Position numbers and translations under genes: made by a program
The notes under the pieces: model-generated
What the model was told of the DNA's origin: nothing
The model's database searches: none
Seen by the model: only the letters and a program-made list of their open reading frames with translations
Part shown: one piece after another, positions 1 through 64,000 of the stretch
Numbering within the stretch: position 1 is the first letter of the stretch
Layout: every line of letters begins with the position of its first letter
NCBI RefSeq assembly: GCF_014201835.1
Contig: NZ_JACHFH010000011.1
Location: 1-64,000, forward strand
DNA: 64,000 bases
Reading direction: 5' to 3'
Source of the DNA: Pectinatus brassicae
GTDB taxonomy: Bacteria; Bacillota; Negativicutes; Selenomonadales; Selenomonadaceae

Positions 1-57
1 CTGGCAGGCTTATATACAGGTTACCACATTAGGGTTTACCGCTTAAGCTTTCCGGAA
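1..57 (+). other. tail of an unidentified transcript at the window edge
   Basis: No open reading frame of note is visible. The stretch runs straight into a strong intrinsic terminator, so it is probably the 3' end of a plus-strand transcript whose body lies outside the window, either an mRNA 3' UTR or a structured RNA. I considered SRP or 6S RNA but cannot recognise enough of it to name a family. Confidence 0.3.
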
Positions 58-83
58 CCACGCGACTATCGCGTGGTTTTCTT
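58..83 (+). terminator. intrinsic terminator
   Basis: An 8-bp GC-rich stem (CCACGCGA / TCGCGTGG) with a three-base loop is followed by TTTTCTT. It ends the plus-strand transcript that enters from the left edge. Confidence 0.85.
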
Positions 84-96
84 ATATACAAAAAAA

Positions 97-135
97 GAAT
101 GCTGCACAAAAATAAACTGTGCAGCATTCTTTTTC
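97..135 (-). terminator. intrinsic terminator of the PTS operon (may work both ways)
   Basis: A 12-bp perfect stem (GAATGCTGCACA and its complement) is flanked by A-rich sequence on the left and a T-run on the right, so it can terminate in both directions. It lies just past the stop codon of the minus-strand EIIC gene. Confidence 0.85.
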
Positions 136-159
136 TTTTAATATTTAATTTAATAAAAA

Positions 160-1515
160 TTATTTTTGAGTTGTAGGTTTAGTAATAAAGCGACTGCTTA
201 AAATAACTAATATTAAAAATGCAATAATACCAGTAGTTAAAGCAACTTGCCCAAGAGCACCTAAATTCCCAAGTAATATTCCGGGAATAAGATAATCTGT
301 ATCAGCGAAAGTAGAACTAGCAAGACTCATATTTCCAAGAACCGGCAATATAAATAATGGCAGCCAGCTGATTAAAAGACTGTTTATTATAGTTCCAATA
401 ATTGCACCGCGTCTGCCGCCCTTAGCATTACCATAAATAGCTGCTGCTGCACCACAGAAGAAGTGTCCGACTACACCAGGAATAATTACAACTGTATGCA
501 TTGCAACCATAGCAAACATCGAAATAGTACCAACGATAAAGCTGATAAAAAATCCTAGTAAAACAGCATTGGGCGCATAAGGGAAGATGATAGGAACATC
601 TAATGCCGGTTTTGAATTTGGAACAAGTTTCATGGCAATTCCTTGGAAAGCAGGAACAATTTCAGCTAAAATCATACGAACACCTTGAAGTACTACAGCA
701 AAACCAGCAGCGAAGGTACCTGCCTGTACAATAGCAAATACGATAAAATTAGTACCATGGCTCAATTTTTCTTCGACAAAGGTCTGACCAGTCAAAGATA
801 CTAAAATTAGATAAACAACTACCATAACTATCGTAATAGATACTGTAGAATCTCGCAAAAAAGAAAGGCTCTTTGGAACGTTGATATCCTCGGTGCTATG
901 TTCTTTATTACCAAAATGTTCACCAAACCAACCCGATATGGCATAACCAATATTACCTGTATGCCCCATGGCTACAGCATCACCACCGGTAATAGCACGC
1001 ATATATGGCTGACATAAAGCAGGTGTAATTGTTAAAAGAGTGCCTTCAAATATACCACCAAGCAGGATAGTCTGTATACCACTGCCCATACCAGCAGATA
1101 CAAGTACGACAGCTGTTAAACAAGAAACATATAACATGGCCTGACCGGTTAAAAATATGTATTTATAACGGGTGAATCTAGATAATAATACATTTACTAT
1201 CATACCAACAAACATAATTAGTGCAGTTAAAGAACCATATTGAACCAGCGCAATAGCGACTACAGCTTCATTACTAGGAACAACACCTTGTACATTTAGA
1301 GCAAACTGAAACATCTTGGCAAATGGGTCTAATGAATTACAGAGAATACCAGCACCGCCGGTTAGAATTAAAAAGCCAGCGAAGGTTTTTATTCCCCCTT
1401 GTATAACGGCAGTTCCTTTCTTTTTCTGTAAAATTAAGCCAAGAACTGCTAATAAGCCAACAAGTAATGCTGGTGTTTGCACAATACTAATAAATAAGTT
1501 TCGAATCTCATCCAT
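160..1515 (-). CDS. PTS ascorbate-type (UlaA/SgaT-like) membrane component EIIC
   Basis: A 451-residue polytopic membrane protein with about ten hydrophobic segments, close to the roughly 465 residues of E. coli UlaA and similar along its length (the early GxxKTxxGFxxLxxGxGIL block, the late PGVVGHFFCGAAAAIYGN block). In this PTS family EIIC binds and translocates the sugar while EIIB phosphorylates it. It is the third gene of a minus-strand IIA-IIB-IIC operon, 54 bp after EIIB, and is followed by a strong terminator. No catabolic ula enzymes are adjacent, so the substrate (ascorbate or another sugar acid or polyol) is not settled by context. Confidence 0.88.
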   Translation of the reverse strand: MDEIRNLFISIVQTPALLVGLLAVLGLILQKKKGTAVIQGGIKTFAGFLILTGGAGILCNSLDPFAKMFQFALNVQGVVPSNEAVVAIALVQYGSLTALIMFVGMIVNVLLSRFTRYKYIFLTGQAMLYVSCLTAVVLVSAGMGSGIQTILLGGIFEGTLLTITPALCQPYMRAITGGDAVAMGHTGNIGYAISGWFGEHFGNKEHSTEDINVPKSLSFLRDSTVSITIVMVVVYLILVSLTGQTFVEEKLSHGTNFIVFAIVQAGTFAAGFAVVLQGVRMILAEIVPAFQGIAMKLVPNSKPALDVPIIFPYAPNAVLLGFFISFIVGTISMFAMVAMHTVVIIPGVVGHFFCGAAAAIYGNAKGGRRGAIIGTIINSLLISWLPLFILPVLGNMSLASSTFADTDYLIPGILLGNLGALGQVALTTGIIAFLILVILSSRFITKPTTQK

Positions 1516-1569
1516 TGATATCTCTCCTTACTAATGGAATAATTGTAAAATGACATGTACTATATAATA

Positions 1570-1866
1570 TTAACTGTGTGAGATGCTTTCTTTATCAAGA
1601 ATATTACTAACGGCGGTTTTGATTTCATTTTGGTCTATTAAGCTTTTTAATAAAATAACCCGTTCAGCTGGAAGATTTGCTACAGCTTCGCCAAGTGTTT
1701 GGTCGACAAAAAAATAATCAGCAAGATCCGGGGTTGTACTTCCAACATCTGAATGGTCAACAGAGATCTCTTCTGTTACATTCATAGCATTTAAAACGTT
1801 CTGAATATTCATTTGGACCATAAAGCTGCTTCCTAACCCTGATTGACAAATACATAAAAATTTCAT
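1570..1866 (-). CDS. PTS EIIB component, ascorbate/galactitol type
   Basis: A 98-residue cytosolic phosphocarrier. The phosphorylation site is Cys7 in the P-loop-like motif CQSGLGSS, typical of the IIB family shared by lactose-, galactitol- and ascorbate-type systems. It takes phosphate from the upstream IIA protein and passes it to the sugar held by the EIIC encoded next in the operon. Start ATG at 1866 is preceded by AGGAGG-like sequence. Length and active-site position match UlaB. Specific substrate unknown. Confidence 0.88.
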   Translation of the reverse strand: MKFLCICQSGLGSSFMVQMNIQNVLNAMNVTEEISVDHSDVGSTTPDLADYFFVDQTLGEAVANLPAERVILLKSLIDQNEIKTAVSNILDKESISHS

Positions 1867-1901
1867 AATAAAATTCCTCCTTTGAATTATAAACGGCGAT
1901 A

Positions 1902-2339
1902 TTATTCGCCTGAAAACACATTGGCAAGGTCATCAATAGTTACAGCAGCTAATAATTGCTGGACTTTATCAGCATTTAATAATACGGATGCTAATTGCTG
2001 CATAATAGCAACATGGCTGGTATTATCGGGAGTTGCTAAAAAAAACCATAATCGTGCGGGATGCTTGTTATCGATAAAAGAAACTTCTTGGGTGGTTTTG
2101 AGTAAGGAAATACAGGCCTGTTTTGTACTAGACAGCGGTCTGGCATGTGCAAGAACAATCTGCGGACCAATATTCATATACGGACCTTTTTCCAGGCATA
2201 TCGATATTACCGAGTTAATATATTCGGTAGTAATTAATTTTTTATCAAGCAATGGCTTTGCTGATAGGGTAATGGCATCCTGCCAGGATATGCCATCTCC
2301 AGTTACTTGCTGGATTTGCTCTTTACCAAGTAATTCCAT
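1902..2339 (-). CDS. PTS EIIA component, mannitol/fructose (PTS_EIIA_2) type
   Basis: A 145-residue cytosolic phosphotransfer protein; the conserved phospho-histidine is His65 in VLAHARP. It receives phosphate from HPr and donates it to the EIIB encoded 35 bp downstream. The reading frame is open back to 2432, but I place the start at the ATG at 2339: AAAGG lies about 11 bases upstream, the homologous domain begins there, and the extra N-terminal residues overlap the promoter region. It is the first gene of the operon, divergent from a regulator that carries its own IIA-like domain. Confidence 0.85.
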   Translation of the reverse strand: MELLGKEQIQQVTGDGISWQDAITLSAKPLLDKKLITTEYINSVISICLEKGPYMNIGPQIVLAHARPLSSTKQACISLLKTTQEVSFIDNKHPARLWFFLATPDNTSHVAIMQQLASVLLNADKVQQLLAAVTIDDLANVFSGE

Positions 2340-2469
2340 AAAGATCATATCCTTTCTTGTTTTTATTATGCTATTATAATATCGCTTTACATGATTAGGA
2401 ACAAGTGCAATAATGATATTATGAAAATGCAAGTAATGAACTACTTTGATAAAAGGAAATTTACAAAAT
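2340..2469. promoter_or_regulatory. divergent promoter region between the PTS operon and its PRD regulator
   Basis: The 130-bp gap contains a TATAAT-type -10 box on the minus strand at 2373-2378, about 33 bases before the EIIA start; the same AT-rich block also reads TATAAT on the plus strand. No good -35 box stands at 17 bp from the minus -10, which fits a promoter needing the activator encoded on the other side. Operator sequences cannot be assigned. Confidence 0.45.
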
Positions 2470-4545
2470 ATGATTATTTTTTCCCAGTATAAACATGGTA
2501 ATGAATTATTAGATACTCTTTATAAATCAGAAACAGCAATTTCTATTGAAAATCTTATGGACAGGCTCCAACTATCACGCCGGAGCATTATGTATATTTT
2601 AAAGAATATAAACATGGAATTATCTAGAAAACAGATTTTACCAGTAGAAAATATCAAAGGTATTGGTTATGTTATTTCCCCAAAAGCCAAATGTAAATTG
2701 AAGGCTTATGATACAGTGGTACAAAATAAAATAGTTTTATTTATACCCAATGATTGGCGGCTGGATATAAAAAAGATGACGCAAGAACAAAGTTTAATTA
2801 TTTTTGAGTATATCATTATTACCAATGAAACAACGTCAATTAATGAGCTTATGCAAATCTTTCAGGCATCACGAAATACGATATTAAGTCGGCTGCGTGC
2901 ATTGGATGTTTATAACAAAGAGAATCGTTTTGAGGTTCAGGTAACTTCCAAAGGCAGAATAATTATTGGTACTGAATCGGCTCAACGCAAATGGATTTTA
3001 GAAAAATTTGAAATAATACTATTGCTTTTAAAAAATAATTATAAAATTGATTATGATCAGGAAATTGTGCAGTATCTTCATGAATTTGAACAACAATCAG
3101 GAAATTATTTTACTGATGACGCCAGATATATTTTGAAATATTTCTTGACGTGGTATTTTAATCGGCTGTCGAGAAAAAAGACACTGAATACAGGGGATAC
3201 GGAAAGAGGTAATGCTGTAAAATATGATATTGACTGGGAAATAAAGTTTTTACAGGGAAAAGGGGTCTATCAGCAAAATGAATATGAATATTTAGCAGAA
3301 ATATTAAGAGCATATGCATTAGCTAAAATAAATAATAAAACGCAGCTTTATAACAAAATGCATAAAGTCGCCGAAGCAATGACTGATAAATTTTTCTTAA
3401 TTTCTGGTATGACACCAGGAATTAATCATCAGATGATGATTGATTCGCTAGCAGTGCATTTAATATCGCTTTATCATCGTGTTACCGCTGGTCTTAAGTA
3501 TAATAATCCTCTTTTAGAGCAAATAAAGACATCATATCATAATTTATTTATAATCACTCGAACTGCAGCACAAGTATTGACTAACTATTTGGGTGAACAG
3601 CCATCAGATGATGAGATTGCCTTGCTTGCTACATATTTTGGCAGTGATATTCGTAGCGAGCAGATGAATGAATGCGCTAAACAGATACTGGTAGTATGTT
3701 CCAGTGGAATAGGTACATCACAATTTCTTTTAATGCAGCTACGGGAAAAATATCCCAATATTCAATTTACCGGGCCATTCAGTGTAGCAGAATATCTCCA
3801 GCTGTCTTTCAAAAATATTGGTTTAATCCTTACGACTACTTTATTGGAACAATCGCCAAACGAAATGGTGCCCATTGTGCAGATTTCAGTACTGCCAACT
3901 AAATACGAATGGGATTTCCTTGATAAAAAGCTATTGTTATCGGGATTCGCTGTTGCTGAATATCAGCAGGAAAATATTCAGCAACTTATGGATTTAATCT
4001 CAAACTATGCTAAGATTGAAGATATTAATGGATTAAACAGAAGCCTTACAGAATATTTTAAAGAAAAGAGAAAAGAACAGGGCGGAGCCTTAATTTCTCA
4101 GCAGAATAACAATGATTCATTGTTAAAATATATTACATTTATTCCTGATCAGATTGCAGATTGGAAAAATGCAATTCGAAGTGCTTTTCAGCCACTATTA
4201 CAGCATCATTTTGTAAAGAAAGAATATATAGAACGCATTATTACGTTGACGGAAAATAATGGCGATTATATGCTGCTGGGAAGAGGATTCTTGCTGGCAC
4301 ATGCCAAGCCGGATGACGGCGTTTTAAATCTGTCTGCAGCTGTTTCTTTGTGTAAAAAGCCTATTCAATTAAATTCAGGTAAGCATATAAAATGTATAAT
4401 TTGTCTGGCACCAGTCGATCAAACAAGCCATTTGAATTTTTTGTCGGCACTGCTGCAAAATATTAATGATGATGTCTGGTGTAATAAGTTGTATGAGACA
4501 AAAACTAAAAATGAGCTGGAATATTTTTTATTGGAGTCATTTTAA
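2470..4545 (+). CDS. PRD-domain PTS transcriptional activator with EIIB-like and EIIA-like domains (MtlR/BglG-type)
   Basis: A 691-residue multidomain regulator. In order: winged HTH (about residues 1-55), a second HTH (about 95-160), two PTS regulation domains (about 175-385) with conserved histidines, an EIIB-like domain with VVCSSGIGTS around residue 410, and a C-terminal EIIA_2 domain with LLAHAKP around residue 610. Such proteins activate the neighbouring PTS operon according to phosphorylation by HPr and the cognate EIIB. The frame extends to a TTG at 2446, but AAAAGGA precedes the ATG at 2470. Divergent from the IIA-IIB-IIC operon, its probable target. Confidence 0.88.
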   Translation: MIIFSQYKHGNELLDTLYKSETAISIENLMDRLQLSRRSIMYILKNINMELSRKQILPVENIKGIGYVISPKAKCKLKAYDTVVQNKIVLFIPNDWRLDIKKMTQEQSLIIFEYIIITNETTSINELMQIFQASRNTILSRLRALDVYNKENRFEVQVTSKGRIIIGTESAQRKWILEKFEIILLLLKNNYKIDYDQEIVQYLHEFEQQSGNYFTDDARYILKYFLTWYFNRLSRKKTLNTGDTERGNAVKYDIDWEIKFLQGKGVYQQNEYEYLAEILRAYALAKINNKTQLYNKMHKVAEAMTDKFFLISGMTPGINHQMMIDSLAVHLISLYHRVTAGLKYNNPLLEQIKTSYHNLFIITRTAAQVLTNYLGEQPSDDEIALLATYFGSDIRSEQMNECAKQILVVCSSGIGTSQFLLMQLREKYPNIQFTGPFSVAEYLQLSFKNIGLILTTTLLEQSPNEMVPIVQISVLPTKYEWDFLDKKLLLSGFAVAEYQQENIQQLMDLISNYAKIEDINGLNRSLTEYFKEKRKEQGGALISQQNNNDSLLKYITFIPDQIADWKNAIRSAFQPLLQHHFVKKEYIERIITLTENNGDYMLLGRGFLLAHAKPDDGVLNLSAAVSLCKKPIQLNSGKHIKCIICLAPVDQTSHLNFLSALLQNINDDVWCNKLYETKTKNELEYFLLESF

Positions 4546-4571
4546 AGTATATATTAATTATAAATAGTAAA

Positions 4572-4620
4572 AATGCTGGTAACCTTGAATAATAATTACA
4601 AGATTATCAGCATTTTTTAT
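4572..4620. terminator. bidirectional terminator between convergent genes
   Basis: A 16-bp imperfect stem (4572-4587 with 4599-4614, two G-U type pairs) has A-rich sequence on one side and TTTTTT on the other. It serves both the regulator ending at 4545 and the sigma-54 activator gene ending at 4634. Confidence 0.8.
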
Positions 4621-4633
4621 GGAATTAGAATTG

Positions 4634-6046
4634 TCATTTATTATTAGTGCAGTATTTTTTTATTAAGCGGCTGGCCTTACTTTGGCTGATTTTTAATTTC
4701 TGTGCGGTTTTATAAGAACTTTTTGTTTCCTCATAAGCAGAAATGATAATTTTTTTCTCTACATAATCTAATGTTTCTTGTAAAGAGCCACAGAAAAAAT
4801 CTTCGGTAAAGTAATTATCTTGTGTTTTTTTTGAGTTGTCTTTATCAATAGCAGGTTCTGATATAGGCAAATCAATACTATCAATTACAGTTCCCTTGTT
4901 AATGACAACAGCACGTTCAATAATATTGGATAATTCACGGACATTTCCCGGCCAGGAATATTTTAGGAATAAATTAAGCACTTCTTCAGAAAATTTACGC
5001 TTTCGACTGTATTTATTATTGAATTGTTTTAAAAAATAAAGTGCCATTGATATTATTTCTTCACGGCGGTCTCGCAAGGGCGGAAGTTCTACTTCAAAAA
5101 CATTAAGGCGGTAGTATAAATCTTCACGGAACAGTTTATCCTGTATCATTTTATAAATATCTCTGTTGGTAGCGGCTACTATACGGCAATTCATATGCTG
5201 CAAAGTACGACCGCCTACTTTGTAGTAACTTTTATCCTGTAATACCTGAAGAAGTTTAGCTTGCATTTTTAGCGATAATTCGCCAATTTCATCTAGAAAA
5301 AGTGTACCATTATTCGCCAGTTCAATAAGGCCGCTGTTTCCTTTGCTGTTTGCACCAGTAAAAGCACCACGGGCATAGCCAAATAATTCGGATTCCATAA
5401 GCTCATCAGGGATAGAAGCACAATTTATGGATATGAATGGACCATCAGGCTGGGGGCTGTTTTTGTGGATATAATTAGCCATATGACTTTTACCAGTACC
5501 AGACTCACCCAATATTAAAACGGTAGAATTTGTTTTGGCGATTTTATGAATTGTCGGGATTAATTTCATCATTCGTTCACTGTAGGAAAATACAGAGGGA
5601 ATATCACCGCTATAGTTGCGTAATGCTTCCAATTCCTTTTTATAACGAGCTATAAGTTTGTTAGCTTTGGTTAAATCATTGGTGATTTTTTTATTTTCGG
5701 TAATATCACGCGAATTTTCTATAATATATTCTATATTGCCTTCTGAATTAAATATAGGTATAGCTGTAGTTAATAATGTTCGTCCGGTTTTGGTATATTG
5801 TTCAATAGTCATTGGAATTTTTTCTTTAAGTACTCGGGGACTTAGGCGAGGATACCAATAGTTTGCTAATGAGATTTCAGTATTGTTTTTACCGATGAGT
5901 TCAGCACATTTTGTGCCGCAGTGTTCTTCAACAGCACGATTAGCATAGCAGACAATACCTTGAGCATCAATAACATATATTTCATTTGGTGAATAATCGA
6001 GAAATTTTTTTAATATGTCGTAGCTGATTTTTTTATTAATAGTCAT
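4634..6046 (-). CDS. sigma-54-dependent transcriptional activator, PAS-AAA+-HTH
   Basis: A 470-residue enhancer-binding protein. An N-terminal PAS domain (about 10-115) is the likely sensor, followed by a coiled linker, then the AAA+ domain with Walker A GESGTGKS (180-187), the sigma-54 contact loop GAFTGA (227-232) and Walker B GTLFLDEIGE (247-256), and a C-terminal Fis/TyrR-like HTH (about 430-470). There is no receiver domain, so it probably senses a small ligand. It stands beside the corrinoid/pyrrolysine genes, where PAS sigma-54 activators of corrinoid methyltransferase clusters are common, but no -24/-12 promoter was found nearby. Its own 5' leader carries a terminator hairpin (6063-6110). 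Confidence 0.92.
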   Translation of the reverse strand: MTINKKISYDILKKFLDYSPNEIYVIDAQGIVCYANRAVEEHCGTKCAELIGKNNTEISLANYWYPRLSPRVLKEKIPMTIEQYTKTGRTLLTTAIPIFNSEGNIEYIIENSRDITENKKITNDLTKANKLIARYKKELEALRNYSGDIPSVFSYSERMMKLIPTIHKIAKTNSTVLILGESGTGKSHMANYIHKNSPQPDGPFISINCASIPDELMESELFGYARGAFTGANSKGNSGLIELANNGTLFLDEIGELSLKMQAKLLQVLQDKSYYKVGGRTLQHMNCRIVAATNRDIYKMIQDKLFREDLYYRLNVFEVELPPLRDRREEIISMALYFLKQFNNKYSRKRKFSEEVLNLFLKYSWPGNVRELSNIIERAVVINKGTVIDSIDLPISEPAIDKDNSKKTQDNYFTEDFFCGSLQETLDYVEKKIIISAYEETKSSYKTAQKLKISQSKASRLIKKYCTNNK

Positions 6047-6062
6047 ATTATTCCCTCTAAAT

Positions 6063-6110
6063 AAAAAAAAATCCCTGAAAGCAAAAAGCTCTCAGGGACA
6101 TCATTGTCGC
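6063..6110 (-). promoter_or_regulatory. terminator-containing leader of the sigma-54 activator gene, ANTAR-type P2-like hairpin
   Basis: On the minus strand an 11-bp stem (6088-6098 with 6072-6082) is followed by nine T, a complete intrinsic terminator only about 17 bases before the ATG at 6046. Just upstream is a small hairpin, stem GAC/GTC (6106-6108 with 6097-6099) closing the six-base loop AATGAT, with A at loop position 1 and G at position 4. Its 3' arm overlaps the start of the terminator stem, so the two structures exclude each other, as in targets of ANTAR RNA-binding antiterminators. No clear first hairpin (P1) is seen. Confidence 0.5.
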
Positions 6111-6134
6111 AGATATAGATATAGATATAGATAA
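6111..6134. repeat. short tandem repeat, four 6-base units of agatat type
   Basis: Three perfect units and one imperfect unit of agatat lie in the untranslated leader of the sigma-54 activator gene, directly upstream of the hexaloop hairpin. The length could vary by slippage and would change leader length. Confidence 0.75.
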
Positions 6135-6213
6135 ATGATATCATATAAGTAAATATTATTTTGTTTTAAACAATTGTTTTTGCTGATAGATATTAAAATA
6201 TTGGTAAAGTAAC

Positions 6214-6317
6214 TTGTAAAAATATAGGTATAATGCTATAATTACAAAAAAAAGGTACTGTTATAATGAGCGAAGAAGCTTAGAAATACTTTGGATAAAA
6301 GATTTCTAAGCTTTTTT
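6214..6317 (+). promoter_or_regulatory. leader A: promoter plus ANTAR-type hexaloop hairpins and terminator, upstream of the broken ECF gene
   Basis: Promoter: TTGTAA at 6214-6219, 17-bp spacer, TATAAT at 6237-6242. The transcript would start near 6249. P2-like hairpin: TGAGC/GCTTA (6267-6271 with 6278-6282) around loop GAAGAA (G at position 4; position 1 is G rather than A). The P1-like loop ACTGTT (6257-6262) has only a weak stem. The terminator stem 6278-6287 with 6302-6311, followed by six T, shares its 5' arm with P2. The layout matches leader B at 6.7 kb, and the sequence AGCGAAGAAGCTT is one base off the published ANTAR motif AGCAANGRRGCUY. Confidence 0.6.
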
Positions 6318-6352
6318 ATTAAAACTATTATGATGACAAATGATATTGATGA

Positions 6353-6529
6353 GGCTGTTTTTTAGCAGCATTATATTTAGGCTCAGGTCATGGTGCAGCT
6401 GTTGGAGCATTAGGGCATTTTTTTACAGCATTATTATCTGGATTTTCGTTGTCATTACCGGTGCATATTATAATTATGATTGATATGGTAGTTACGATGA
6501 TCATATTTGGTAATATTTTTAAAATATAA
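6353..6529 (+). pseudogene. remnant of an ECF transporter substrate-binding (S) component gene
   Basis: Open for 58 codons without a proper start, this stretch encodes a hydrophobic segment with motifs GHGAAVGALGHFFTALLSG and LPVHIIIMI, characteristic of the middle of ECF S components such as the cobalamin-precursor-related CblT type. Intact members are roughly 150-190 residues, so both the N-terminus and the C-terminus are missing. An ATG-ATG pair at 6330 lies in another frame and meets TAG after ten codons. The remnant sits behind its own promoter and leader (leader A) and next to corrinoid genes, suggesting a lost corrinoid or corrinoid-precursor uptake function. Confidence 0.65.
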
Positions 6530-6639
6530 AATACTATATAAGACTGTTTATGTAAGATATTAATATAAGGTGTGTCATCAAAAATAAGTAAAAATAGTTA
6601 ATTAAAATAATATTTACTTATTTAACTACAACTTTTATA

Positions 6640-6752
6640 TTGTATTTGTGTAAATGTTGTGCTATAATTTCCTTGTGATCAAAAAAATTAATACCGTTAT
6701 TATAGCAAAGAAGCTTATAGATATATCTATCAGAATATCTATAAGCTTTTTT
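6640..6752 (+). promoter_or_regulatory. leader B: promoter plus tandem ANTAR-type hairpins and terminator, upstream of the corrinoid/tRNA-Pyl operon
   Basis: Promoter: TTGTAT at 6640-6645, 17-bp spacer, TATAAT at 6663-6668. Two small hairpins follow one base apart: P1 TAAT/ATTA around loop ACCGTT (6693-6698) and P2 AGC/GCT around loop AAAGAA (6707-6712). Both loops have A at position 1 and G at position 4. P2 reads AGCAAAGAAGCTT, an exact match to the ANTAR target motif AGCAANGRRGCUY known from the Enterococcus eut locus. The P2 3' arm is also the 5' arm of an intrinsic terminator (6713-6724 with 6735-6746, then six T). The default state would be termination before the corrinoid gene; a bound ANTAR regulator would allow readthrough. 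Confidence 0.7.
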
Positions 6753-6774
6753 ATTCTGAAAGAGGACGATTGAT

Positions 6775-7440
6775 GTGAAAAAAAATTTTCTTATGGATGG
6801 CCTGCGTCGTGCACTGGAAGATTTAGATACTGAAAAAGTTCTTCAGTATTCCAGGCAGATAAAGATGATTGCGTTTGATCCGCTTATGGTAATAAATGGT
6901 GCATTAATACCAGCAATGCGGAATATCAGTAACGCTTTTGATGAGGGCTCATTGTTTGTACCTCAATTATTAGTGGCAGCAGATGCATTTGAGCAATCAA
7001 TAAAAATTCTGACGGCAAAAATGTCAGGATCACAATTAAAAAAACTAAAAAACGGTAAAATACTAATCTATACAGTGGAAGGCGATATCCATGATGTTGG
7101 CAAGAACATCGTTAATATTGTTTTTCAAAGCAATGGTTTTGAGATAATAGATTTAGGCAGAAATGTTAATGCCCATAAAGTTATAGATGCAGCACAAGCA
7201 TACGATGTTGATATGATTATTTCATTTGCCTTAATGACAACTACTCTGCCGCGCCAGAGAGAATTAATTGATGTTCTCGAGGAAAAAGGCATACGTAATA
7301 AATACAATGTTATTATTGGCGGGGCAGCTGCATCATACCAATGGGCAGCAAAAATTGAAGCCGATGGTTATGCGGGATCTATATCTGAGGGAATAGTTAT
7401 GACTATGAACTTAATAAAGGAAAAAGTAGAAGCTGTATAA
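6775..7440 (+). CDS. corrinoid (cobalamin-binding) methyl-carrier protein, MtbC/MttC-like
   Basis: A 221-residue protein with a helical cap domain (about 1-88) and a B12-binding Rossmann domain (about 93-221). The cobalamin motif is D104-x-H106-x-x-G109 (GDIHDVGKN), His106 being the lower axial ligand; a later GGAA supports the nucleotide-tail pocket. Proteins of this class carry a methyl group from a substrate-specific methyltransferase (methylamines, betaines, methanol) to a second methyltransferase. The start is GTG at 6775 with AGAGGA nine bases upstream; the ATG at 6772 is out of frame. It is the first gene after leader B, and tRNA-Pyl begins 16 bases after its stop, which points to a pyrrolysine-dependent methylamine system. 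The partner methyltransferase is absent here. Confidence 0.9.
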   Translation: MKKNFLMDGLRRALEDLDTEKVLQYSRQIKMIAFDPLMVINGALIPAMRNISNAFDEGSLFVPQLLVAADAFEQSIKILTAKMSGSQLKKLKNGKILIYTVEGDIHDVGKNIVNIVFQSNGFEIIDLGRNVNAHKVIDAAQAYDVDMIISFALMTTTLPRQRELIDVLEEKGIRNKYNVIIGGAAASYQWAAKIEADGYAGSISEGIVMTMNLIKEKVEAV

Positions 7441-7456
7441 TTATTAAAATATGCAT

Positions 7457-7528
7457 GGAGGATGGATCGAATAGATCACGCAGACTCTAAATCTGTGCAG
7501 TCGAGTGAAACTCTCGGATTCTCCGCCA
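7457..7528 (+). tRNA. pylT: tRNA-Pyl (anticodon CUA), pyrrolysine amber-decoding tRNA
   Basis: A 72-base tRNA with encoded CCA. Features special to tRNA-Pyl are all present: 7-bp acceptor stem (7457-7463 with 7518-7524), a single base before the D stem, a short five-base D loop (GATC-GAATA-GATC), a six-bp anticodon stem (CGCAGA/TCTGTG), anticodon loop CTCTAAA with CTA at 7487-7489, a three-base variable loop CAG, and a T arm lacking TTC but with loop TGAAACT. As far as I recall, the D arm, anticodon loop and T loop agree with Desulfitobacterium hafniense tRNA-Pyl almost base for base. It lies 16 bases after the corrinoid gene stop and 31 bases before the pylSn ATG, so it is probably processed from an mRNA. 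Confidence 0.95.
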
Positions 7529-7559
7529 AAATATTATCCTGTGAAAGGTGAATATACAT

Positions 7560-7916
7560 ATGTCCAAAAATAATGCAGTAAAAATTGAAAATAGTGAACT
7601 GGAACAAACTAAAAAGCGTTATTATCGCAAAAACACCGATTTTGCCAAATTGATTGAGAAAATAAAATTATGGCCTGCACGTTCAGGGGTTTTACATGGA
7701 GTGAAATCTGTGCAATTAAAAGGTGAAATTATTGAAATAACTACTCACTGTGGAGAAAATTTTATTGTAAGAAATTCACGCAACAGCAGAGCTGCTCGTT
7801 GGCTGCGTAATAAATGGTGTGGTTCAGCATGTCGTGCCTGTAAAATTCCTGACTGGAAAATACAAAAATATAGTTCTACAATGCTCAGTAAGCAATGGGG
7901 TTCAACATTACAGTAA
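7560..7916 (+). CDS. pylSn: PylSn, stand-alone N-terminal tRNA-binding domain of pyrrolysyl-tRNA synthetase
   Basis: A 118-residue protein matching the N-terminal domain of archaeal PylS, which bacteria encode as a separate gene. The core (about 33-105) has LWPARSGVLHG, THCGE, RNSRNSRAARWLR and CRACKIPDW, matching the archaeal LWMSRTGTLHK, ACGD, NNSRSCRTARAFR and CKRC. The putative zinc ligands His46, Cys64, Cys91 and Cys94 keep the archaeal spacing. The domain grips the T arm and small variable loop of tRNA-Pyl and assists the catalytic PylSc. The frame extends to a GTG at 7548, but that overlaps the ribosome-binding site AAAGGTG, so ATG 7560 is the start. No pylSc, pylB, pylC or pylD is in the window. 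Confidence 0.93.
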   Translation: MSKNNAVKIENSELEQTKKRYYRKNTDFAKLIEKIKLWPARSGVLHGVKSVQLKGEIIEITTHCGENFIVRNSRNSRAARWLRNKWCGSACRACKIPDWKIQKYSSTMLSKQWGSTLQ

Positions 7917-7967
7917 GCTAACAATGGATTTTATAAATGAATAGTAGTTTGGAAAGCAGGCAGTATT

Positions 7968-8912
7968 ATGAAAAAATTAATAAAACTTTTTCTTTTGACA
8001 GGTTTTCTGGGAGCAGGAAAAACAACCTTATTAAAAAAAATAATTGACCATTTAAAAGAACATAAAATTGGCATTATAATGAATGAGTTCGGCAATATAA
8101 GTATTGATGGAATGCTTTTGCGTGACCAGGGGATGGAAGTGCATGAAATAAATAATGGCTCAGTATTTTGCAGCTGTTTAAAAGGCGAATTTGTTGATTC
8201 TTTAATAACGTATTCGCAGCTGCCTATTGAATATTTATTTGTTGAAAGCTCTGGTATGGCTGATCCGTCTAATATTAAATCATTATTAGAAGAAGTTATT
8301 GGCAAATCTGCTGGCATTAGTTATGATTATCGTGGTGCTATTTGCATTGTTGATGCCAATAATTTTCTTGATCAGCTTGAAGTTTTGCTGCCGATCGAAA
8401 GGCAGGTTAAGACAGGTAATTACATTGTCTTAAATAAAATGGATATGGTTTCAGCTGATATGGCTAAACAAGTAACAAATAAGCTGATAGCTTTAAATTC
8501 TAATGCACAAATAATTGAGTCGTCATATTGTGATGTTTCCCTTGACTTTATGGATGGTAATGTAACTGATATTTTAGATGATTTTCCAGGTGCACAAAGC
8601 TGTAGCATAAATACGCCATCTAATAGACCGGTAGGACATATTATAAAACTAAAGGGGATATTTGAGGAAGATAAAATACGCTTGTTTATTGATGGGATAA
8701 TTCCCTGTATGATTAGAATAAAAGGGTTTTTCCACTTTAACACTGGCTGGAAGCAAATTGATGTATCAGGGAATCATATTGAAATAAAAAACACCAATAT
8801 TCGGCCGGAAATGTCTGAAATGGTACTTATTTCTACGAAAGGGTTGCCGGCGTTGCGCGAAATATATACTCAGTGGAGTAAATATTTTGACATAGAATTA
8901 GAACTGAGTTAA
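7968..8912 (+). CDS. COG0523/CobW-family GTPase (metallochaperone-like)
   Basis: A 314-residue G3E-type GTPase: Walker A GFLGAGKTT (12-20), ESSGMADP (93-100), NKMD (156-159), and a C-terminal CobW_C-like domain from about 220. The family's metal-binding CxCC element appears here in altered form, CSC-L at 68-70. Members insert or deliver metals or corrinoids; relatives occur in corrinoid methyltransferase clusters, where a role in corrinoid protein assembly is suspected but, as far as I know, unproven. It follows pylSn by 51 bases on the same strand and ends at a terminator, so it is probably the last gene of the leader-B operon. Confidence 0.88.
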   Translation: MKKLIKLFLLTGFLGAGKTTLLKKIIDHLKEHKIGIIMNEFGNISIDGMLLRDQGMEVHEINNGSVFCSCLKGEFVDSLITYSQLPIEYLFVESSGMADPSNIKSLLEEVIGKSAGISYDYRGAICIVDANNFLDQLEVLLPIERQVKTGNYIVLNKMDMVSADMAKQVTNKLIALNSNAQIIESSYCDVSLDFMDGNVTDILDDFPGAQSCSINTPSNRPVGHIIKLKGIFEEDKIRLFIDGIIPCMIRIKGFFHFNTGWKQIDVSGNHIEIKNTNIRPEMSEMVLISTKGLPALREIYTQWSKYFDIELELS

Positions 8913-8963
8913 GTAAAATTAATATGGATAATTTTCAGATGGAATTATTTGGAAAATATTAAT

Positions 8964-9009
8964 GGTAAAAGCCCCCTTATCATTTATTAAAGATAAGAGG
9001 GCTTTTACC
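8964..9009. terminator. hairpin between convergent genes
   Basis: A long stem of about 17 bp pairs ggtaaaagccc... with its complement around a 10-base loop. It lies between the COG0523 gene (plus) and the antitoxin gene (minus). No long T-run follows either arm, but the aaaag/ctttt base of the stem may serve this role. Confidence 0.6.
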
Positions 9010-9022
9010 ATGTGATTAATTA

Positions 9023-9253
9023 TTAACTGCAAGTCAGGTAGGTTATAATATCTGTAGGATTTATAGGAAGGGATGTATTGTTTTTAGAGTTATGAATCGA
9101 TGAGTTAAAAGGAATTTTACCATGATTATTTATTTCCTGAATAAGCATATTAATTGCCATGGTCATAGTCAGACCCGACTGTTTAAGAATGTTTTCCGCA
9201 TTCTTTTTGGCAGGTTCATCGATTTTTATTTTTAGAATAGTTTCATTAGACAT
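9023..9253 (-). CDS. RelB/DinJ-family antitoxin-like protein, apparently orphan
   Basis: A 76-residue protein resembling the DinJ/RelB ribbon-helix-helix antitoxins: ILKIKIDEPAKKNAENILKQSGLTMTMAINMLIQEI, then a short IPF segment, as in DinJ. These bind and neutralise YafQ/RelE-type RNases and repress their own operon. No toxin gene follows: the downstream 110 bases hold only a terminator and then the convergent COG0523 gene. It may be a relic, or act on a toxin encoded elsewhere. Confidence 0.75.
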   Translation of the reverse strand: MSNETILKIKIDEPAKKNAENILKQSGLTMTMAINMLIQEINNHGKIPFNSSIHNSKNNTSLPINPTDIITYLTCS

Positions 9254-9582
9254 AATACCAACTCCTTTTATGTGTGATTATTATAGCACAATAATATTTT
9301 TTGTGTAATAGTATAAATTATTATTTTTATTAAATATTGTTGTAATTGATATCATGTAAATAATTGCAGGAATAAGATATATTTTATAGAATTAAAATGT
9401 ATCTTATTAGAATTAAAATAACAACAACTTCTATTGTAAAAATCATTTTGTATTTCAATTATGTACGGAAATTTTATATTAATATCAGCAATATTCAAAA
9501 ATAATATAATATAGTTAGTTGAACCATTTACCTTTTAGTAACCGACATAAATATTGTTGAAAAGCGGAAAGGAAATGAGAAA
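9254..9582. other. AT-rich intergenic region, 329 bp
   Basis: No gene is visible. It holds an inverted repeat AATAAGATA/TATCTTATT (9371-9379 with 9400-9408) and two nearly identical copies of tAGAATTAAAAT around it. Promoters for the flanking divergent genes must lie here, but no box pair stands out clearly. Confidence 0.5.
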
Positions 9583-10176
9583 ATGAAAAAAATAGAAATT
9601 GAAGATTTACAAAGAATTACTGAGCTTTCAAAAAGAAAAATTTGGAAAATAGCAAAAAGAAATGGCAGGGACCCTAAATTATATTTACATTGGTCAGCTA
9701 AAAGATATGAAGATAAATTTGAAAATTACCATATAAATATTACGGGGGACGGAGAAGTATACATCAGTACGGAAAATTTTGCTGATATATTGACGCATAC
9801 TTTTCATCGTAATAGAGGAGCTATTGGTATTGTTATGTGCTGTGGATATGAGTCTGATACAGACTGTCTAGGATCGTTTGCACCTACATTAAAACAAATT
9901 GAAGTTATGTCTAGGATTATTGCCATCGTTGCCGAAATACTTCATGTAACCATTGATTTAAAGCATGTAATGACTCATGGAGAGGCGGCTGATAATGAAG
10001 ATGGAATGTATCTCCATGATCCATATGGGCCAAGATCGACAGGTGAAGAATGGGATCTTGAATATTTGGGAACAAATGATTCACATGATTATAATCCGTG
10101 GGCTGCTAATGGAACACGGGGCGGAGATGTTTTACGAAAAAAAGCACTTTTATATGAACATACGCTTATTAAATAA
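9583..10176 (+). CDS. N-acetylmuramoyl-L-alanine amidase-like (Amidase_2/PGRP fold) protein
   Basis: A 197-residue protein without a signal peptide. After about 33 residues come LHWSAKRY, HINITGDGEVY, THTFHRNRGAIGIVMCCGYESDTDC, THGEAADNEDG and WDLEYLG, the order of blocks found in Amidase_2 zinc amidases that cut the bond between muramic acid and the stem peptide; His residues in LHWS, TFHRN and THGEA are candidate zinc ligands. The GTRGGDVLRKK tail resembles phage-type amidases. Lack of a signal suggests holin-dependent export or a prophage remnant origin, but no other phage genes are adjacent. RBS GGAAAGGA precedes the ATG. Confidence 0.75.
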   Translation: MKKIEIEDLQRITELSKRKIWKIAKRNGRDPKLYLHWSAKRYEDKFENYHINITGDGEVYISTENFADILTHTFHRNRGAIGIVMCCGYESDTDCLGSFAPTLKQIEVMSRIIAIVAEILHVTIDLKHVMTHGEAADNEDGMYLHDPYGPRSTGEEWDLEYLGTNDSHDYNPWAANGTRGGDVLRKKALLYEHTLIK

Positions 10177-10208
10177 ATTATTATGAATATTTAAGTATAA
10201 AAATAAGG

Positions 10209-10237
10209 TTGCATAAAACATATTTATGAGGCATAAT
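10209..10237 (+). promoter_or_regulatory. promoter of the outer-membrane protein gene
   Basis: TTGCAT at 10209-10214 and CATAAT at 10232-10237 are separated by 17 bp. The start would lie near 10244, leaving a leader of about 30 bases that ends in GGAGG. Confidence 0.6.
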
Positions 10238-10272
10238 GGAAATACTAAAAATTTATTTATGGAGGTATTTCT

Positions 10273-10773
10273 ATGAAAAAAATTATATATATTTTTAGTA
10301 TGTTATTTGCACTGAGTATTTCTACAGCCATGGCAGCACCGGTAAATACGTTATCAAATAATGAAACCGCTGTTGGACTTGGTACAACTGATTCTTACAT
10401 TGAGCATAAATTCACACCTAAATTGACTATTGGGTACCAATATTTAGATCGTGATGAATATGATCACCAAAATGATCTTTATGCCCAGTATGACTTGTTT
10501 GGTTCTAACTTAAAAGCTGTTGCTGGATTCCGCAATAATCTGCCCGGTGATAATTCCAATGCATATGGCGGTTTAGCTGTTGTAAGTCCGAGTCTTTTAG
10601 GCAGTCAACTATATGCATCATATGTTACTGGCAGTGATTTTGGTGAAACTCAGGTTGGCTTAAATATGAATATTATTGCTAATATTGATTTTAACATTAA
10701 TTATCATAATTTTGATCCTGATAATGGTCACGACAAACATGGTTTTGGTGTAGGTGCGACTGTTAAGTTTTAA
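10273..10773 (+). CDS. small outer-membrane beta-barrel protein
   Basis: A 166-residue protein with a classical signal peptide (lysines, hydrophobic core, cleavage near AMA-AP at residue 22). The mature part is rich in alternating aromatic/polar strands (IEHKFTPKLTIGYQYL, LKAVAGFRNNL, SQLYASYVTG, DFNINYHNF) and ends in VKF; a C-terminal Phe is the usual BAM insertion signal. It resembles YfaZ-like barrels of about eight strands. Its presence shows a diderm envelope, which among Firmicutes points to Negativicutes or Halanaerobiales. Function unknown, perhaps a small porin. Confidence 0.8.
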   Translation: MKKIIYIFSMLFALSISTAMAAPVNTLSNNETAVGLGTTDSYIEHKFTPKLTIGYQYLDRDEYDHQNDLYAQYDLFGSNLKAVAGFRNNLPGDNSNAYGGLAVVSPSLLGSQLYASYVTGSDFGETQVGLNMNIIANIDFNINYHNFDPDNGHDKHGFGVGATVKF

Positions 10774-10783
10774 TTAGTATTTT

Positions 10784-10839
10784 AAGGTTGTCGTTTACGT
10801 AATTAGGAAAATTTCTGATTACAGCGATAGCCTTTTTTA
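10784..10839 (+). terminator. intrinsic terminator
   Basis: A long two-part stem (AAGGTTGTCG 10784-10793 with CGATAGCCTT 10824-10833, plus an inner GTAAT.../...ATTAC stem) is followed by six T. It ends the outer-membrane protein transcript. Confidence 0.85.
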
Positions 10840-10989
10840 TTGTCTGCTTTAAGTTGATATAGCTAAGAGAAAGTATAAGTTATTATCAGCTTGCTTAATA
10901 AACAAGCTTGCTGTATCATATTAATATATATGTTTATAAATAAAACATTATAATAGCTGTTTTAATGCTATTATTCGGAGGGGTACTAT

Positions 10990-12063
10990 TTGTCGGAGCA
11001 GCTGCGAAATATAGGTAATAATATTATGAAATTTATTCGTTATATTAAAAATAATACTATTGGAGGAATTCTGTTAAAATATATTACGGGGATAGCGGTA
11101 TTATTTATAATGGCAGTGATTATTGGTTTTCATTATCCATCGGGACAGACTGATAATGCTAATAATAAGCAGATTGTCATTGAAATAAAATCTGGTATGC
11201 AGACAGCACAGATAGCAGCATTGTTAAAAGATAAGGACGTTATTGACCATGACTTTTATTTTCGCCTTCTAGCCAAAATAAAGGGACTGGATAAACAATT
11301 AAAAGTCGGCAGCTATATTTTGCAGAAGGATATGTCCGATAGTGCTGTAATGGAATTATTGATTAAAGGGCCAACATTAAATACAATAAAAGTAACGATT
11401 CCTGAGGGGTATACAGTAGAAAAAATAGCTGATGTTTTATCTAAAGACAATATTGTAGATCGCAATGAATTTTTACGATTAGCAAAATCATATACTCCGT
11501 ATGAATATATGAAGAACAATGATCCCAATGTAAAATATAAGGTAGAGGGATATTTATTTCCAGATACTTATGAATTCCTGATAAATTCATCACCAAAACA
11601 GATTATGGATATTATGCTGAATGAATTTAATAAAAAATATGATGAAGAATTACGTAAGCGTGCTAAAGATAAAAATTTATCAGCACATGAACTAGTGGTA
11701 TTGGCATCACTGGTTGAGGCTGAAGCTCGTTATGAAAATGACAGACCAATTATTGCACAAGTGTTTTTTAATAGATTAAAGATTAATATGCCGCTGCAGT
11801 CGGATACGACTATTCAATACGCCATGAAAGAACGAAAAGAAGAATTGATGATAAAAGACACTAAAATAGATTCGCCTTATAATACTTATATGCATTACGG
11901 GTTACCGCCAGGAGCCGTTGGCAATCCGGGAATGGCTTCAATAAAAGCAGTTCTTTATCCACAAAATAATGATTATTTATATTTTGTCGCTGATAGTACA
12001 GGGCATAATCACTATAGCCGTACATATCAGGAGCACCTTCGAATAATTGACAGTATAAAATAA
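10990..12063 (+). CDS. mltG: endolytic murein transglycosylase MltG (YceG)
   Basis: A 357-residue protein with a short cytoplasmic N-terminus, one membrane helix (about 30-52), a LysM-like region and the YceG lytic domain with LVVLASLVEAEARYENDRPIIAQVF (catalytic Glu in this block), LQSDTTIQYA and YNTYMHYGLPPGAVGNPG. MltG cuts nascent glycan strands and sets their length. The start is TTG at 10990, supported by GGAGG eight bases upstream; an ATG at 11026 is a weaker alternative. The order mltG-O-methyltransferase-U32 peptidase is the same as Bacillus yrrL-yrrM-yrrN/O. Confidence 0.93.
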   Translation: MSEQLRNIGNNIMKFIRYIKNNTIGGILLKYITGIAVLFIMAVIIGFHYPSGQTDNANNKQIVIEIKSGMQTAQIAALLKDKDVIDHDFYFRLLAKIKGLDKQLKVGSYILQKDMSDSAVMELLIKGPTLNTIKVTIPEGYTVEKIADVLSKDNIVDRNEFLRLAKSYTPYEYMKNNDPNVKYKVEGYLFPDTYEFLINSSPKQIMDIMLNEFNKKYDEELRKRAKDKNLSAHELVVLASLVEAEARYENDRPIIAQVFFNRLKINMPLQSDTTIQYAMKERKEELMIKDTKIDSPYNTYMHYGLPPGAVGNPGMASIKAVLYPQNNDYLYFVADSTGHNHYSRTYQEHLRIIDSIK

Positions 12064-12079
12064 AAGATAGGATTTTTTA

Positions 12080-12670
12080 ATGAACGCGTTATTACAAGAG
12101 ATGCAAATATTTGCTAAAGACAATAATGTTCCTATAATAAAACCATCAGCAGCAGAAATTTTATGCAGGACTGTTGCGGAACAAAAATCCCAGCGTATAT
12201 TAGAAATTGGCACCGCTATTGGCTATTCTGCCTTATTAATGGCACAAAACGCTGCTGATAATGTTGAGATTATAACACTTGAATTATCTGCTGGCAGAAT
12301 TGCGACGGCACGGAATTTTATTAATAAATCACCCTATAAAAAAAATATTACTATTATTGCGGGTGACGCTGAAGAATCTCTGCATAAATTGTCAGGCAAA
12401 TTTGATTTTGTTTTTATTGATGCTGCCAAAGGTCAATATATTAAGTATCTGCAGGCAGTATTGCCGCTTCTTACGGATGCAGGAATCATAGCTGCTGATA
12501 ATGTAATGTTTCGCGGCTATGTTGAGAGCAGCGAAAAACCGCCGCGTCGTTATAAGACAATAGTTAAACGCTTGCGTGAATATCTGCAGGAAATAAATGA
12601 ATTAAATGAACTAGAAACCATCATTTATCATGAAAATGATGGTTTAGCCATTTCAAAGAAAAGGATCTGA
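12080..12670 (+). CDS. trmR: tRNA 5-hydroxyuridine O-methyltransferase TrmR (YrrM) family
   Basis: A 196-residue class I SAM-dependent O-methyltransferase: RILEIGTAIGYSALLMA (motif I) near residue 45, ITLELSAGR and FDFVFIDAAKGQY, as in YrrM/caffeoyl-CoA-type enzymes. TrmR methylates 5-hydroxyuridine at tRNA position 34 to 5-methoxyuridine in Gram-positive bacteria. It lies 16 bases after mltG and 2 bases before a U32 family gene whose relatives (TrhP) are needed to form the hydroxyuridine substrate, so the pair forms a wobble-modification unit. Confidence 0.88.
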   Translation: MNALLQEMQIFAKDNNVPIIKPSAAEILCRTVAEQKSQRILEIGTAIGYSALLMAQNAADNVEIITLELSAGRIATARNFINKSPYKKNITIIAGDAEESLHKLSGKFDFVFIDAAKGQYIKYLQAVLPLLTDAGIIAADNVMFRGYVESSEKPPRRYKTIVKRLREYLQEINELNELETIIYHENDGLAISKKRI

Positions 12671-12672
12671 AG

Positions 12673-13905
12673 ATGATAGAAAAAGTAGAATTATTAGCCC
12701 CAGCTGGGAATTTAGAAAAATTAAAGATTGCTATTATTTATGGCGCAGATGCTGTATATATCGGCGGGAAAAAATTTGGTCTTAGAACATATGGCGGTAA
12801 TTTTTCACCGGAAGAAATGCAGGAAGGTATTGAATTTGCCCATAGTAAAAATAAAAAAGTTTATGTCACGGTGAATATTTTTGCTCATAACAATGATTTA
12901 GGTGATTTACCGGAATATATATTGGAATTGGAAAAATTGCAAGTAGATGGTGTTTTAGTATCTGACTTGGGCGTGTTTTCTATTGTACGCAGTACGGCAC
13001 CTGATTTACCTGTGCATATAAGTACTCAGGCTAATAATACTAACTGGGCATCAATTAAAGCTTGGACTGATATGGGGGCACAGCGTGTTGTATTGGCACG
13101 TGAACTTTCACTCAGAGAAATAAAGAAAATTCGTGAAAAATGTGATGTAGAATTAGAAATGTTTGTGCATGGAGCAATGTGTATATCTTATTCTGGCCGC
13201 TGTGTTATGAGTAATTATATGACAGGACGTGATTCTAACCGTGGAGCTTGTGCGCAGGCGTGTCGCTGGAAATATGCCTTGGTAGAATCACAGCGTCCTG
13301 ATGAATATTTTCCGATTGAAGAAGATAGTAATGGAACATATATTTTCAATTCTAAGGATTTATGTCTGCTGCCATATATTAAAGATGTTATTAATAGTGG
13401 CGTAAACAGTCTAAAAATTGAAGGACGCATGAAGAGTATTTACTATGTTGCGGGAATAGTTAAAATTTATCGTGAAGCTATTGATATGTATTACGCTTCA
13501 CCGGAAAAAATGGATGCTCAGCAGAAAAGCTGGCAGGAGGCACTTACTAAGGTGTCTCACCGTCAATATACAAGCGGATTTTTCATTGATAAACCTACTG
13601 GTGACGATCATGTTTATAACACTTCAGCTTGTACACAGACAGCTGATTTTGTTGGTATGGTACTAGAATATGATGAAAAAAGCGGCTATGCTTTAGTTGA
13701 ACAGCGTAATAATATGAAAACTGGTCAGCGTATTGAAGTGTTTCAGCCTAACCTGCCCGCTTATGAACAAGAAATAAGTGAAATGATCGATGAAGATGAA
13801 AACACCATTCTGGTTGCTCCGCATCCACAACAAAAGGTTAGGATGAAAATGCAGCAGCCAGTAGAACCTTTTGCTATGCTTAGACGGGATATTACTACTA
13901 AATAA
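12673..13905 (+). CDS. peptidase U32-family protein, tRNA uridine hydroxylation (TrhP/YrrO-like)
   Basis: A 410-residue U32 protein: LLAPAGNLEKLKIAIIYGADAVYIG at the N-terminus, the signature EMFVHGAMCISYSGRCVMSNYMTGRDSN split around residue 160-185, and GACAQACRW with the cluster of cysteines that in the family bind an iron-sulfur centre. TrhP proteins make 5-hydroxyuridine in tRNA using prephenate; the adjacent trmR supports this rather than proteolysis. Bacillus has two tandem copies (yrrN, yrrO); only one long copy occurs here. Confidence 0.88.
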   Translation: MIEKVELLAPAGNLEKLKIAIIYGADAVYIGGKKFGLRTYGGNFSPEEMQEGIEFAHSKNKKVYVTVNIFAHNNDLGDLPEYILELEKLQVDGVLVSDLGVFSIVRSTAPDLPVHISTQANNTNWASIKAWTDMGAQRVVLARELSLREIKKIREKCDVELEMFVHGAMCISYSGRCVMSNYMTGRDSNRGACAQACRWKYALVESQRPDEYFPIEEDSNGTYIFNSKDLCLLPYIKDVINSGVNSLKIEGRMKSIYYVAGIVKIYREAIDMYYASPEKMDAQQKSWQEALTKVSHRQYTSGFFIDKPTGDDHVYNTSACTQTADFVGMVLEYDEKSGYALVEQRNNMKTGQRIEVFQPNLPAYEQEISEMIDEDENTILVAPHPQQKVRMKMQQPVEPFAMLRRDITTK

Positions 13906-13929
13906 TATATATGCTAAGGGGGCTTTTCT

Positions 13930-14202
13930 ATGTCCAGATATTTTGCCGCAGCACATGGTCGTGTACAGGGAGTCGGCTTTCGCTATTTTGTACAAAATAC
14001 CGCCAAAAAGTATAAACTTACCGGCTGGGTGAAAAACATGTCTGATGGTACTGTTACGATGGAAGTCCAAGGGAATCAAGAGCAAATCGATATGTTATTT
14101 AATGATATTAAAAAAGGTAATATGTTTATCAAGGTAAAAAAAATGGATATAAATATGATTAATGACTGTGAAAATGAAGAGAATTTTACAATAAGGTATT
14201 AA
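13930..14202 (+). CDS. acyP: acylphosphatase
   Basis: A 90-residue protein with both catalytic features of the family: GRVQGVGFRYFVQNTA (phosphate loop with Arg) and GWVKNMSDGTVTMEVQG (catalytic Asn). It hydrolyses acylphosphates such as 1,3-bisphosphoglycerate. RBS AAGGGGG lies upstream of the ATG. It sits between the U32 gene and aroQ on the same strand with gaps of 24 bases on either side. Confidence 0.93.
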   Translation: MSRYFAAAHGRVQGVGFRYFVQNTAKKYKLTGWVKNMSDGTVTMEVQGNQEQIDMLFNDIKKGNMFIKVKKMDINMINDCENEENFTIRY

Positions 14203-14226
14203 ATATATATGATGGAAAGTGATAAT

Positions 14227-14679
14227 GTGAAAAAGATACTTGTTTTACATGGTCCCAATTTGAATTTACTGGGTACGCGTGAACCGGAAATATATGGTTC
14301 AACAACACTGACAGATATAAATGAAGATCTTTGCCAGCAAGCAAAAAAAGCTGGTATAGATCTAGATTGTAAGCAAAGTAATTATGAGGGCGAATTAATT
14401 GATGCAATTCAGCAATCAGGTGAATATGCCTATATTATTTTAAATGCAGCTGCTTTTACCCATTACAGCATCGCTATTCGTGATGCTATTGCAGCAGTAA
14501 AAACACCAGTAATAGAAGTGCATTTGTCTAATGTTCATAAAAGAGAAGAGTTTAGAAATAATTCGGTTATTTCTCCTGTCGTTGAAGGACAAATTTCTGG
14601 TTTTGGTATTAATAGCTATAAGATGGCCTTATATCATGCTATTTTGAAAATGAGCGGAGATGATTATAATGGCAAATGA
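14227..14679 (+). CDS. aroQ: 3-dehydroquinate dehydratase, type II
   Basis: A 150-residue enzyme of the shikimate pathway. The N-terminus [20 protein letters not shown] contains the active-site loop, followed by [29 protein letters not shown] (Asn, His) and [15 protein letters not shown] choose GTG at 14227 over the ATG at 14209 because GGAAAGTG sits at proper distance from it, while nothing like a ribosome-binding site precedes the ATG, and homologues begin [11 protein letters not shown]. Its end overlaps the next gene. Confidence 0.93.
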
Positions 14680-15736
14680 TCGTCTGCTGCGGTTACGTCA
14701 ATTTATTACAGAAAATGAAGCACAAGCAGTATTAATCAGTAAAAATGAAAATGTGCATTATTTCAGTGGATTTTACGGTGATGATTCAGCTTTAGTAATT
14801 ACTATGGATAAGGAATACTTATTAACCGATTCACGTTATACCGAGCAAGCATCTGCTCAAAGTGATTTTACAATTATTGAGCAAAAAAAAGGCCTGCTAA
14901 GCAAAATAAGTGAAACTATTGAAAATGAACATATAAAAAATTTAGCATTTGAATCTAATGTTTTAGTGTACGATTCATTTAAAGCCCTACAAAAAATGCT
15001 GCCTAATGTAAAATTTTCGGCACCAATATCTTTAGATAAATTGCGCGTTGAAAAAGATGCTGGTGAAATTGAACTGATAAAAAAGGCTGTTGCCATAAGT
15101 GATGCTGCGTTTAATGATATATTGGATTTTATTAAACCAGGAATATCCGAGATAGCTGTTGCAGCCAGATTGGAAAATACTATGCGGCAATTAGGCAGTG
15201 AACGTCCTGCTTTTGCTACTATTGTTGCATCTGGCAAAAGAGGAAGTCTGCCTCATGGTGTTGCCAGCGAAAAGTTGCTTCTTGACGGAGAATTTGTTAC
15301 AATGGACTTTGGAGCAGTATATAAAGGATATCATTCAGACATTACTCGTACTGTTTGTATTGGCAAAGCCAGCACTCAGCAAAAAAAACTTTATGATATC
15401 GTTTTAAAAGCACATCTAATGGGGATAGACTCTATTGAGATAAATAAAGATGGATGCAGTCTTGATGCACCATCCCGTCAGTATATAAAAGATATGGGAT
15501 ACGGTGACAATTACGGTCATGGACTAGGCCATGGCGTTGGGTTAGAAATACATGAACTGCCGAGACTTTCACCTATGGCGCAGGATATAATATTTAGGCC
15601 AAATATGCTTGTTACAGTAGAACCTGGAATATACATTCCAGATTATGGCGGTCTGCGCATAGAAGATACTGTATTGGTTGGAGAAAAAGGAGCAATTCCT
15701 TTAACAAAAAGCCGTAAAGAATTAATTGAGCTATAA
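14669..15736 (+). CDS. M24-family Xaa-Pro aminopeptidase/dipeptidase (YqhT-like)
   Basis: A 355-residue creatinase-fold metallopeptidase with an N-terminal creatinase_N domain (about 1-125) and the pita-bread catalytic domain; metal ligands are in [17 protein letters not shown] (two Asp), [16 protein letters not shown] (His) and [21 protein letters not shown] (two Glu). It removes residues next to proline. The ATG at 14660 overlaps the GGAG ribosome-binding site, so ATG 14669 is preferred. Its start overlaps aroQ by 11 bases; efp follows, as in Bacillus yqhS-yqhT-efp. Confidence 0.92.
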
Positions 15737-15776
15737 TCTATAAATTTTATATATCAATTTAAATTCAACTTATGAA

Positions 15777-15824
15777 TTTATCCAAATCTGTTCTTTGAGG
15801 ATTTATTATATATTATTGGATAAA
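15777..15824. repeat. inverted repeat in the efp upstream region
   Basis: Nine-base arms TTTATCCAA and TTGGATAAA (15777-15785 and 15816-15824) flank 30 bases of AT-rich DNA just before the efp ribosome-binding site. It could form a leader hairpin or an operator; function unknown. Confidence 0.45.
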
Positions 15825-15858
15825 ATAAATGTAAATATTAATTGGAGGTTTATTTTTA

Positions 15859-16416
15859 ATGATTTCAAGCAGTGATTTTCGTACAGGCCTTACTTTGGAA
15901 TTTGACAATGGTGTATGGCAGATTGTTGACTTTCAGCATGTTAAACCGGGGAAAGGTGCCGCTTTTGTCCGTACAAAAATTAAAAATGTACAAACTGGTG
16001 CTGTAGTTGAACGTACTTTTAATCCAAATGAAAAATTACCAGCAGCTCATCTTGAAACCAATCAAATGCAATTCCTTTATGAAAATGATGGTATGTTTAC
16101 TTTCATGGACAATGAAACTTATGAACAAACAGAACTTAGCAAGGAACAATTGGGTGATGCCTTACGTTTCTTAAAAGAAAATATGGACATAAGCCTGCAG
16201 ACTTTTAAAGGCAAAATCATTGGTATTTCTTTGCCTAATTCTGTTGTCTTAGAAGTTATTGAATGTGAACCAAGCGTAAAAGGTGATACTGCAACTGGTG
16301 CTACCAAAATGGCTAAAGTGGAAACAGGTTATGAAGTACGCGTGCCGCTATTTATCAATGAAAATGACAAATTGCGTATTGATACCCGTACAGGTAATTA
16401 TATCGAACGTGCATAA
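15859..16416 (+). CDS. efp: elongation factor P
   Basis: A 185-residue EF-P with the three expected domains: the KOW-like N-terminal domain with the tip loop KPGKGAAF (the residue that is modified in many species), the central OB domain and the C-terminal domain ending VPLFINENDKLRIDTRTGNYIERA. It relieves ribosome stalling at proline runs. Start ATG with TGGAGG upstream; a strong terminator follows. No dedicated modification enzyme is adjacent. Confidence 0.97.
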   Translation: MISSSDFRTGLTLEFDNGVWQIVDFQHVKPGKGAAFVRTKIKNVQTGAVVERTFNPNEKLPAAHLETNQMQFLYENDGMFTFMDNETYEQTELSKEQLGDALRFLKENMDISLQTFKGKIIGISLPNSVVLEVIECEPSVKGDTATGATKMAKVETGYEVRVPLFINENDKLRIDTRTGNYIERA

Positions 16417-16427
16417 TAGCATAAAAA

Positions 16428-16470
16428 GCACATTAATTTATAATCTTATTATAAATTAATGTGCTTTTTT
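16428..16470 (+). terminator. intrinsic terminator after efp
   Basis: A 16-bp stem (16428-16443 with 16449-16464) with a five-base loop is followed by six T; A-rich sequence on the other side allows some activity on the opposite strand too. Confidence 0.9.
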
Positions 16471-16536
16471 GCTTATCTTATAAATATTATATTACTGTAA
16501 AATTAGTACAGAAATTGTAACTTTGTAATTTTTTTC

Positions 16537-16565
16537 TTGCGTTTAAAATTTGACAGGTGTATAAT
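16537..16565 (+). promoter_or_regulatory. promoter of ilvE
   Basis: TTGCGT at 16537-16542, a 17-bp spacer and TATAAT at 16560-16565. The start would fall near 16572, about 27 bases before the ATG at 16599. No T-box or leader peptide fits in this short leader. Confidence 0.65.
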
Positions 16566-16598
16566 GTATTCATTCTACAAATGATAGGGGATATTTAT

Positions 16599-17669
16599 AT
16601 GAACGAAGTAAATTTTGTACAAGCTAGTAATTTGAAAGAAAAACCCGATGTATCAAAAATTGGTTTTGGTACGCACTTCACTGATCATATGTTTGAAATG
16701 ACATATACAGAAGATAAAGGATGGCATAATCCACAGATTATCCCATTTAGCGATATAACTATCAGCCCGGCTAATGCGACTATTCATTATGGACAGGCAA
16801 TTTTTGAAGGTATGAAAGCCTTTAGACAAGGTGATAAAGTAGTTATCTTCCGCCCACTCGATCATTTAAATCGCTTAAATAATTCGGCTCGTATTTTAGA
16901 TATACCTCAGGTAGATGTAGAACTAGTACATACTGCGTTAAAAAAACTTATTGAAATAGAAAAAGCATGGGTTCCAGCACAGCGCGGACAAAGCTTATAT
17001 ATTCGTCCTTTCATCTATGCTGATGACGGATTTTTAGGTGTAAGTGTTGGGAAATCATATAAATTATATATAATTTTATCACCAGTTGCAGCTTATTATT
17101 CACATGGTTTTTCACCAGTTAAAATTATGGTTGAAGATACTTATGTACGTGCAACTCAAGGTGGATTAGGCGAAGCTAAAACACCGGCTAATTATGCTGC
17201 CAGTCTTCATGCCGGACTTGTTGCTCACAAAAAAGGCTATGATCAGACTTTATGGCTCGATGGTGTTGAACGTAAATATATTGAAGAAGTAGGATCCATG
17301 AATATCCTCTTTAAAATTAATGGTGAAATCGTAACGCCGGAACTAGATGGCAGTATTTTAAGCGGTATAACCCGCCGTACAGTACTGCAGGTCGCTAAAG
17401 AATGGGGTTATCCTGTTTCTGAACGCCGTATTTCCATTGATGAAGTTAAAGATGCTTACAAAAACGGAACTCTGGAAGAAGTGTTTGGCTCCGGAACAGC
17501 TGCTGTAATTTCGCCTGTAGGTGTTCTTGGCTATAAAGGCGAAGACATGGTAATCAACGATGGTAAAATAGGTCCATTTGCACAAAAAATGTTTGATTAT
17601 GTAACAGGTGTTCAATGTGGTGCCGAAAAAGACATCCATAACTTTACGGAAGTAGTAGCTGAAGTTTAA
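16599..17669 (+). CDS. ilvE: branched-chain amino acid aminotransferase
   Basis: A 356-residue class IV PLP enzyme of the type II BCAT branch. Landmarks: HYGQAIFEGMKAFR, RPLDHLNRLNNSARIL, LYIRPFIYADDGFLGVSVG, GGLGEAKTPANYAASL, DGVERKYIEEVGSMNILF (PLP lysine region) and EVFGSGTAAVISPVG. It transaminates valine, leucine and isoleucine. The open frame extends to 16557, but AGGGGAT precedes the ATG at 16599 and homologues start there. Single gene with its own promoter and terminator. Confidence 0.95.
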   Translation: MNEVNFVQASNLKEKPDVSKIGFGTHFTDHMFEMTYTEDKGWHNPQIIPFSDITISPANATIHYGQAIFEGMKAFRQGDKVVIFRPLDHLNRLNNSARILDIPQVDVELVHTALKKLIEIEKAWVPAQRGQSLYIRPFIYADDGFLGVSVGKSYKLYIILSPVAAYYSHGFSPVKIMVEDTYVRATQGGLGEAKTPANYAASLHAGLVAHKKGYDQTLWLDGVERKYIEEVGSMNILFKINGEIVTPELDGSILSGITRRTVLQVAKEWGYPVSERRISIDEVKDAYKNGTLEEVFGSGTAAVISPVGVLGYKGEDMVINDGKIGPFAQKMFDYVTGVQCGAEKDIHNFTEVVAEV

Positions 17670-17675
17670 TTAAAC

Positions 17676-17726
17676 ATATAGCAAAAGAGGCATCTGATAA
17701 ATTAATCAGACGCCTCTTTTGCTATA
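17676..17726. terminator. bidirectional terminator between ilvE and rpmA
   Basis: A stem of about 22 bp (atatagcaaaagaggc... and complement, one mismatch) with a short loop; A/T runs inside the stem base allow use from both sides. Confidence 0.8.
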
Positions 17727-17727
17727 T

Positions 17728-17760
17728 AAAAAAAAGCAGGGATTAAATCCCCGCTTTTTT
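17728..17760 (-). terminator. intrinsic terminator of the rplU-prp-rpmA operon
   Basis: On the minus strand a GCGGGGA/TCCCTGC stem (one G-U pair) with a five-base loop is followed by a T-run; the stop codon of rpmA lies immediately upstream. Confidence 0.8.
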
Positions 17761-18037
17761 ATTCAGCGTAAACGCTGATTTGTCTTTTATAACGACCGTT
17801 GCGTTCAAAAGCAACTTTACCGCTAACTTTTGCAAATAAAGTATCATCTTTACCGATGCCTACGTTAGCACCTGGATGAAAATGAGTACCTCTTTGACGT
17901 ACTAAGATACTTCCAGCTGAAACAACAGTTCCAGCCTGTTCTTTAACGCCTAGACGCTTGGATTGGCTATCACGACCATTACGTGTACTACCAACACCTT
18001 TTTTATGTGCGAAAAGCTGTAAATCAAAATTAAACAT
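17759..18037 (-). CDS. rpmA: 50S ribosomal protein bL27 with cleavable N-terminal extension
   Basis: A 92-residue bL27. It begins [24 protein letters not shown]: the first nine residues are the Firmicute-specific extension that Prp protease removes after Phe9 so that the mature N-terminus can reach the peptidyl-transferase centre. The protease gene lies directly upstream in the operon with no gap. Confidence 0.97.
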
Positions 18038-18364
18038 TCAATTCACCCCCTGCTTATTTGAAATAGTGACGAATTTTGAATACTTTTTTTCTATTTCTGC
18101 AAAGCCTAAAATAGCCACAGAAAAAACTGCTTCTGTAAGATCACTAGGTGAATCTTGCAGCTGTAATTTTAAGCATCCTGATTTAACGTCATAATCAACA
18201 TTTGAATGTAAATGTTGAACTAAACTCAAAATAACTGATTGAGCTAGAGCCGATACGGCAGAACAAACAATGTCCTCACCATACGCTCCGGCACCAGCAT
18301 GACCTTTTATCGAAAAGCCTTCGATTTTATTGTCATTTTGGTGCATAATAACAATTTTAATCAT
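18038..18364 (-). CDS. prp: ribosomal-processing cysteine protease Prp (YsxB)
   Basis: A 108-residue DUF464 protein. The catalytic pair is His22 (KGHAG) and Cys34 (EDIVCSAVSAL). Prp trims the N-terminal extension of bL27; both the substrate sequence and the enzyme are present here, between rplU and rpmA as in Bacillus and Staphylococcus. Its start overlaps the rplU stop by one base and it directly abuts rpmA, so translation is probably coupled. Confidence 0.95.
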   Translation of the reverse strand: MIKIVIMHQNDNKIEGFSIKGHAGAGAYGEDIVCSAVSALAQSVILSLVQHLHSNVDYDVKSGCLKLQLQDSPSDLTEAVFSVAILGFAEIEKKYSKFVTISNKQGVN

Positions 18365-18675
18365 TATGCTTCAATTTTTTCGATAGTTATTTTTGTAAAT
18401 GGTTGACGATGTCCTTGACGACGACGATAGTTTGATTTAGCTTTGTATTTGAAAATCAAGATTTTTTTAGCTTTATCTTGTTTTTCTACTTTAGCAGTGA
18501 TTTTAGCGCCTTCAACAACTGGAGTACCAATTTTAACATCTGCATCATTAACAACTGTTAATACTTCATCAAATGTTACAGTAGCACCTTCTTCAACCGC
18601 AAGCTTCTCAACAATAACAGTATCTCCTTCGGAAACACGATATTGTTTGCCGCCTGTTTTAAAAATAGCGTACAT
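18364..18675 (-). CDS. rplU: 50S ribosomal protein bL21
   Basis: A 103-residue bL21: [25 protein letters not shown] at the start and [22 protein letters not shown] near the end, both typical. First gene of the rplU-prp-rpmA operon. The leader upstream (18676-18780) appears to be the structured L21 leader, suggesting autogenous control. Confidence 0.97.
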
Positions 18676-18780
18676 TCTTATTACACCTACCTCTTTATAT
18701 ACTCGCCAGCTACGGTTAGCAAAAGCTATTTTGACCTCACTGTGCGGTTGATAAGCCGTCTACGACAAACTTATACTTGA
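18676..18780 (-). promoter_or_regulatory. probable L21 leader RNA
   Basis: The 5' UTR of rplU on the minus strand contains AGACGGCTTATCAACCGC followed by AGTGAGGTCAAAATAGC and an AGCTTTTGCTAACCGTAGCTGGCGAG segment, resembling the conserved L21 leader of Firmicutes that lets bL21 control its own operon. A TTGACA box lies further up at 18807-18812 (minus strand). Assigned from position and recalled consensus, not from a covariance search. Confidence 0.65.
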
Positions 18781-18825
18781 TAAGTTTAGCATAAATAATA
18801 TATTGATGTCAATAAATAATATATG

Positions 18826-19743
18826 TTATTGTTCATCATCTTCGATTATTTCATCTTCCGGATCGATGGCAAGGTCATCGATTAGTTCCTGAGGTAAAAC
18901 GTTTTTCATCGTAAAGCCGCGACCAGCGACATCTGATGTATCTGATATTATCATAAAAGCGCTGGGATCTAAGGCATAAACAATCGATTTAATTTTACCG
19001 ACCTGAGTAAGACTGACAACGACAAACATCACTTTTTTGGGCTGACGGGTAAATGCACCTTCTCCATGAAAAAAAGTAACACCACGATTAAGATACTGCA
19101 TAATAAGCGGGGCCATTCTCTCCACCTGCGGTGACATTATAGTTATGGATTTTTTTCGATTAAAGCCAGCTACAACTTTATTGGTTATTTCACCAGAGAC
19201 ATACATTGCTATTAATGTAAATAACCCTGTTTTAAAGTTAAATATAAGTACCCCGATTAAAACTACTACCAAATTTAAGAAAAAAATAGCCGTGCCTACA
19301 TCAAAGGAATAATATTTTTTGATAACCGCACCGATAACATCAAGACCGCCGGTATTTGATACAGCTCGAAAAATAAGGCCATAACCAATACCACCAAGCA
19401 CGCCGCCAAAAATAGAGCAAAGCATCCTATCATCTACTAAATTGTAACTGCCTAAAAACCTAGTGGCATCTACACAGACGGAAAATAATACCATACCTAC
19501 TATGGTATCAACGGCATAGAGTTTACCGAAAACCTTATACGCTATATAGACAATAGGTATATTATAAACAATTAACTGAACCCCAATCGGCAGTTTAAAT
19601 AAATAATATAACATCATTGCTATCCCGCTAAGACCACCTGATAGTAACTGGGCTGGTATTAAAAAAATATTCATGGCAATACCACCTAACAGGCAGCCAA
19701 CAAAAATTTGCAGATAGCGTTTAAAGTGAGCAGTAAATAACAA
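18826..19743 (-). CDS. YitT-family membrane protein (DUF161 + DUF2179)
   Basis: A 305-residue protein with five to six transmembrane segments in the first 200 residues (GGIAMNIFLIPAQLLSGGLSGIAMMLYY is a typical block) and a soluble C-terminal DUF2179 domain (about 205-290), ending in an acidic tail. Function of the family is not established; it occurs widely in Firmicutes, often in several copies. Monocistronic on the minus strand. Confidence 0.88.
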   Translation of the reverse strand: MLFTAHFKRYLQIFVGCLLGGIAMNIFLIPAQLLSGGLSGIAMMLYYLFKLPIGVQLIVYNIPIVYIAYKVFGKLYAVDTIVGMVLFSVCVDATRFLGSYNLVDDRMLCSIFGGVLGGIGYGLIFRAVSNTGGLDVIGAVIKKYYSFDVGTAIFFLNLVVVLIGVLIFNFKTGLFTLIAMYVSGEITNKVVAGFNRKKSITIMSPQVERMAPLIMQYLNRGVTFFHGEGAFTRQPKKVMFVVVSLTQVGKIKSIVYALDPSAFMIISDTSDVAGRGFTMKNVLPQELIDDLAIDPEDEIIEDDEQ

Positions 19744-20160
19744 TTGTAACCCTCCATAAATATATAATTACATTTCAAATATAACACATTTTTTATTATA
19801 TTTATATCTCTAAAAACATATTTACGATAAAATGTTGTATATATTTATAATTGGGATACCAGTTGATGAGTTTTCCAAAATATGTGCTGGACAGTTTTCA
19901 ATACATACATTAGAATGGATACATTTTTCTTCGTCAATTTCAATTAATTTCATAATAAAGCACTTCCTTATATAATATATTTTTATTATATGTTTTTACT
20001 GAAAAATAAGTAAGTACGCACTTTAAAGATAGGTACTATCTTAACAGAGAGCGTTAGTGGAAATTTGCTACATGATAATATACTGCTTTATTAGAAAAAC
20101 TTTAACTTTTACAATAATAAGAAGGAACTACAGTCATTTACTAAAAAAATATAGTTATAT
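19744..20160. other. intergenic region with a gene remnant and a possible operator
   Basis: Apart from the ferredoxin-like fragment at 19822-19953 there is no gene. At 20013-20037 lies AGTAC-N15-GTACT, an inverted repeat within a GTACGCAC.../...GGTACTATC context reminiscent of sites bound by HxlR-type regulators that often control nitroreductase genes. The controlled gene seems to be lost. Confidence 0.4.
19822..19953 (-). pseudogene. truncated ferredoxin-like N-terminal fragment (43 codons)
   Basis: The ORF starts ATG at 19953 with AAGGAAG upstream and encodes MKLIEIDEEKCIHSNVCIENCP and then about 20 unrelated residues before TAA. The cysteine pattern Cx5C-x3-CP resembles the first cluster-binding stretch of a ferredoxin or ferredoxin-nitroreductase fusion, but one cysteine of the usual CxxCxxC is missing and the second cluster is absent. 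Most likely the 5' end of a deleted gene that keeps its ribosome-binding site; a functional microprotein cannot be excluded. Confidence 0.55.
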
Positions 20161-20185
20161 AGTTTATAAAAATTAATAAAAACTA

Positions 20186-20286
20186 TTGACAAAAACAATT
20201 GTAAAATATATAATCAATAACATCATACGTAAAGGCAGCGTAGCCTACACGCAGGGAATCCCCTGCATGTAGACTACGCTTTTTTT
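20186..20286 (+). promoter_or_regulatory. amtB leader: consensus promoter followed by a strong terminator and an ANTAR-like hexaloop
   Basis: Perfect promoter: TTGACA 20186-20191, 17 bp, TATAAT 20209-20214. Transcripts would begin near 20221 and meet an intrinsic terminator at once (20237-20256 with 20261-20280, 18 of 20 pairs, then seven T). A small hairpin TACGT/A(G)CGTA (20226-20242, one bulged G) encloses AAAGGC, with A1 and G4, and overlaps the terminator's 5' arm. This is a likely antitermination switch for amtB-glnK, or the source of a short RNA of about 65 bases. No P1 hairpin fits before it, so the ANTAR assignment is weaker than for leader B. Confidence 0.5.
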
Positions 20287-20430
20287 ATTGTAATAAATTT
20301 GTAAAAGAATATATTTCGCTAAACTATCGTAAAACAAAAAATTAAAAGGTAATTATAAATAATATATCCAGTATTGCTTATATTATGATAGTAACTTCTT
20401 TTACGCGATGAGAGAAAGGAACGATTTTGT

Positions 20431-21801
20431 ATGAAAAAACATTGGTCTGTATTTTTAACAACATTTATGTCGCTGTTATTAGCGTCACCGGTAGCTTTTG
20501 CTGCTAGCCCTGCTCCACAAGTTAATGCTGGAGATACAGCATGGGTATTGATAAGTGCTGCATTAGTTTTTATTATGACTCCAGGCCTTGGTTTTTTCTA
20601 TGGCGGTATGGTCAGAAGTAAAAATGTATTAGCAACAATAATGCACAGTTTCTTTATTGTTGGCATGATATCAGTTGAATGGATTATTTTAGGTTATTCA
20701 ATGGCTTTTGGCGATGATTCAGCAGGACTTATTCCTGGTGTTATTGGCTCACTAAGTAAAATAGGTTTGGCAGGCACAGCTGGACAAATCGTTTCTGGTA
20801 CATCAATTCCTGAATTAGCCTTTGTTATCTTCCAATGTATGTTTGCTGTTATTACTCCAGCACTTATTACTGGAGCTTTTGCTGAAAGAGTTCGCTTTAA
20901 AGCATATGCATTGTTTACGTTATTATGGTCAATATTTATCTATAACCCAATGGCTCATATGGTATGGGGCGGCGGTAAATTATTTGCTCTAGGAGCACTT
21001 GATTTTGCTGGTGGTTTAGTTATTCATATTCTTTCCGGGGTTTCTGGTCTTACCTTATGCTTATTGATTGGAAAAAGACGTGGTTATGGCAAATTGCCAA
21101 TCCTGCCACATCACTTGCCAATGACAGTTTTAGGTGCTGCACTTTTATGGTTTGGCTGGTTTGGTTTTAACGCTGGTAGTGCACTTGGTGCCAATGAATT
21201 AGCAGCTAATGCTTTTGTTACTACTCAGGCGGCTGCCGCAATGGCAACAGTATCATGGGTTGTTTGTGAATGGCTGCATAATGGTAAACCTACTATTTTA
21301 GGTGCAGCTTCCGGCTGTGTAGCAGGTCTTGTTGCTATAACTCCTGCCGCAGGTTTTGTTGCTCCGATACCGGCAGTTATCATCGGTCTTGTTGGTGGTG
21401 CAATATGTTACTTTGCTGTTGCTGTATTAAAAGCAAAATGTGGTTATGATGATTCACTTGATGCTTTTGGGGTTCATGGTATTGGTGGTACTTGGGGAGC
21501 TATTGCTACTGGTTTATGGGCATCTACCGCAGTAAATCCAGCAGGTGTTAATGGATTGTTCTATGGCAACGGTGGTTTGTTGGTTGCTCAGATAATTTCT
21601 ATAATCGTCGCTTATTTATTAGGTGGTATAGGTTCTTTTGTTCTCTTTAAGATTGTAAATGCTATTACAACCTTTAGAGCAGATGAAGAAGAAGAAACAT
21701 CCGGTATTGATATTGTGGAACATGGCGAACGTGCTTATTCTCAATCTATAATGACTGGTGAATCATTGGGTCTGCCTAATGAATTTAATAAAATGAATTA
21801 A
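20431..21801 (+). CDS. amtB: ammonium transporter AmtB
   Basis: A 456-residue Amt/Rh channel with an N-terminal signal-like hydrophobic segment ending AFAASP, then eleven membrane helices. Diagnostic stretches: VFIMTPGLGFFYGGMVRSKN, FAERVRFKAYALF, YNPMAHMVWGGG, LTLCLLIGKRRGYG, LWFGWFGFNAGSALGAN and DAFGVHGIGGTWGAIATGLWA (with the pore His pair region). It imports ammonium/ammonia. It is followed 64 bases later by a P-II gene, the classical amtB-glnK pair, and preceded by a terminator leader. Confidence 0.97.
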   Translation: MKKHWSVFLTTFMSLLLASPVAFAASPAPQVNAGDTAWVLISAALVFIMTPGLGFFYGGMVRSKNVLATIMHSFFIVGMISVEWIILGYSMAFGDDSAGLIPGVIGSLSKIGLAGTAGQIVSGTSIPELAFVIFQCMFAVITPALITGAFAERVRFKAYALFTLLWSIFIYNPMAHMVWGGGKLFALGALDFAGGLVIHILSGVSGLTLCLLIGKRRGYGKLPILPHHLPMTVLGAALLWFGWFGFNAGSALGANELAANAFVTTQAAAAMATVSWVVCEWLHNGKPTILGAASGCVAGLVAITPAAGFVAPIPAVIIGLVGGAICYFAVAVLKAKCGYDDSLDAFGVHGIGGTWGAIATGLWASTAVNPAGVNGLFYGNGGLLVAQIISIIVAYLLGGIGSFVLFKIVNAITTFRADEEEETSGIDIVEHGERAYSQSIMTGESLGLPNEFNKMN

Positions 21802-21865
21802 AATTTTGCTACAGTTTCTGTTATAATATAGAAAAGAATAAATATAATTTTAGGGGGTAAGTAAA

Positions 21866-22228
21866 ATGTCTAAAATTACAAAAATAGAAATTATAACCCG
21901 TGCTAATAAATTAGAAGAATTAAAAAGTGCTTTAAATAGCATTGGGGTTGAAGGGATGACCGTTATTCCTGTTTATGGCTGTGGTCTGCAGAAGGGACAT
22001 AAGGAAGTATATCGTGGTCGTGAATATTCGATAAACCTTGTTCCAAAGATAAAATTAGAAACAATTGTTTGTGATGTCCCAGTCGATCAAGTATTGTCAG
22101 TGGCACAAAAAGTTTTGTGTACTGGACAGGTTGGTGACGGAAAAATATTCGTGTCAACAATTGATAATGCCATGCGTATACGTACAGGTACACAGGGAAC
22201 TAAGGCTATTACTGATAACGAAGCATAA
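21866..22228 (+). CDS. glnK: nitrogen regulatory protein P-II (GlnK-type)
   Basis: A 120-residue P-II protein: start KITKIEIITRANKLEELKSAL, T-loop with Tyr54 (RGREYSINLVPK) and C-terminal VGDGKIFVSTIDNAMRIRTG. P-II trimers bind ATP/ADP and 2-oxoglutarate and plug AmtB. The T-loop tyrosine is kept, but no uridylyltransferase gene is in view. RBS AGGGGG precedes the ATG. Confidence 0.95.
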   Translation: MSKITKIEIITRANKLEELKSALNSIGVEGMTVIPVYGCGLQKGHKEVYRGREYSINLVPKIKLETIVCDVPVDQVLSVAQKVLCTGQVGDGKIFVSTIDNAMRIRTGTQGTKAITDNEA

Positions 22229-22235
22229 TAGATAT

Positions 22236-22285
22236 AAAAAGGCTTGATACATGCTGATAATTTGCATGTATCAAGCCTTTTTTTA
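22236..22285 (+). terminator. intrinsic terminator after glnK
   Basis: Stem AAAAGGCTTGATACATGC and complement, about 18 bp with a nine-base loop, followed by a T-run; it can serve the convergent Crp/Fnr gene also. Confidence 0.88.
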
Positions 22286-22317
22286 TAAAGTATTTGGCTA
22301 TAATATCAGATAAAATT

Positions 22318-23010
22318 TTATCTCATCAAATTTTCTTTAAGTAAATCAACGGAGATTATTTTAAATGAATTTTTATAATAATCAATTATTCCAAGGCTTT
22401 TCATCGTAGCCAGTTCTCTACACATAGAAGTACGTGAGACATTTAGATACTCTGCTAATTCATTACGATTTAGGCTGATAGCAAAAATAAGACTGTTACG
22501 TTTATTTGATTCAGCTAAAAGAAATGTAGCGAGTTTTTCACGTAACCCTTTTAGCATTAAAAGCTCCATTTTCCGATTCAAGTAATAATTTTTTTCACCT
22601 AATAAAAGCATCATGTTTTTGATTAATTGAACATGAAATCCGCAGGAATTACTACATGTTTTGATTATTTTATCGAAAGGGATAAATAATACTGTTGAAT
22701 TTTGTTTTGTTCGTACTGTAATTGGCGAAATATGTTTTTTTGTACAGGCTATTCCTTCTGCAAAAATATCAGCGGGACTAAGGTAGTCCATGATATATCG
22801 GGTACCTACTAAATCTTCCTTGATGAGTTCTATAGAACCAGAAATTAAAATTCCTATGTAATTTATTTCATCTCCAGCAAAAAATATATATTCATCACGT
22901 TTAAACTTTTTGGTAAATGAATTAACGCACGATAATAAGCTTTTAAATTCACTTTCACCAATATTTTCAAATAATGTGCATCTTGATAAAACTGAGTAAA
23001 CTTCATCCAT
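22318..23010 (-). CDS. Crp/Fnr-family transcriptional regulator, probable nitrosative-stress (hcp) regulator
   Basis: A 230-residue protein with a cyclic-nucleotide-type beta-barrel sensor domain (about 15-120) and a C-terminal winged HTH (about 150-225; NRNELAEYLNVSRTSMCRELATMKSLGIIDYY). It has several cysteines, some of which might hold a cofactor. The open frame reaches 23073, but AAGGGAG precedes the ATG at 23010. It is divergent from a cupin gene and from hcp, so HcpR-like control of hydroxylamine reductase in response to NO is likely by context. Confidence 0.85.
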   Translation of the reverse strand: MDEVYSVLSRCTLFENIGESEFKSLLSCVNSFTKKFKRDEYIFFAGDEINYIGILISGSIELIKEDLVGTRYIMDYLSPADIFAEGIACTKKHISPITVRTKQNSTVLFIPFDKIIKTCSNSCGFHVQLIKNMMLLLGEKNYYLNRKMELLMLKGLREKLATFLLAESNKRNSLIFAISLNRNELAEYLNVSRTSMCRELATMKSLGIIDYYKNSFKIISVDLLKENLMR

Positions 23011-23248
23011 AACTGTGTCTCCCTTAAAATAATATATAAAAAATGTAGCAGTAGCTACAAAAAAAGTCAACAACTTCTATTATAATTACAGCAGAAAGAG
23101 CAAGCAGAAAAAATGCTCTGAGGTCGTTAAATATTCTAAATGCGGTTTTTATAGAAATTTTACATGAATAGTTTAAATATGTTCTACTTCTATATTAAAA
23201 GTTTTTAGAATAAAGCTGTTTATAATTTTTAAGAATGGAGAAAATGAT
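23011..23248. promoter_or_regulatory. divergent intergenic region between the Crp/Fnr regulator and the cupin gene
   Basis: 238 bases, strongly AT-rich. A hairpin AGAGCA/TGCTCT around 23096-23120 has no T-run after it. A Crp/Fnr-type site probably lies here but I cannot point to a convincing palindrome. Confidence 0.35.
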
Positions 23249-23581
23249 ATGGCCGAAATTATGAAAAATATTAAAAAAGCTGAAATCATCAATCTCAAAG
23301 ACCAAATATCGTATCAGGAAGGTCAAATTATTAGTAAAACACTGATACAAAATTCAGCAGTTAGTATAACAATTTTTTCGTTTGATAAAGGTGAAGAAAT
23401 TGGTTCTCATGAATCTGCTGGAGATGCTTTTGTCACCTGCTTAGATGGAGTTGGAAAAATTACCATTGACGGTAGTGATTATGAATTGCATGAGGGTGAA
23501 TCAATTGTAATGCCTGCAAAACTTCCACATGCAGTATATAGTCAGGAACAGTTTAAGATGTTATTGACTGTAGTTTTTTAA
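23249..23581 (+). CDS. small cupin-domain protein
   Basis: A 110-residue single-domain cupin: ISITIFSFDKGEEIGSHESAGDAFVTCLDG (motif 1, with His and Glu) and ITIDGSDYELHEGESIVMPAKLPHAVYS (motif 2, with His). Metal-binding beta-barrel of unknown activity; related small cupins accompany hcp and other nitrosative or redox-stress genes. RBS GGAG before the ATG. hcp follows on the same strand after about 240 bases. Confidence 0.85.
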   Translation: MAEIMKNIKKAEIINLKDQISYQEGQIISKTLIQNSAVSITIFSFDKGEEIGSHESAGDAFVTCLDGVGKITIDGSDYELHEGESIVMPAKLPHAVYSQEQFKMLLTVVF

Positions 23582-23748
23582 CATAACTTCTTAAACTATT
23601 AACAGGAAAATGTAAAAAAATATAGAAATACTATCAAAAGAATGTTTATGATGTTTTCGATGAATTATATATCATTTGAATAATTTTAATTTTCCCACTA
23701 TATTTCAGCATCTATCAATAAAGTTAGATGAATGGTTATACCAAAAAT

Positions 23749-23786
23749 ACCGGTGCACTTTAATTAATAGTTGTAAATGCACCAGT
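23749..23786 (+). other. hairpin in the hcp leader
   Basis: ACCGGTGCACTTTA pairs with TAAATGCACCAGT (two mismatches), followed by GTTTTAA. It lies 37 bases before the hcp start. It resembles a weak terminator or an mRNA stabiliser; it might also be the end of the cupin transcript. Confidence 0.45.
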
Positions 23787-23822
23787 TTTAATAAGAATAT
23801 TATTTTAAGGAGGATTTTTTCT

Positions 23823-25451
23823 ATGAGTATGTTTTGTTATCAATGTCAGGAAACAGCAAAAAATACAGGCTGTACAATTCAGGGGGTCTGTGGTAAAAAA
23901 GAAGAAGTCGCAAAATTACAAGATCTTTTGATTTATTCCTGTAAGGGAATTGCAAATATTGTAATAAAAGGAAATTTAGACATTGCTGCAATCAGTGAAG
24001 TTAACCATGAAGTGATGAAAAGCTTATTTATTACAATTACAAATGCGAATTTCGATGAGGATGCAATCGAAAAACAAATTATAAAGATGCTGGCTCTCCG
24101 TGATGAATTAAAAGCAAAAGTAAATAATGCAGATCTTCATGATGCAGCAGTTTTTATAGTATCAGACAGGGATTCTATGCTTAAAAAAGCTTCTGTAGTG
24201 GGCGTTCTTGCTACAGAAAATGAAGATATTAGATCTCTACGAGAACTGATCACATATGGTTTAAAAGGTATGGCTGCCTATGCGCATCATGCATTAAATG
24301 CTGGCAAAGAAAATGTCGATATTTATGGATTTCTTTATAAAGCTTTGGCAGCTCTTTTAAATGATGCACTTTCTGCTGATGATCTTGTTGCATTAACATT
24401 GAAAACTGGCGAATTTGGTGTATCCGCCATGGCACTTTTAGACGAAGCCAATACATCAAAATATGGAAATCCAGAAATTACTACGGTTGATATTGGCGTA
24501 AGAAATAATCCATCAATCTTAATTTCCGGACATGATTTGACTGATCTTGAACAGTTACTAGAACAAACCAAAGGAAGCGGCGTTGATGTTTATACGCATA
24601 GTGAAATGCTTCCGGCACATTATTATCCATTCTTTAAAAAATATGACAATTTTGCAGGGAATTACGGCGGATCATGGTGGCGTCAGGTTGATGAATTTGG
24701 ACCATTTAATGGACCAATTTTATTTACAACAAATTGCATAGTTCCTCCAAGAAAAGAAGAAATCAGGGACAGAATTTTTACAACTGGTGCTGCTGGCTAT
24801 CCAGGCAGCCAGCATATTGAAGCAGATGCTAATGGAAAGAAAGATTTCTCCAAAATCATTGAATTGGCTAAGACATTGCCTTCACCAACAGAAATCGAAA
24901 CCGGAACTATCACCGGTGGCTTTGCTCATGAGCAGGTATTTGCACTTGCCGATAAAGTTGTAGATGCAGTAAAATCAGGCGCAATTAAAAAGTTTTTTGT
25001 TATGGCTGGCTGTGATGGAAGAATGAAATCAAGAGACTACTATACCGAATTTGCAGAGAAACTACCAAAGGATACTGTTATCTTAACAGCAGGATGTGCA
25101 AAATACAGATATAACAAATTACCGTTAGGTGATATTGGCGGAATCCCAAGAGTATTAGATGCGGGTCAATGTAATGACTCTTATTCACTAGCTGTAATTG
25201 CCTTAAAATTAAAAGAAATTTTTGGAGTTGATGATATAAATGAACTTCCAATTGTTTACAATATTGCATGGTACGAACAAAAGGCCGTAATTGTACTTCT
25301 TGCACTTTTATATCTTGGAGTAAAAAATATTCATTTAGGTCCAACACTTCCTGGGTTCTTATCTCCCAATGTAGCAAAAGTCTTAGTAGATAATTTTGGT
25401 ATTGCCGGCATTGGAACTGTTGATGATGATATTAAATTTTTTATGTCATAA
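23823..25451 (+). CDS. hcp: hydroxylamine reductase (hybrid-cluster protein)
   Basis: A 542-residue Hcp. The N-terminal cluster cysteines are C5, C8, C17 and C23 ([20 protein letters not shown]); the hybrid-cluster ligands fall in [28 protein letters not shown] and ARYDEQ-like positions such as IAWYEQKAV. The protein handles NO or hydroxylamine under anaerobic nitrosative stress. The frame is open from 23676, but AAGGAGG precedes the ATG at 23823 and the first cysteine motif begins there. A ferredoxin gene, now frameshifted, follows after 11 bases, and a Crp/Fnr regulator is nearby. Confidence 0.96.
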
Positions 25452-25462
25452 GATGAAAATAT

Positions 25463-25646
25463 ATGATAGCAAAAATTGTTAGAGATGGCTGTATTTTATG
25501 TGGACTTTGTGCTTCGACATGTCCTGAAGTATTTCAAATGGGCGTTGATGGGCCAAGGCTATGTTGATACTGCGCCAATAGAGGCAATGGATACAGTACA
25601 TGATGCGTGTGATGCCTGTCCGGTATCTGTAATTACAATAAAATAA
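25463..25646 (+). pseudogene. frameshifted ferredoxin gene after hcp
   Basis: ATG at 25463 begins IAKIVRDGCILCGLCASTCP, a 4Fe-4S ferredoxin start (CxxCxxCxxxCP), and runs to a TGA after 34 codons. The rest, GYVDTAPIEAMDTV, then DACDACPVSVITIK and TAA, continues in another frame. The total of 184 bases is one more than a multiple of three, so a single extra base around the GATGGGCCAAGG stretch breaks it. Restored, it would be a ferredoxin of about 60 residues, the likely electron donor to Hcp. Either a real recent mutation or a sequencing error. Confidence 0.8.
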
Positions 25647-25654
25647 TAAAAATG

Positions 25655-25699
25655 GGGCTGACGCACATTAATAACTGTGTGCGTTAGCCCTATTTTTTT
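25655..25699 (+). terminator. intrinsic terminator after the hcp-ferredoxin unit
   Basis: A 13-bp stem (25655-25667 with 25678-25690, wobble pairs included) is followed by a run of seven T. Confidence 0.88.
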
Positions 25700-25942
25700 C
25701 TAGCAAGTATACTATACAGATGTTTTATCATATATATTATTGTAGCCTGGCAAAATAATTTGTAACCGAATAATAAAACAGTGTATGTAAAATACTCCTC
25801 AAATATAAAATGATTTCATTCGAGTTTTCAGAGCAGGTCGAAAAAGTCTAAAGGGTGATTTTTTCATAAATAAGCAGGGATTTGATTGAAAAATATGGGC
25901 AAACTAATGAATGGGATGACCGATACCCTGGTTATTAATCTA

Positions 25943-26062
25943 TTGAAACATATTGCATATTATGCTATTATGGACATAAATAAAGGATAGTTGGTTTATG
26001 CCTCTGCGAAAGGCACAGCTTTCCTCAAATATTGATTAAGGTTGAAAAAAGCTGGGCCTTTA
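25943..26062 (+). ncRNA. putative antisense RNA of a type I toxin-antitoxin locus
   Basis: A plus-strand promoter (TTGAAA 25943-25948, 17 bp, TATTAT 25966-25971) reads toward the 3' end of the small toxin mRNA on the other strand. A long stem AAAGGC-CAGCTTT/AAAGCT-GGCCTTT around 26013-26062 would end both RNAs in the overlap. The convergent overlapping layout is that of txpA/ratA-like loci. The RNA itself is inferred. Confidence 0.45.
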
Positions 26063-26086
26063 ATTAATGTCTGGCTTTATTTCTGT

Positions 26087-26164
26087 TTATTTACAGACAG
26101 AAATAATAGCGACAATGAGTATTCCAAAGCTTATCATTAAAGATAATACTTGAAAAGTGTTCAT
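26087..26164 (-). CDS. small hydrophobic holin-like toxin of type I TA (TxpA/putative holin-like family)
   Basis: A 25-residue membrane peptide: MNTFQVLSLMISFGILIVA, then IISVCK. The start pattern xxxFxxLxLMIxFGxLIVA is that of the putative holin-like toxins of Firmicutes. A very strong ribosome-binding site (GGGGGAGG) lies ten bases before the ATG at 26164. A minus-strand promoter TTGATT-16-TATACT is seen just upstream (about 26220-26250). The peptide has one membrane helix and a Lys tail, fitting membrane-depolarising toxins kept silent by an antisense RNA. Confidence 0.7.
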   Translation of the reverse strand: MNTFQVLSLMISFGILIVAIISVCK

Positions 26165-26320
26165 AGCGCCACCTCCCCCAAAGAGGAAAAAGCCGGATCA
26201 ACTATCCATGAAAACCAGTATAATATTATAAAATAAATAATCAACTGGATTGGTTACAATAAACTGGATAAAAATGATAATATCATGTATAAATGAATTA
26301 GAAAATAAAGGAAAATTTAC

Positions 26321-26497
26321 ATGATGAAAAGACAATCCAAAAGAACATTTACTACTGAATTTAAGCATCAAATGGTCTAACTGTATAACATTGAAAAATC
26401 GTAGAATGAAATTATTAAAGAATATGATTTAACATCATCGTCACTTAAAAAATGGGGCACTAACATTAATGCTACTGGTTCTACAAAAAAAGCTGCA
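26321..26497 (+). pseudogene. IS3-type transposase orfA remnant
   Basis: From ATG 26321 (AAAGGAAA upstream) the reading frame gives MKRQSKRTFTTEFKHQMV, TAA, LYNIEKS, TAG, NEIIKEYDLTSSSLKKW, matching the N-terminal HTH of IS3-family OrfA proteins. In-frame TAA and TAG stops break it, and OrfB is not found downstream. A degenerate insertion-sequence fragment in the accessory patch. Confidence 0.75.
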
Positions 26498-26674
26498 TGC
26501 TTATGCTTTATTTAAAGTACAAAAGTTTTCCAGATCCTGCAGTAAAGAGCTACTTTATATTTAGAATGCTTAGAGACTGAGTGGAAAATAATATATGCAC
26601 ATTGTTCATTCCAGCCAGATAAATGAAAATAAAATAATTACTTTGCATAAATAATGTAAGATAGAGGGCCTAAA
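26498..26674. other. degenerate accessory DNA
   Basis: No intact gene. The first bases may still belong to the decayed insertion sequence; nothing recognisable follows until the ribosome-binding site AGAGGG of the next gene. Confidence 0.35.
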
Positions 26675-27151
26675 ATGAATTTACAAACTAACACTATTGA
26701 GTCAATAATGTTAATTGGTATTGAGGAAACAACAAAAAATGAAAATGAAATAAACGGTAAAGGAAAAATTCCGAAGCTGGTACAAACTTTTTACTCAGAA
26801 ATGTTAAGTAAAATTTCGAACCGTTATGAAAACCATATTTTATCAGTCTACACAGATTATGAATCAGATGAAAATGGATATTATACTTATTTCATAGGTG
26901 CAAAAGTTAAAGACTTAAGTTGCATTCCCGAGGGAATGGTGGGGAGAACAATTCCTTCATCTCGTTACGCAATTATCACTTCTGCTATTGGGAAAATTCC
27001 AGATATCGTCATAAACGAATGGACACAAATCTGGTTAGACGATGACTTAAAGAAAAAAAGATCTTATTCAACGGATTTTGAGCTATACGACCAACGATGT
27101 TCAAATGTTGATTATGCCCAAGTTGATATATATATTGCTATTAAAGATTAG
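26675..27151 (+). CDS. effector-binding-domain protein (GyrI-like/Cass2-type)
   Basis: A 158-residue stand-alone ligand-binding domain: LIGIEETTKNENE, LSVYTDYESDENGYYTYFIGAKV, IPEGMVGRTIPSSRYAIITSAIG and DFELYDQRCSNVDYAQVDIYIAI follow the repeated SHS2 layout of the C-terminal domain of AraC-type multidrug regulators and of integron Cass2 proteins, which bind amphipathic drugs. No DNA-binding domain is present. It lies between two insertion-sequence remnants, suggesting acquisition as cargo. It is the only intact gene in the window ending in TAG; two further TAG codons follow in frame within six codons. Confidence 0.78.
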   Translation: MNLQTNTIESIMLIGIEETTKNENEINGKGKIPKLVQTFYSEMLSKISNRYENHILSVYTDYESDENGYYTYFIGAKVKDLSCIPEGMVGRTIPSSRYAIITSAIGKIPDIVINEWTQIWLDDDLKKKRSYSTDFELYDQRCSNVDYAQVDIYIAIKD

Positions 27152-27250
27152 ATGTAGGAAAAAATTGCTTAGCGTACGAAATCTGCGTTTTGCTGGCGAG
27201 CCCCCTAGTATAAATTGATTTAGCCCTATAAAAACATAATTTTAGATATG

Positions 27251-27265
27251 AAAAGAGTACTCGAT
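27251..27265 (-). other. left arm of a terminator hairpin split by an insertion sequence
   Basis: AAAAGAGTACTCGAT here is the complement (one wobble) of ATCGAGTGCTCTTTT at 28164-28178, 13 bases after the IS end. Read on the minus strand, the two arms with the trailing TTTT would form the intrinsic terminator of the smc-ftsY transcript, now pulled about 900 bases apart by the element inserted in its loop. Confidence 0.65.
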
Positions 27266-27283
27266 GAGTATAAAAAAGTGAAG

Positions 27284-28154
27284 TGACCCCAAAAAGTTAG
27301 ACCTGAGCGTAGCGGCCATCATGCTGCTACGCTTTTTCTATGCTACGTTGGCTAGTCGATATTCTATGGGACTAAGCCAGCCTAGCTTTTGCTTGATACG
27401 TTTCGTATTATAATAGTCAATTCATTGATCGATGGCCGCTTTCAATTCCTCAAAGCTTGCATAGGTGCATCCGTAATAGATTTCCTTTCAGCAGCCCGAA
27501 GAAGTTTTCCACCATGTTGTTGTCAAGACAAGTTCCCTTCCGTGACATGCTCTGAAATATTTGTTCTTTCTTGAGTCGCTTTTGCTATGCTTTCATCTGA
27601 TATCCCCAGCCTTGATCCGAGTGGAACGTTCTCCGATACTTGCAGTCCGATATTACGTCTAGGAAGCGATTTTGCCGACAGTTTCCTTATAGGGCTTTTG
27701 TGCGTATAAGACGTTACTTGTAGGAAAAGCTGCTCATGATACGCTGGATGCGCTTCTTGTTGACTGTGATTCCATTCTGCCGCAGGAATCCCCAGATACG
27801 TCGGTAGCCGAAATCCTTATGCTCAGCAGCATGTAATGCAAGGATTTTATCTCGCAGCAGCTGGTCTTTCGGTGTGTGCTCCAATCTCTTCTACAGGATT
27901 TTGCTTGAATTGAAAAGTATATTTCATCTGTTGACGGTTACGTAGAAATCCTTCTTCTCCAAACTCCTGATAGGCGGTTACCCATTTTCGCACGCTCGTG
28001 CAGCTGGTAATACTATGTTGTTTAGCGAGTGTTTTAATACCGGCTTTTCTTTATTGATACTCCTGTAAGATTTTCATCTTTAAGTTGAAGCTATATTTTG
28101 CCATACAAATACCCCCGAAAGTTAAATTTCTTTAAGTCTAACTTTCGGGGGTCG
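27284..28154 (-). mobile_element. degenerate IS3-family (IS150-like) insertion sequence
   Basis: About 870 bp bounded by imperfect inverted repeats, TGACCCCAAAAAGTTAGAC at the left end and the matching AGTCTAACTT-GGGGGTC at the right. The transposase reads on the minus strand: OrfA-like HTH (28104 downward) and OrfB pieces such as KDFGYRRIWGFLRQNG, HSDQGWGY and DNNMVENFFGLLK, with stops, frameshifts and an internal deletion (IS150-type elements are about 1.4 kb). No target-site duplication is evident. It sits between the two arms of a terminator hairpin. Confidence 0.85.
27860..28104 (-). pseudogene. IS150-like transposase orfA, interrupted
   Basis: ATG at 28104 opens MAKYSFNLKMKILQEYQ, then an in-frame TAA, then KAGIKTLAKQHSITSCTS and VRKWVTAYQEFGEEGFL, the HTH part of IS150-group OrfA. 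After about 80 codons the OrfB-like frame begins with a frameshift. Non-functional as it stands. The 27860 boundary is approximate. Confidence 0.7.
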
Positions 28155-28201
28155 GTACAAAATATCGAGTGCTCTTTTTGTTAGCAGTATTTATGATTTA
28201 A

Positions 28202-29116
28202 TTAGCTTTCGAATAATGCTTTGGCAAAATCTTCAGCAATAAATGGCTGTAAGTCATCTTCACCTTCACCAACGCCTACCCATTTAACCGGCATTGATAA
28301 TTGTGATTTAATACCAATCACAACACCGCCTTTAGCAGTACCATCAAGCTTGGTAAGTACTACACCAGAAATTGGTGCAGTCTTAGTAAACAGTTCTGCC
28401 TGATGAATGGCATTTTGTCCGGTAGTGGCATCTAATACCAATAAGGTTTCATGTGGTGCTGCCGGAACTTCTCTTTTTATGACGCGATATATCTTATTTA
28501 ATTCTTCCATTAGATTTGATTTATTATGTAATCTACCAGCTGTATCAATTAATAAGATATCCGTTTTACGGGCTATAGCTGCCTGTACAGCATCAAATAC
28601 AACTGCTGCCGGATCAGAACCTTCTTCATGGGCAATTACATCGACATCGGCTCTTTGCCCCCATATTTGTAATTGGTCGATAGCAGCGGCACGGAAAGTA
28701 TCAGCTGCTGCCAGCATAACGGATTTTCCCTGATTTTTATAATACCTGGCCAATTTACCAATAGTTGTCGTTTTGCCAACACCATTAACTCCTATTACAA
28801 GAAATATGGTTGGTGGTGCAGCGGCTACTACCGTGGTGTTTTCGCCTGTTATTAATATTTCACTGATTCGTTTTATCAAAAATGGGCGTAGATCCTCAGG
28901 TGAATTTATTTCTTTTTTGCGAATACCAAGGCGAACATCTTCCATAAGCTTCATGGTGGTTTTAATACCAACATCAGCAGATATAAGGATTTCTTCTAGT
29001 TCATCCAAGCAATCATCATCGATATCAGCATAGCCGACAACTAATTGTTCTATTTTTTCTGTGAAAGATTTTCTTGTTTTATTTAAGCTGTTTTTTAGTT
29101 TATCAAAAAATCCCAT
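28202..29116 (-). CDS. ftsY: signal recognition particle receptor FtsY
   Basis: A 304-residue SRP GTPase with N domain (about 1-85) and NG domain: P-loop GVNGVGKTTTIGKLA (110-124), DTFRAAAIDQL, DTAGRLHNKSNLM and TKLDGTAKGG. The acidic A domain of E. coli FtsY is missing, as in most Firmicutes. It receives the ribosome-SRP complex at the membrane. Its start abuts the smc stop. Confidence 0.97.
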   Translation of the reverse strand: MGFFDKLKNSLNKTRKSFTEKIEQLVVGYADIDDDCLDELEEILISADVGIKTTMKLMEDVRLGIRKKEINSPEDLRPFLIKRISEILITGENTTVVAAAPPTIFLVIGVNGVGKTTTIGKLARYYKNQGKSVMLAAADTFRAAAIDQLQIWGQRADVDVIAHEEGSDPAAVVFDAVQAAIARKTDILLIDTAGRLHNKSNLMEELNKIYRVIKREVPAAPHETLLVLDATTGQNAIHQAELFTKTAPISGVVLTKLDGTAKGGVVIGIKSQLSMPVKWVGVGEGEDDLQPFIAEDFAKALFES

Positions 29117-32100
29117 TTATTCATTTTCCTCCGTGTCTTCCATTTTTACGGAAACGACTTTAGAAACGCCGGCTTCCTGTATAGTAATACCATACATTAC
29201 ATCGGCGGTTTCCATTGTTTTTTTACGATGTGTTACTATAATAAATTGTGTATTTAGAGCATAATCTTGTAAAAATATTCCAAAGCGGCCAATATTGGCT
29301 TCATCCAAAGGTGCATCGATTTCATCGAGTACAGAAAATGGTGCGGGGCTATATTGTAAAAAGGCAAATAATAAGGCAATAACGGTTAATGTCCGTTCGC
29401 CGCCCGATAATAATGCCAGATTTTGATTTTTTTTGCCCGGTGGCTGAACCATTATATCAACACCGGCATTCAATACATCATCGCTATCGGTTAGCAGTAG
29501 TTTTGCCTGTCCACCACCGAATAGTTTCATAAAAATATCATTGAAATAGCCCTGGATAGTTGTAAATGCTTCTTGGAATTGCTTAGCCATAGTAACATCC
29601 ATTTGTTCAATAATATGTTCTAAATCAATTCTGGCAGTTTTGAGGTCCTGTATTTGGGTATTCATAAACTGATAACGTTCATTGAGGGCATCATATTCTT
29701 TGATAGCATTTGGGTTAATATCACCAATTTGCTTTAATTCCATATCCATTTGTTTGATATTTTTTGCTAAAAGGTCTTCGGGCAAATCTTCTTTAAAATT
29801 TGCGGCCGCCTGTGGTGATAAATTATATTGTTCTTGCAGTTGTTTTTCACATTGTTCTAATTCAAAAGTAATTTTAGTGGCCTTTAAATCAAGCTGGTGA
29901 ATATTTTCCTGCAGTTTATTAACCTTATCAGTCAACTCTTTGCGTTGAGATAAATACTCTTTATGCTGGACTCTCTTATCCATTAAGAGTTTATAGATAT
30001 TATCATATTCTTCACGGCCAGTTTGATTTAATTGCTGTAAATTTTGGCTGGAAATTTTTAACTCGTTTAATTCATTAAGACTCTCATCAATGGTTATTTG
30101 CAGACGGGCTTGCTCGAGTTTATTGTTTTCTAAAGCTGCTGATGAACGATTATATTCATTTTGCAGTAAGTCCTTTTTTTCTTTATTACCAGACAGTGTT
30201 TGTTCAACAGCTGCAAATTGGGCTGTTTGTTGTAATAAAGATTTTTGCAGGTCTTTTTGCTGCAAAGTGTATTCATTAATTTTAGCAGTTATCTGCGCAG
30301 AATTATCCTGTTCGTGAATATTTTTGGCCTGCAGTGTTAATAATTCTTCTTCTGCTGTTGCCTGTGAAGTTTGTAGTTTTATTATTTCCTCTTGAATGTT
30401 ATTGCTGCTGTAATTTAAGCTTTTAACACTATTATCAAGTTCGGTTAATTTTTCCTGCAAATGCTGTAAACTGATTTTTTGCTGAGCCGTCAATAATGAA
30501 TTTTTTTGCAATAAATCATTAGCCTTATCGATATTATCTTCTATTTTATTTATTGAAGATAATATCTGTCCCTGCTGGGTTTTATTGCGTAATAGCTGGC
30601 TGATTGTCTGCTGGTTCTTTATTTCCAGTTCACGTATTTCATTTTCGCGATTGAGAAAACTTATTTCACGACGAATACTACCGCCGGAAATAGCACCACC
30701 TGCATGTAAAATTTCACCGCCTAATGTGACAATGCGCAGTGTATAATTATGCTGCTTTGCTAGTAGCAAGGCGTTGTCAATTGTATCAACAACAATAGTA
30801 CGTCCTAGTAAGCTTTGAATAATTGGCTGGTATTTATCTGCTGTTTGAACTAATCTGTCAGCAAAATTAATAAAACCTTGGCTGTTTATCGTAATTTGTG
30901 GTCGATTATTTTTAGCTTTTACAGTGGTTAATGGCAGAAAAGTTACCCGTCCGGCCTTTTCTTTTTTTAAATAGGCAATTGCTTGTTTTGCAGCAATGTC
31001 ATTGGTTGTGACAATATTTTGCATACTTGCGCCCAATGCTATTTCTATAGCTGTTGTATAATCAGACTCCACCTTTATTAATTCGGCAATTGAGCCGCAA
31101 ATATCTTTATGCCATAATTGTTCAGAGGCAGTTAACACTTTTTTTACGCCTTTGCCAAAGCCTTCATAGGCTTTTTGCATATTATTTAAAATCTTGACAC
31201 GTTCATTAACACGATCAATATTTTGGTTAAGCTCATTGCCGTTTACCTGTAATAAATGATGTTCTTCCTGTAGAGAAATATGCCGCTGTTTATCTTGTAT
31301 TAACTGGTCAGCAGCTGTTTTTTGCTGATCAATCAATGTATTTAAAGCGTCTTGGCTTGCTGTTATTTTTAACTTAAGCTCTTTTATATTAGTAGCTAAT
31401 TGCAGCCCATCAGCTTGACGCTGCTTTAATAATCGTGTTTTTTCTGTAATATCATGATCAATAAGAGCAATTTGCCGTTCTTTGTCATTTACAGCTTGTA
31501 TTTTCTGGACAGATTGATTTTTTAATTCTGTCAGTATGTTTTCTTGCTGTTTTATATTTTTTTCCAAATTACCAATAGCTGTATTAGTTTCTTCCAGAGC
31601 TTTTTCATCAGCGATTTTTTGTTGCTGTAATTTGGTAATATCTTGTTGTAAGTTTTGCAAATTTTCATTAGCCGCTGTTTTTTCCTGCAGGCTGACTTCA
31701 TAATTTGTTTTCAGGGAATTCAGTGAATGGCTGTTTTGCTTTACTCGTTCTTCTAACACAGTGCATTTACTGCGATTACGTTCAATTTCCTGAGTAAGTT
31801 TCCTATTATTTTGTTCAACATTATTTAAATTTTGTTCCGTTAAAGCAATATTATTTTCTGATGTACTTATTTTACTATCAAGCGTTTCAATATTGATATC
31901 GGAATTATCATTATCCTGCTGCAACTTTTGCAGAGCCTCAGTAATATCTTTTTCAGCAGCGGAAAATTTTTCAAATATCGCTAAAATATATGATAATTTA
32001 TATTTATCATATTGTGCTTTTAACTCGTTGAATTCGCGTGTTTTTTTAGCTTCTTCCTGTAAGGGTGTTAGCTGTTTTTCAATTTCACCAATTATATCAT

Positions 32101-32674
32101 TGATACGAATAGCATTTTGCTTGGTGCTTTCCAGTTTGCGCATTGCTTCTTTTTTACGATCACGATATTTGGTAATGCCTGCGCATTCCTCAAATAATAG
32201 TCGCCTATTTTCCGGCTTGGCATTTAAGATGTCATCGACTTTATTCTGGCTTATAACACTAATGGAGTCTTTCCCCAGACCAGTATCAGCAAATAATGTA
32301 TAAATATCTTTTAAGCGGCAGCGTGCTTTGTTGATATAAAATTCACTTTCACCTGAGCGAAATAAACGTCTGGTAATTGTTATTTCCTGAAATTCTAAAG
32401 GTAGTTTACCGTCAGTATTATCAAAAGTAAGTGATACTTCAGCAGCTCCCGCAGGTTTGCGCAGGGAACTACCAGTAAAAATAATATCTTCGGCTTTATT
32501 GCCACGTAAACTGCGAATGTTTTGTTCGCCTAATACCCAGCGTATAGCATCAGTTACATTGCTTTTCCCACTGCCATTAGGCCCAACAATACTAGTTATG
32601 CCTTTATCAAATTCTATTTCAATTCTATCAGCAAAAGATTTAAAGCCAAAAGCTTCCAGTCTTTTTAATAGCAA
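29117..32674 (-). CDS. smc: chromosome partition/condensin ATPase Smc
   Basis: An 1185-residue SMC protein: Walker A GPNGSGKSN near residue 32, two long coiled coils (about 170-490 and 670-1000), a central hinge (about 505-650, ending LGGEILHAGGAISGG), C-terminal signature LLSGGERTLTVIALLFA and Walker B VLDEIDAPLDEANIGRF. It compacts and segregates the chromosome with ScpAB. It stands directly upstream of ftsY, as in Bacillus, though rnc is not upstream here. Confidence 0.97.
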   Translation of the reverse strand: MLLKRLEAFGFKSFADRIEIEFDKGITSIVGPNGSGKSNVTDAIRWVLGEQNIRSLRGNKAEDIIFTGSSLRKPAGAAEVSLTFDNTDGKLPLEFQEITITRRLFRSGESEFYINKARCRLKDIYTLFADTGLGKDSISVISQNKVDDILNAKPENRRLLFEECAGITKYRDRKKEAMRKLESTKQNAIRINDIIGEIEKQLTPLQEEAKKTREFNELKAQYDKYKLSYILAIFEKFSAAEKDITEALQKLQQDNDNSDINIETLDSKISTSENNIALTEQNLNNVEQNNRKLTQEIERNRSKCTVLEERVKQNSHSLNSLKTNYEVSLQEKTAANENLQNLQQDITKLQQQKIADEKALEETNTAIGNLEKNIKQQENILTELKNQSVQKIQAVNDKERQIALIDHDITEKTRLLKQRQADGLQLATNIKELKLKITASQDALNTLIDQQKTAADQLIQDKQRHISLQEEHHLLQVNGNELNQNIDRVNERVKILNNMQKAYEGFGKGVKKVLTASEQLWHKDICGSIAELIKVESDYTTAIEIALGASMQNIVTTNDIAAKQAIAYLKKEKAGRVTFLPLTTVKAKNNRPQITINSQGFINFADRLVQTADKYQPIIQSLLGRTIVVDTIDNALLLAKQHNYTLRIVTLGGEILHAGGAISGGSIRREISFLNRENEIRELEIKNQQTISQLLRNKTQQGQILSSINKIEDNIDKANDLLQKNSLLTAQQKISLQHLQEKLTELDNSVKSLNYSSNNIQEEIIKLQTSQATAEEELLTLQAKNIHEQDNSAQITAKINEYTLQQKDLQKSLLQQTAQFAAVEQTLSGNKEKKDLLQNEYNRSSAALENNKLEQARLQITIDESLNELNELKISSQNLQQLNQTGREEYDNIYKLLMDKRVQHKEYLSQRKELTDKVNKLQENIHQLDLKATKITFELEQCEKQLQEQYNLSPQAAANFKEDLPEDLLAKNIKQMDMELKQIGDINPNAIKEYDALNERYQFMNTQIQDLKTARIDLEHIIEQMDVTMAKQFQEAFTTIQGYFNDIFMKLFGGGQAKLLLTDSDDVLNAGVDIMVQPPGKKNQNLALLSGGERTLTVIALLFAFLQYSPAPFSVLDEIDAPLDEANIGRFGIFLQDYALNTQFIIVTHRKKTMETADVMYGITIQEAGVSKVVSVKMEDTEENE

Positions 32675-32706
32675 CTATCTTCACCTGCTGTCTTTATATA
32701 ATATTA

Positions 32707-33699
32707 TTAGGCATTGTTTTGTATGGCAATATTAACAGTAGCCAGCATATTGGGTTTAATGCCGTCCATTTTATCAGAAGGGATAAATATTTTTATTATA
32801 TATTTTTTCTCTTTTCCTGCAGGGGCAATTATGTCCGCAACTGTGCCATTTATGTCTTTGCCATTAATACTGCAGTCAGCATAAGCCCCTTTTTTTATAT
32901 TAACTATTTGCTGTTTATCTGCTTTAGCTTCAAGCCACATCGAATCTGATGTACCAATATTGAAAATATTTTCACCGGCAGTTATTTTACTGCCAATTTT
33001 TATATTGGTATAATATAAAATTCCGTCAGCAGCAGCTTCTAAAGAAACTAAATTAGTGTTTTTTTGGGCAGTTTCCAGTGCTTGCTTGGTCTGTTCTAAA
33101 CGAGTTTTAGCCGTCTCAATGTCCTTAGCTGTTACGCCGCTAGGAACAGTGTTTACGACCTGTGTTGTGTGACTGGCATTCAAAGCTGCCTGAGCTGAAC
33201 TTGCTGCCGCAGCAGCTGCTTCATATTCTGCTCGGCTGACAGCTCCTATAGAATATAATTGTTGCATTTTACTGGCTTGCGCGGCAGCTGCTTGGTATTG
33301 ATTATAGTCAGCTGCTGACGGTCCGGATGAATGGGCCACTGTTCTAGTGGTGCTGCTTTTACTTAAAGCTACCATATTGTCATACTGTTCCTGCGCTTTT
33401 TGTACAGCCTGCTGCAGATTTTCAATATCCTTTTGTGTAACATTTGGTTTTATTTGTGCTAAAGCTTGTCCGGCTTTTACCTTTTGTCCATCTTTTATTA
33501 GTACTTTTTCCAAGGTACCATTAGTTAAAGTTTTATTATTAACTAATGTCCCTACGACACGAACGTCATAGAAAGATATATGTCGATGGTAATGAGAATA
33601 AGCCCATATACCAAAATTAATACCGAGGATTATTATTAAAAGCATGGGTAACGCAAATTTTATTATTGGTGCTATTTTTCGACTAATGTCAGTTTCCAA
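32707..33699 (-). CDS. HlyD/EmrA-like membrane fusion protein
   Basis: A 330-residue periplasmic adaptor: one N-terminal membrane helix (about 10-30), a biotinyl-lipoyl half (VRVVGTLVNNKTLTNGTLEKVLIKDGQKVKAGQALAQI split across residues 45-85), an alanine-rich coiled coil (about 85-220) and the second lipoyl/beta-barrel part. The start is TTG at 33699: AGGAGG lies seven bases before it, inside the longer open frame that begins at 33732. It would link an inner-membrane exporter to an outer-membrane channel, again implying a diderm cell, but no partner is adjacent. Confidence 0.8.
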   Translation of the reverse strand: METDISRKIAPIIKFALPMLLIIILGINFGIWAYSHYHRHISFYDVRVVGTLVNNKTLTNGTLEKVLIKDGQKVKAGQALAQIKPNVTQKDIENLQQAVQKAQEQYDNMVALSKSSTTRTVAHSSGPSAADYNQYQAAAAQASKMQQLYSIGAVSRAEYEAAAAAASSAQAALNASHTTQVVNTVPSGVTAKDIETAKTRLEQTKQALETAQKNTNLVSLEAAADGILYYTNIKIGSKITAGENIFNIGTSDSMWLEAKADKQQIVNIKKGAYADCSINGKDINGTVADIIAPAGKEKKYIIKIFIPSDKMDGIKPNMLATVNIAIQNNA

Positions 33700-33821
33700 A
33701 ATTGAGCCTCCTAAATGAATATCCATTAGCACATAGTATGAATTATTGTTATGGACGGATGATATTGATTTTCTAATACAGTATATTTTAACAAATCTTT
33801 GTTGTTTTAGACAGTATTATT

Positions 33822-35444
33822 TCAAAAGAAACATGATTTTCCAATAAATTCCCGCAAAATCGAATTATTAGGGATGTCATCTTCATTATAAATATCCTTA
33901 AAGAAATTTAAAAAATCTAAAAGCTGTTTAGCAGTACTGTGTTCTGGCACATTGCTGCTTATTTTTTCTAATAGTGGATAAGCGTATTTTTTTAGTACGG
34001 CCAATTCGTAAATCATGGCAGAGTTAAACATTATGTCGGCATTTTCCTGATAAGGAAAAATATTCTTTTCCTCGCCGGCACGGACTTCTTTCCATTGTTT
34101 AATAGTCTTTAATGCGGAAGATCCGCGGAATTGATAGTCGCGCACAATACGACGGATCAGTCGAGCTACCGTTGTAGGTATATTATTATGATCGTCAATC
34201 CCCAGCTGGGTCAAGGCACTTATATATATTTTATAGACAGCATCCGTTGGCAGAAAATTGGTTAATTCTGGATTAAGCCCATGAATTCCTTCAATTATTA
34301 TTGGCTGATAATTTTGCAGCTGTAGATAATCACCATTCCATTTTTTCTGTCCGCTAATGAAATCATATTTGGGAATATTTATTTGTTTTCCAGCAAGAAG
34401 CTGCAAAATATCTTTGCTTAAAAGCTCCTTATCAATGGCATTAAAAGATTCAAAATCATATTCGCCATTTTCATTACGCGGTGTTTCTTCTCTATCACGA
34501 AAATAATCATCAATTGATAATGATACAGGCTTTATGCCATTTACTAATAATTGTATGCGTAATCTTTGGGCAAATGTTGTTTTTCCAGAGGAAGAGGGGC
34601 CGGCAATGCATATAACACGCGCGTGACTCATGTTTTTTACAATATTATCGGCAATTTGTGCAATCTTTTTTTCCTGCAGGGCTTCGGAGATGCGTATGAG
34701 TTCACCAGTTTGATTTTTCTTTATATATCTATTTAAACTACTGACATAATCACAATGAAGTATATTAGCCCATTTGTCAGCTTCAGATAATAATGCCGCT
34801 AATTTTTCCTGATTTTCTTGCGGTGGCAATTTGTCAGGTGCTGTTATTTTAGGCGTACGCACTATTATCCCTGGGGCATAGTGATCAATAGCAAATAAAT
34901 TTAAATCCTTTGTGCTTGGGAGCATCGGCCCATAGAGATAATCATAATAATTATCACAATAATAAATGCTGACTTCGTCTTGTTTTAAGGATTTTATTAA
35001 AGCTACTTTGGCTAGTTGATTCTTTTTTTGAAATAATTCAATAGCTTGTTTTTTACTTAATGTTTTTTTTATAATAGGCAGCTGTTGTTTAATCATATTT
35101 TGCATTAAATCTGAAATTTTTTTAATATTTTCCGGTGTAACTAATTCCTGTGGTGTAATGCGACAGAACATACCATGATTTACTGAATGCTCCACAATCA
35201 TATGTGCATGGGGAAATGATTGTTTTAAGGCTGCCATTAGCAGAAATAAAACACTGCGACGGTAGATAATAATTCCTTCGCTGGAATGCATATCAACAAA
35301 TTCGATATTTTCTGTGGCGTTAAATGATGATTGCAAATCACGCAGGGTATTATTTACCTTTACTGCCAGTATGGGCTGAGTATATTTATTTTTTTTATCA
35401 TTAAGCAAATACGATATTTTTTGATTAACATGATTAGGAACCAT
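33822..35444 (-). CDS. nucleoside kinase of the uridine kinase/phosphoribulokinase family with TGS-like N-terminus
   Basis: A 540-residue protein. The N-terminal third (about 20-250) resembles the TGS and second additional domain of threonyl-tRNA synthetase (HAHMIVEHSVNHGMFCR), and the C-terminal half is a P-loop kinase with GPSSSGKTTFAQRL (about 280-294), SIDDYFRDREETP and PIIIEGIHGLNPEL. Such Udk-like fusions are common in Firmicutes; which nucleoside they phosphorylate is not generally known. Monocistronic. Confidence 0.85.
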   Translation of the reverse strand: MVPNHVNQKISYLLNDKKNKYTQPILAVKVNNTLRDLQSSFNATENIEFVDMHSSEGIIIYRRSVLFLLMAALKQSFPHAHMIVEHSVNHGMFCRITPQELVTPENIKKISDLMQNMIKQQLPIIKKTLSKKQAIELFQKKNQLAKVALIKSLKQDEVSIYYCDNYYDYLYGPMLPSTKDLNLFAIDHYAPGIIVRTPKITAPDKLPPQENQEKLAALLSEADKWANILHCDYVSSLNRYIKKNQTGELIRISEALQEKKIAQIADNIVKNMSHARVICIAGPSSSGKTTFAQRLRIQLLVNGIKPVSLSIDDYFRDREETPRNENGEYDFESFNAIDKELLSKDILQLLAGKQINIPKYDFISGQKKWNGDYLQLQNYQPIIIEGIHGLNPELTNFLPTDAVYKIYISALTQLGIDDHNNIPTTVARLIRRIVRDYQFRGSSALKTIKQWKEVRAGEEKNIFPYQENADIMFNSAMIYELAVLKKYAYPLLEKISSNVPEHSTAKQLLDFLNFFKDIYNEDDIPNNSILREFIGKSCFF

Positions 35445-35526
35445 AATTATTCAACTCTTTTCAATAATAAATAAAAGCCTAAAGCAGTGAATACTTTTTT
35501 AGACTTTTAAAATAATTACTATTCAA

Positions 35527-36522
35527 TTAAAAAAATAATTTTAAAAATTTATAAATGATTGCAGCCAGCGCTGCTGTAGCTGGAATTGTCAATACCCAGG
35601 CAACAGCCATTTGCTGTGCTACTCCCCAACGAACAGCCTTTATTCTTTTAGCAGTTCCTACGCCCATTATAGAACCAGAAACAACATGAGTGGTACTTAC
35701 AGGTAAGGACATCAATGTTGCAGAAAAAATTATCAGTGAAGAGTTTAAATCAGCAGCAAAACCACTAATTGGTTCAAGTTTAAATATTTTGCCGCCAACC
35801 GTTTTGATTATTTTCCACCCACCAATAGCAGTACCACAACCCATGGAAACCGCTGCCATAATTTTTACGAAGGTAGGTACTTCAAATACACTTATATAGC
35901 CGGCACTTAATAGTGCTAAGGTGATAATCCCCATCGATTTTTGGGCATCATTGGATCCATGCGAAAAAGCCATCATTGCAGCTGACAAAATCTGCATTTT
36001 CTTAAAGCGATTATTTATTGCTGATGGTCGGCATTTCCCAAATATCATAAATAACAGGGTCATTATGATACAACCTACTATCGCTGCACATAACGGAGAT
36101 AAAACTAATGCTAAGATAATTTTACCTATTCCCCAGTAATTAAGCCCAACCGTTCCTGTGGAAATAAGTACGGCACCGATTATTCCACCGACAAGGGCAT
36201 GTGAAGAACTGCTTGGCAGAGCCAGCCACCAAGTTAATAAATTCCATATAACTGAACTGGCTAAAGCAGCTATTAATATTAATTCATTGACATGCTCAGC
36301 CGACTTAACGATATCGCCCCCAATGGTATGGGCAACACCAGTACTATACATGGCTCCGCAAAAATTTAATATAGCTGCCATTATAATTGCAATACGAGGG
36401 CTCATAGCCCTGGTTGATACTGAAGTAGCTATAGCATTGGCAGTATCATGAAATCCATTTATAAAGTCAAAAACCAAAGCTAGGGCAATAACTAAGATCA
36501 TTATTATTTGGAGTTCATGCAT
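35527..36522 (-). CDS. pit: inorganic phosphate transporter, Pit family
   Basis: A 331-residue polytopic protein with two PHO4 halves: FDFINGFHDTANAIATSVSTRAMSPR in the first and MAFSHGSNDAQKSMGIITLALL in the second, both family signatures. It performs metal-phosphate:proton symport. Its start overlaps the end of the upstream DUF47 gene by eight bases, the standard regulator-transporter pair. Confidence 0.95.
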   Translation of the reverse strand: MHELQIIMILVIALALVFDFINGFHDTANAIATSVSTRAMSPRIAIIMAAILNFCGAMYSTGVAHTIGGDIVKSAEHVNELILIAALASSVIWNLLTWWLALPSSSSHALVGGIIGAVLISTGTVGLNYWGIGKIILALVLSPLCAAIVGCIIMTLLFMIFGKCRPSAINNRFKKMQILSAAMMAFSHGSNDAQKSMGIITLALLSAGYISVFEVPTFVKIMAAVSMGCGTAIGGWKIIKTVGGKIFKLEPISGFAADLNSSLIIFSATLMSLPVSTTHVVSGSIMGVGTAKRIKAVRWGVAQQMAVAWVLTIPATAALAAIIYKFLKLFF

Positions 36523-37138
36523 ATTTCATTACCACGCCTCTTATCATGTCTGCAAGCGATTCGCAATGATCCAACGTATTTTCAAGATACTCTAGGATAT
36601 CTTTCCATTTTATGATTTCAATTGGGTCTTTTACTGTAGCAAATAATTGTGCAACTTCTTCACGATACAGTTTGTCTCCAGCACTTTCCAATTTACTTAT
36701 CCGTGCGGTGTAATTTAAGATTTTCTTTTCATTATGCTGCAATTTATGCAGTAATTTGAAAACCTCACTAATATCAACAGTTGCTTCAATCAGCAATTGT
36801 GACATTTCTAGAGCTGTCGGCCGTATCTCATCAATACGGTACATTATCGCACGTTGTAGTGTCCCTTGCAAAAAATCTACGCCATCATCAAGACCATTGG
36901 CAATAGCATAAATATCTTCGCGATCTATCGGAGTTATAAATGTGTGATTTAGTTTATCAATAATTTTATCATTGATATCATCAGCAGCATGTTCCAAATC
37001 AGTAATGGTCCGCATTTTTTCTTCAGCTCTGCTATAATCAGACATTACCTCATTGATAATTAAAGCGCCTTTATGAAAATATTCGGCACTTTGAGCGAAC
37101 AGGTCATAAAATTCCGTATTCTTTTTTACAAGAAACAT
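36515..37138 (-). CDS. DUF47/PhoU-like Pit accessory protein
   Basis: A 207-residue all-helical protein (YkaA/TIGR00153 type), with repeated heptads such as DLEHAADDINDKIIDKLNHTF and the DREDIYAIANGLDDGVDFLQG block. The family resembles PhoU and is nearly always encoded with Pit; it is thought to modulate transport. Translational overlap with pit supports this. Confidence 0.92.
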   Translation of the reverse strand: MFLVKKNTEFYDLFAQSAEYFHKGALIINEVMSDYSRAEEKMRTITDLEHAADDINDKIIDKLNHTFITPIDREDIYAIANGLDDGVDFLQGTLQRAIMYRIDEIRPTALEMSQLLIEATVDISEVFKLLHKLQHNEKKILNYTARISKLESAGDKLYREEVAQLFATVKDPIEIIKWKDILEYLENTLDHCESLADMIRGVVMKYA

Positions 37139-37272
37139 AGACTTCCTCCCAAGTATGCAACAGCAAACAATTATTTAGATATTGTAAAAATTTAAGCACG
37201 CTTTTACAATGCCTTAATAATCATTTTACAATATTTACTTAGGATTATACAATACACTAATTCATATATCCC

Positions 37273-38760
37273 TTAAATTTTTAAATATTTTTTTATTGCT
37301 TGTGCCATTTTTTCAGGTTGGCAAATGCCGGAATGTATTGTAGCTGCGCCATTTAAAGCAGTTAATCCAGCTGGGATATTTTGTTTATTATATTTTTTTA
37401 ATTCAGCCAAAAGTGTAAACTCATCTTTACCGGAAACTTCAATATTTAATGCTTTTAACACATTATCGTTAAATTTATAAGGGCTGGCCGTAGATAATAC
37501 TACCATACAACTATCATCATTTTGCAAATTTTTATAAGCTTGGGCAGCATGCCAGGCTACAGCTGTATGTGGATCAATAACATAATTATATTTATCATAG
37601 ACATCTTTTATGGTGGTTAAAGTATCTTCTTCATTAAGCCATTGAGCTGCAAAAACAGCTGTGATTTTTTCTAAAATTTCTTTATTGACGGTATAAGTAC
37701 CTTTTGTCTGCAGATCATTCATCCATGTATTTAGTTGTTTGTCATCATTAACCATATGAAACAGCAGGCGTTCTAAATTACTGGAAATTAAAATATCCAT
37801 TGATGGAGAAATTGTTTTGAAGAATTCTCTTTTTTTATCGTATGTGCCGGTAGCAAAGAAATCTGTTAATACATTGTTGGAATTAGAAGCACAGATTAAT
37901 TTATTAACAGGCAATCCCATTTCTTTGGCATAAAAGCCTGCCAAAATATCACCGAAATTACCGGTAGGTACTGTAAAATTAATTTTTTGGCCCATTTCAA
38001 TATCGTTAGTATTTACTAAATCGCAATAAGCACTAAAATAATATACTATCTGTGGCAGCAATCGACCCCAATTAATTGAATTGGCTGATGATAAATTATA
38101 GCCTTTACTAGTTAATAATTCATTTATTGCATTATCATTAAAAATACGTTTTACACCAGACTGAGCATCATCAAAATTTCCTTCAATAGCAATTACTTCA
38201 ACATTTCTACCTTTTTGCGTAATCATTTGGCGGCGCTGGATATCGCTTACGCCTTCCTGCGGATAAAATACGATTATTTTTATATTATCGACATCACAGA
38301 ATCCTTCCAGGGCGGCTTTTCCGGTATCACCAGAAGTTGCTACTAATATTACAATATCATTTTCTGCTTTAGTTTTCTTCAGGGCTGTCGACATAAGCTG
38401 CGGTAATAGCTGCAAGGCCATATCCTTAAAGGCACTGGTTGGTCCATGCCATAATTCAAGGCAATGCTCATCATTAAAGCTCACTATTGGGGCAATAGCT
38501 GCTGTATCAAATTTATTATGGCCATAGGCATTATCGACACAAGTGCTGATTTCTTCAGCACTATAATCACTTAAGTACAATGCAAGTATTTTTTTTGCCC
38601 GTTCCTGATAGGAACAGTGCTGCAGAGAAATTAAAAACTCTTTATCAATTTGCGGAAAAGTTTCCGGTACGAATAGACCGCCATCAGAAGCCATTCCTTT
38701 TATAATAGCCTCTGATGCTGATACTTTATTATTGATATTTCTGGTACTGATGTATTTCAT
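37273..38760 (-). CDS. thrC: threonine synthase
   Basis: A 495-residue fold-type II PLP enzyme of the longer (class with N-terminal YISTRN, yeast/E. coli-like) group. PLP lysine lies in PTSAFKDMALQLLPQ; further blocks are VATSGDTGKAALEGF and FTVPTGNFGDILAGFYAKEMGLP. Converts O-phosphohomoserine to threonine. It follows the aspartate kinase gene on the same strand after a 167-base gap containing a hairpin. Confidence 0.96.
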   Translation of the reverse strand: MKYISTRNINNKVSASEAIIKGMASDGGLFVPETFPQIDKEFLISLQHCSYQERAKKILALYLSDYSAEEISTCVDNAYGHNKFDTAAIAPIVSFNDEHCLELWHGPTSAFKDMALQLLPQLMSTALKKTKAENDIVILVATSGDTGKAALEGFCDVDNIKIIVFYPQEGVSDIQRRQMITQKGRNVEVIAIEGNFDDAQSGVKRIFNDNAINELLTSKGYNLSSANSINWGRLLPQIVYYFSAYCDLVNTNDIEMGQKINFTVPTGNFGDILAGFYAKEMGLPVNKLICASNSNNVLTDFFATGTYDKKREFFKTISPSMDILISSNLERLLFHMVNDDKQLNTWMNDLQTKGTYTVNKEILEKITAVFAAQWLNEEDTLTTIKDVYDKYNYVIDPHTAVAWHAAQAYKNLQNDDSCMVVLSTASPYKFNDNVLKALNIEVSGKDEFTLLAELKKYNKQNIPAGLTALNGAATIHSGICQPEKMAQAIKKYLKI

Positions 38761-38811
38761 ATTTATCCCTCTTTATTATTCTAAGTAATTTATTTACAAA
38801 AAATGCTGTAG

Positions 38812-38866
38812 ATAGTAATAAGTGCCTTACAGAATTATTCCCTGTAAAGCACTTATTATTCTTATA
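38812..38866 (-). other. hairpin between lysC and thrC
   Basis: AATAAGTGCTTTACAG and CTGTAAGGCACTTATT pair over about 16 bp. Neither arm is followed by a T-run, so it may be a processing or stabilising element or a weak terminator between the two genes rather than a full stop. Confidence 0.5.
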
Positions 38867-38927
38867 AAAGTTTATAAGTCATCTTTAACAGTAATTAAAA
38901 TAAAAATTAACTATAATGGCTTATATA

Positions 38928-40157
38928 TTATTTTTCAGCAAAAAATTCATTGTGGATAATATTTACAGCTTCTTCTAAAGCGGCACTTTTTATCAGGCAG
39001 GAAATGCTTATTTCAGAGGTGCTTATTACGTCAATATTTATACCAGCATTGGATAATGCGCCAAACATTCTGGCAGCAATACCAGGATTGCCAAGCATCC
39101 CTACACCAACAATGGATACTTTAGCCACATCTTTTTCAATAAGAACGCCAATGGCTTTAAGATCAGCAGCTACTTTATCTACAACTTCTTTAGCAGTATT
39201 AAGATCATCAAGGGCAACAGTAAAGACCATATCAGTGACATTTTTTTCAACATTACGAATGCTTTGTACGATCATATCAACATCAACATTATTATCGGCT
39301 AAGGCTGAAAAAATGGAATAAGCTATGCCAGGGTTATTTGGTACTCCTAATACAGCAATTTTAGCAACTTTAGCATCATGACTTACTCCTCTTATTACAA
39401 AACCCTTTTCTTCCATTGTATATTCCTCCCTAATTATTGTACCAGGCTTATTGGTGAATGTGGATCTGACATGAATCGGCATATTCAACAGCTGGCCTAC
39501 TTCAACCGAACGTGGCTGCATTACACCAGAACCAAGACGTGCCATCTCGAGCATTTCGTGATAAGTAATTTCTTTCATTCTGCGAGCATTTTTTACAATG
39601 CGCGGGTCAGCTGAATAAATACCATCAACATCTGTATAGATTTCACAGCTATCGGCTTTTAAGGCACCAGCTAAAGCCACAGCTGATGTATCGGAGCCGC
39701 CCCGCCCCAAAGTAACAGGATCACCTAATTGGTCACAGCCTTGAAAGCCCGCTACAATAACAATGTTACCTTTATCTAGTTCATCTATTACACGCTGAGG
39801 CTTGATATCAAGAATCTTGCCTTTCGTATGAATATCATTTGTTTTTATGCCCGCAAGTGGTCCTGTCAGGGAAACAGCATTTTCGCCTAATACCTTAAAA
39901 GCCATCGTCAATAAAGCTATGGACATTTGCTCACCGGTAGTAAGCAGCATATCCATTTCTCTAGTATGCTTATAAGGCTCTTTATCTATTTCTTTAGCTA
40001 ATTTTATTAAGTTATCAGTAGTGTCCCCCATAGCAGATACTACAACAACTACTTTATCATTTTTTTCTTTTTCAGCAATAATCCTTTTGGCTACATTCAT
40101 TATTTTTTCTGTACTTCCAACAGAACTACCGCCAAATTTTTTAACAATCAGTGACAT
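38928..40157 (-). CDS. lysC: aspartate kinase
   Basis: A 409-residue monofunctional aspartokinase: VKKFGGSSVGSTEKI at the N-terminus, GRGGSDTSAVALAGAL, and two ACT domains at the C-terminus (about 265-405, VLGVPNNPGIAYSIF and VGVGMLGNPGIAARMF) for feedback control by lysine and/or threonine. Commits aspartate to lysine, threonine and methionine synthesis. No lysine riboswitch is recognisable upstream. Confidence 0.96.
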   Translation of the reverse strand: MSLIVKKFGGSSVGSTEKIMNVAKRIIAEKEKNDKVVVVVSAMGDTTDNLIKLAKEIDKEPYKHTREMDMLLTTGEQMSIALLTMAFKVLGENAVSLTGPLAGIKTNDIHTKGKILDIKPQRVIDELDKGNIVIVAGFQGCDQLGDPVTLGRGGSDTSAVALAGALKADSCEIYTDVDGIYSADPRIVKNARRMKEITYHEMLEMARLGSGVMQPRSVEVGQLLNMPIHVRSTFTNKPGTIIREEYTMEEKGFVIRGVSHDAKVAKIAVLGVPNNPGIAYSIFSALADNNVDVDMIVQSIRNVEKNVTDMVFTVALDDLNTAKEVVDKVAADLKAIGVLIEKDVAKVSIVGVGMLGNPGIAARMFGALSNAGINIDVISTSEISISCLIKSAALEEAVNIIHNEFFAEK

Positions 40158-40590
40158 TCTTATCCCCCTAGGTTACTTATTTAATACGAAAGAGCCAATA
40201 GCCTTTTTTATTATAAACTAACGTCTTTACAATTTTATAAAAATAAAATAAAACCGACAATATAAAAAAACTATATAACTTTTAGTATTATCAAGCATAA
40301 CAATTGTTACATTATACAACATAAACAACTATTATGTATAGATGCTATAACAAAAAATATTACGTTTTGACCATGAAATTTAATATATGATTATCGTTTT
40401 TTCGGAAAATCATAAAAAAACCACATTAAAGTCCTGTTTACACTTAGGTTATAGATTTAACCTATAATAGCATAAGTTGAATAAAAAAATAACAAAAATT
40501 TAAGTAACATCATATATTATATTGCAGTTTGTTGTCTGTTTTGCTATTATTGTCATGTAGTAGATTATTATTTTTTTAGGAGGAGATCTA
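40158..40590. promoter_or_regulatory. divergent intergenic region lysC-purE with a palindromic site over the purE -10 box
   Basis: 433 bases. TAGGTTA-N6-TAACCTA (40445-40464) is a perfect inverted repeat that touches TATAAT at 40463-40468, so a repressor bound there would block a plus-strand promoter reading into purE. From there to the purE start is about 125 bases of untranslated leader without an evident purine riboswitch. A second short inverted repeat, GATTATCG/CGGAAAATC, lies near 40389-40412. Confidence 0.5.
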
Positions 40591-41079
40591 ATGAAAGTAG
40601 CTGTTGTAATGGGCAGCGATTCAGATTTACCGGTCTTAAAACCGGCTATTGAACTATTACATGAATTCGGCGTAGAAGCTGAAGTAATAGTAGCTTCAGC
40701 ACATCGTACTCCCTTGAAAGTTCAAGAACTTGTCAGTTCTGCACAAGACCGTGGGGTTGGCGCCTTTATTTCGGCAGCCGGCGCAGCGGCTCATTTAGGA
40801 GGCGTAATAGCTTCTTATACTACACTTCCTGTAATAGGTGTACCAATTAATGCAACTGCATTAAATGGCATTGATGCACTACTAAGCACTGTTCAAATGC
40901 CATCAGGTATTCCCGTTGCTACTATGGCAATAAATGGCGCAAAAAACGCGGCTATTTTTGTTGTAGAAATTTTTGCGCTTAGCAATCCGGAACTCAAACA
41001 AAAATTAGCACAATATCGAGCTAAAATGGTTGAAGAAGTAGAAGCAAAAGCTGCAAAAGTAGCTAAAGAATTACAATAA
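40591..41079 (+). CDS. purE: N5-carboxyaminoimidazole ribonucleotide mutase PurE (class I)
   Basis: A 162-residue class I PurE: VVMGSDSDLPVLKPA (Ser/Asp active site), VIVASAHRTPLKVQEL and FISAAGAAAHLGGVIAS. First gene of a purE-C-F-M-N-H-D run; purK is not adjacent. RBS AGGAGGAG before the ATG. Confidence 0.96.
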   Translation: MKVAVVMGSDSDLPVLKPAIELLHEFGVEAEVIVASAHRTPLKVQELVSSAQDRGVGAFISAAGAAAHLGGVIASYTTLPVIGVPINATALNGIDALLSTVQMPSGIPVATMAINGAKNAAIFVVEIFALSNPELKQKLAQYRAKMVEEVEAKAAKVAKELQ

Positions 41080-41106
41080 TTATTTAATTTACAGGGGGAT
41101 TTTATT

Positions 41107-41817
41107 ATGAGTAAAGAAAAATTATATGAAGGTAAAGCAAAGGTTATATACACTACCGATAATCCTGATGAACTACTAGTTTATTATAAAGATGATGCTA
41201 CCGCTGGAAATGGTGCTAAAAAAGGCACTATCATGGAAAAAGGTATTTTAAATAATAAAATTTCAGCATTTTTCTTTGATATGCTGGCTGAAAATAATAT
41301 TGAACATCATTATATCAGCATGCCTAGTGAAAGAGAAATGATTGTTAAAAAACTTGATATAATTCCTCTTGAAGTTGTTCTTCGTAACGTTGCTGCTGGA
41401 AGTCTTGCTCAGCGTTTAGGTGTTGAAGAAGGCACAAAGCTTTCCACTCCTGTTCTTGAATACTACTACAAATGCGATGAACTTGGTGATCCAATGATTA
41501 ACCAGTTCCATATTAAAGCAATGAACTGGGCTACTGAAGATGAGTTAGCTCAGATTGAAAAACTTGGTCTTAAAATCAATGATATTATGACAAAATATTT
41601 AAAGACTAAGAATATTGATCTTATCGATTTTAAACTTGAATTTGGTCGTTATCATGGCAAAGTTATTTTAGGTGATGAAATATCTCCTGATAACTGTCGT
41701 TTCTGGGATAGTGAAACACATGAAAAACTTGATAAAGACCGTTTCCGCAGAGATTTAGGAAATGTTGAAGATGCTTATAAAGAAATACTGCATCGTTTAA
41801 CAGGCGAAAAAGCTTAA
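41107..41817 (+). CDS. purC: phosphoribosylaminoimidazole-succinocarboxamide synthase
   Basis: A 236-residue SAICAR synthetase: [31 protein letters not shown] split, then [50 protein letters not shown] split across 180-210. Condenses CAIR with aspartate using ATP. 27 bases after purE. Confidence 0.97.
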
Positions 41818-41840
41818 TTAATAGGAGAGATAATAAATAG

Positions 41841-43277
41841 ATGGTTGATATTTCCGCATCAAGCAAATGGCATGAAGAATGCGGCGTCTTTGGCGCCTAT
41901 TCACATACGGAAGATGTATCATTAATGACATATCTGGGGCTCTATGCCCTGCAACATCGCGGTCAGGAAAGTGCTGGTATAGCTATAACTGATGGTGCAT
42001 GGATGGATGTTACCCGCGGTATGGGACTTGTAAATGAAGTCTTTCGTCATCAGCTTCCTCATATGGATAATCAATACATAGCCATTGGCCACGTACGTTA
42101 TTCTACCACCGGTTCTAGTTTATTAGCTAATACCCAGCCGTTAATGGTAAATTATGCTGGCGGTAAAATAAGTTTGGCCCATAATGGTAACTTGACAAAT
42201 GCTTCTCAGATTCGTCGCGAAATGGAAGAACAGGGAAATGTTTTCCAAACTTCTATTGATACAGAAGTCTTCGTCAATCTGATTGCAAAATCGAAACAGC
42301 CTGCCATTGAAGATAAGGTAATGGAGAGCCTAAAAAAAATTAAAGGTGCCTATTGTCTTACCATCATGACTGAAAACAAGTTAATCGGTGCACGTGACCC
42401 ACATGGTTTTAGACCGTTATGCATAGGTAAGTCTGATACAGCTTGGGTTTTATCATCTGAATCCTGCGCTCTTGAAGTTGCTGGTGTAAAATATGTTCGT
42501 GATGTTGAACCGGGAGAACTTGTTGTAATTGATAAAGATGGCTTAAAATCATATAAATTTGCTGAGGTAGAAAAAAAAGCTGCCTGCATTTTTGAATATA
42601 TTTATTTTGCTCGTCCCGATAGTGTTATTGATGGACAATGTGTTCATGATGCCCGTTTTATGATGGGACGAATCTTAGCCAGAGAATCTGGTTTTAAAGG
42701 CGATGTTGTTATATCGGTACCAGATTCAGGAACTACAGCAGCAACAGGTTTTGCCTATGAATCAGGAATTCCTTTTATTGAAGGTCTTATAAAAAATCGT
42801 TATATTGGTCGTACATTTATTCAGCCTACCCAAAAGAAACGTGATACAGCTGTTAAATTAAAATTAGGGGCGATTGTTTCTGCCGTTAAAGATAAAGACG
42901 TTATAATGGTTGATGACTCAATAGTACGTGGCACAACCAGTGGTAAAATTGTGCGCATGCTGCGCAATGCTGGAGCAAAATCCATCAAAATGTGCGTGAG
43001 CTCGCCACCGATTGGGTATCCGTGCTATTATGGCATTGATACATCGATACGTAAGGAACTCATTGCAGCTACTAAAAGTGTTGATGAAATTCGTGAATAT
43101 ATTGGTGCAGATGCACTGCACTTTTTATCCATAGATGGTTTAAAACAAAGTATTTCTGAAGCTAATAGCGATGATATGTGCTATGCCTGCTTTAATAATT
43201 CCTATCCTGTAGAACTGCCAAAAGATGATGCCGTTGGCGCTGATAAATATGTATTTGAACATGCAAAGAAAAAATAA
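41841..43277 (+). CDS. purF: amidophosphoribosyltransferase
   Basis: A 478-residue enzyme of the Bacillus type: a propeptide of 13 residues is removed to expose the catalytic Cys of [10 protein letters not shown], followed by the Ntn glutaminase domain and the PRTase domain with [17 protein letters not shown]. Cysteines in [23 protein letters not shown] and [12 protein letters not shown] are the likely 4Fe-4S ligands. First committed step of purine synthesis. 23 bases after purC. Confidence 0.96.
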
Positions 43278-43303
43278 ATTTACTGATATTTATGGGGGAT
43301 AAC

Positions 43304-44368
43304 ATGCCTGATAAAGATAATAACAGTTTGACTTACCGTGATGCTGGCGTTGATATTGATGCTGGTAATTATTCTGTTTCCTTAATAAAAGATAGTGTAA
43401 AAGCTACCTATCGTCCAGAAGTTTTGGGCGATTTGGGTGGTTTTGGCGGTTTATTTGCCTTAAATACTGGCAAATATAAAGAACCTGTACTGGTTTCCGG
43501 CACCGATGGTGTGGGAACAAAGCTGAAGCTGGCATTTATGCTTGATAAACATGATACTATTGGCCAGGATGCTGTTGCCATGTGTGTAAATGATATTTTA
43601 GTACAAGGAGCAGAACCATTATTTTTCTTAGATTATTTAGCAGTAGGAAAATTAGAACCAGAAAAAGTGGCTGCTATTGTTAAAGGTGTTGCTGCAGCCT
43701 GCAAAGAATCCGGCTGTTCATTGATTGGCGGCGAAACAGCAGAAATGTCAGGTTTTTACCCTAATGGTGAATATGATATTGCTGGTTTTACTGTTGGTGC
43801 TGTTGAAAAATCTAAAATCATCACTGGGGAAAAGGTAAAAGATGGTGATGTCTTAATTGGATTGCCATCAACCGGTATTCATTCTAATGGCTATTCATTG
43901 GTAAGGAAAATCTGTTTTGATCATAAAAAATTTACTGGACAGGAAAGATTCCCAGAATTAGACACTACTTTAGCCGAAGAATTATTAAAACCAACGCGTC
44001 TTTATCCTAAAGTATGTCTGCCAATAATCGAAAAATTTGATCTTCATGCTATGGTTCATATAACAGGCGGCGGTTTTTATGATAATATTCCACGTATTCT
44101 ACCGGAAAATTGTGATGCCCAGATTAATGCAGCGGCTTGGCAAATGCCTGCCATATTTGGTTTGTTACAAAAATGGGGCAATGTCGATTGGCATGAAATG
44201 TATCGCACTTTCAATATGGGAATAGGCATGATATTAGTTGTAAATGCAGCTGATGTTGATGCTGTACAGGCTGAATTACAAGCTAATAATGAACCTTCTT
44301 ATGTTATCGGGAATATAGTCCATGGTGAAAAAAGCGTAACTATAAAAGGCGGCGTATTTGATGAGTAA
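43304..44368 (+). CDS. purM: phosphoribosylformylglycinamidine cyclo-ligase
   Basis: A 354-residue AIR synthetase: [57 protein letters not shown] split, and [12 protein letters not shown]. The ATG at 43304 is preceded by GGGGG; an in-frame ATG at 43292 overlaps that site and is rejected. It overlaps purN by 11 bases. Confidence 0.95.
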
Positions 44369-44972
44369 GCCAATATTAGGAGTACTTGCATCAGGACGCG
44401 GTACAAATCTGCAATCTATTATTAATGCTATAGATGCCGGACAATTTGCAGCTGAAATTGGTGTAGTAATAACCGATAAACCAGAGGCGCTGGCATTAGA
44501 GCGTGCTAAAGACGCAGGCATTATTGGTATTTGTATCAATCGCAAAGAATATAATACACGTGAGGATTTTGAAAAAGCCCTAATCAAGGAACTTCATGCG
44601 CATAACGTTGAACATATTATTTTGGCCGGTTTTATGCGTATATTAAGTCCACTGTTTATTCGCGAATACAAAAATCATATATTAAATATTCATCCAGCCC
44701 TTTTGCCAGCCTTTGTCGGTGCACATTCTCATCGTGATGTTTTAGAATATGGTGTAAAAATCTCTGGCTGTACTGTTCATTTTGTCGACGAAGGCATGGA
44801 CAGTGGTCCCATCATTATTCAGTCAGCAGTGCCTGTTGAGGATAATGATACTGAAGATACTTTGGCAGCACGTGTTTTGGAACAAGAGCATATTATATAT
44901 CCAAAGGCAATTGAACTTTATTTAAATGATAGATTACAAATAAATGGCCGTAAAGTTTTAATAAAATCATAA
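44358..44972 (+). CDS. purN: phosphoribosylglycinamide formyltransferase
   Basis: A 204-residue GAR transformylase: [55 protein letters not shown] (active Asn-His) and [12 protein letters not shown] with the catalytic Asp. Uses 10-formyl-THF. Overlaps purM. Confidence 0.96.
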
Positions 44973-44987
44973 TAGGCGGGAATTTTT

Positions 44988-45581
44988 ATGACAATAAAAA
45001 GAGCATTACTAAGCGTATCAGATAAAACAGGTATAGTAGAATTAGCAAAATCTCTTCATGCAGCTGGTGTGGAAATAGTTTCTACCGGTGGTACTATGAA
45101 AGCGATAAAAGATGCTGGTATTCCGGTAATGTATGTAAGTGATGTTACTGGTTTTCCAGAAATTATGGATGGCCGGGTAAAAACCCTTAATCCTTATATT
45201 CATGGCGGAATTTTAGCTGTTCGCGACAATAAAGAACATCAAAAAGCTATGCAGGAACATAAAATTACAGGAATTGATATGGTTGTTGTAAATCTTTATC
45301 CGTTTAAAGAAACAATTGCTAAGCTGAATGTTTCTTTGGATGAAGCCATTGAAAACATCGATATTGGCGGTCCGGCAATGATTCGTGCTGCTGCCAAAAA
45401 TTTTAAATATGTAACTGTTGTGGTAAATCCTAAACATTACGATGCTATTGCCCAAATGGTCAGCAATAATGGTGAAGTAGATGCAAAACTTCGCATGCAG
45501 TTGGCACAAGAGGCTTTTAATCATACCGCAAAATATGATGAATGCATTCAAAATTACTTATCAGCGCAATTAAGTAAATAA
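44988..45581 (+). CDS. purH: IMP cyclohydrolase domain of PurH only (no AICAR transformylase domain)
   Basis: A 197-residue protein equal to the N-terminal MGS-like IMP cyclohydrolase domain of Pur[59 protein letters not shown] split, VVVNLYPF and [15 protein letters not shown]. Full PurH has about 510 residues; the transformylase half is not downstream. The frame ends naturally at TAA, followed within 15 bases by a clean terminator, so this looks like an evolved split rather than a truncation. The AICAR transformylase should be a separate gene elsewhere. Confidence 0.92.
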
Positions 45582-45591
45582 TATATTAACT

Positions 45592-45627
45592 AAAAAACGC
45601 ACTTAATCTTATTTAAGTGCGTTTTTT
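45592..45627 (+). terminator. intrinsic terminator between purH and purD
   Basis: Stem AAAAAACGCACTTAA and complement, 15 bp with a short loop, ending in a run of six T within the 3' arm. It stands only a few bases before the AGGAGG of purD, so purD must rely on readthrough, antitermination, or a promoter of its own. Confidence 0.85.
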
Positions 45628-45648
45628 GATAATAGGAGGATTTTGTTA

Positions 45649-46929
45649 GTGGATGTTTTAGTAATTGGTTCAGGTGGACGTGAACATACTTTAGTTTGGA
45701 AATTAGCTCAAAGCAAAAAAATTGATAAATTATATGCATTGCCCGGTAATCCAGGAATGAATGATCTAGCTGAATGTATTACCGATATAGCTGTAGAAGA
45801 AAATGAAAAAATAACAGCTTTTGCCAAAGAAAAGAAAATTGATCTTGTTGTTGTTGGACCAGAAGTCCCTTTAATAAATGGGTTGGTTGATGATTTACAG
45901 GCAATAAATATTGCAGCTTTTGGACCAACAAAAGCTGCCGCTCAGCTGGAAGGGTCGAAATCTTTTTCCAAGGAAATAATGAAAAAGTATAATATTCCCA
46001 CAGCTAAATATGAAATATTTACTGATGCAGATAAAGCTAAGGAATATATAAAAGAACAGGGCGCGCCTATAGTTATAAAAGCTGATGGTTTAGCTGCTGG
46101 TAAGGGTGTAATTGTAGCTGAATCTGAGCAGCAGGCACTTGATGCCATTGATGAAATTATGTGTGATAAAGCCTTTGGTGCAGCTGGTGACAGTGTTGTT
46201 ATTGAAGAATGTCTTATTGGTGAAGAAGCCTCTGTTTTAGCTTTTACCGATGGTGAAACCATTGTACCGATGATGCCTTCGCAGGATCATAAACGAGCAT
46301 TCGACGGTGATAAGGGACCTAATACCGGCGGCATGGGAACTTATGCACCAGCACCTGTAGCAACTCCGCAAATAATGCAATGTGTTCAAAGCAAAATATT
46401 AGATCCAATGATAGCTGCCATGCAAAAAGAAGGCAAAATTTATAAAGGCTGCCTATACGCTGGCCTTATGATAACTAAGGATGGTCCTAAGGTAATAGAA
46501 TTTAATGCCCGTTTTGGTGATCCGGAAACACAGGTGGTGCTGCCACTGCTGGAAAGTGATCTAGCCGATATAATGATGGCTTGTGCTAATGGTGGTTTAA
46601 AGAATCAGGAAATTAAATGGAGTAATAAAGCAGCGGTGTGTGTAGTACTAGCTGCTGGTGGTTATCCTCGCCAGTATAAGAAAGGCGATATTATAAATGG
46701 ACTCGATATTGCTGCTCAAAAGGGTGCACTTGTTTTTCATGCCGGAACAAAGCAAACTGGGGATAATATCGTAACCAATGGCGGACGTGTACTTGGAATC
46801 ACTGCTTTAGGCAAAGATATAAAAGAAGCTATTGCTAATGCTTATGCCGATGTAGATACTATCAAATTTAGTGATATGTATTATCGCAAGGATATTGCCC
46901 AAAAAGCTTTTAAGCATATTTCTTTATAA
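45649..46929 (+). CDS. purD: phosphoribosylamine-glycine ligase
   Basis: A 426-residue ATP-grasp enzyme: VLVIGSGGREHTLVWKLAQS, GPEVPLINGLVDDL, IKADGLAAGKGVIVAE, SQDHKRAFDGDKGPNTGGMG and FNARFGDPETQ. The frame is open from TTG 45643, but AGGAGG stands nine bases before the GTG at 45649 and only three before the TTG, so GTG is the start. A terminator separates it from purH. Confidence 0.95.
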   Translation: MDVLVIGSGGREHTLVWKLAQSKKIDKLYALPGNPGMNDLAECITDIAVEENEKITAFAKEKKIDLVVVGPEVPLINGLVDDLQAINIAAFGPTKAAAQLEGSKSFSKEIMKKYNIPTAKYEIFTDADKAKEYIKEQGAPIVIKADGLAAGKGVIVAESEQQALDAIDEIMCDKAFGAAGDSVVIEECLIGEEASVLAFTDGETIVPMMPSQDHKRAFDGDKGPNTGGMGTYAPAPVATPQIMQCVQSKILDPMIAAMQKEGKIYKGCLYAGLMITKDGPKVIEFNARFGDPETQVVLPLLESDLADIMMACANGGLKNQEIKWSNKAAVCVVLAAGGYPRQYKKGDIINGLDIAAQKGALVFHAGTKQTGDNIVTNGGRVLGITALGKDIKEAIANAYADVDTIKFSDMYYRKDIAQKAFKHISL

Positions 46930-46962
46930 GTAATTTATAAATGTTTTCCGAGGAGACTATAA

Positions 46963-47847
46963 ATGAGTGAAGAATATTTATGCCTCGATATTGGTGGCAC
47001 TAATATAAAATATGCAATTATAACTGCTGATGGAAACTTTAAATATAAAGCTCTTTTGGCAACCGAGGCACAAAATGGCGCTAAAAGCATTATCGCGAAG
47101 ATAAAAAATATTGCGGCTAAATATAAATTGCAATATAATTTACAGGGCATTGCTATATCTACTGCCGGCATTGTTGATCAAGAAAAAGGATCAATAATTT
47201 ATGCTTTCCCTGAAATTTTTCCTGGATATAGTAATACACCATTAAAACGAACATTAGAAGATGATTGTAATTTGCCATGTACCGTCGAAAATGATGTAAA
47301 CTGCGCGGCTTTAGGTGAAACCTGGCTGGGATGCGCCCGTGGTACAGATTCAGCGTTTATGATGACAATTGGCACCAGTGTCGGCGGCTGTATTATATTA
47401 GATGGGAAAATTATTCATGGCGGGGCTAATAGTGCTGGCGAAATTGCATATATGAATATTCCCCAGGGAAATTTTCATGACATTGTTTCAACAACTTATT
47501 TAGTGAATGAAATTTCTCGTCAGCATAATAATAATTCAGATGAATTTAATGGTAAAGCGGCTTTTGAAATGATAGCCAATGGTGATAAGATTGCCAATAT
47601 CGTACTGGATAAAATGCTGCAAAGTCTTTTATATGGCATAAATAATGTCTGCTCAATCTTAAATCCAAAGACTATTATTTTGGGTGGCGGCATAATGCAG
47701 CAAAAAGAACTATTACAGCCGCGCATAGATTATTGGGCAAAAAAAATACTACCAGCTATTTTTTATCAAAATACACAAATTAAATTTGCTGAACTTGGCA
47801 ATGATGCCGGTGTTCTTGGTGCATTATACTATCATTTAAATAATTGA
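46963..47847 (+). CDS. ROK-family sugar kinase
   Basis: A 294-residue kinase: LCLDIGGTNIKYAIITADG (phosphate 1), GIAISTAGIVD, VENDVNCAALGETWLGCARG (catalytic Asp) and TIGTSVGGCIILDGKIIHGG (phosphate 2). The zinc-binding CxCGxxGCxE motif of many ROK proteins is absent; the region reads GNFHDIVST instead, as in beta-glucoside kinase-like members. Substrate unknown (glucose, or a beta-glucoside). Alone after purD on the plus strand, ending in a terminator. Confidence 0.85.
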   Translation: MSEEYLCLDIGGTNIKYAIITADGNFKYKALLATEAQNGAKSIIAKIKNIAAKYKLQYNLQGIAISTAGIVDQEKGSIIYAFPEIFPGYSNTPLKRTLEDDCNLPCTVENDVNCAALGETWLGCARGTDSAFMMTIGTSVGGCIILDGKIIHGGANSAGEIAYMNIPQGNFHDIVSTTYLVNEISRQHNNNSDEFNGKAAFEMIANGDKIANIVLDKMLQSLLYGINNVCSILNPKTIILGGGIMQQKELLQPRIDYWAKKILPAIFYQNTQIKFAELGNDAGVLGALYYHLNN

Positions 47848-47850
47848 ACA

Positions 47851-47896
47851 AAAAATGCGTTAGGTTTAAAATAATTAAACCTAACGCATTTTTTTA
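47851..47896. terminator. bidirectional terminator
   Basis: AAAAAATGCGTTAGGTTTAA pairs perfectly with its complement over about 20 bp and has A- and T-runs at the two ends, serving the convergent ROK kinase and YeiH genes. Confidence 0.9.
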
Positions 47897-48874
47897 TTAT
47901 ATTAATCCAATAATATGCTGGACGATTAAAGAAACTATTGCTACAGCAAACCAGCAGCATAATCCCAAAAAGATAGGACGAATACCATTTTTTACTAAGG
48001 ATTTAAGATTCGTGTTAAGTCCAATGGCACTCATAGCCAGAATAATACAGAATTTACCAGCAGCACCAAGAAACTGCGTAATTTGAGCAGGTAAAAATCC
48101 CAGTGTATTTATTATTGAAGCAACTACGAACCAAAGAATAAACCAAGGGAAAATTTTACTTATCTTAAAATTGCTGTTCTTGCTCTTTTCTCGTGCGGTA
48201 ATAGCGGCAAATAATAAACAAACAGGTACGATCATAAGGGCCCTGGTAAGCTTAACGATTGTTGCATAACTGCCAGCAGCTGTACTATAAGAATAACCGG
48301 CTGCTACCACTGATGAAGTATCGTTGATGGCCGTTCCGGCCCACATGCCAAAACCAGTATTGGACATTCCCATTAAATGTCCCAAAAATGGGAAAAGGAA
48401 AACAGCAATTATATTAAATAAAAATATTGTAGATATAGAAAAAGCAATATCCTTATCCTTGGCACCAATTACCGGAGCTACAGCAGCTATAGCTGAACCT
48501 CCGCAAATAGCTGTCCCCGCACCAATCAATGTTGTTGTGTCTTTATCCAAATGAAGCCATTTTCCCACAATCCAAGCAATAAAAAATGATGTTAAAAGGG
48601 TAAATATCATTACAGAAAAAGATTGTGCTCCTACATGTAAAACATTTAAAAGATTCATTTCAAAACCTAAAAGAATAATCGAATATTGTAATATTTTTTT
48701 ACCAGTAAATTTTATACCTGCTTCAAAACTTTCCGATCGTTTAAAACCCGCGAATAAAATACCCAGTAATATACCAAAAACTGGTCCACCTACTAGAGGA
48801 AATAATTTTCCTAAAAAATATGCGGGTACTGCAAAAACGAGAGAGAATAAAATACCTTTTACATAAATCTGCAT
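47897..48874 (-). CDS. YeiH/UPF0324-family putative sulfate/sulfonate exporter
   Basis: A 325-residue membrane protein of about ten helices: LFPLVGGPVFGILLGIL, GFEMNLLNVLHVG, TLIGAGTAICGGSAIAAVAPVIGA and GTAINDTSSVVAAGYSY are family landmarks. Members are proposed exporters of sulfate or other anions released in sulfonate or cysteine metabolism. A LysR regulator gene lies upstream on the same strand, about 850 bp away with a small plus-strand gene in between, and may control it. Confidence 0.88.
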   Translation of the reverse strand: MQIYVKGILFSLVFAVPAYFLGKLFPLVGGPVFGILLGILFAGFKRSESFEAGIKFTGKKILQYSIILLGFEMNLLNVLHVGAQSFSVMIFTLLTSFFIAWIVGKWLHLDKDTTTLIGAGTAICGGSAIAAVAPVIGAKDKDIAFSISTIFLFNIIAVFLFPFLGHLMGMSNTGFGMWAGTAINDTSSVVAAGYSYSTAAGSYATIVKLTRALMIVPVCLLFAAITAREKSKNSNFKISKIFPWFILWFVVASIINTLGFLPAQITQFLGAAGKFCIILAMSAIGLNTNLKSLVKNGIRPIFLGLCCWFAVAIVSLIVQHIIGLI

Positions 48875-49243
48875 TAATTTGCCTCATTTCTTTTAATTAT
48901 GAATTACCATAAATATAAAAATTATAGGGTAATTACTATGATTTTATTTTACCAAAAAATAATAATATGTAAAATTATATAATTTTATATTTTTGATAGG
49001 TAAATTGTTATGTATTGCTTTATAAATAAATACCATTAATTAATATTTTTTCTATAATATATTTGCTAAGAAAAAATTTAGCATAATAATTATTAATATT
49101 AATTGGTTTTAAATGAAACCATAAAACTTTTTTATAATCATAAATATTTATTATAATATACTAAAAAAAATTTATATATTAGCAGGAAAATAAATTTTTT
49201 TAGAGAAATTACTAAATATAATTAAAGAAAGAAGGGGTTCGTA
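48875..49243. other. very AT-rich intergenic region, 369 bp
   Basis: No ORF, RNA or repeat is recognisable. It must hold the promoters of the YeiH gene (minus) and the small Cys-rich gene (plus). Confidence 0.5.
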
Positions 49244-49447
49244 ATGTGTAAAAGTTCTTTTGTTAAACAACGTCCATTTTGTATGAAATTGCAGGAAAAA
49301 GTAAATGTAATACGTTTTTACGAAGAAAGAGATGGAAACAAGCCGGTTTGTTATAAACAAGAATGTGAACATCGTTTTGATTGTAAAGAATCAACTAATT
49401 GCATTCATGCTTTTCATCCTATCGGTTCTGAATATTTGCATGGCTGA
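49244..49447 (+). CDS. small cysteine-rich protein of unknown function
   Basis: 67 residues with six cysteines (2, 13, 36, 41, 47, 53); the later four (VCYKQECEHRFDCKESTNC) could bind a metal or an iron-sulfur cluster. AAGGGG lies six bases before the ATG and the flanks are non-coding, which supports a real gene. I do not recognise a family. An antisense reading on the minus strand (49172-49372) has no ribosome-binding site and is judged a shadow. Confidence 0.6.
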   Translation: MCKSSFVKQRPFCMKLQEKVNVIRFYEERDGNKPVCYKQECEHRFDCKESTNCIHAFHPIGSEYLHG

Positions 49448-49723
49448 ATAATACTTGGTAAGTGTAACTTATACTGTCTGTATTTATATTTATTTTTCAT
49501 ATTTTTCTTTATTGTCGGATATATTGAAACAATTCTATATAAATGCACTTATATATTTTTTATTATTAATTATGTTCAATTTTTATAATTTAGCATGGAA
49601 CATTAGATGATGTTAAGCGCTAAAGAGTGGGAGAATGTTATTATATCTGACAATATTTGAAAAATCAATAAAAGCCTAAGCACACTGTACTAAGTTGCTT
49701 AGGCTTTATTTCTGCAATTATAT
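49448..49723. other. intergenic region ending in a terminator
   Basis: 276 bases without a gene. A hairpin AAAGCCTAAGC/GCTTAGGCTTT (49671-49681 with 49697-49707) ends the LysR transcript read on the minus strand, where it is followed by TATTGATTTTT. Confidence 0.65.
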
Positions 49724-50599
49724 TTATTCTTTTAAAGTATCCTGACAAAACTCAATAAATGATTGAGCCGCCTTTGATATATATCTATCTTTTTTCCATG
49801 CCAATCCAACGTCAACAAAAATGGGCTCATCGAACGGCAATACTTTAATATTTGGTGTATCTTTTACAACAAAATCAAGTAAAAATGCCATGCCCACATT
49901 AGTACCGACTAACCCTTTTATTGTTTCAATCTGATTCGATTCGAGAACTACATTAGGTTTAATGTTTTCTTTTGCCATCTTTTGCATTAAAAGATTTCTT
50001 AAATAAGAACCATCTTTTAACATAATAACATTTTGGCTTTCAATATCATTTATTGAAATGGAATCTTTTGCAGCCAATGGGTGATTTAATGGCAGACAGG
50101 CAACTAATTGATTTTTGGACATTGGCAGTAATTCTAAACTTGAAGAAGCACCAGAAATTATGACAATACCAAAATCCAATTCATCATGATCAATTTGTTC
50201 GCGAATTGTCATAGAACCTTCTTCATATAAATAAATATCTAAATGAGAATATTTTTGTTGAAAACTGGAAAATATCTTAGGAAATAAAAAAGCTCCAATC
50301 ATTGAAGGAATACCAATTTTTATTGTACCTTTTTGCAGTTTCTTGTAGTCGTTAACTTCCAAAACTGCATCTTGAATATTGCGTAAAGCCAAATCAATTC
50401 GATTGAGGAAAACTACTCCCTCCGGAGTTAAGGATAATTGTTTTTGACTTCTGTCAAATAATTGAATACCAAGTTCTGCTTCCAGTTTTTTTATTGCTAC
50501 TGTTATATTTGGCTGGGAAACACGCAGTCTTTTGGCCGCCCTAGTAATATTTTTTAATCTGCTGGTCATTTGAAAATATTCTAATTGCTTGAGTTCCAT
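49724..50599 (-). CDS. LysR-family transcriptional regulator
   Basis: A 291-residue LTTR: winged HTH (MELKQLEYFQMTSRLKNITRAAKRLRVSQPNITVAIKKLEAELGIQLFDRS over residues 1-52) and a periplasmic-binding-like effector domain (about 90-290). Of the CynR/CysB-like group by length. It may control the YeiH-type exporter, a common LysR-exporter pairing, although the two are separated by a small gene on the other strand. Confidence 0.9.
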   Translation of the reverse strand: MELKQLEYFQMTSRLKNITRAAKRLRVSQPNITVAIKKLEAELGIQLFDRSQKQLSLTPEGVVFLNRIDLALRNIQDAVLEVNDYKKLQKGTIKIGIPSMIGAFLFPKIFSSFQQKYSHLDIYLYEEGSMTIREQIDHDELDFGIVIISGASSSLELLPMSKNQLVACLPLNHPLAAKDSISINDIESQNVIMLKDGSYLRNLLMQKMAKENIKPNVVLESNQIETIKGLVGTNVGMAFLLDFVVKDTPNIKVLPFDEPIFVDVGLAWKKDRYISKAAQSFIEFCQDTLKE

Positions 50600-50767
50600 T
50601 ATGCCCTCCTGAAATTTACGGATTGAAATATTATACCAATTTATTATCCCGAGTATATATATTTATATTATTTATTATAACATAATTTAAACTGTAAAAA
50701 CTACCGTATTTAAAAATATTATAAAAAAATCTTTGCAATTGTCTGATATATTGTCACAAAAAAATAA

Positions 50768-50796
50768 TTGACATCTAATATTTTTCATGTTAATAT
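50768..50796 (+). promoter_or_regulatory. promoter of the infC-rpmI-rplT operon
   Basis: TTGACA at 50768-50773, 17-bp spacer, TAATAT at 50791-50796; transcription would start near 50803, just before the structured leader. Confidence 0.75.
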
Positions 50797-50801
50797 TAAT
50801 A

Positions 50802-50910
50802 GCGTTGATTAACAAGTAGAGGCCACCGCTTCTCACCTGTTGGCAGAAGTCAAACGGGTTAATATTTTCGTCAGGAAACCGGGTGGCTGTGTGCTATCCG
50901 TTTTTTTATA
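50802..50910 (+). promoter_or_regulatory. probable L20-type leader with attenuator upstream of infC
   Basis: The leader has GGCCACCGCTTCTCACC early, CGGGTT/AACCGG and GCCACC/GGGTGGC pairings, and ends GTGCTATCCG followed by seven T. Position, size and elements fit the leader by which bL20 represses infC-rpmI-rplT through premature termination in Firmicutes. Assigned from recalled consensus, without a covariance search. Confidence 0.7.
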
Positions 50911-50944
50911 TTGTTTTATATTTTTTATAAAGAGGTGAATTTTT

Positions 50945-51472
50945 ATTAGTAAAGAATCGTTGAGAATTAATGGCGAGATTCGCGTTCGTGAAGTACGTGT
51001 AACTGATGTTGATGGTAATCAACTAGGTATCATGGCAACCAGAGATGCTTTAGCTCGTGCGGAAGAAGTTCATTTAGACTTAGTTGAGGTTGCTCCTAAG
51101 GCTAAGCCGCCGGTTTGCCGCATAATGGATTTTGGTAAATATCGTTATGAACAGCAAAAACGTGATAAAGAAGCTCGCAAAAAACAGAAAGTAATAACCA
51201 TAAAAGAAGTTAAACTTCGTCCTAACATTGAACAGCATGATTTTAACGTAAAAACTAAAAATGCTTTACGTTTTATAAATGATGGTAACAAGGTAAAAGT
51301 TACGATTATGTTCAGGGGAAGAGAGCTTTCTCATCCAGAACTTGGTCGCGACTTGTTGCTTAAAGTTGCCGATGCGCTTTCTGAATATGTTGTTGTAGAA
51401 CGCGCACCAAAGCTTGAAGGTCGAAATATGATTATGATTTTGACTCCCAAGCAAATCAAAGGAGGAAACTAA
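50945..51472 (+). CDS. infC: translation initiation factor IF-3 with an AUU start codon
   Basis: A 175-residue IF-3: SLRINGEIRVREVRVTDVDG, PVCRIMDFGKYRYEQQKR, and the C-terminal domain with VTIMFRGRELSHPELG. No ATG, GTG or TTG occurs at the expected beginning; GAGGTG stands six bases before ATT at 50945, and translation from there gives SKESLRINGE, the usual family start. A later in-frame TTG (50960) lacks a ribosome-binding site. AUU starts are a hallmark of infC and let IF-3 repress its own synthesis by rejecting non-standard starts. Confidence 0.93.
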   Translation: MSKESLRINGEIRVREVRVTDVDGNQLGIMATRDALARAEEVHLDLVEVAPKAKPPVCRIMDFGKYRYEQQKRDKEARKKQKVITIKEVKLRPNIEQHDFNVKTKNALRFINDGNKVKVTIMFRGRELSHPELGRDLLLKVADALSEYVVVERAPKLEGRNMIMILTPKQIKGGN

Positions 51473-51475
51473 ATA

Positions 51476-51673
51476 ATGCCAAAAATGAAAACTCGCCGTG
51501 CAGCTGCTAAACGTTTTACTGCAACTGGTACAGGTGAATACAAACGTAATAAAGCTTTCAAAAGCCACATTTTAGAAAAGAAAGCACCTAAACGTAAACG
51601 TAACCTTAGAAAAGCTGCTATGATTACAGCTGCTGACCACACACGCGTTCGTAGAATGCTTCCGTACGCTTAA
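51476..51673 (+). CDS. rpmI: 50S ribosomal protein bL35
   Basis: 65 residues, highly basic: [19 protein letters not shown] and [19 protein letters not shown]. Three bases after infC; the AAAGGAGG ribosome-binding site lies within the end of infC. Confidence 0.97.
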
Positions 51674-51696
51674 TAAAATATCAGGAGGAAATTTAA

Positions 51697-52050
51697 ATGC
51701 CAAGAGTTAAAGCAGGCGTTACCGCTCATGCTCGTCATAAAAAAATCTTAAAATTAGCTAAAGGATACAAAGGTTCTAAGAGCAAACAGTTCAAAAAAGC
51801 TAATGAAACCGTAATGAAGGCTCTTTATTATGCAAGAAGAGACCGTCGCGCTAAAAAAGGTGACTTCCGTAAATTATGGATTGCTCGTATAAATGCTGCT
51901 GCACGTATCAATGGTATGTCTTACAGCCGTTTGATCTGTGGTCTTACTAAAGCAGGGGTTGAAGTTAACCGTAAAATGCTCGCTGACTTAGCTGTCAACG
52001 ATGCAGCTGCTTTCGCAAAATTAGTTGCTGTAGCACAAGACAACCAGTAA
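51697..52050 (+). CDS. rplT: 50S ribosomal protein bL20
   Basis: 117 residues: [35 protein letters not shown] and [22 protein letters not shown] split. Assembly protein of the large subunit and, in Firmicutes, the repressor acting on the infC leader. Last gene of the operon, followed by a terminator. Confidence 0.97.
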
Positions 52051-52066
52051 TATAATAGTAATTTTT

Positions 52067-52115
52067 AAAAAGCTGTGCATAATACTTTGTGTTTTATGGA
52101 CAGCTTTTTTTATAA
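52067..52115 (+). terminator. intrinsic terminator after rplT
   Basis: AAAAAGCTGT pairs with ACAGCTTTTTT around a 27-base loop that can partly fold; the T-run follows directly. Confidence 0.75.
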
Positions 52116-52137
52116 TTTCAGATATGAGGTGTAGTAT

Positions 52138-53376
52138 ATGACATTAATCAATGAAAATTATCTAAAATTACAAGGTAGTTATTTATTTGCTGAAATAGCC
52201 CGTCGTGTTAAGATTTTTAAAGAAGAAAATCCTACAGCTGAAGTTATAAGCTTAGGCATTGGTGATGTTACTCAGCCATTAGCACCTGTAGTAATAGATG
52301 CCTTACATAAAGCTGTTGAGGATATGGCAAGTGCTGAAACCTTCCGTGGTTATGGACCAGAACAAGGTTATGATTTCTTGCGTGAAGCTATTGTTAATAC
52401 TATTTATAAAGCACGTAATACAGATATTGCCGCTGATGAAATATTTGTCAGTGATGGTGCTAAAAGTGATTGCGGTAATATACAAGAAATATTTGGCAGT
52501 GACAATGTTATTGCCATAACAGATCCAGTATATCCAGTATATCTTGATACGAATGTTATGGCTGGCAGAACTGGTGAATATATTGCTGATAAAGGCATTT
52601 TTGAAAATGTTGTTTACATGCCGTGTACTGCCCAAAATAATTTTCTCCCGCAAAAACCAACTCAGCATGTTGATATGATATATATATGTTGTCCTAATAA
52701 TCCTACCGGAACAACAATGACAAAAGATCAGCTGGCTCAGTGGGTTAAATATGCTAAAGAAAACAATGCTGTACTGCTTTATGATGCAGCTTATTCTTAT
52801 TTTATTACTGAAGACGATGTACCTAGAACAATTTATGAAATTGAAGGTGCACGCGATGTCGCTATTGAGTTCCGTTCATTCTCTAAAACTGCCGGATTTA
52901 CTGGTATGCGCTGTGGTTATACAGTAGTGCCAAAAACAGTTATGGGTTATACAAAATCAGGAGAAAAACAGGCACTTAATCCACTTTGGAATCGTCGCCA
53001 TACTACTAAATTTAATGGTACAGCTTATATTGTTCAACGTGCTGCTGAAGCTGTCTTATCTGCCGAAGGTCAAAAACAGATACAAGCAACCATTGATTAT
53101 TATATGAATAATGCCAAAATAATTCGTCAGGGATTAAGTGATGCAGGTATTGAATATTTTGGCGGCGTAAATGCGCCTTATATATGGCTCAAAGCACCTA
53201 ATGGTATGAAATCATGGGAATTCTTTGACCTACTGCTTACTAAAGCGCATATAGTCGGTACTCCTGGTGCAGGCTTTGGTCCTTCTGGTGAAGGCTATTT
53301 CCGTCTTACAGCGTTTGGTGATACAGCTAATACACTTAAAGCGGTTGAGCGCATTAAAACTAATTTAAATTTTTAA
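52138..53376 (+). CDS. dapL: LL-diaminopimelate aminotransferase
   Basis: A 412-residue fold-type I PLP aminotransferase of the DapL type: [87 protein letters not shown] (PLP Lys) and [19 protein letters not shown]. Makes LL-diaminopimelate from tetrahydrodipicolinate in one step for lysine and cell wall. Single gene with own terminator. Confidence 0.96.
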
Positions 53377-53388
53377 GTATTTTAATAA

Positions 53389-53426
53389 AAAGAGGCTGTT
53401 AATTAATTAATGCCAGTCTCTTTTTT
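53389..53426 (+). terminator. intrinsic terminator after dapL
   Basis: AAAGAGGCTG/CAGTCTCTTT stem of about ten pairs with an AT-rich loop, followed by a T-run. Confidence 0.82.
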
Positions 53427-53546
53427 ATTATTATATACGTTTTTATCAATATAAAATTATAAATAGCAAAAATTCTTTGTAATCTATAGTTATTTTTGCT
53501 AAAATTATTTTATTATAGTAATTTATGTGGAGAGGGGTTCTTAGAT

Positions 53547-53999
53547 ATGAGCAATAAAATTACTATTGATGATTTAACACAAAAACTCAAAGGACCGCAT
53601 CATAAAATCACGCCACAGAGAAAAATAGTGTTGGAAGTTTTTATTGAAAATCCCGGTGAACATTTAAGCGCAGAAGATGTTCACTATATTTTGCGTGATA
53701 AAGGTTATGATATTGGTCTTGCCACCGTATATCGCAGTTTGGAATTATTATCCGATCTTTCTATATTACAAAAAAATGATTTTGGCGATGGCTGTCGTCG
53801 TTATGAACTTAATACAGCTACGGCCGATGCTCATCAACACCATCATTTAATTTGTGTTAGCTGTGGTAAAGTTGCTGAATTTGCTGATGATTTACTTGAC
53901 GAACTGGAAGATGATATTATGAAAAAAAGTAATTTTAAAATTACCGATCATCAGGTTACTTTTTATGGATATTGCAGTAAATGCCAGAAGAAAAAATAA
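53547..53999 (+). CDS. Fur-family transcriptional regulator
   Basis: A 150-residue Fur protein: winged HTH with ITPQRKIVLEVFIENPGEHLSAEDVHYILRDKG and IGLATVYRSLELLSDL, metal site HQHHHLICVSCGK and a second CxxC in CSKCQKK (structural zinc). Fur, PerR and Zur cannot be told apart reliably by eye; the residue set leans to Fur. GAGAGGGG precedes the ATG at 53547; the longer frame from 53496 lacks support. Overlaps the next gene by 19 bases. Confidence 0.9.
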   Translation: MSNKITIDDLTQKLKGPHHKITPQRKIVLEVFIENPGEHLSAEDVHYILRDKGYDIGLATVYRSLELLSDLSILQKNDFGDGCRRYELNTATADAHQHHHLICVSCGKVAEFADDLLDELEDDIMKKSNFKITDHQVTFYGYCSKCQKKK

Positions 54000-55474
54000 A
54001 TATAAAAGAACTTGTCCTAAATAATGAAAAAGAAGTTGTTTATAAAATTGTAAAAGAAATATTAGTCTTATTTAAGATTGATATTACAAATACAGATAGT
54101 ACCTATGACAGCATTGAAATATGCAATACTGAACAAAATTGTATTCCTGTTGCTGTTACTACGAAAATAATATTTAAAACAGGCGCTAATAGTATTTGTT
54201 TGCAAAAAAAATCAATAGCAGATAACGATGAAAAACCACGTGCTGCAATAAATCGCTTAATAAAATGGAATTTATATCACTTGTTAAGTGAACAGTTTGG
54301 CAGTGTTATCGCCCCCTGGGGAATTTTACACGGTGTCCGTCCGACCAAGATTGTTCATCGTTATATTGAGGCCGGCTATAACCGTGCTCAAATAATCGAT
54401 AAATTTATAAAAAATTATGCTGTAACTGAGGATAAAGCACTTTTATTAACAGATATTGCTTATAAACAGCTGCCAATATTGCAGACTTCTGATAAAAATA
54501 CCATAAGTATTTATATTGGAATTCCATTTTGTCTATCCAGATGTCTCTATTGTTCGTTTCCTTCTAATTTGTTACCGGACAGCTCTGTTTTAGATGCTTT
54601 TATGCAAGCTTTGAGCAGTGAAATTGCTGTGTTAAAACAACTTATAGCGCAATATTCTTTAAAGGTTCAGACAATATATATTGGCGGTGGTACGCCAACT
54701 AGTCTGCCGGAAAAATATTTCTCCGATCTATTAAGACAAGCCAACAAATTGAAAACTAACGATACAATCGAATTTACGGTAGAAGCTGGACGTCCCGATT
54801 CTATAAATAAAGAAAAAATCGACTTAATGCAAACATATAATGTCAGCCGAATTAGTGTTAATCCACAAACTATGCAGGATAAAACATTAAAAGTCATTGG
54901 TCGTAAACATACTGCGCAGGATATTATTGATACCTATAATGAGATTCGCCAGATTACTACTGCTAAAGTAAATATGGATTTAATAATAGGCTTGCCTGGG
55001 GAAACAGCAGCAGATGTAGAAGATACCTTAAATAAAGTCATAGCTATGGCACCAGATGATATAACGGTCCATGCTTTAGCTATTAAAAAAGGTTCCTACT
55101 TAAAACTGCATCAGACTGATATTAATATACCTGACGATGATACAGCTAGAAATATGGCAGCAATAGCTTCAAAGCTATTATCCCAAAATGGTTATAGTCC
55201 ATATTACTTATATCGTCAAGGTTATATGAGCGGACAGCTTGAAAATATTGGCTATTGCTTGAAAAATTCAGCAAGTATTTACAACGTACAAATAATGAGT
55301 GAAAAGCAGACAATATTAGGGATAGGCGGTAATGCTTCGACAAAGGTTGTTGCTCCGTCTGGAACTTATTTAAAGACGCTGTTTAATCCTAAAGATTTAA
55401 AAACTTATTTACAAAGCGTCAACGAATACAGTATGCGGCGTATTTCCTTGATGGAAGAAGTATATGAAAAATAA
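53981..55474 (+). CDS. hemZ: HemZ/HemN-like coproporphyrinogen dehydrogenase-type radical SAM protein
   Basis: A 497-residue radical SAM enzyme: an N-terminal HemZ-specific region (about 1-165), then the cluster motif CLSRCLYCSF (CxxxCxxC) near 180-190, IYIGGGTPTSLPEKYF, RISVNPQTMQDKTLKVIGR and DLIIGLPGETAADV. Often annotated as oxygen-independent coproporphyrinogen III oxidase; the HemZ branch is not always proven to act in haem synthesis. It overlaps fur by 19 bases, so it is probably translationally coupled to it. Confidence 0.88.
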   Translation: MPEEKINIKELVLNNEKEVVYKIVKEILVLFKIDITNTDSTYDSIEICNTEQNCIPVAVTTKIIFKTGANSICLQKKSIADNDEKPRAAINRLIKWNLYHLLSEQFGSVIAPWGILHGVRPTKIVHRYIEAGYNRAQIIDKFIKNYAVTEDKALLLTDIAYKQLPILQTSDKNTISIYIGIPFCLSRCLYCSFPSNLLPDSSVLDAFMQALSSEIAVLKQLIAQYSLKVQTIYIGGGTPTSLPEKYFSDLLRQANKLKTNDTIEFTVEAGRPDSINKEKIDLMQTYNVSRISVNPQTMQDKTLKVIGRKHTAQDIIDTYNEIRQITTAKVNMDLIIGLPGETAADVEDTLNKVIAMAPDDITVHALAIKKGSYLKLHQTDINIPDDDTARNMAAIASKLLSQNGYSPYYLYRQGYMSGQLENIGYCLKNSASIYNVQIMSEKQTILGIGGNASTKVVAPSGTYLKTLFNPKDLKTYLQSVNEYSMRRISLMEEVYEK

Positions 55475-55486
55475 GGGGAGATATTT

Positions 55487-56752
55487 ATGCTAACAAGTGT
55501 TCCACGCGGGACAAAAGATATTTTACCAGATACCATTCACCAATGGTTGTATTTGGAAGAAAAAATTAGAGAACTTTGTGCTAAATATGGATTTAATGAA
55601 ATCCGGACACCACTTTTTGAGCATACAGAATTATTTTTACGCGGTATTGGTGAAACTACTGATGTTGTAGAAAAAGAAATGTATACTTTTGAAGATAGAG
55701 GCGGCCGCAGTATAACTTTACGCCCGGAAAATACAGCCTCGGCAGTTAGAGCTTATTTACAAAATAAACTTTATGCCGATAATAATCTGACCAAGTTATT
55801 TTATATTGGCTCGATGTTTCGTTATGATAAACCGCAGGCTGGGCGTTATCGTGAATTTCATCAATTTGGAGTTGAAGCTATTGGTGAACAGAATCCATTG
55901 ATGGATGCCGAAGTTATCAGCCTTGGTGCAGATTTTCTCAAGGAACTTGGGCTTACCGATGTTATATTAAAAATTAACTCTGTAGGCTGTCCGAAATGTC
56001 GTCCTGTTTATCGGGAAAAATTACAGGCTTTTTTCAAAGATAAATTTGAACATTTATGCAAAGATTGTCAATCAAGATTCGATAGGAATCCATTGCGAAT
56101 ACTTGATTGCAAAAATCCTACCTGTAAAGAATTATCTGTGGGTGTTCCTGAAATAACTGACTGTTTGTGTGATGAATGTGCTGATCATTTTGAGCATCTT
56201 CAGCATCATTTAAAAGCAATTGGTGTTGATTTTGTGCTGGATCCGCGTTTAGTACGCGGCCTCGATTATTACACCAAAACTGCTTTTGAATTTAAATATA
56301 CTCCGCTTGGAGCTCAAAGTGCTGTACTTGGTGGTGGTCGCTATGACGGACTCATTGAAGAATGCGGTGGAAACCCAACACCCGCTGTAGGTTTTGCTAC
56401 AGGCCTGGAACGTGTATTATTAGCATTAGAAACTCAGCAGCTGCTACCGAAAAATAAGGAAAAATGCACGGTCTTTATAGTTGCTATGGGCGATAAAGCC
56501 AAAGAACCAGCATTTAAATTATTGCATGAGTTGCGCAGTAAAAATATTGCAGCCCTCATGGATTATGCTGGTCGCAGTATGAAGGCACAAATGAAACAGG
56601 CTAACAAACATAATGCTCAATATGCCATTATATTAGGCGAAGATGAAATCGATAAACAAATTGCTACTGTTAGAAATATGAACGATAGTGAACAAATGGA
56701 AATACCATTTGATACATTAATAGATAAGATTATTTTTGAGGTGAATAAATAA
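55487..56752 (+). CDS. hisS: histidyl-tRNA synthetase
   Basis: A 421-residue class II synthetase: VPRGTKDILP, EIRTPLFEHTELFLRGIG, TLRPENTASAVRAYL (motif 2 region), FYIGSMFRYDKPQAGRYREFHQFGVE split, LVRGLDYYTKTAFEF and VGFATGLERVLLAL, then an anticodon-binding domain. Paired with aspS as in Bacillus. RBS GGGGAG before the ATG. Confidence 0.97.
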   Translation: MLTSVPRGTKDILPDTIHQWLYLEEKIRELCAKYGFNEIRTPLFEHTELFLRGIGETTDVVEKEMYTFEDRGGRSITLRPENTASAVRAYLQNKLYADNNLTKLFYIGSMFRYDKPQAGRYREFHQFGVEAIGEQNPLMDAEVISLGADFLKELGLTDVILKINSVGCPKCRPVYREKLQAFFKDKFEHLCKDCQSRFDRNPLRILDCKNPTCKELSVGVPEITDCLCDECADHFEHLQHHLKAIGVDFVLDPRLVRGLDYYTKTAFEFKYTPLGAQSAVLGGGRYDGLIEECGGNPTPAVGFATGLERVLLALETQQLLPKNKEKCTVFIVAMGDKAKEPAFKLLHELRSKNIAALMDYAGRSMKAQMKQANKHNAQYAIILGEDEIDKQIATVRNMNDSEQMEIPFDTLIDKIIFEVNK

Positions 56753-56754
56753 TA

Positions 56755-58569
56755 ATGGAAACATTAGAAGGAATGTCCCGTACACATCATTGCGGGTTAA
56801 TCAGCAAGGAAGATGTTGGCAAAGAAGTTGTTATCTGTGGTTGGGTATCACGTCGTCGTGACCATGGTGGATTGATATTTGTTGATCTGCGTGATCGCTC
56901 AGGTTTAGTGCAGACTGTATTTGCTGAAGATAAAATGGGGGCAGAAGCTTTTCATAAGGCTGAAACATTACGCTCTGAATTTGTTATCGCTGTTCGCGGT
57001 AAAGTAAGTCATCGTTCAGAAGAAACTGTTAATCCTCATATGCAAACAGGCGAATTTGAAATATATTGTGAAGAATTACGTGTATTAAATTCGGCTAAAA
57101 CTCCACCTTTTTACATACAAGATAACATTGATGTAGATGAAACACTGCGCTTAAAATACAGATATCTTGACTTACGTCGTCCGGAAATGCAAAAAAACCT
57201 TATTCTTAGACATCGTGTTACCAAAATAATGCGCGATTATTTTGATAGAAACGGTTTCTTAGAAATAGAAACACCTATGCTTACCAAAAGTACACCAGAA
57301 GGCGCACGTGACTTTTTAGTACCAAGCCGTTTAAATCCTGGTAAATTTTTTGCATTACCACAATCACCACAGATTTTCAAACAGATCTTAATGCTTGCTG
57401 GCTATGAAAAATACTTCCAAATCGTACGTTGTTTCCGTGATGAAGATTTACGCGCTGACCGTCAGCCGGAATTTACCCAGCTTGATATTGAAATGTCCTT
57501 TGTCGACCAGGAATATATTTTAACTACCATGGAAAAAATGGTAATAGAATTATTTAATGATTCTATTGGCGCTAAAGTAAATGGCCCATTCTTGCGTATG
57601 ACATGGCAGGATGCCATGGACAGATTTGGTTCCGATAAACCAGACCTTCGTTTTGGTATGGAATTAATGGATATATCCGAACATGTCCGAGGCTCTGAAT
57701 TTAAAGTATTTGAATCAGTATTACAAAATGGTGGACAGGTAAAAGTTATCAATGTTGAAGATTATGCTAATATTCCTCGCCGTGAACTTGATGGCTTAGT
57801 AGAATATGTTAAAAATTATGGAGCTAAAGGGTTAGCATGGATTCAATATACTGATACGGAAGTGAAATCACCATTTAAAAAATTCTACTCTGAAGAAACT
57901 TTTGAAAACATTAAGAAAGCTACTGGGGCTAAAACAGGTGACTTATTATTGGTCGTTGCTGACAAACCACTTGTTGTTGCTCAGGCCTTAGGCGAATTAC
58001 GTTTAGAAATGGGCCGCAGAAGAAATCTTATTGATGCTGATAAATTATCCTTCTTATGGGTTATTGACTTCCCAATGTTTGAATATGATGAAGATGGCAA
58101 ACGCTGGAAAGCTATGCATCATCCATTTACTGCTCCATGTGAAGAAGATGTTCAATATTTATCAACCGATCCTGGTCGCGTCAAAGCTAAAGCTTATGAT
58201 ATGGTACTTAACGGTACAGAAATTGGTGGCGGCAGCCTGCGTATCTATAACAGCGATTTACAGGAAAAAGTATTTGAAGCAATCGGTCTTACTCCGGAAG
58301 AAGCACATGCTAAATTTGGTTTTATGCTTGATGCATTCCAATATGGCACACCACCGCATGGTGGATTGGCATTTGGACTTGACCGCTTAGTCATGATTAT
58401 GGCTAAACGCAGCTCAATTCGTGATGTCATTGCGTTCCCTAAGACACAGAGTGCTTCTTGTCTTATGACTCAGGCTCCTTCTGATGTCGACAATAAACAA
58501 CTACGTGACCTTTCAATCAAAACAACTGTTGCTGCTAAAAAACAGCATAAAGAAAATAACGAAGACTGA
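56755..58569 (+). CDS. aspS: aspartyl-tRNA synthetase, bacterial type
   Basis: A 604-residue class IIb synthetase: N-terminal OB anticodon-binding domain (VVICGWVSRRRDHGGLIFVDLRDRSG split), motif 2 FRDEDLRADRQPEFTQLDIEMSF split, the bacterial GAD insertion (about 290-415) and motif 3 GLAFGLDRLVMIM. Two bases after hisS. Confidence 0.97.
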   Translation: METLEGMSRTHHCGLISKEDVGKEVVICGWVSRRRDHGGLIFVDLRDRSGLVQTVFAEDKMGAEAFHKAETLRSEFVIAVRGKVSHRSEETVNPHMQTGEFEIYCEELRVLNSAKTPPFYIQDNIDVDETLRLKYRYLDLRRPEMQKNLILRHRVTKIMRDYFDRNGFLEIETPMLTKSTPEGARDFLVPSRLNPGKFFALPQSPQIFKQILMLAGYEKYFQIVRCFRDEDLRADRQPEFTQLDIEMSFVDQEYILTTMEKMVIELFNDSIGAKVNGPFLRMTWQDAMDRFGSDKPDLRFGMELMDISEHVRGSEFKVFESVLQNGGQVKVINVEDYANIPRRELDGLVEYVKNYGAKGLAWIQYTDTEVKSPFKKFYSEETFENIKKATGAKTGDLLLVVADKPLVVAQALGELRLEMGRRRNLIDADKLSFLWVIDFPMFEYDEDGKRWKAMHHPFTAPCEEDVQYLSTDPGRVKAKAYDMVLNGTEIGGGSLRIYNSDLQEKVFEAIGLTPEEAHAKFGFMLDAFQYGTPPHGGLAFGLDRLVMIMAKRSSIRDVIAFPKTQSASCLMTQAPSDVDNKQLRDLSIKTTVAAKKQHKENNED

Positions 58570-58574
58570 TATAA

Positions 58575-58610
58575 AGGACTATCACATTGAAACTGTGATA
58601 GTCCTATCTT
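58575..58610 (+). terminator. hairpin after aspS
   Basis: A 12-bp perfect stem AGGACTATCACA/TGTGATAGTCCT with a seven-base loop; only a weak ATCTT follows, so termination may be partial. Confidence 0.65.
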
Positions 58611-58627
58611 AATTTATGGAGGGAAAT

Positions 58628-59026
58628 ATGGAAATAAAGATGGCTCCTATTGGTTTTATTGAATCAGAATATAGCTATATTACAGATATCCCTAAACAAA
58701 GCTTTTATAATTATGACACTACTGCTAAAATCGTGTTGCTTCCCGAATATGAACAAGGGCTTACAGGACTGCAAACAGGACAAATGATAAATATCATATT
58801 TTATTTTCATAAATCAAGTCAAGCACCGCTAATTCAATTTCCACATGGCAGTAATAAAGAAACCGGTGTTTTTAATATCCGTTCACCACATCGTCCCAAT
58901 CATATTGGTATATCCCGGGCAAAAATTATAAAAATAAACAAAAATGAACTTTATTTTGCTGGAGTAGATATGCTTAATGATACACCAGTACTTGATATTA
59001 AGCCCATAATCTTGTCGGAAAGCTAA
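58628..59026 (+). CDS. trmO: TsaA/YaeB-family tRNA methyltransferase TrmO
   Basis: A 132-residue protein of the TsaA beta-barrel family: MAPIGFIESEY at the start and the signature GVFNIRSPHRPNHIGISRAKI in the middle. E. coli TrmO N6-methylates t6A37 of threonine tRNAs with SAM; this short form lacks the C-terminal extension of E. coli. GGAGGG lies before the ATG at 58628, making an in-frame ATG at 58616 unlikely. Confidence 0.85.
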   Translation: MEIKMAPIGFIESEYSYITDIPKQSFYNYDTTAKIVLLPEYEQGLTGLQTGQMINIIFYFHKSSQAPLIQFPHGSNKETGVFNIRSPHRPNHIGISRAKIIKINKNELYFAGVDMLNDTPVLDIKPIILSES

Positions 59027-59092
59027 TACTCAGTATATAATATAAATAATATCATTCGATTTATATAAAGCTATAGTTTGTAGGTGAAATAA

Positions 59093-61147
59093 GTGAATTT
59101 TGAACAAGGTATCCAATTTATAAAAGGAGTTGGTCCTAAAAAAGCCCAAATCTTAAAAAGTTTGGGAATAGAAAATATTTATGATTTAGTAACATACTAT
59201 CCCAAGCGTTATAGTGACCAAAGTGAAGTAACACCGATTGCTATGCTTAATCCTAATGAAACAGTGAATATTGCCGGTCGCATTCTAACCATTCAGGAAA
59301 AAAGTACGCACCGCGGTATGAAAATAACTACGGCTATTTTAGTTGATACAACAGGCTCAATCCAAATTGTCTGGTTTAATCAGCCTTTTATAAAAAAAAC
59401 ATTAAAGATAAATGACGAAATCTTTGTGAAAGGTAAAACAGGCTATGCTTATGGTGGCTATGGACAACTAGCAATAAAGCAGGTCATAAATTACTTTAAA
59501 TCAGAAGACAGTAACGCTCAATATAAATTCGCACCTTTATATGCACTACCAGAATTTATCAAGCCTAAGTTCTTTCGAACTATGATGCAAAACATCATTG
59601 ATTCCATGGAATCAATTCCTAATGCATTGCCGCAAAACATTATTGATAAATATAATTTACTTGATAAACTCACGGCATTACAGCAGATTCATTTTCCTAA
59701 TAATAAACAGGACTTGACTGTAGCACGACAGACATTGATATTCGAAGAATTATTTTTAATACAATGTGGTCTTATTTATATGCGCAAATTAAGCCAACAA
59801 AAAAAGGCCGGTATTCGTTATTTATCAAATGATAAATTAGTTGCCAAATTACTGCAAAATTTACCTTTTGCTTTGACAGCTGATCAAAATAAAGCTTGGC
59901 ATGAAATATATAGTGATATGGAAAAAAATATTCCTATGCAGCGCTTACTACAAGGGGATGTTGGCTCAGGTAAAACTGTTATCGCTATGCTGGCTCTGAT
60001 TAAAGCTGTAGAAAATGGTTATCAGGGTGCACTCATGGCGCCTACTGAAGTTTTGGCAAAACAACATCTGCAAAGTTTTGAATTGCTTCTAGCTCCACTA
60101 GGTATCAAAGTTGGCTTATTGACAGGAAGTCTGTCTGCTAAAGAACATCGCATCGCTTTAGAAAATATTGCTGCTGGCGATTGGCAGATAGTTATCGGAA
60201 CTCATGCCCTAATACAGGATAAAGTAGAATTTAACAAATTAGGTCTTGTCGTAACTGATGAACAGCATCGTTTTGGTGTTGCCCAAAGGGCACGTTTAGA
60301 AAATAAAGCTACAGCTATGCCTGATGTGCTAGTAATGACAGCTACACCTATTCCTCGTACTATGACCCTTACCGTATATGGTGATCTTGACGTTTCCAGC
60401 ATTTATCATTTACCACCAGGCCGGCAGCCTATACGCACTTTTCTGCGAACCGAGGAAGCACGGCCTAAAATATATAAATTTGTTCATGACCAGATAGATG
60501 CTGGACGTCAAGCATATGTAGTATGCCCGCTTATTGAACTATCTGACAATATAAAGTCCACATCTGTTGAAGAAATTTATGATGAATTGTCTAATGGTGT
60601 TTTTCATGATATAAAATGTGCATTATTACATGGTAAATTGTCTGCCAATGAAAAAGAAGACATTATGCAGCGCTTTTGCAGCAATGAAATAAAATTGCTT
60701 ATCTCTACAACAGTAATTGAAGTAGGAGTAAATATCCCTAATGCATCAGTAATGGTAGTGGAAGGTGCTGATAGGTTTGGGTTGGCCCAACTGCATCAGC
60801 TGCGTGGTCGTATCGGACGCGGAGAATACAAGTCATATTGTATCTTATTATCTAATAATAAGAATGATAACTCAAAACAGCGATTAGAACTTATGGAAAA
60901 AGTGAGCGATGGCTTTAAACTGGCTGAAGAGGATTTAAAGCTGCGTGGTCCAGGACAGTTTTTCGGTTCCATGCAGCATGGACTGCCTGATTTAAAGATT
61001 GCTGATGTATTTAATGATGCGGCAATTTTATTACAGGCTCGAACTGCTGCCGAAAAATATTGTCAGGATAAAAATAATCTATATACCATAAATAAAATCA
61101 TTCAACTGCAATATAAAAACAACTTTCTACACATTAATGATGTTTAA
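59093..61147 (+). CDS. recG: ATP-dependent DNA helicase RecG
   Basis: A 684-residue helicase: wedge/OB domain (about 1-150), Walker A LLQGDVGSGKTVIAMLAL (about 275-290), DEQHRFGVAQRA (motif II variant of RecG), VMTATPIPRTMTLTVYGDLD, and motif VI LHQLRGRIGRGEYKSYC. It reverses stalled forks. The start is GTG at 59093 with AGGTG upstream. Confidence 0.96.
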   Translation: MNFEQGIQFIKGVGPKKAQILKSLGIENIYDLVTYYPKRYSDQSEVTPIAMLNPNETVNIAGRILTIQEKSTHRGMKITTAILVDTTGSIQIVWFNQPFIKKTLKINDEIFVKGKTGYAYGGYGQLAIKQVINYFKSEDSNAQYKFAPLYALPEFIKPKFFRTMMQNIIDSMESIPNALPQNIIDKYNLLDKLTALQQIHFPNNKQDLTVARQTLIFEELFLIQCGLIYMRKLSQQKKAGIRYLSNDKLVAKLLQNLPFALTADQNKAWHEIYSDMEKNIPMQRLLQGDVGSGKTVIAMLALIKAVENGYQGALMAPTEVLAKQHLQSFELLLAPLGIKVGLLTGSLSAKEHRIALENIAAGDWQIVIGTHALIQDKVEFNKLGLVVTDEQHRFGVAQRARLENKATAMPDVLVMTATPIPRTMTLTVYGDLDVSSIYHLPPGRQPIRTFLRTEEARPKIYKFVHDQIDAGRQAYVVCPLIELSDNIKSTSVEEIYDELSNGVFHDIKCALLHGKLSANEKEDIMQRFCSNEIKLLISTTVIEVGVNIPNASVMVVEGADRFGLAQLHQLRGRIGRGEYKSYCILLSNNKNDNSKQRLELMEKVSDGFKLAEEDLKLRGPGQFFGSMQHGLPDLKIADVFNDAAILLQARTAAEKYCQDKNNLYTINKIIQLQYKNNFLHINDV

Positions 61148-61641
61148 TAGTAGATATTATTAGAATATAATTATATTCTATCATTCGATAAAAATATCAA
61201 GCAATATGTATTATACGATAATTATACATTATAAATAATAATTATCTATATCAGCAAATTGTAACTAATATTTATTATTAAACGGTAATCGTAATGACAA
61301 AATATGTAATATTATTTAAGTTAATAATTTTATTATTTTTACAGCAAATGCCTTATCGTTTATATATATTCCGTGTACGAATAAAACGACGTTTTTCATA
61401 TATTTATACACGATTTATTTTTTCTTGGCTTAAAACTTAAATTTAAAAGCGAAATTTAAAGGTGAAATTATCGTTTTCGAATGTTTGTTAAATACAAAAG
61501 ATTTTTCTGTTCTATTATTTTTATAGCACATATTTTGTTTTAAAAAAATATGTGCTATAATATATCTATTCTAAGTCCTACTTCATAAAAAATAGGACTT
61601 AGAATGATATTAACATCAATAAATACAAGGATGTCTTAATA
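61148..61641. promoter_or_regulatory. AT-rich region of 494 bp upstream of the recombinase, with a perfect inverted repeat
   Basis: Mostly featureless AT-rich DNA. Before the recombinase gene there is TGCTATAAT (-10, near 61551-61559), followed at 61569-61604 by perfect 12-base arms TTCTAAGTCCTA/TAGGACTTAGAA separated by 12 bases. The repeat lies at the start of the mRNA: either a leader hairpin or an operator. No T-run follows, so it is not a classical terminator. Confidence 0.55.
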
Positions 61642-62649
61642 ATGGAAAACATAAAAACTTTGGCTGCCATTCCGGAAAATTTTATGGCTATACCTGATTA
61701 TATTCCTGAATACGAAATAAATCACAATACTTTTATCCTCAATTATAAGACTTTTTTAGTTCGCTATCTGTCACATGGATCTCCTTCAGAAGATACTATG
61801 CGCAATTATTGTTCTACTATCGATAATTATATAGAATGGTGTCGCTTCAATAAACGTCATCCATTAAAAATAAATGAATATGAATTCACTTATTATCGCG
61901 ATATGCTCGTGCGCTTAAAAATGAAAAAAGGCAGTATAAAAAGTAAGCTTAATGCTATTCGCCAATTTTATAATACAGCTATAAAACTTAAACTTATTGA
62001 AGAAAACCCTGCTCAAGATATCGGCATAAAAGCCTATGAACCAAACGATATCTCACCTTTAAAATTTCTTACTGTTGATAAATTAGAACATTTATTATCT
62101 ATTATTCCTGACGGTGACAATCATGTTGAAAACATCCGCGATAAAGCTATGATTATGCTTATGGCCTTGGAAGGATTGCGTACAATAGAAATATATCGCC
62201 TCTCAACAGCTGATATTGATTGGCACGTAAAAACCATATATATTCATGGTAAAGGACATAATGACTTTATTTATCCACGCGAAGATGTACTAAAATATCT
62301 AAAATATTATCTGCAGGAACGCTATGTTGATATAGATAAACCAGATAAATTAGGGGAGCCGGTATTTACAGCTATAGGCAATCGCAATAAAGGCGGCCGC
62401 ATGGATCGCCGTAATATCAGGCGTAATATTGATAAATGGCTTGATTCAGCTGGTTATAAAAAGAAGGGTATCAGTTGCCATATGTTGCGCCATACCTGTG
62501 GTACATTGCTCTATAGTAAAACTAAGGATCTACAAATTGTAAAACAAGTGTTACGACACAGTGATATTAACATTACAAGTAAATATGCTCATGTCTTTAG
62601 CCAGATGGATAATCGTTATACTTCTGATATTGATTTTAATAATAAATAA
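61642..62649 (+). CDS. tyrosine recombinase (XerC/XerD-like integrase)
   Basis: A 335-residue tyrosine recombinase with a SAM-like core-binding domain (about 25-125) and the catalytic domain. Catalytic residues: Arg in LEGLRTIEIYRL, Lys/beta-hairpin KTIYIHGKGHNDFIYP, His-x-x-Arg in HMLRHTCGTLLY, His in LRHSDINITSKYAHV with the Tyr in SKYAHV. It could be the chromosomal Xer recombinase or a mobile-element integrase; no att repeats or cargo are apparent, and no dif-like sequence was found near it. Confidence 0.88.
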   Translation: MENIKTLAAIPENFMAIPDYIPEYEINHNTFILNYKTFLVRYLSHGSPSEDTMRNYCSTIDNYIEWCRFNKRHPLKINEYEFTYYRDMLVRLKMKKGSIKSKLNAIRQFYNTAIKLKLIEENPAQDIGIKAYEPNDISPLKFLTVDKLEHLLSIIPDGDNHVENIRDKAMIMLMALEGLRTIEIYRLSTADIDWHVKTIYIHGKGHNDFIYPREDVLKYLKYYLQERYVDIDKPDKLGEPVFTAIGNRNKGGRMDRRNIRRNIDKWLDSAGYKKKGISCHMLRHTCGTLLYSKTKDLQIVKQVLRHSDINITSKYAHVFSQMDNRYTSDIDFNNK

Positions 62650-62911
62650 ACGATACTAAAATACAATAATAATTATTAGCTTATTATTTATACAAAATCA
62701 GCATTACTATTGAATACTAAATATTTATTAGTAATATTGATCTTATATTTTTTTAAAATATAAGACTTGTATATGCTAAAAGAAATCATTATTAATTAGT
62801 AATAGGTTAGTAGCTACTGATAAAAGTGTGTGTAAAAAACAATTCTGAAAATTTATTCTTTAAAATAAATCATTGGTTCTATTAAGCTCAGCATTATAAT
62901 AATAATCTTTT
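62650..62911. other. intergenic region with two hairpins between convergent genes
   Basis: TCTTATATTTT/AAAATATAAGA (62741-62751 with 62755-62765) is a perfect 11-bp stem, and TACTAA/TTAGTA lies just before it. They probably end the convergent recombinase and kinase transcripts; T-runs are poor. Confidence 0.45.
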
Positions 62912-63991
62912 TTATAAATTAGGAACTGAGAAAAAAAATGTTGCACCATCTCCTGATTTTCCGGTGAGCCATGCTTTCCCACCTTGTCGTTGCAATATAC
63001 GTTGACAAATAGCCAGTCCAACACCGTTACCTTCAAATTCTTTATTGGAATGAAGTCGTTCTAACACATGAAACAAACGATCCGCATATTTCATATCAAA
63101 GCCTACTCCGTTATCAGCAACAGAAAAAATAATATAATTTTCTAGTACTTCAAAATCAATATGAATAACTGCACATTTTTCTTTCCGTGTATATTTTAAA
63201 GCATTAGATAAAATATTTTGAAATAAAAGTTTGAACAAAACAGGATCGCCCTGTATTATTGGTAAATCTTCCACTTGAAAACAAATTTGACGCTCACCTT
63301 CCAAGGTAGATAATTCTTTAAAAACAGTATAAAAAAGGGTTTTAGTGTCAATTTTACTAATACTTATTTTTTGACTGCCCGCATGGGAAAATCCTAATAA
63401 GTGATCGATAATACCAGTAACCTCTGCAACTTTTTCCTGTATATTTTTTGCTAACTCTTCTTCATCATTAGTGAATTTTGTACAGCAATCCTCCAATAAA
63501 AAATCGATTAATTTTTTGATAGATAACAGCGGTGATTTTAAGTCATGCGCTACAGAATAGCAAAATGCATCAAGATTATTATAAGCATTTTTTAAATCTT
63601 CAGTTTGTTGTATAAGCTTTAACTGAGTATTAACACGGGCTATTAATTCAGCAGGTTTAAAAGGTTTTGTAACATAATCCTGTGCACCAAGTTCAAATGC
63701 TTTTTTTATACTTTCTTCATCATTACTGGCTGTTAAAAAAATAATTGGGATACTACTATATTGATGATTATTTTTTAATACCTGGCAAAAATCAAAACCA
63801 TTCATTTCCGGCATGCTTACATCAAGCAGTATTAGATTTGGCAATTGATTCTGCAATAGTTTTAAAGCGGCATTAGCACTTTTTGCTATTCTAATAGAAA
63901 AATATGAACGCTTTAATATATGGCTTACCAATTCAATACTTGCTGCTGAATCATCAATAATAAGAATTTGTTTTTCGTAAGGAACAGACAT
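62912..63991 (-). CDS. response-regulator receiver/histidine kinase hybrid
   Basis: A 359-residue cytosolic two-component protein: an N-terminal REC domain (about 8-122; phospho-acceptor Asp in LILLDVSMPEMNGFDF, Lys in YVTKPFKP), a HisKA dimerisation helix with the phospho-His in SVAHDLKSPLL (about 148), and an HATPase_c domain (N box QNILSNALKYT, G1 VADNGVGFDMKY, G2 GNGVGLAIC). No sensor or membrane segment; the REC domain comes first, so it probably takes part in a phosphorelay. The partner is not in the window. Start ATG at 63991, nine bases from the window edge. Confidence 0.88.
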   Translation of the reverse strand: MSVPYEKQILIIDDSAASIELVSHILKRSYFSIRIAKSANAALKLLQNQLPNLILLDVSMPEMNGFDFCQVLKNNHQYSSIPIIFLTASNDEESIKKAFELGAQDYVTKPFKPAELIARVNTQLKLIQQTEDLKNAYNNLDAFCYSVAHDLKSPLLSIKKLIDFLLEDCCTKFTNDEEELAKNIQEKVAEVTGIIDHLLGFSHAGSQKISISKIDTKTLFYTVFKELSTLEGERQICFQVEDLPIIQGDPVLFKLLFQNILSNALKYTRKEKCAVIHIDFEVLENYIIFSVADNGVGFDMKYADRLFHVLERLHSNKEFEGNGVGLAICQRILQRQGGKAWLTGKSGDGATFFFSVPNL

Positions 63992-64000
63992 GCAAACACC

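Follow-up and report, generated by a model that had tools for sequence, protein, structure and literature searches.

The window analysed, a 64,000-nucleotide stretch of Pectinatus brassicae DNA, carries a gene for a sigma-54-dependent activator on its minus strand and, diverging from it on the plus strand, a short run of genes for pyrrolysine use. The features of the locus are listed below, with hairpin loops in square brackets and with A1, A2 and G4 denoting the base at the given loop position.

4634–6046, minus strand: gene for the sigma-54-dependent activator (470 aa; PAS, AAA+ with GAFTGA, HTH)
6063–6102, minus strand: terminator of the activator leader (stem 6099–6071, T run to 6063), overlapping the 3' arm of the hexaloop hairpin
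6097–6108, minus strand: hexaloop hairpin GAC[AATGAT]GTC, a putative antiterminator (A1, A2, G4; closing C-G)
6111–6133, no strand: AGATAT hexamer repeat (3.8 copies), at the position expected for a first hexaloop hairpin (P1)
6140–6169, minus strand: candidate sigma-70-like promoter TTAAAA-18-TATGAT, ending 31 nt before the activator hairpin
6257–6314, plus strand: leader A, a degenerate dual-hexaloop leader, GT[ACTGTT]AT and AGC[GAAGAA]GCT, with its terminator at 6275–6314
6362–6529, plus strand: ECF transporter remnant (substrate-binding component) following leader A (PF12822, E 0.0097, below the cut-off; no ORF of at least 80 aa)
6689–6749, plus strand: leader B, a dual-hexaloop leader, TAAT[ACCGTT]ATTA and AGC[AAAGAA]GCT, the second hairpin overlapping the terminator at 6710–6749
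6775–7440, plus strand: gene for a corrinoid protein of pyl/methylamine type with B12-binding domains (TIGR02370, 2e-55; 187.1 bits, short of the 215.3-bit cut-off)
7457–7528, plus strand: tRNA-Pyl-like gene with a CUA anticodon, found by pattern match and not called by ARAGORN
7560–7916, plus strand: gene for PylSn, the small subunit of pyrrolysyl-tRNA synthetase (TIGR03912, 1e-38, above cut-off)

Profile searches with the activator protein returned PF00158 (2e-67), PAS_9 and HTH_50, and its AAA+ sigma-54 interaction domain, the GAFTGA motif seen in the translation and its HTH mark it as a member of the bEBPs. In a class-level sample, matches at E 1e-100 or better occurred in 10 of 380 genomes, P. 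brassicae included, which is the sole one of its family among the ten; two of the related loci are 58% identical and the remaining ones 41–45%. At the one of the two closest loci that was examined (L156), the activator gene lies beside genes for a corrinoid protein, for PylSc and for an MttB whose reading frame contains a TAG. Because of these neighbours, the P. brassicae activator, whose divergent neighbour is the corrinoid–tRNA-Pyl–PylSn stretch, is probably a regulator of a pyrrolysine/methylamine module rather than of the PTS genes that flank it on the opposite side. Matches to a -24/-12-like element with at most one mismatch number 30 in the window, where chance would give 19 and 2 of 100 shuffles had as many as 30; the one in the intergenic stretch between the activator and corrinoid genes sits in the ECF remnant, some 370 bases upstream of the latter. 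On a pyl contig (L143) there are 7 such matches against 1.7 by chance (0 of 200 shuffles), most of them within coding sequence; a perfect one at 1900–1915 lies inside a CobT-like gene, about 300 bases before a corrinoid activase-like gene. Despite its pyrrolysine set, the P. brassicae genome gave no match for an MTTB-family methyltransferase.

Leader B heads the pyrrolysine operon and is the only leader in the window to pass a strict two-hairpin rule (two A1/G4 hexaloops, the second on a terminator). In leader A, the second loop has G in place of A at position 1 and the first hairpin is poor; this leader is a decayed copy of a dual-hexaloop leader. Behind leader B, the gene at 7457–7528, which we take to be tRNA-Pyl, lies between the corrinoid and PylSn genes, and the stretch is followed at 7968–8912 by a gene for a CobW-type GTPase, perhaps concerned with metal or corrinoid supply. 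A second tRNA-Pyl gene of the same genome (L127 1567–1741, C54) has its own hexaloop-terminator leader, on a contig that also encodes PylSc, PylB, PylC, PylD, a corrinoid activase-like protein and a CobT-like protein. A transposase-type HTH protein of 160–163 aa, possibly a domesticated pyrrolysine regulator, recurs in the pyl clusters of four genomes (L127 923–1408, from a domain scan; L179 613–1104, L180 1698–2189 and L055 2949–3431, by eye).

A covariance model of the dual-hexaloop form, R1, was trained on five leaders: B, those of glnK-amtB and the second tRNA-Pyl gene, and those of pyl loci in two relatives, G107 and G026. In the window, R1 scored B, a training member, at 53.4 bits and A, which was held out, at 26.6 bits (E 5e-4); the activator leader was absent from its 26 window matches up to E 10. 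Its top four matches in the P. brassicae genome were B, glnK and the second tRNA-Pyl, all training members, and A, and a scan of 200 relatives marked seven genomes, that of P. brassicae included. Two further matches lie in PylSn-bearing contigs of G109 and G117, the latter with no terminator detected by the terminator finder. The P1 loops of dual leaders are ACCGTT or near it and the P1 stem is weak in most of them; pairing in the five-leader alignment was not above that in shuffles (84.8% vs 82.8%; 216 of 500 shuffles as high). In relative G109, a dual-type leader (L180 1514–1551) lies ahead of a tandem pair of corrinoid genes; about 20 additional bases separate its P1 loop from the second hairpin (P2), making the linker longer than those reported as functional in E. 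faecalis.

Read 5' to 3' on the minus strand, the activator leader consists of GCGAC[AATGAT]GTCCCTGAGAGCTTTTTGCTTTCAGGGATTTTTTTTT, followed by 16 bases and by the ATG at 6046. The original prediction of a terminator before the activator start codon, overlapped by a GAC-AATGAT-GTC hairpin with A1 and G4, is thus borne out. The terminator scan found the 12-pair stem at 6099–6071 with its T run, and counted two terminator-like sites in the region, where shuffles gave 0.0; the terminator folds at -20.8 kcal/mol, with z-scores of -4.6 and -6.3 in two stretches, and no shuffle folds equally well. Since the intergenic stretch upstream of it holds no ORF of at least 80 aa on the same strand, this is a leader terminator. 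The 3' arm of the GAC/GTC hairpin (6108–6097) also forms the first part of the terminator's 5' arm. The hairpin itself comprises three pairs, a fourth position being C-C, and in a predicted fold A1 and U6 could pair to leave a tetraloop. The promoter candidate is weak on its own, because sigma-70-like matches number 7 in the region against 7.3 in shuffles; an alternative scoring chose a -10 element, TATCAT, 26 nt before the hairpin.

As to a P1 in the activator leader, the 35 nt preceding the hairpin hold no A1/G4 hexaloop with a 3-bp stem, and no ACYRTT motif was found. A P1 of other geometry, with an ATTGTT loop about 60 nt upstream, was rejected as lying beyond the spacing limits given in excerpts of PMC3369931 and PMC8934654. 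The leader therefore has the second hairpin of a dual-hexaloop leader (at least 3 bp, A1/G4, overlapping the terminator) and no A1/G4 hexaloop just upstream, and it fits a single-hexaloop class, NNC[AAHGNN]GNN on a leader terminator. The view that three such leaders occur within 700 bp has accordingly to be narrowed: B is a full dual-hexaloop leader, A is degenerate and precedes a remnant gene, and the activator leader, although it shares with B's second hairpin the A1/G4 hairpin on a terminator, has one hexaloop, no P1 and no R1 match. Rfam gave nothing above the gathering threshold in the window, and in 19 loci of the class only a tRNA (L277).

Sites of this class, with a C-G-closed AAHGNN hexaloop on a terminator, recur in the P. 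brassicae genome. Among the matches listed, 20 were found and 17 kept, three (L185, L219 and L237) being inside coding sequence by eye. Relatives contributed 27 more, after own-genome duplicates (L023, twice; L067) and two sites judged to be chance (L024, L062) had been left out of 32, for a total of 44. Of 150 genome matches to RGCAANGNNGCY, a count inflated by the recurring AGCAAAGCTGCC, which does not pair, part of the first 100 was examined. Most of the 17 precede ammonium, urea, amino-acid, purine or pyrrolysine genes, several of the gene names resting on NCBIfam matches below the curated cut-off. Four sites stand before the B operon, the activator, the second tRNA-Pyl and the corrinoid activase-like gene, whose leader has GGC[AATGGA]GCC on its terminator plus an ACTGTT P1 loop. 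Ammonium and urea genes are represented by glnK-amtB, an AmtB-GlnK fusion and UrtA urea transport, and other transporters by a GlnH-like binding protein, a GlnQ-type transporter and an SsuA/NitT-type transporter, at which the first ORF has no Pfam match. Further sites precede a xanthine-permease-like gene, an allantoate-type amidohydrolase, another amidohydrolase and a PLP-dependent enzyme; one (L243) is a leader without an assigned gene, and one (L190), intercistronic in an amino-acid transporter operon, may be chance. The remaining site belongs to a hybrid histidine kinase and has a loop, AATGAT, identical to that of the activator leader, which would make it the leader of a second regulator within the regulon. 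There (L249 110–2838; C11:64107), genes for the hybrid sensor kinase and an AraC-type regulator adjoin a urea transporter, the leader hairpin being GGC[AATGAT]GCC.

The absence of a recognizable P1 is common within the class. Twelve of the 17 sites have no ACYRTT within 22 nt upstream, and in one of the twelve (L235) an A1/G4 hexaloop with an A-T-paired stem lies farther up; across all 44 sites, ACYRTT occurs in 9, and an A1/G4 hexaloop of 3 bp lies in the 35 nt upstream in 7, against 3.1 in shuffles. By consensus matching, near-consensus promoters end 7–22 nt before the hairpin in several sites (in L168, TTGACA-17-TATAAT, 12 nt before it; in L243, 7 nt), so that the predicted RNA would have no room for P1. 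The leader of the GlnH-like gene (L213 1480–1515) has a possible P1, TAAG[TTTGTA]CTTA, before GGC[AACGTG]GCC; with T1 and G4, it fits the view that G4, not A1, is the contacted base.

The same design is conserved in relatives, as a class, before ammonium transporter genes. The sample comprised the 14 GlnK matches of relatives, among the matches listed, in frames of at least 566 aa, a frame of such length in P. brassicae being an AmtB-GlnK fusion by Pfam. In ten of these 14 listed frames, the leader terminator is overlapped by an A1/G4 hexaloop whose stem is GGC/GCC, GGC/GCT, AGC/GCT, CAC/GTG or GAC/GTC; GAC/GTC, as in the activator leader, accounts for five of the ten, and loop position 2 is C in three. 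In the remaining four, two have a terminator without a hexaloop (one of them truncated by a contig end), and in two the finder detected no terminator. Relatives' loci around GlnK-like genes more broadly (L068–L096) have a site in only 6 of 29, and non-fused glnK upstream regions of the same genus in 0 of 4.

Could the activator leader be a former dual-hexaloop ANTAR leader whose P1 was overwritten by the AGATAT repeat, so that its response was lost and the gene is held off by the terminator or expressed at a low fixed readthrough? The hexamer repeat does occupy the P1 position, the distance of 31 nt from the -10 element to the hairpin (26 nt with the other -10) resembles that of the dual leaders of the same genome (29–35 nt; A, 26 nt), most single-hexaloop leaders have a shorter spacing of 7–22 nt (one has 30), and P1 is described as obligatory in E. 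faecalis in excerpts of PMC3369931. A missing P1 need not mean lost function, however, because those 12 of 17 sites, some without room for a P1, and the leaders of the relatives' ammonium transporters have the single form as well. Loss of the response is therefore possible but, in our view, unlikely.

A second alternative is chance resemblance, in which an ordinary terminator, of a leader or between genes, has a 5' arm that happens to pair with upstream bases around an A1/G4 hexaloop. This was the reading first adopted, because P1 is missing and because 4 of 49 strong terminators (those of the window plus L063, two of the entries being the activator terminator itself) had some A1/G4 hexaloop. 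The stem is indeed short, at 3 bp, the site was selected after the fact, and in the activator's close relatives (58% and about 44% identity) the corresponding place lacks a leader terminator bearing a hexaloop. In a 300-kb control from the same genome, 8 of 152 strong terminators had an A1/G4 hexaloop when weaker stems were allowed, but just 1 of 152 had an overlapping one with at least two G-C pairs, so that the overlap at the activator leader is more than expected by chance.

The control is joined by a held-out scan, in which a weight matrix built from 42 sites outside the window, with unpaired stem positions penalised, was applied to 127,752 window positions. Leader B ranked first, A sixth and the activator hairpin tenth; among the top 40 positions, only B, A and the activator leader overlap a terminator, and among the top 200, five do. 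These results, together with the sites elsewhere in the genome, overturned the first reading. Motif enrichment, as computed, points in the same direction: of 68 pair-compatible RGC[AANGNN]GCY sites in the P. brassicae loci examined, 14 fall on a terminator, whereas with other loops 5 of 690 do, giving a Fisher p of 5e-12 that is too good, because B and glnK suggested the pattern and the loci were partly hand-picked. The sample of 68 is non-random, its sites having been picked partly by pairing and loop letters, and the share on terminators varied with the choice of loci, from 1 of 17 in tool-chosen loci to 4 of 20 and 3 of 16 among hand-picked ones.

Motif shape was assessed on the 26 sites to which the A1/G4-terminator rule by itself had led, the window and all pattern- and model-chosen sites being excluded. 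A2 is present in 23, the closing C-G in all 26 and a fourth pair in 21 (shuffled mean 14.8; 3 of 5000 shuffles as high), against 73, 112 and 91, respectively, in 237 control A1/G4 hexaloops; with the five dropped sites restored, the counts are 24, 29 and 25 of 31. Over all 44 sites, the fourth pair, which the activator hairpin lacks, forms in 34, and a fifth in 21, a count that does not go beyond chance (shuffles, 17.3). The activator hairpin agrees with the class in A2 and the closing C-G, and its strand offers no upstream intergenic ORF of at least 80 aa that would need a terminator. Taken with the control and the held-out rank, this leaves chance resemblance quite unlikely.

A candidate reader of the hairpin is encoded in the same genome, where a single protein matches ANTAR with an E of at most 0.001 (PF03861, 2.4e-19), a receiver-ANTAR regulator of the PdtaR/EutV type whose gene adjoins that of a GAF_PdtaS-PAS-HisKA_2 kinase. 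Its closest solved structures are 1s8n (Rv1626) and 6wsh (a response regulator, presumably EutV). In an alignment with an assumed numbering offset of 2, the positions of EutV Arg142, Lys143, Tyr164 and Met172 hold R, K, Y and M, and that of Lys147 holds R; the roles of these residues are treated in excerpts of PMC8934654.

The activator leader is, in our judgement, probably a conditional attenuator of the ANTAR type with a single hexaloop, which places the activator in a nitrogen regulon. Transcription would start from a sigma-70 promoter situated some tens of bases before the hairpin and, by default, end at the terminator before the activator gene. The ANTAR regulator, as partner of the PdtaS-like HisKA_2 kinase, would be active presumably under nitrogen limitation, a signal suggested because of the gene content of the regulon. 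In its active state it may bind the C-G-closed AAHGNN hexaloop as this emerges, thereby holding the terminator's 5' arm, and polymerase would then read into the activator gene. The activator would thus be on hand under nitrogen shortage alone, and at sigma-54 promoters it would contribute a PAS-sensed signal of its own. The proposal that the activator itself belongs to an RNA-controlled regulon is supported by the held-out rank of 10, by the same design at nitrogen genes and by the 10 of 14 relatives' frames among the matches listed, as far as the class is concerned; for this particular gene, an RNA switch above a sigma-54 switch is plausible. It is very improbable that some RNA-binding protein or factor other than the ANTAR regulator reads this class of hexaloops: we infer the link between ANTAR protein and leaders, and the literature searched yielded no report of single-hexaloop antitermination, but the A1/G4 rule, the overlap of P2 with the terminator and the nitrogen genes match ANTAR targets (excerpts of PMC3369931), and among the leaders of this genome one is truly dual-hexaloop and shares the second hairpin, next to dual-type leaders with weaker P1 stems.

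A broader reading, to which we give about even chances, is that P. brassicae and its relatives have a single-hexaloop ANTAR nitrogen regulon in which P1 is dispensable and which reaches the activator, the hybrid kinase and the pyrrolysine machinery. If so, pyrrolysine-dependent methylamine genes and a sigma-54 activator would be tied to a nitrogen RNA regulon, and the use of an extra amino acid would be part of nitrogen control. It would also call for a wider search for ANTAR targets, the two-hairpin model R1 having missed the activator leader, and would offer a test of the first hairpin's role; leaders with room for one hexaloop would show that the minimal unit suffices in transcription. The open-licence papers searched held no report of a single-hexaloop ANTAR regulon for nitrogen or pyrrolysine genes, nor of a sigma-54 activator of pyrrolysine genes under such control.

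In the accepted model of ANTAR control, two hexaloops are needed, one to recruit the regulator and one to antiterminate. In E. faecalis, deletion of P1 abolishes induction and altered linkers lower it (excerpts of PMC3369931); a linker extended by 20 nt abolishes antitermination in vitro, and, although the dimer binds one hexaloop, both loops are considered necessary for antitermination (excerpts of PMC8934654). Like the dual leaders of E. faecalis eut, Klebsiella nasF and Pseudomonas amiE, the activator leader carries an A1/G4 hexaloop on the 5' arm of an intrinsic terminator, in a genome with an ANTAR response regulator and nitrogen-themed targets; unlike them, it has no P1 and hence no P1–P2 spacing, and its hairpin lies near the predicted 5' end of the transcript. 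Leader B has a linker of 1 nt as drawn, against 5–12 nt in E. faecalis, and the AC/GU closing pairs of the activator's GAC/GTC stem are those whose change disrupted P1 induction there (excerpts of PMC3369931). Another likeness is to the single sites of Walshe et al., 2022, in which, according to excerpts of PMC8934654, one hexaloop with G4 is the minimal binding unit; those sites, in EutX for example, were proposed where transcription sets no time limit, whereas the sites described here lie on leader terminators. Finally, the pairing of an ANTAR regulator with a GAF_PdtaS/HisKA_2 kinase recalls PdtaS-PdtaR (Rv1626) and EutW-EutV, from which the P. brassicae system would differ in its regulon of nitrogen scavenging and pyrrolysine genes.
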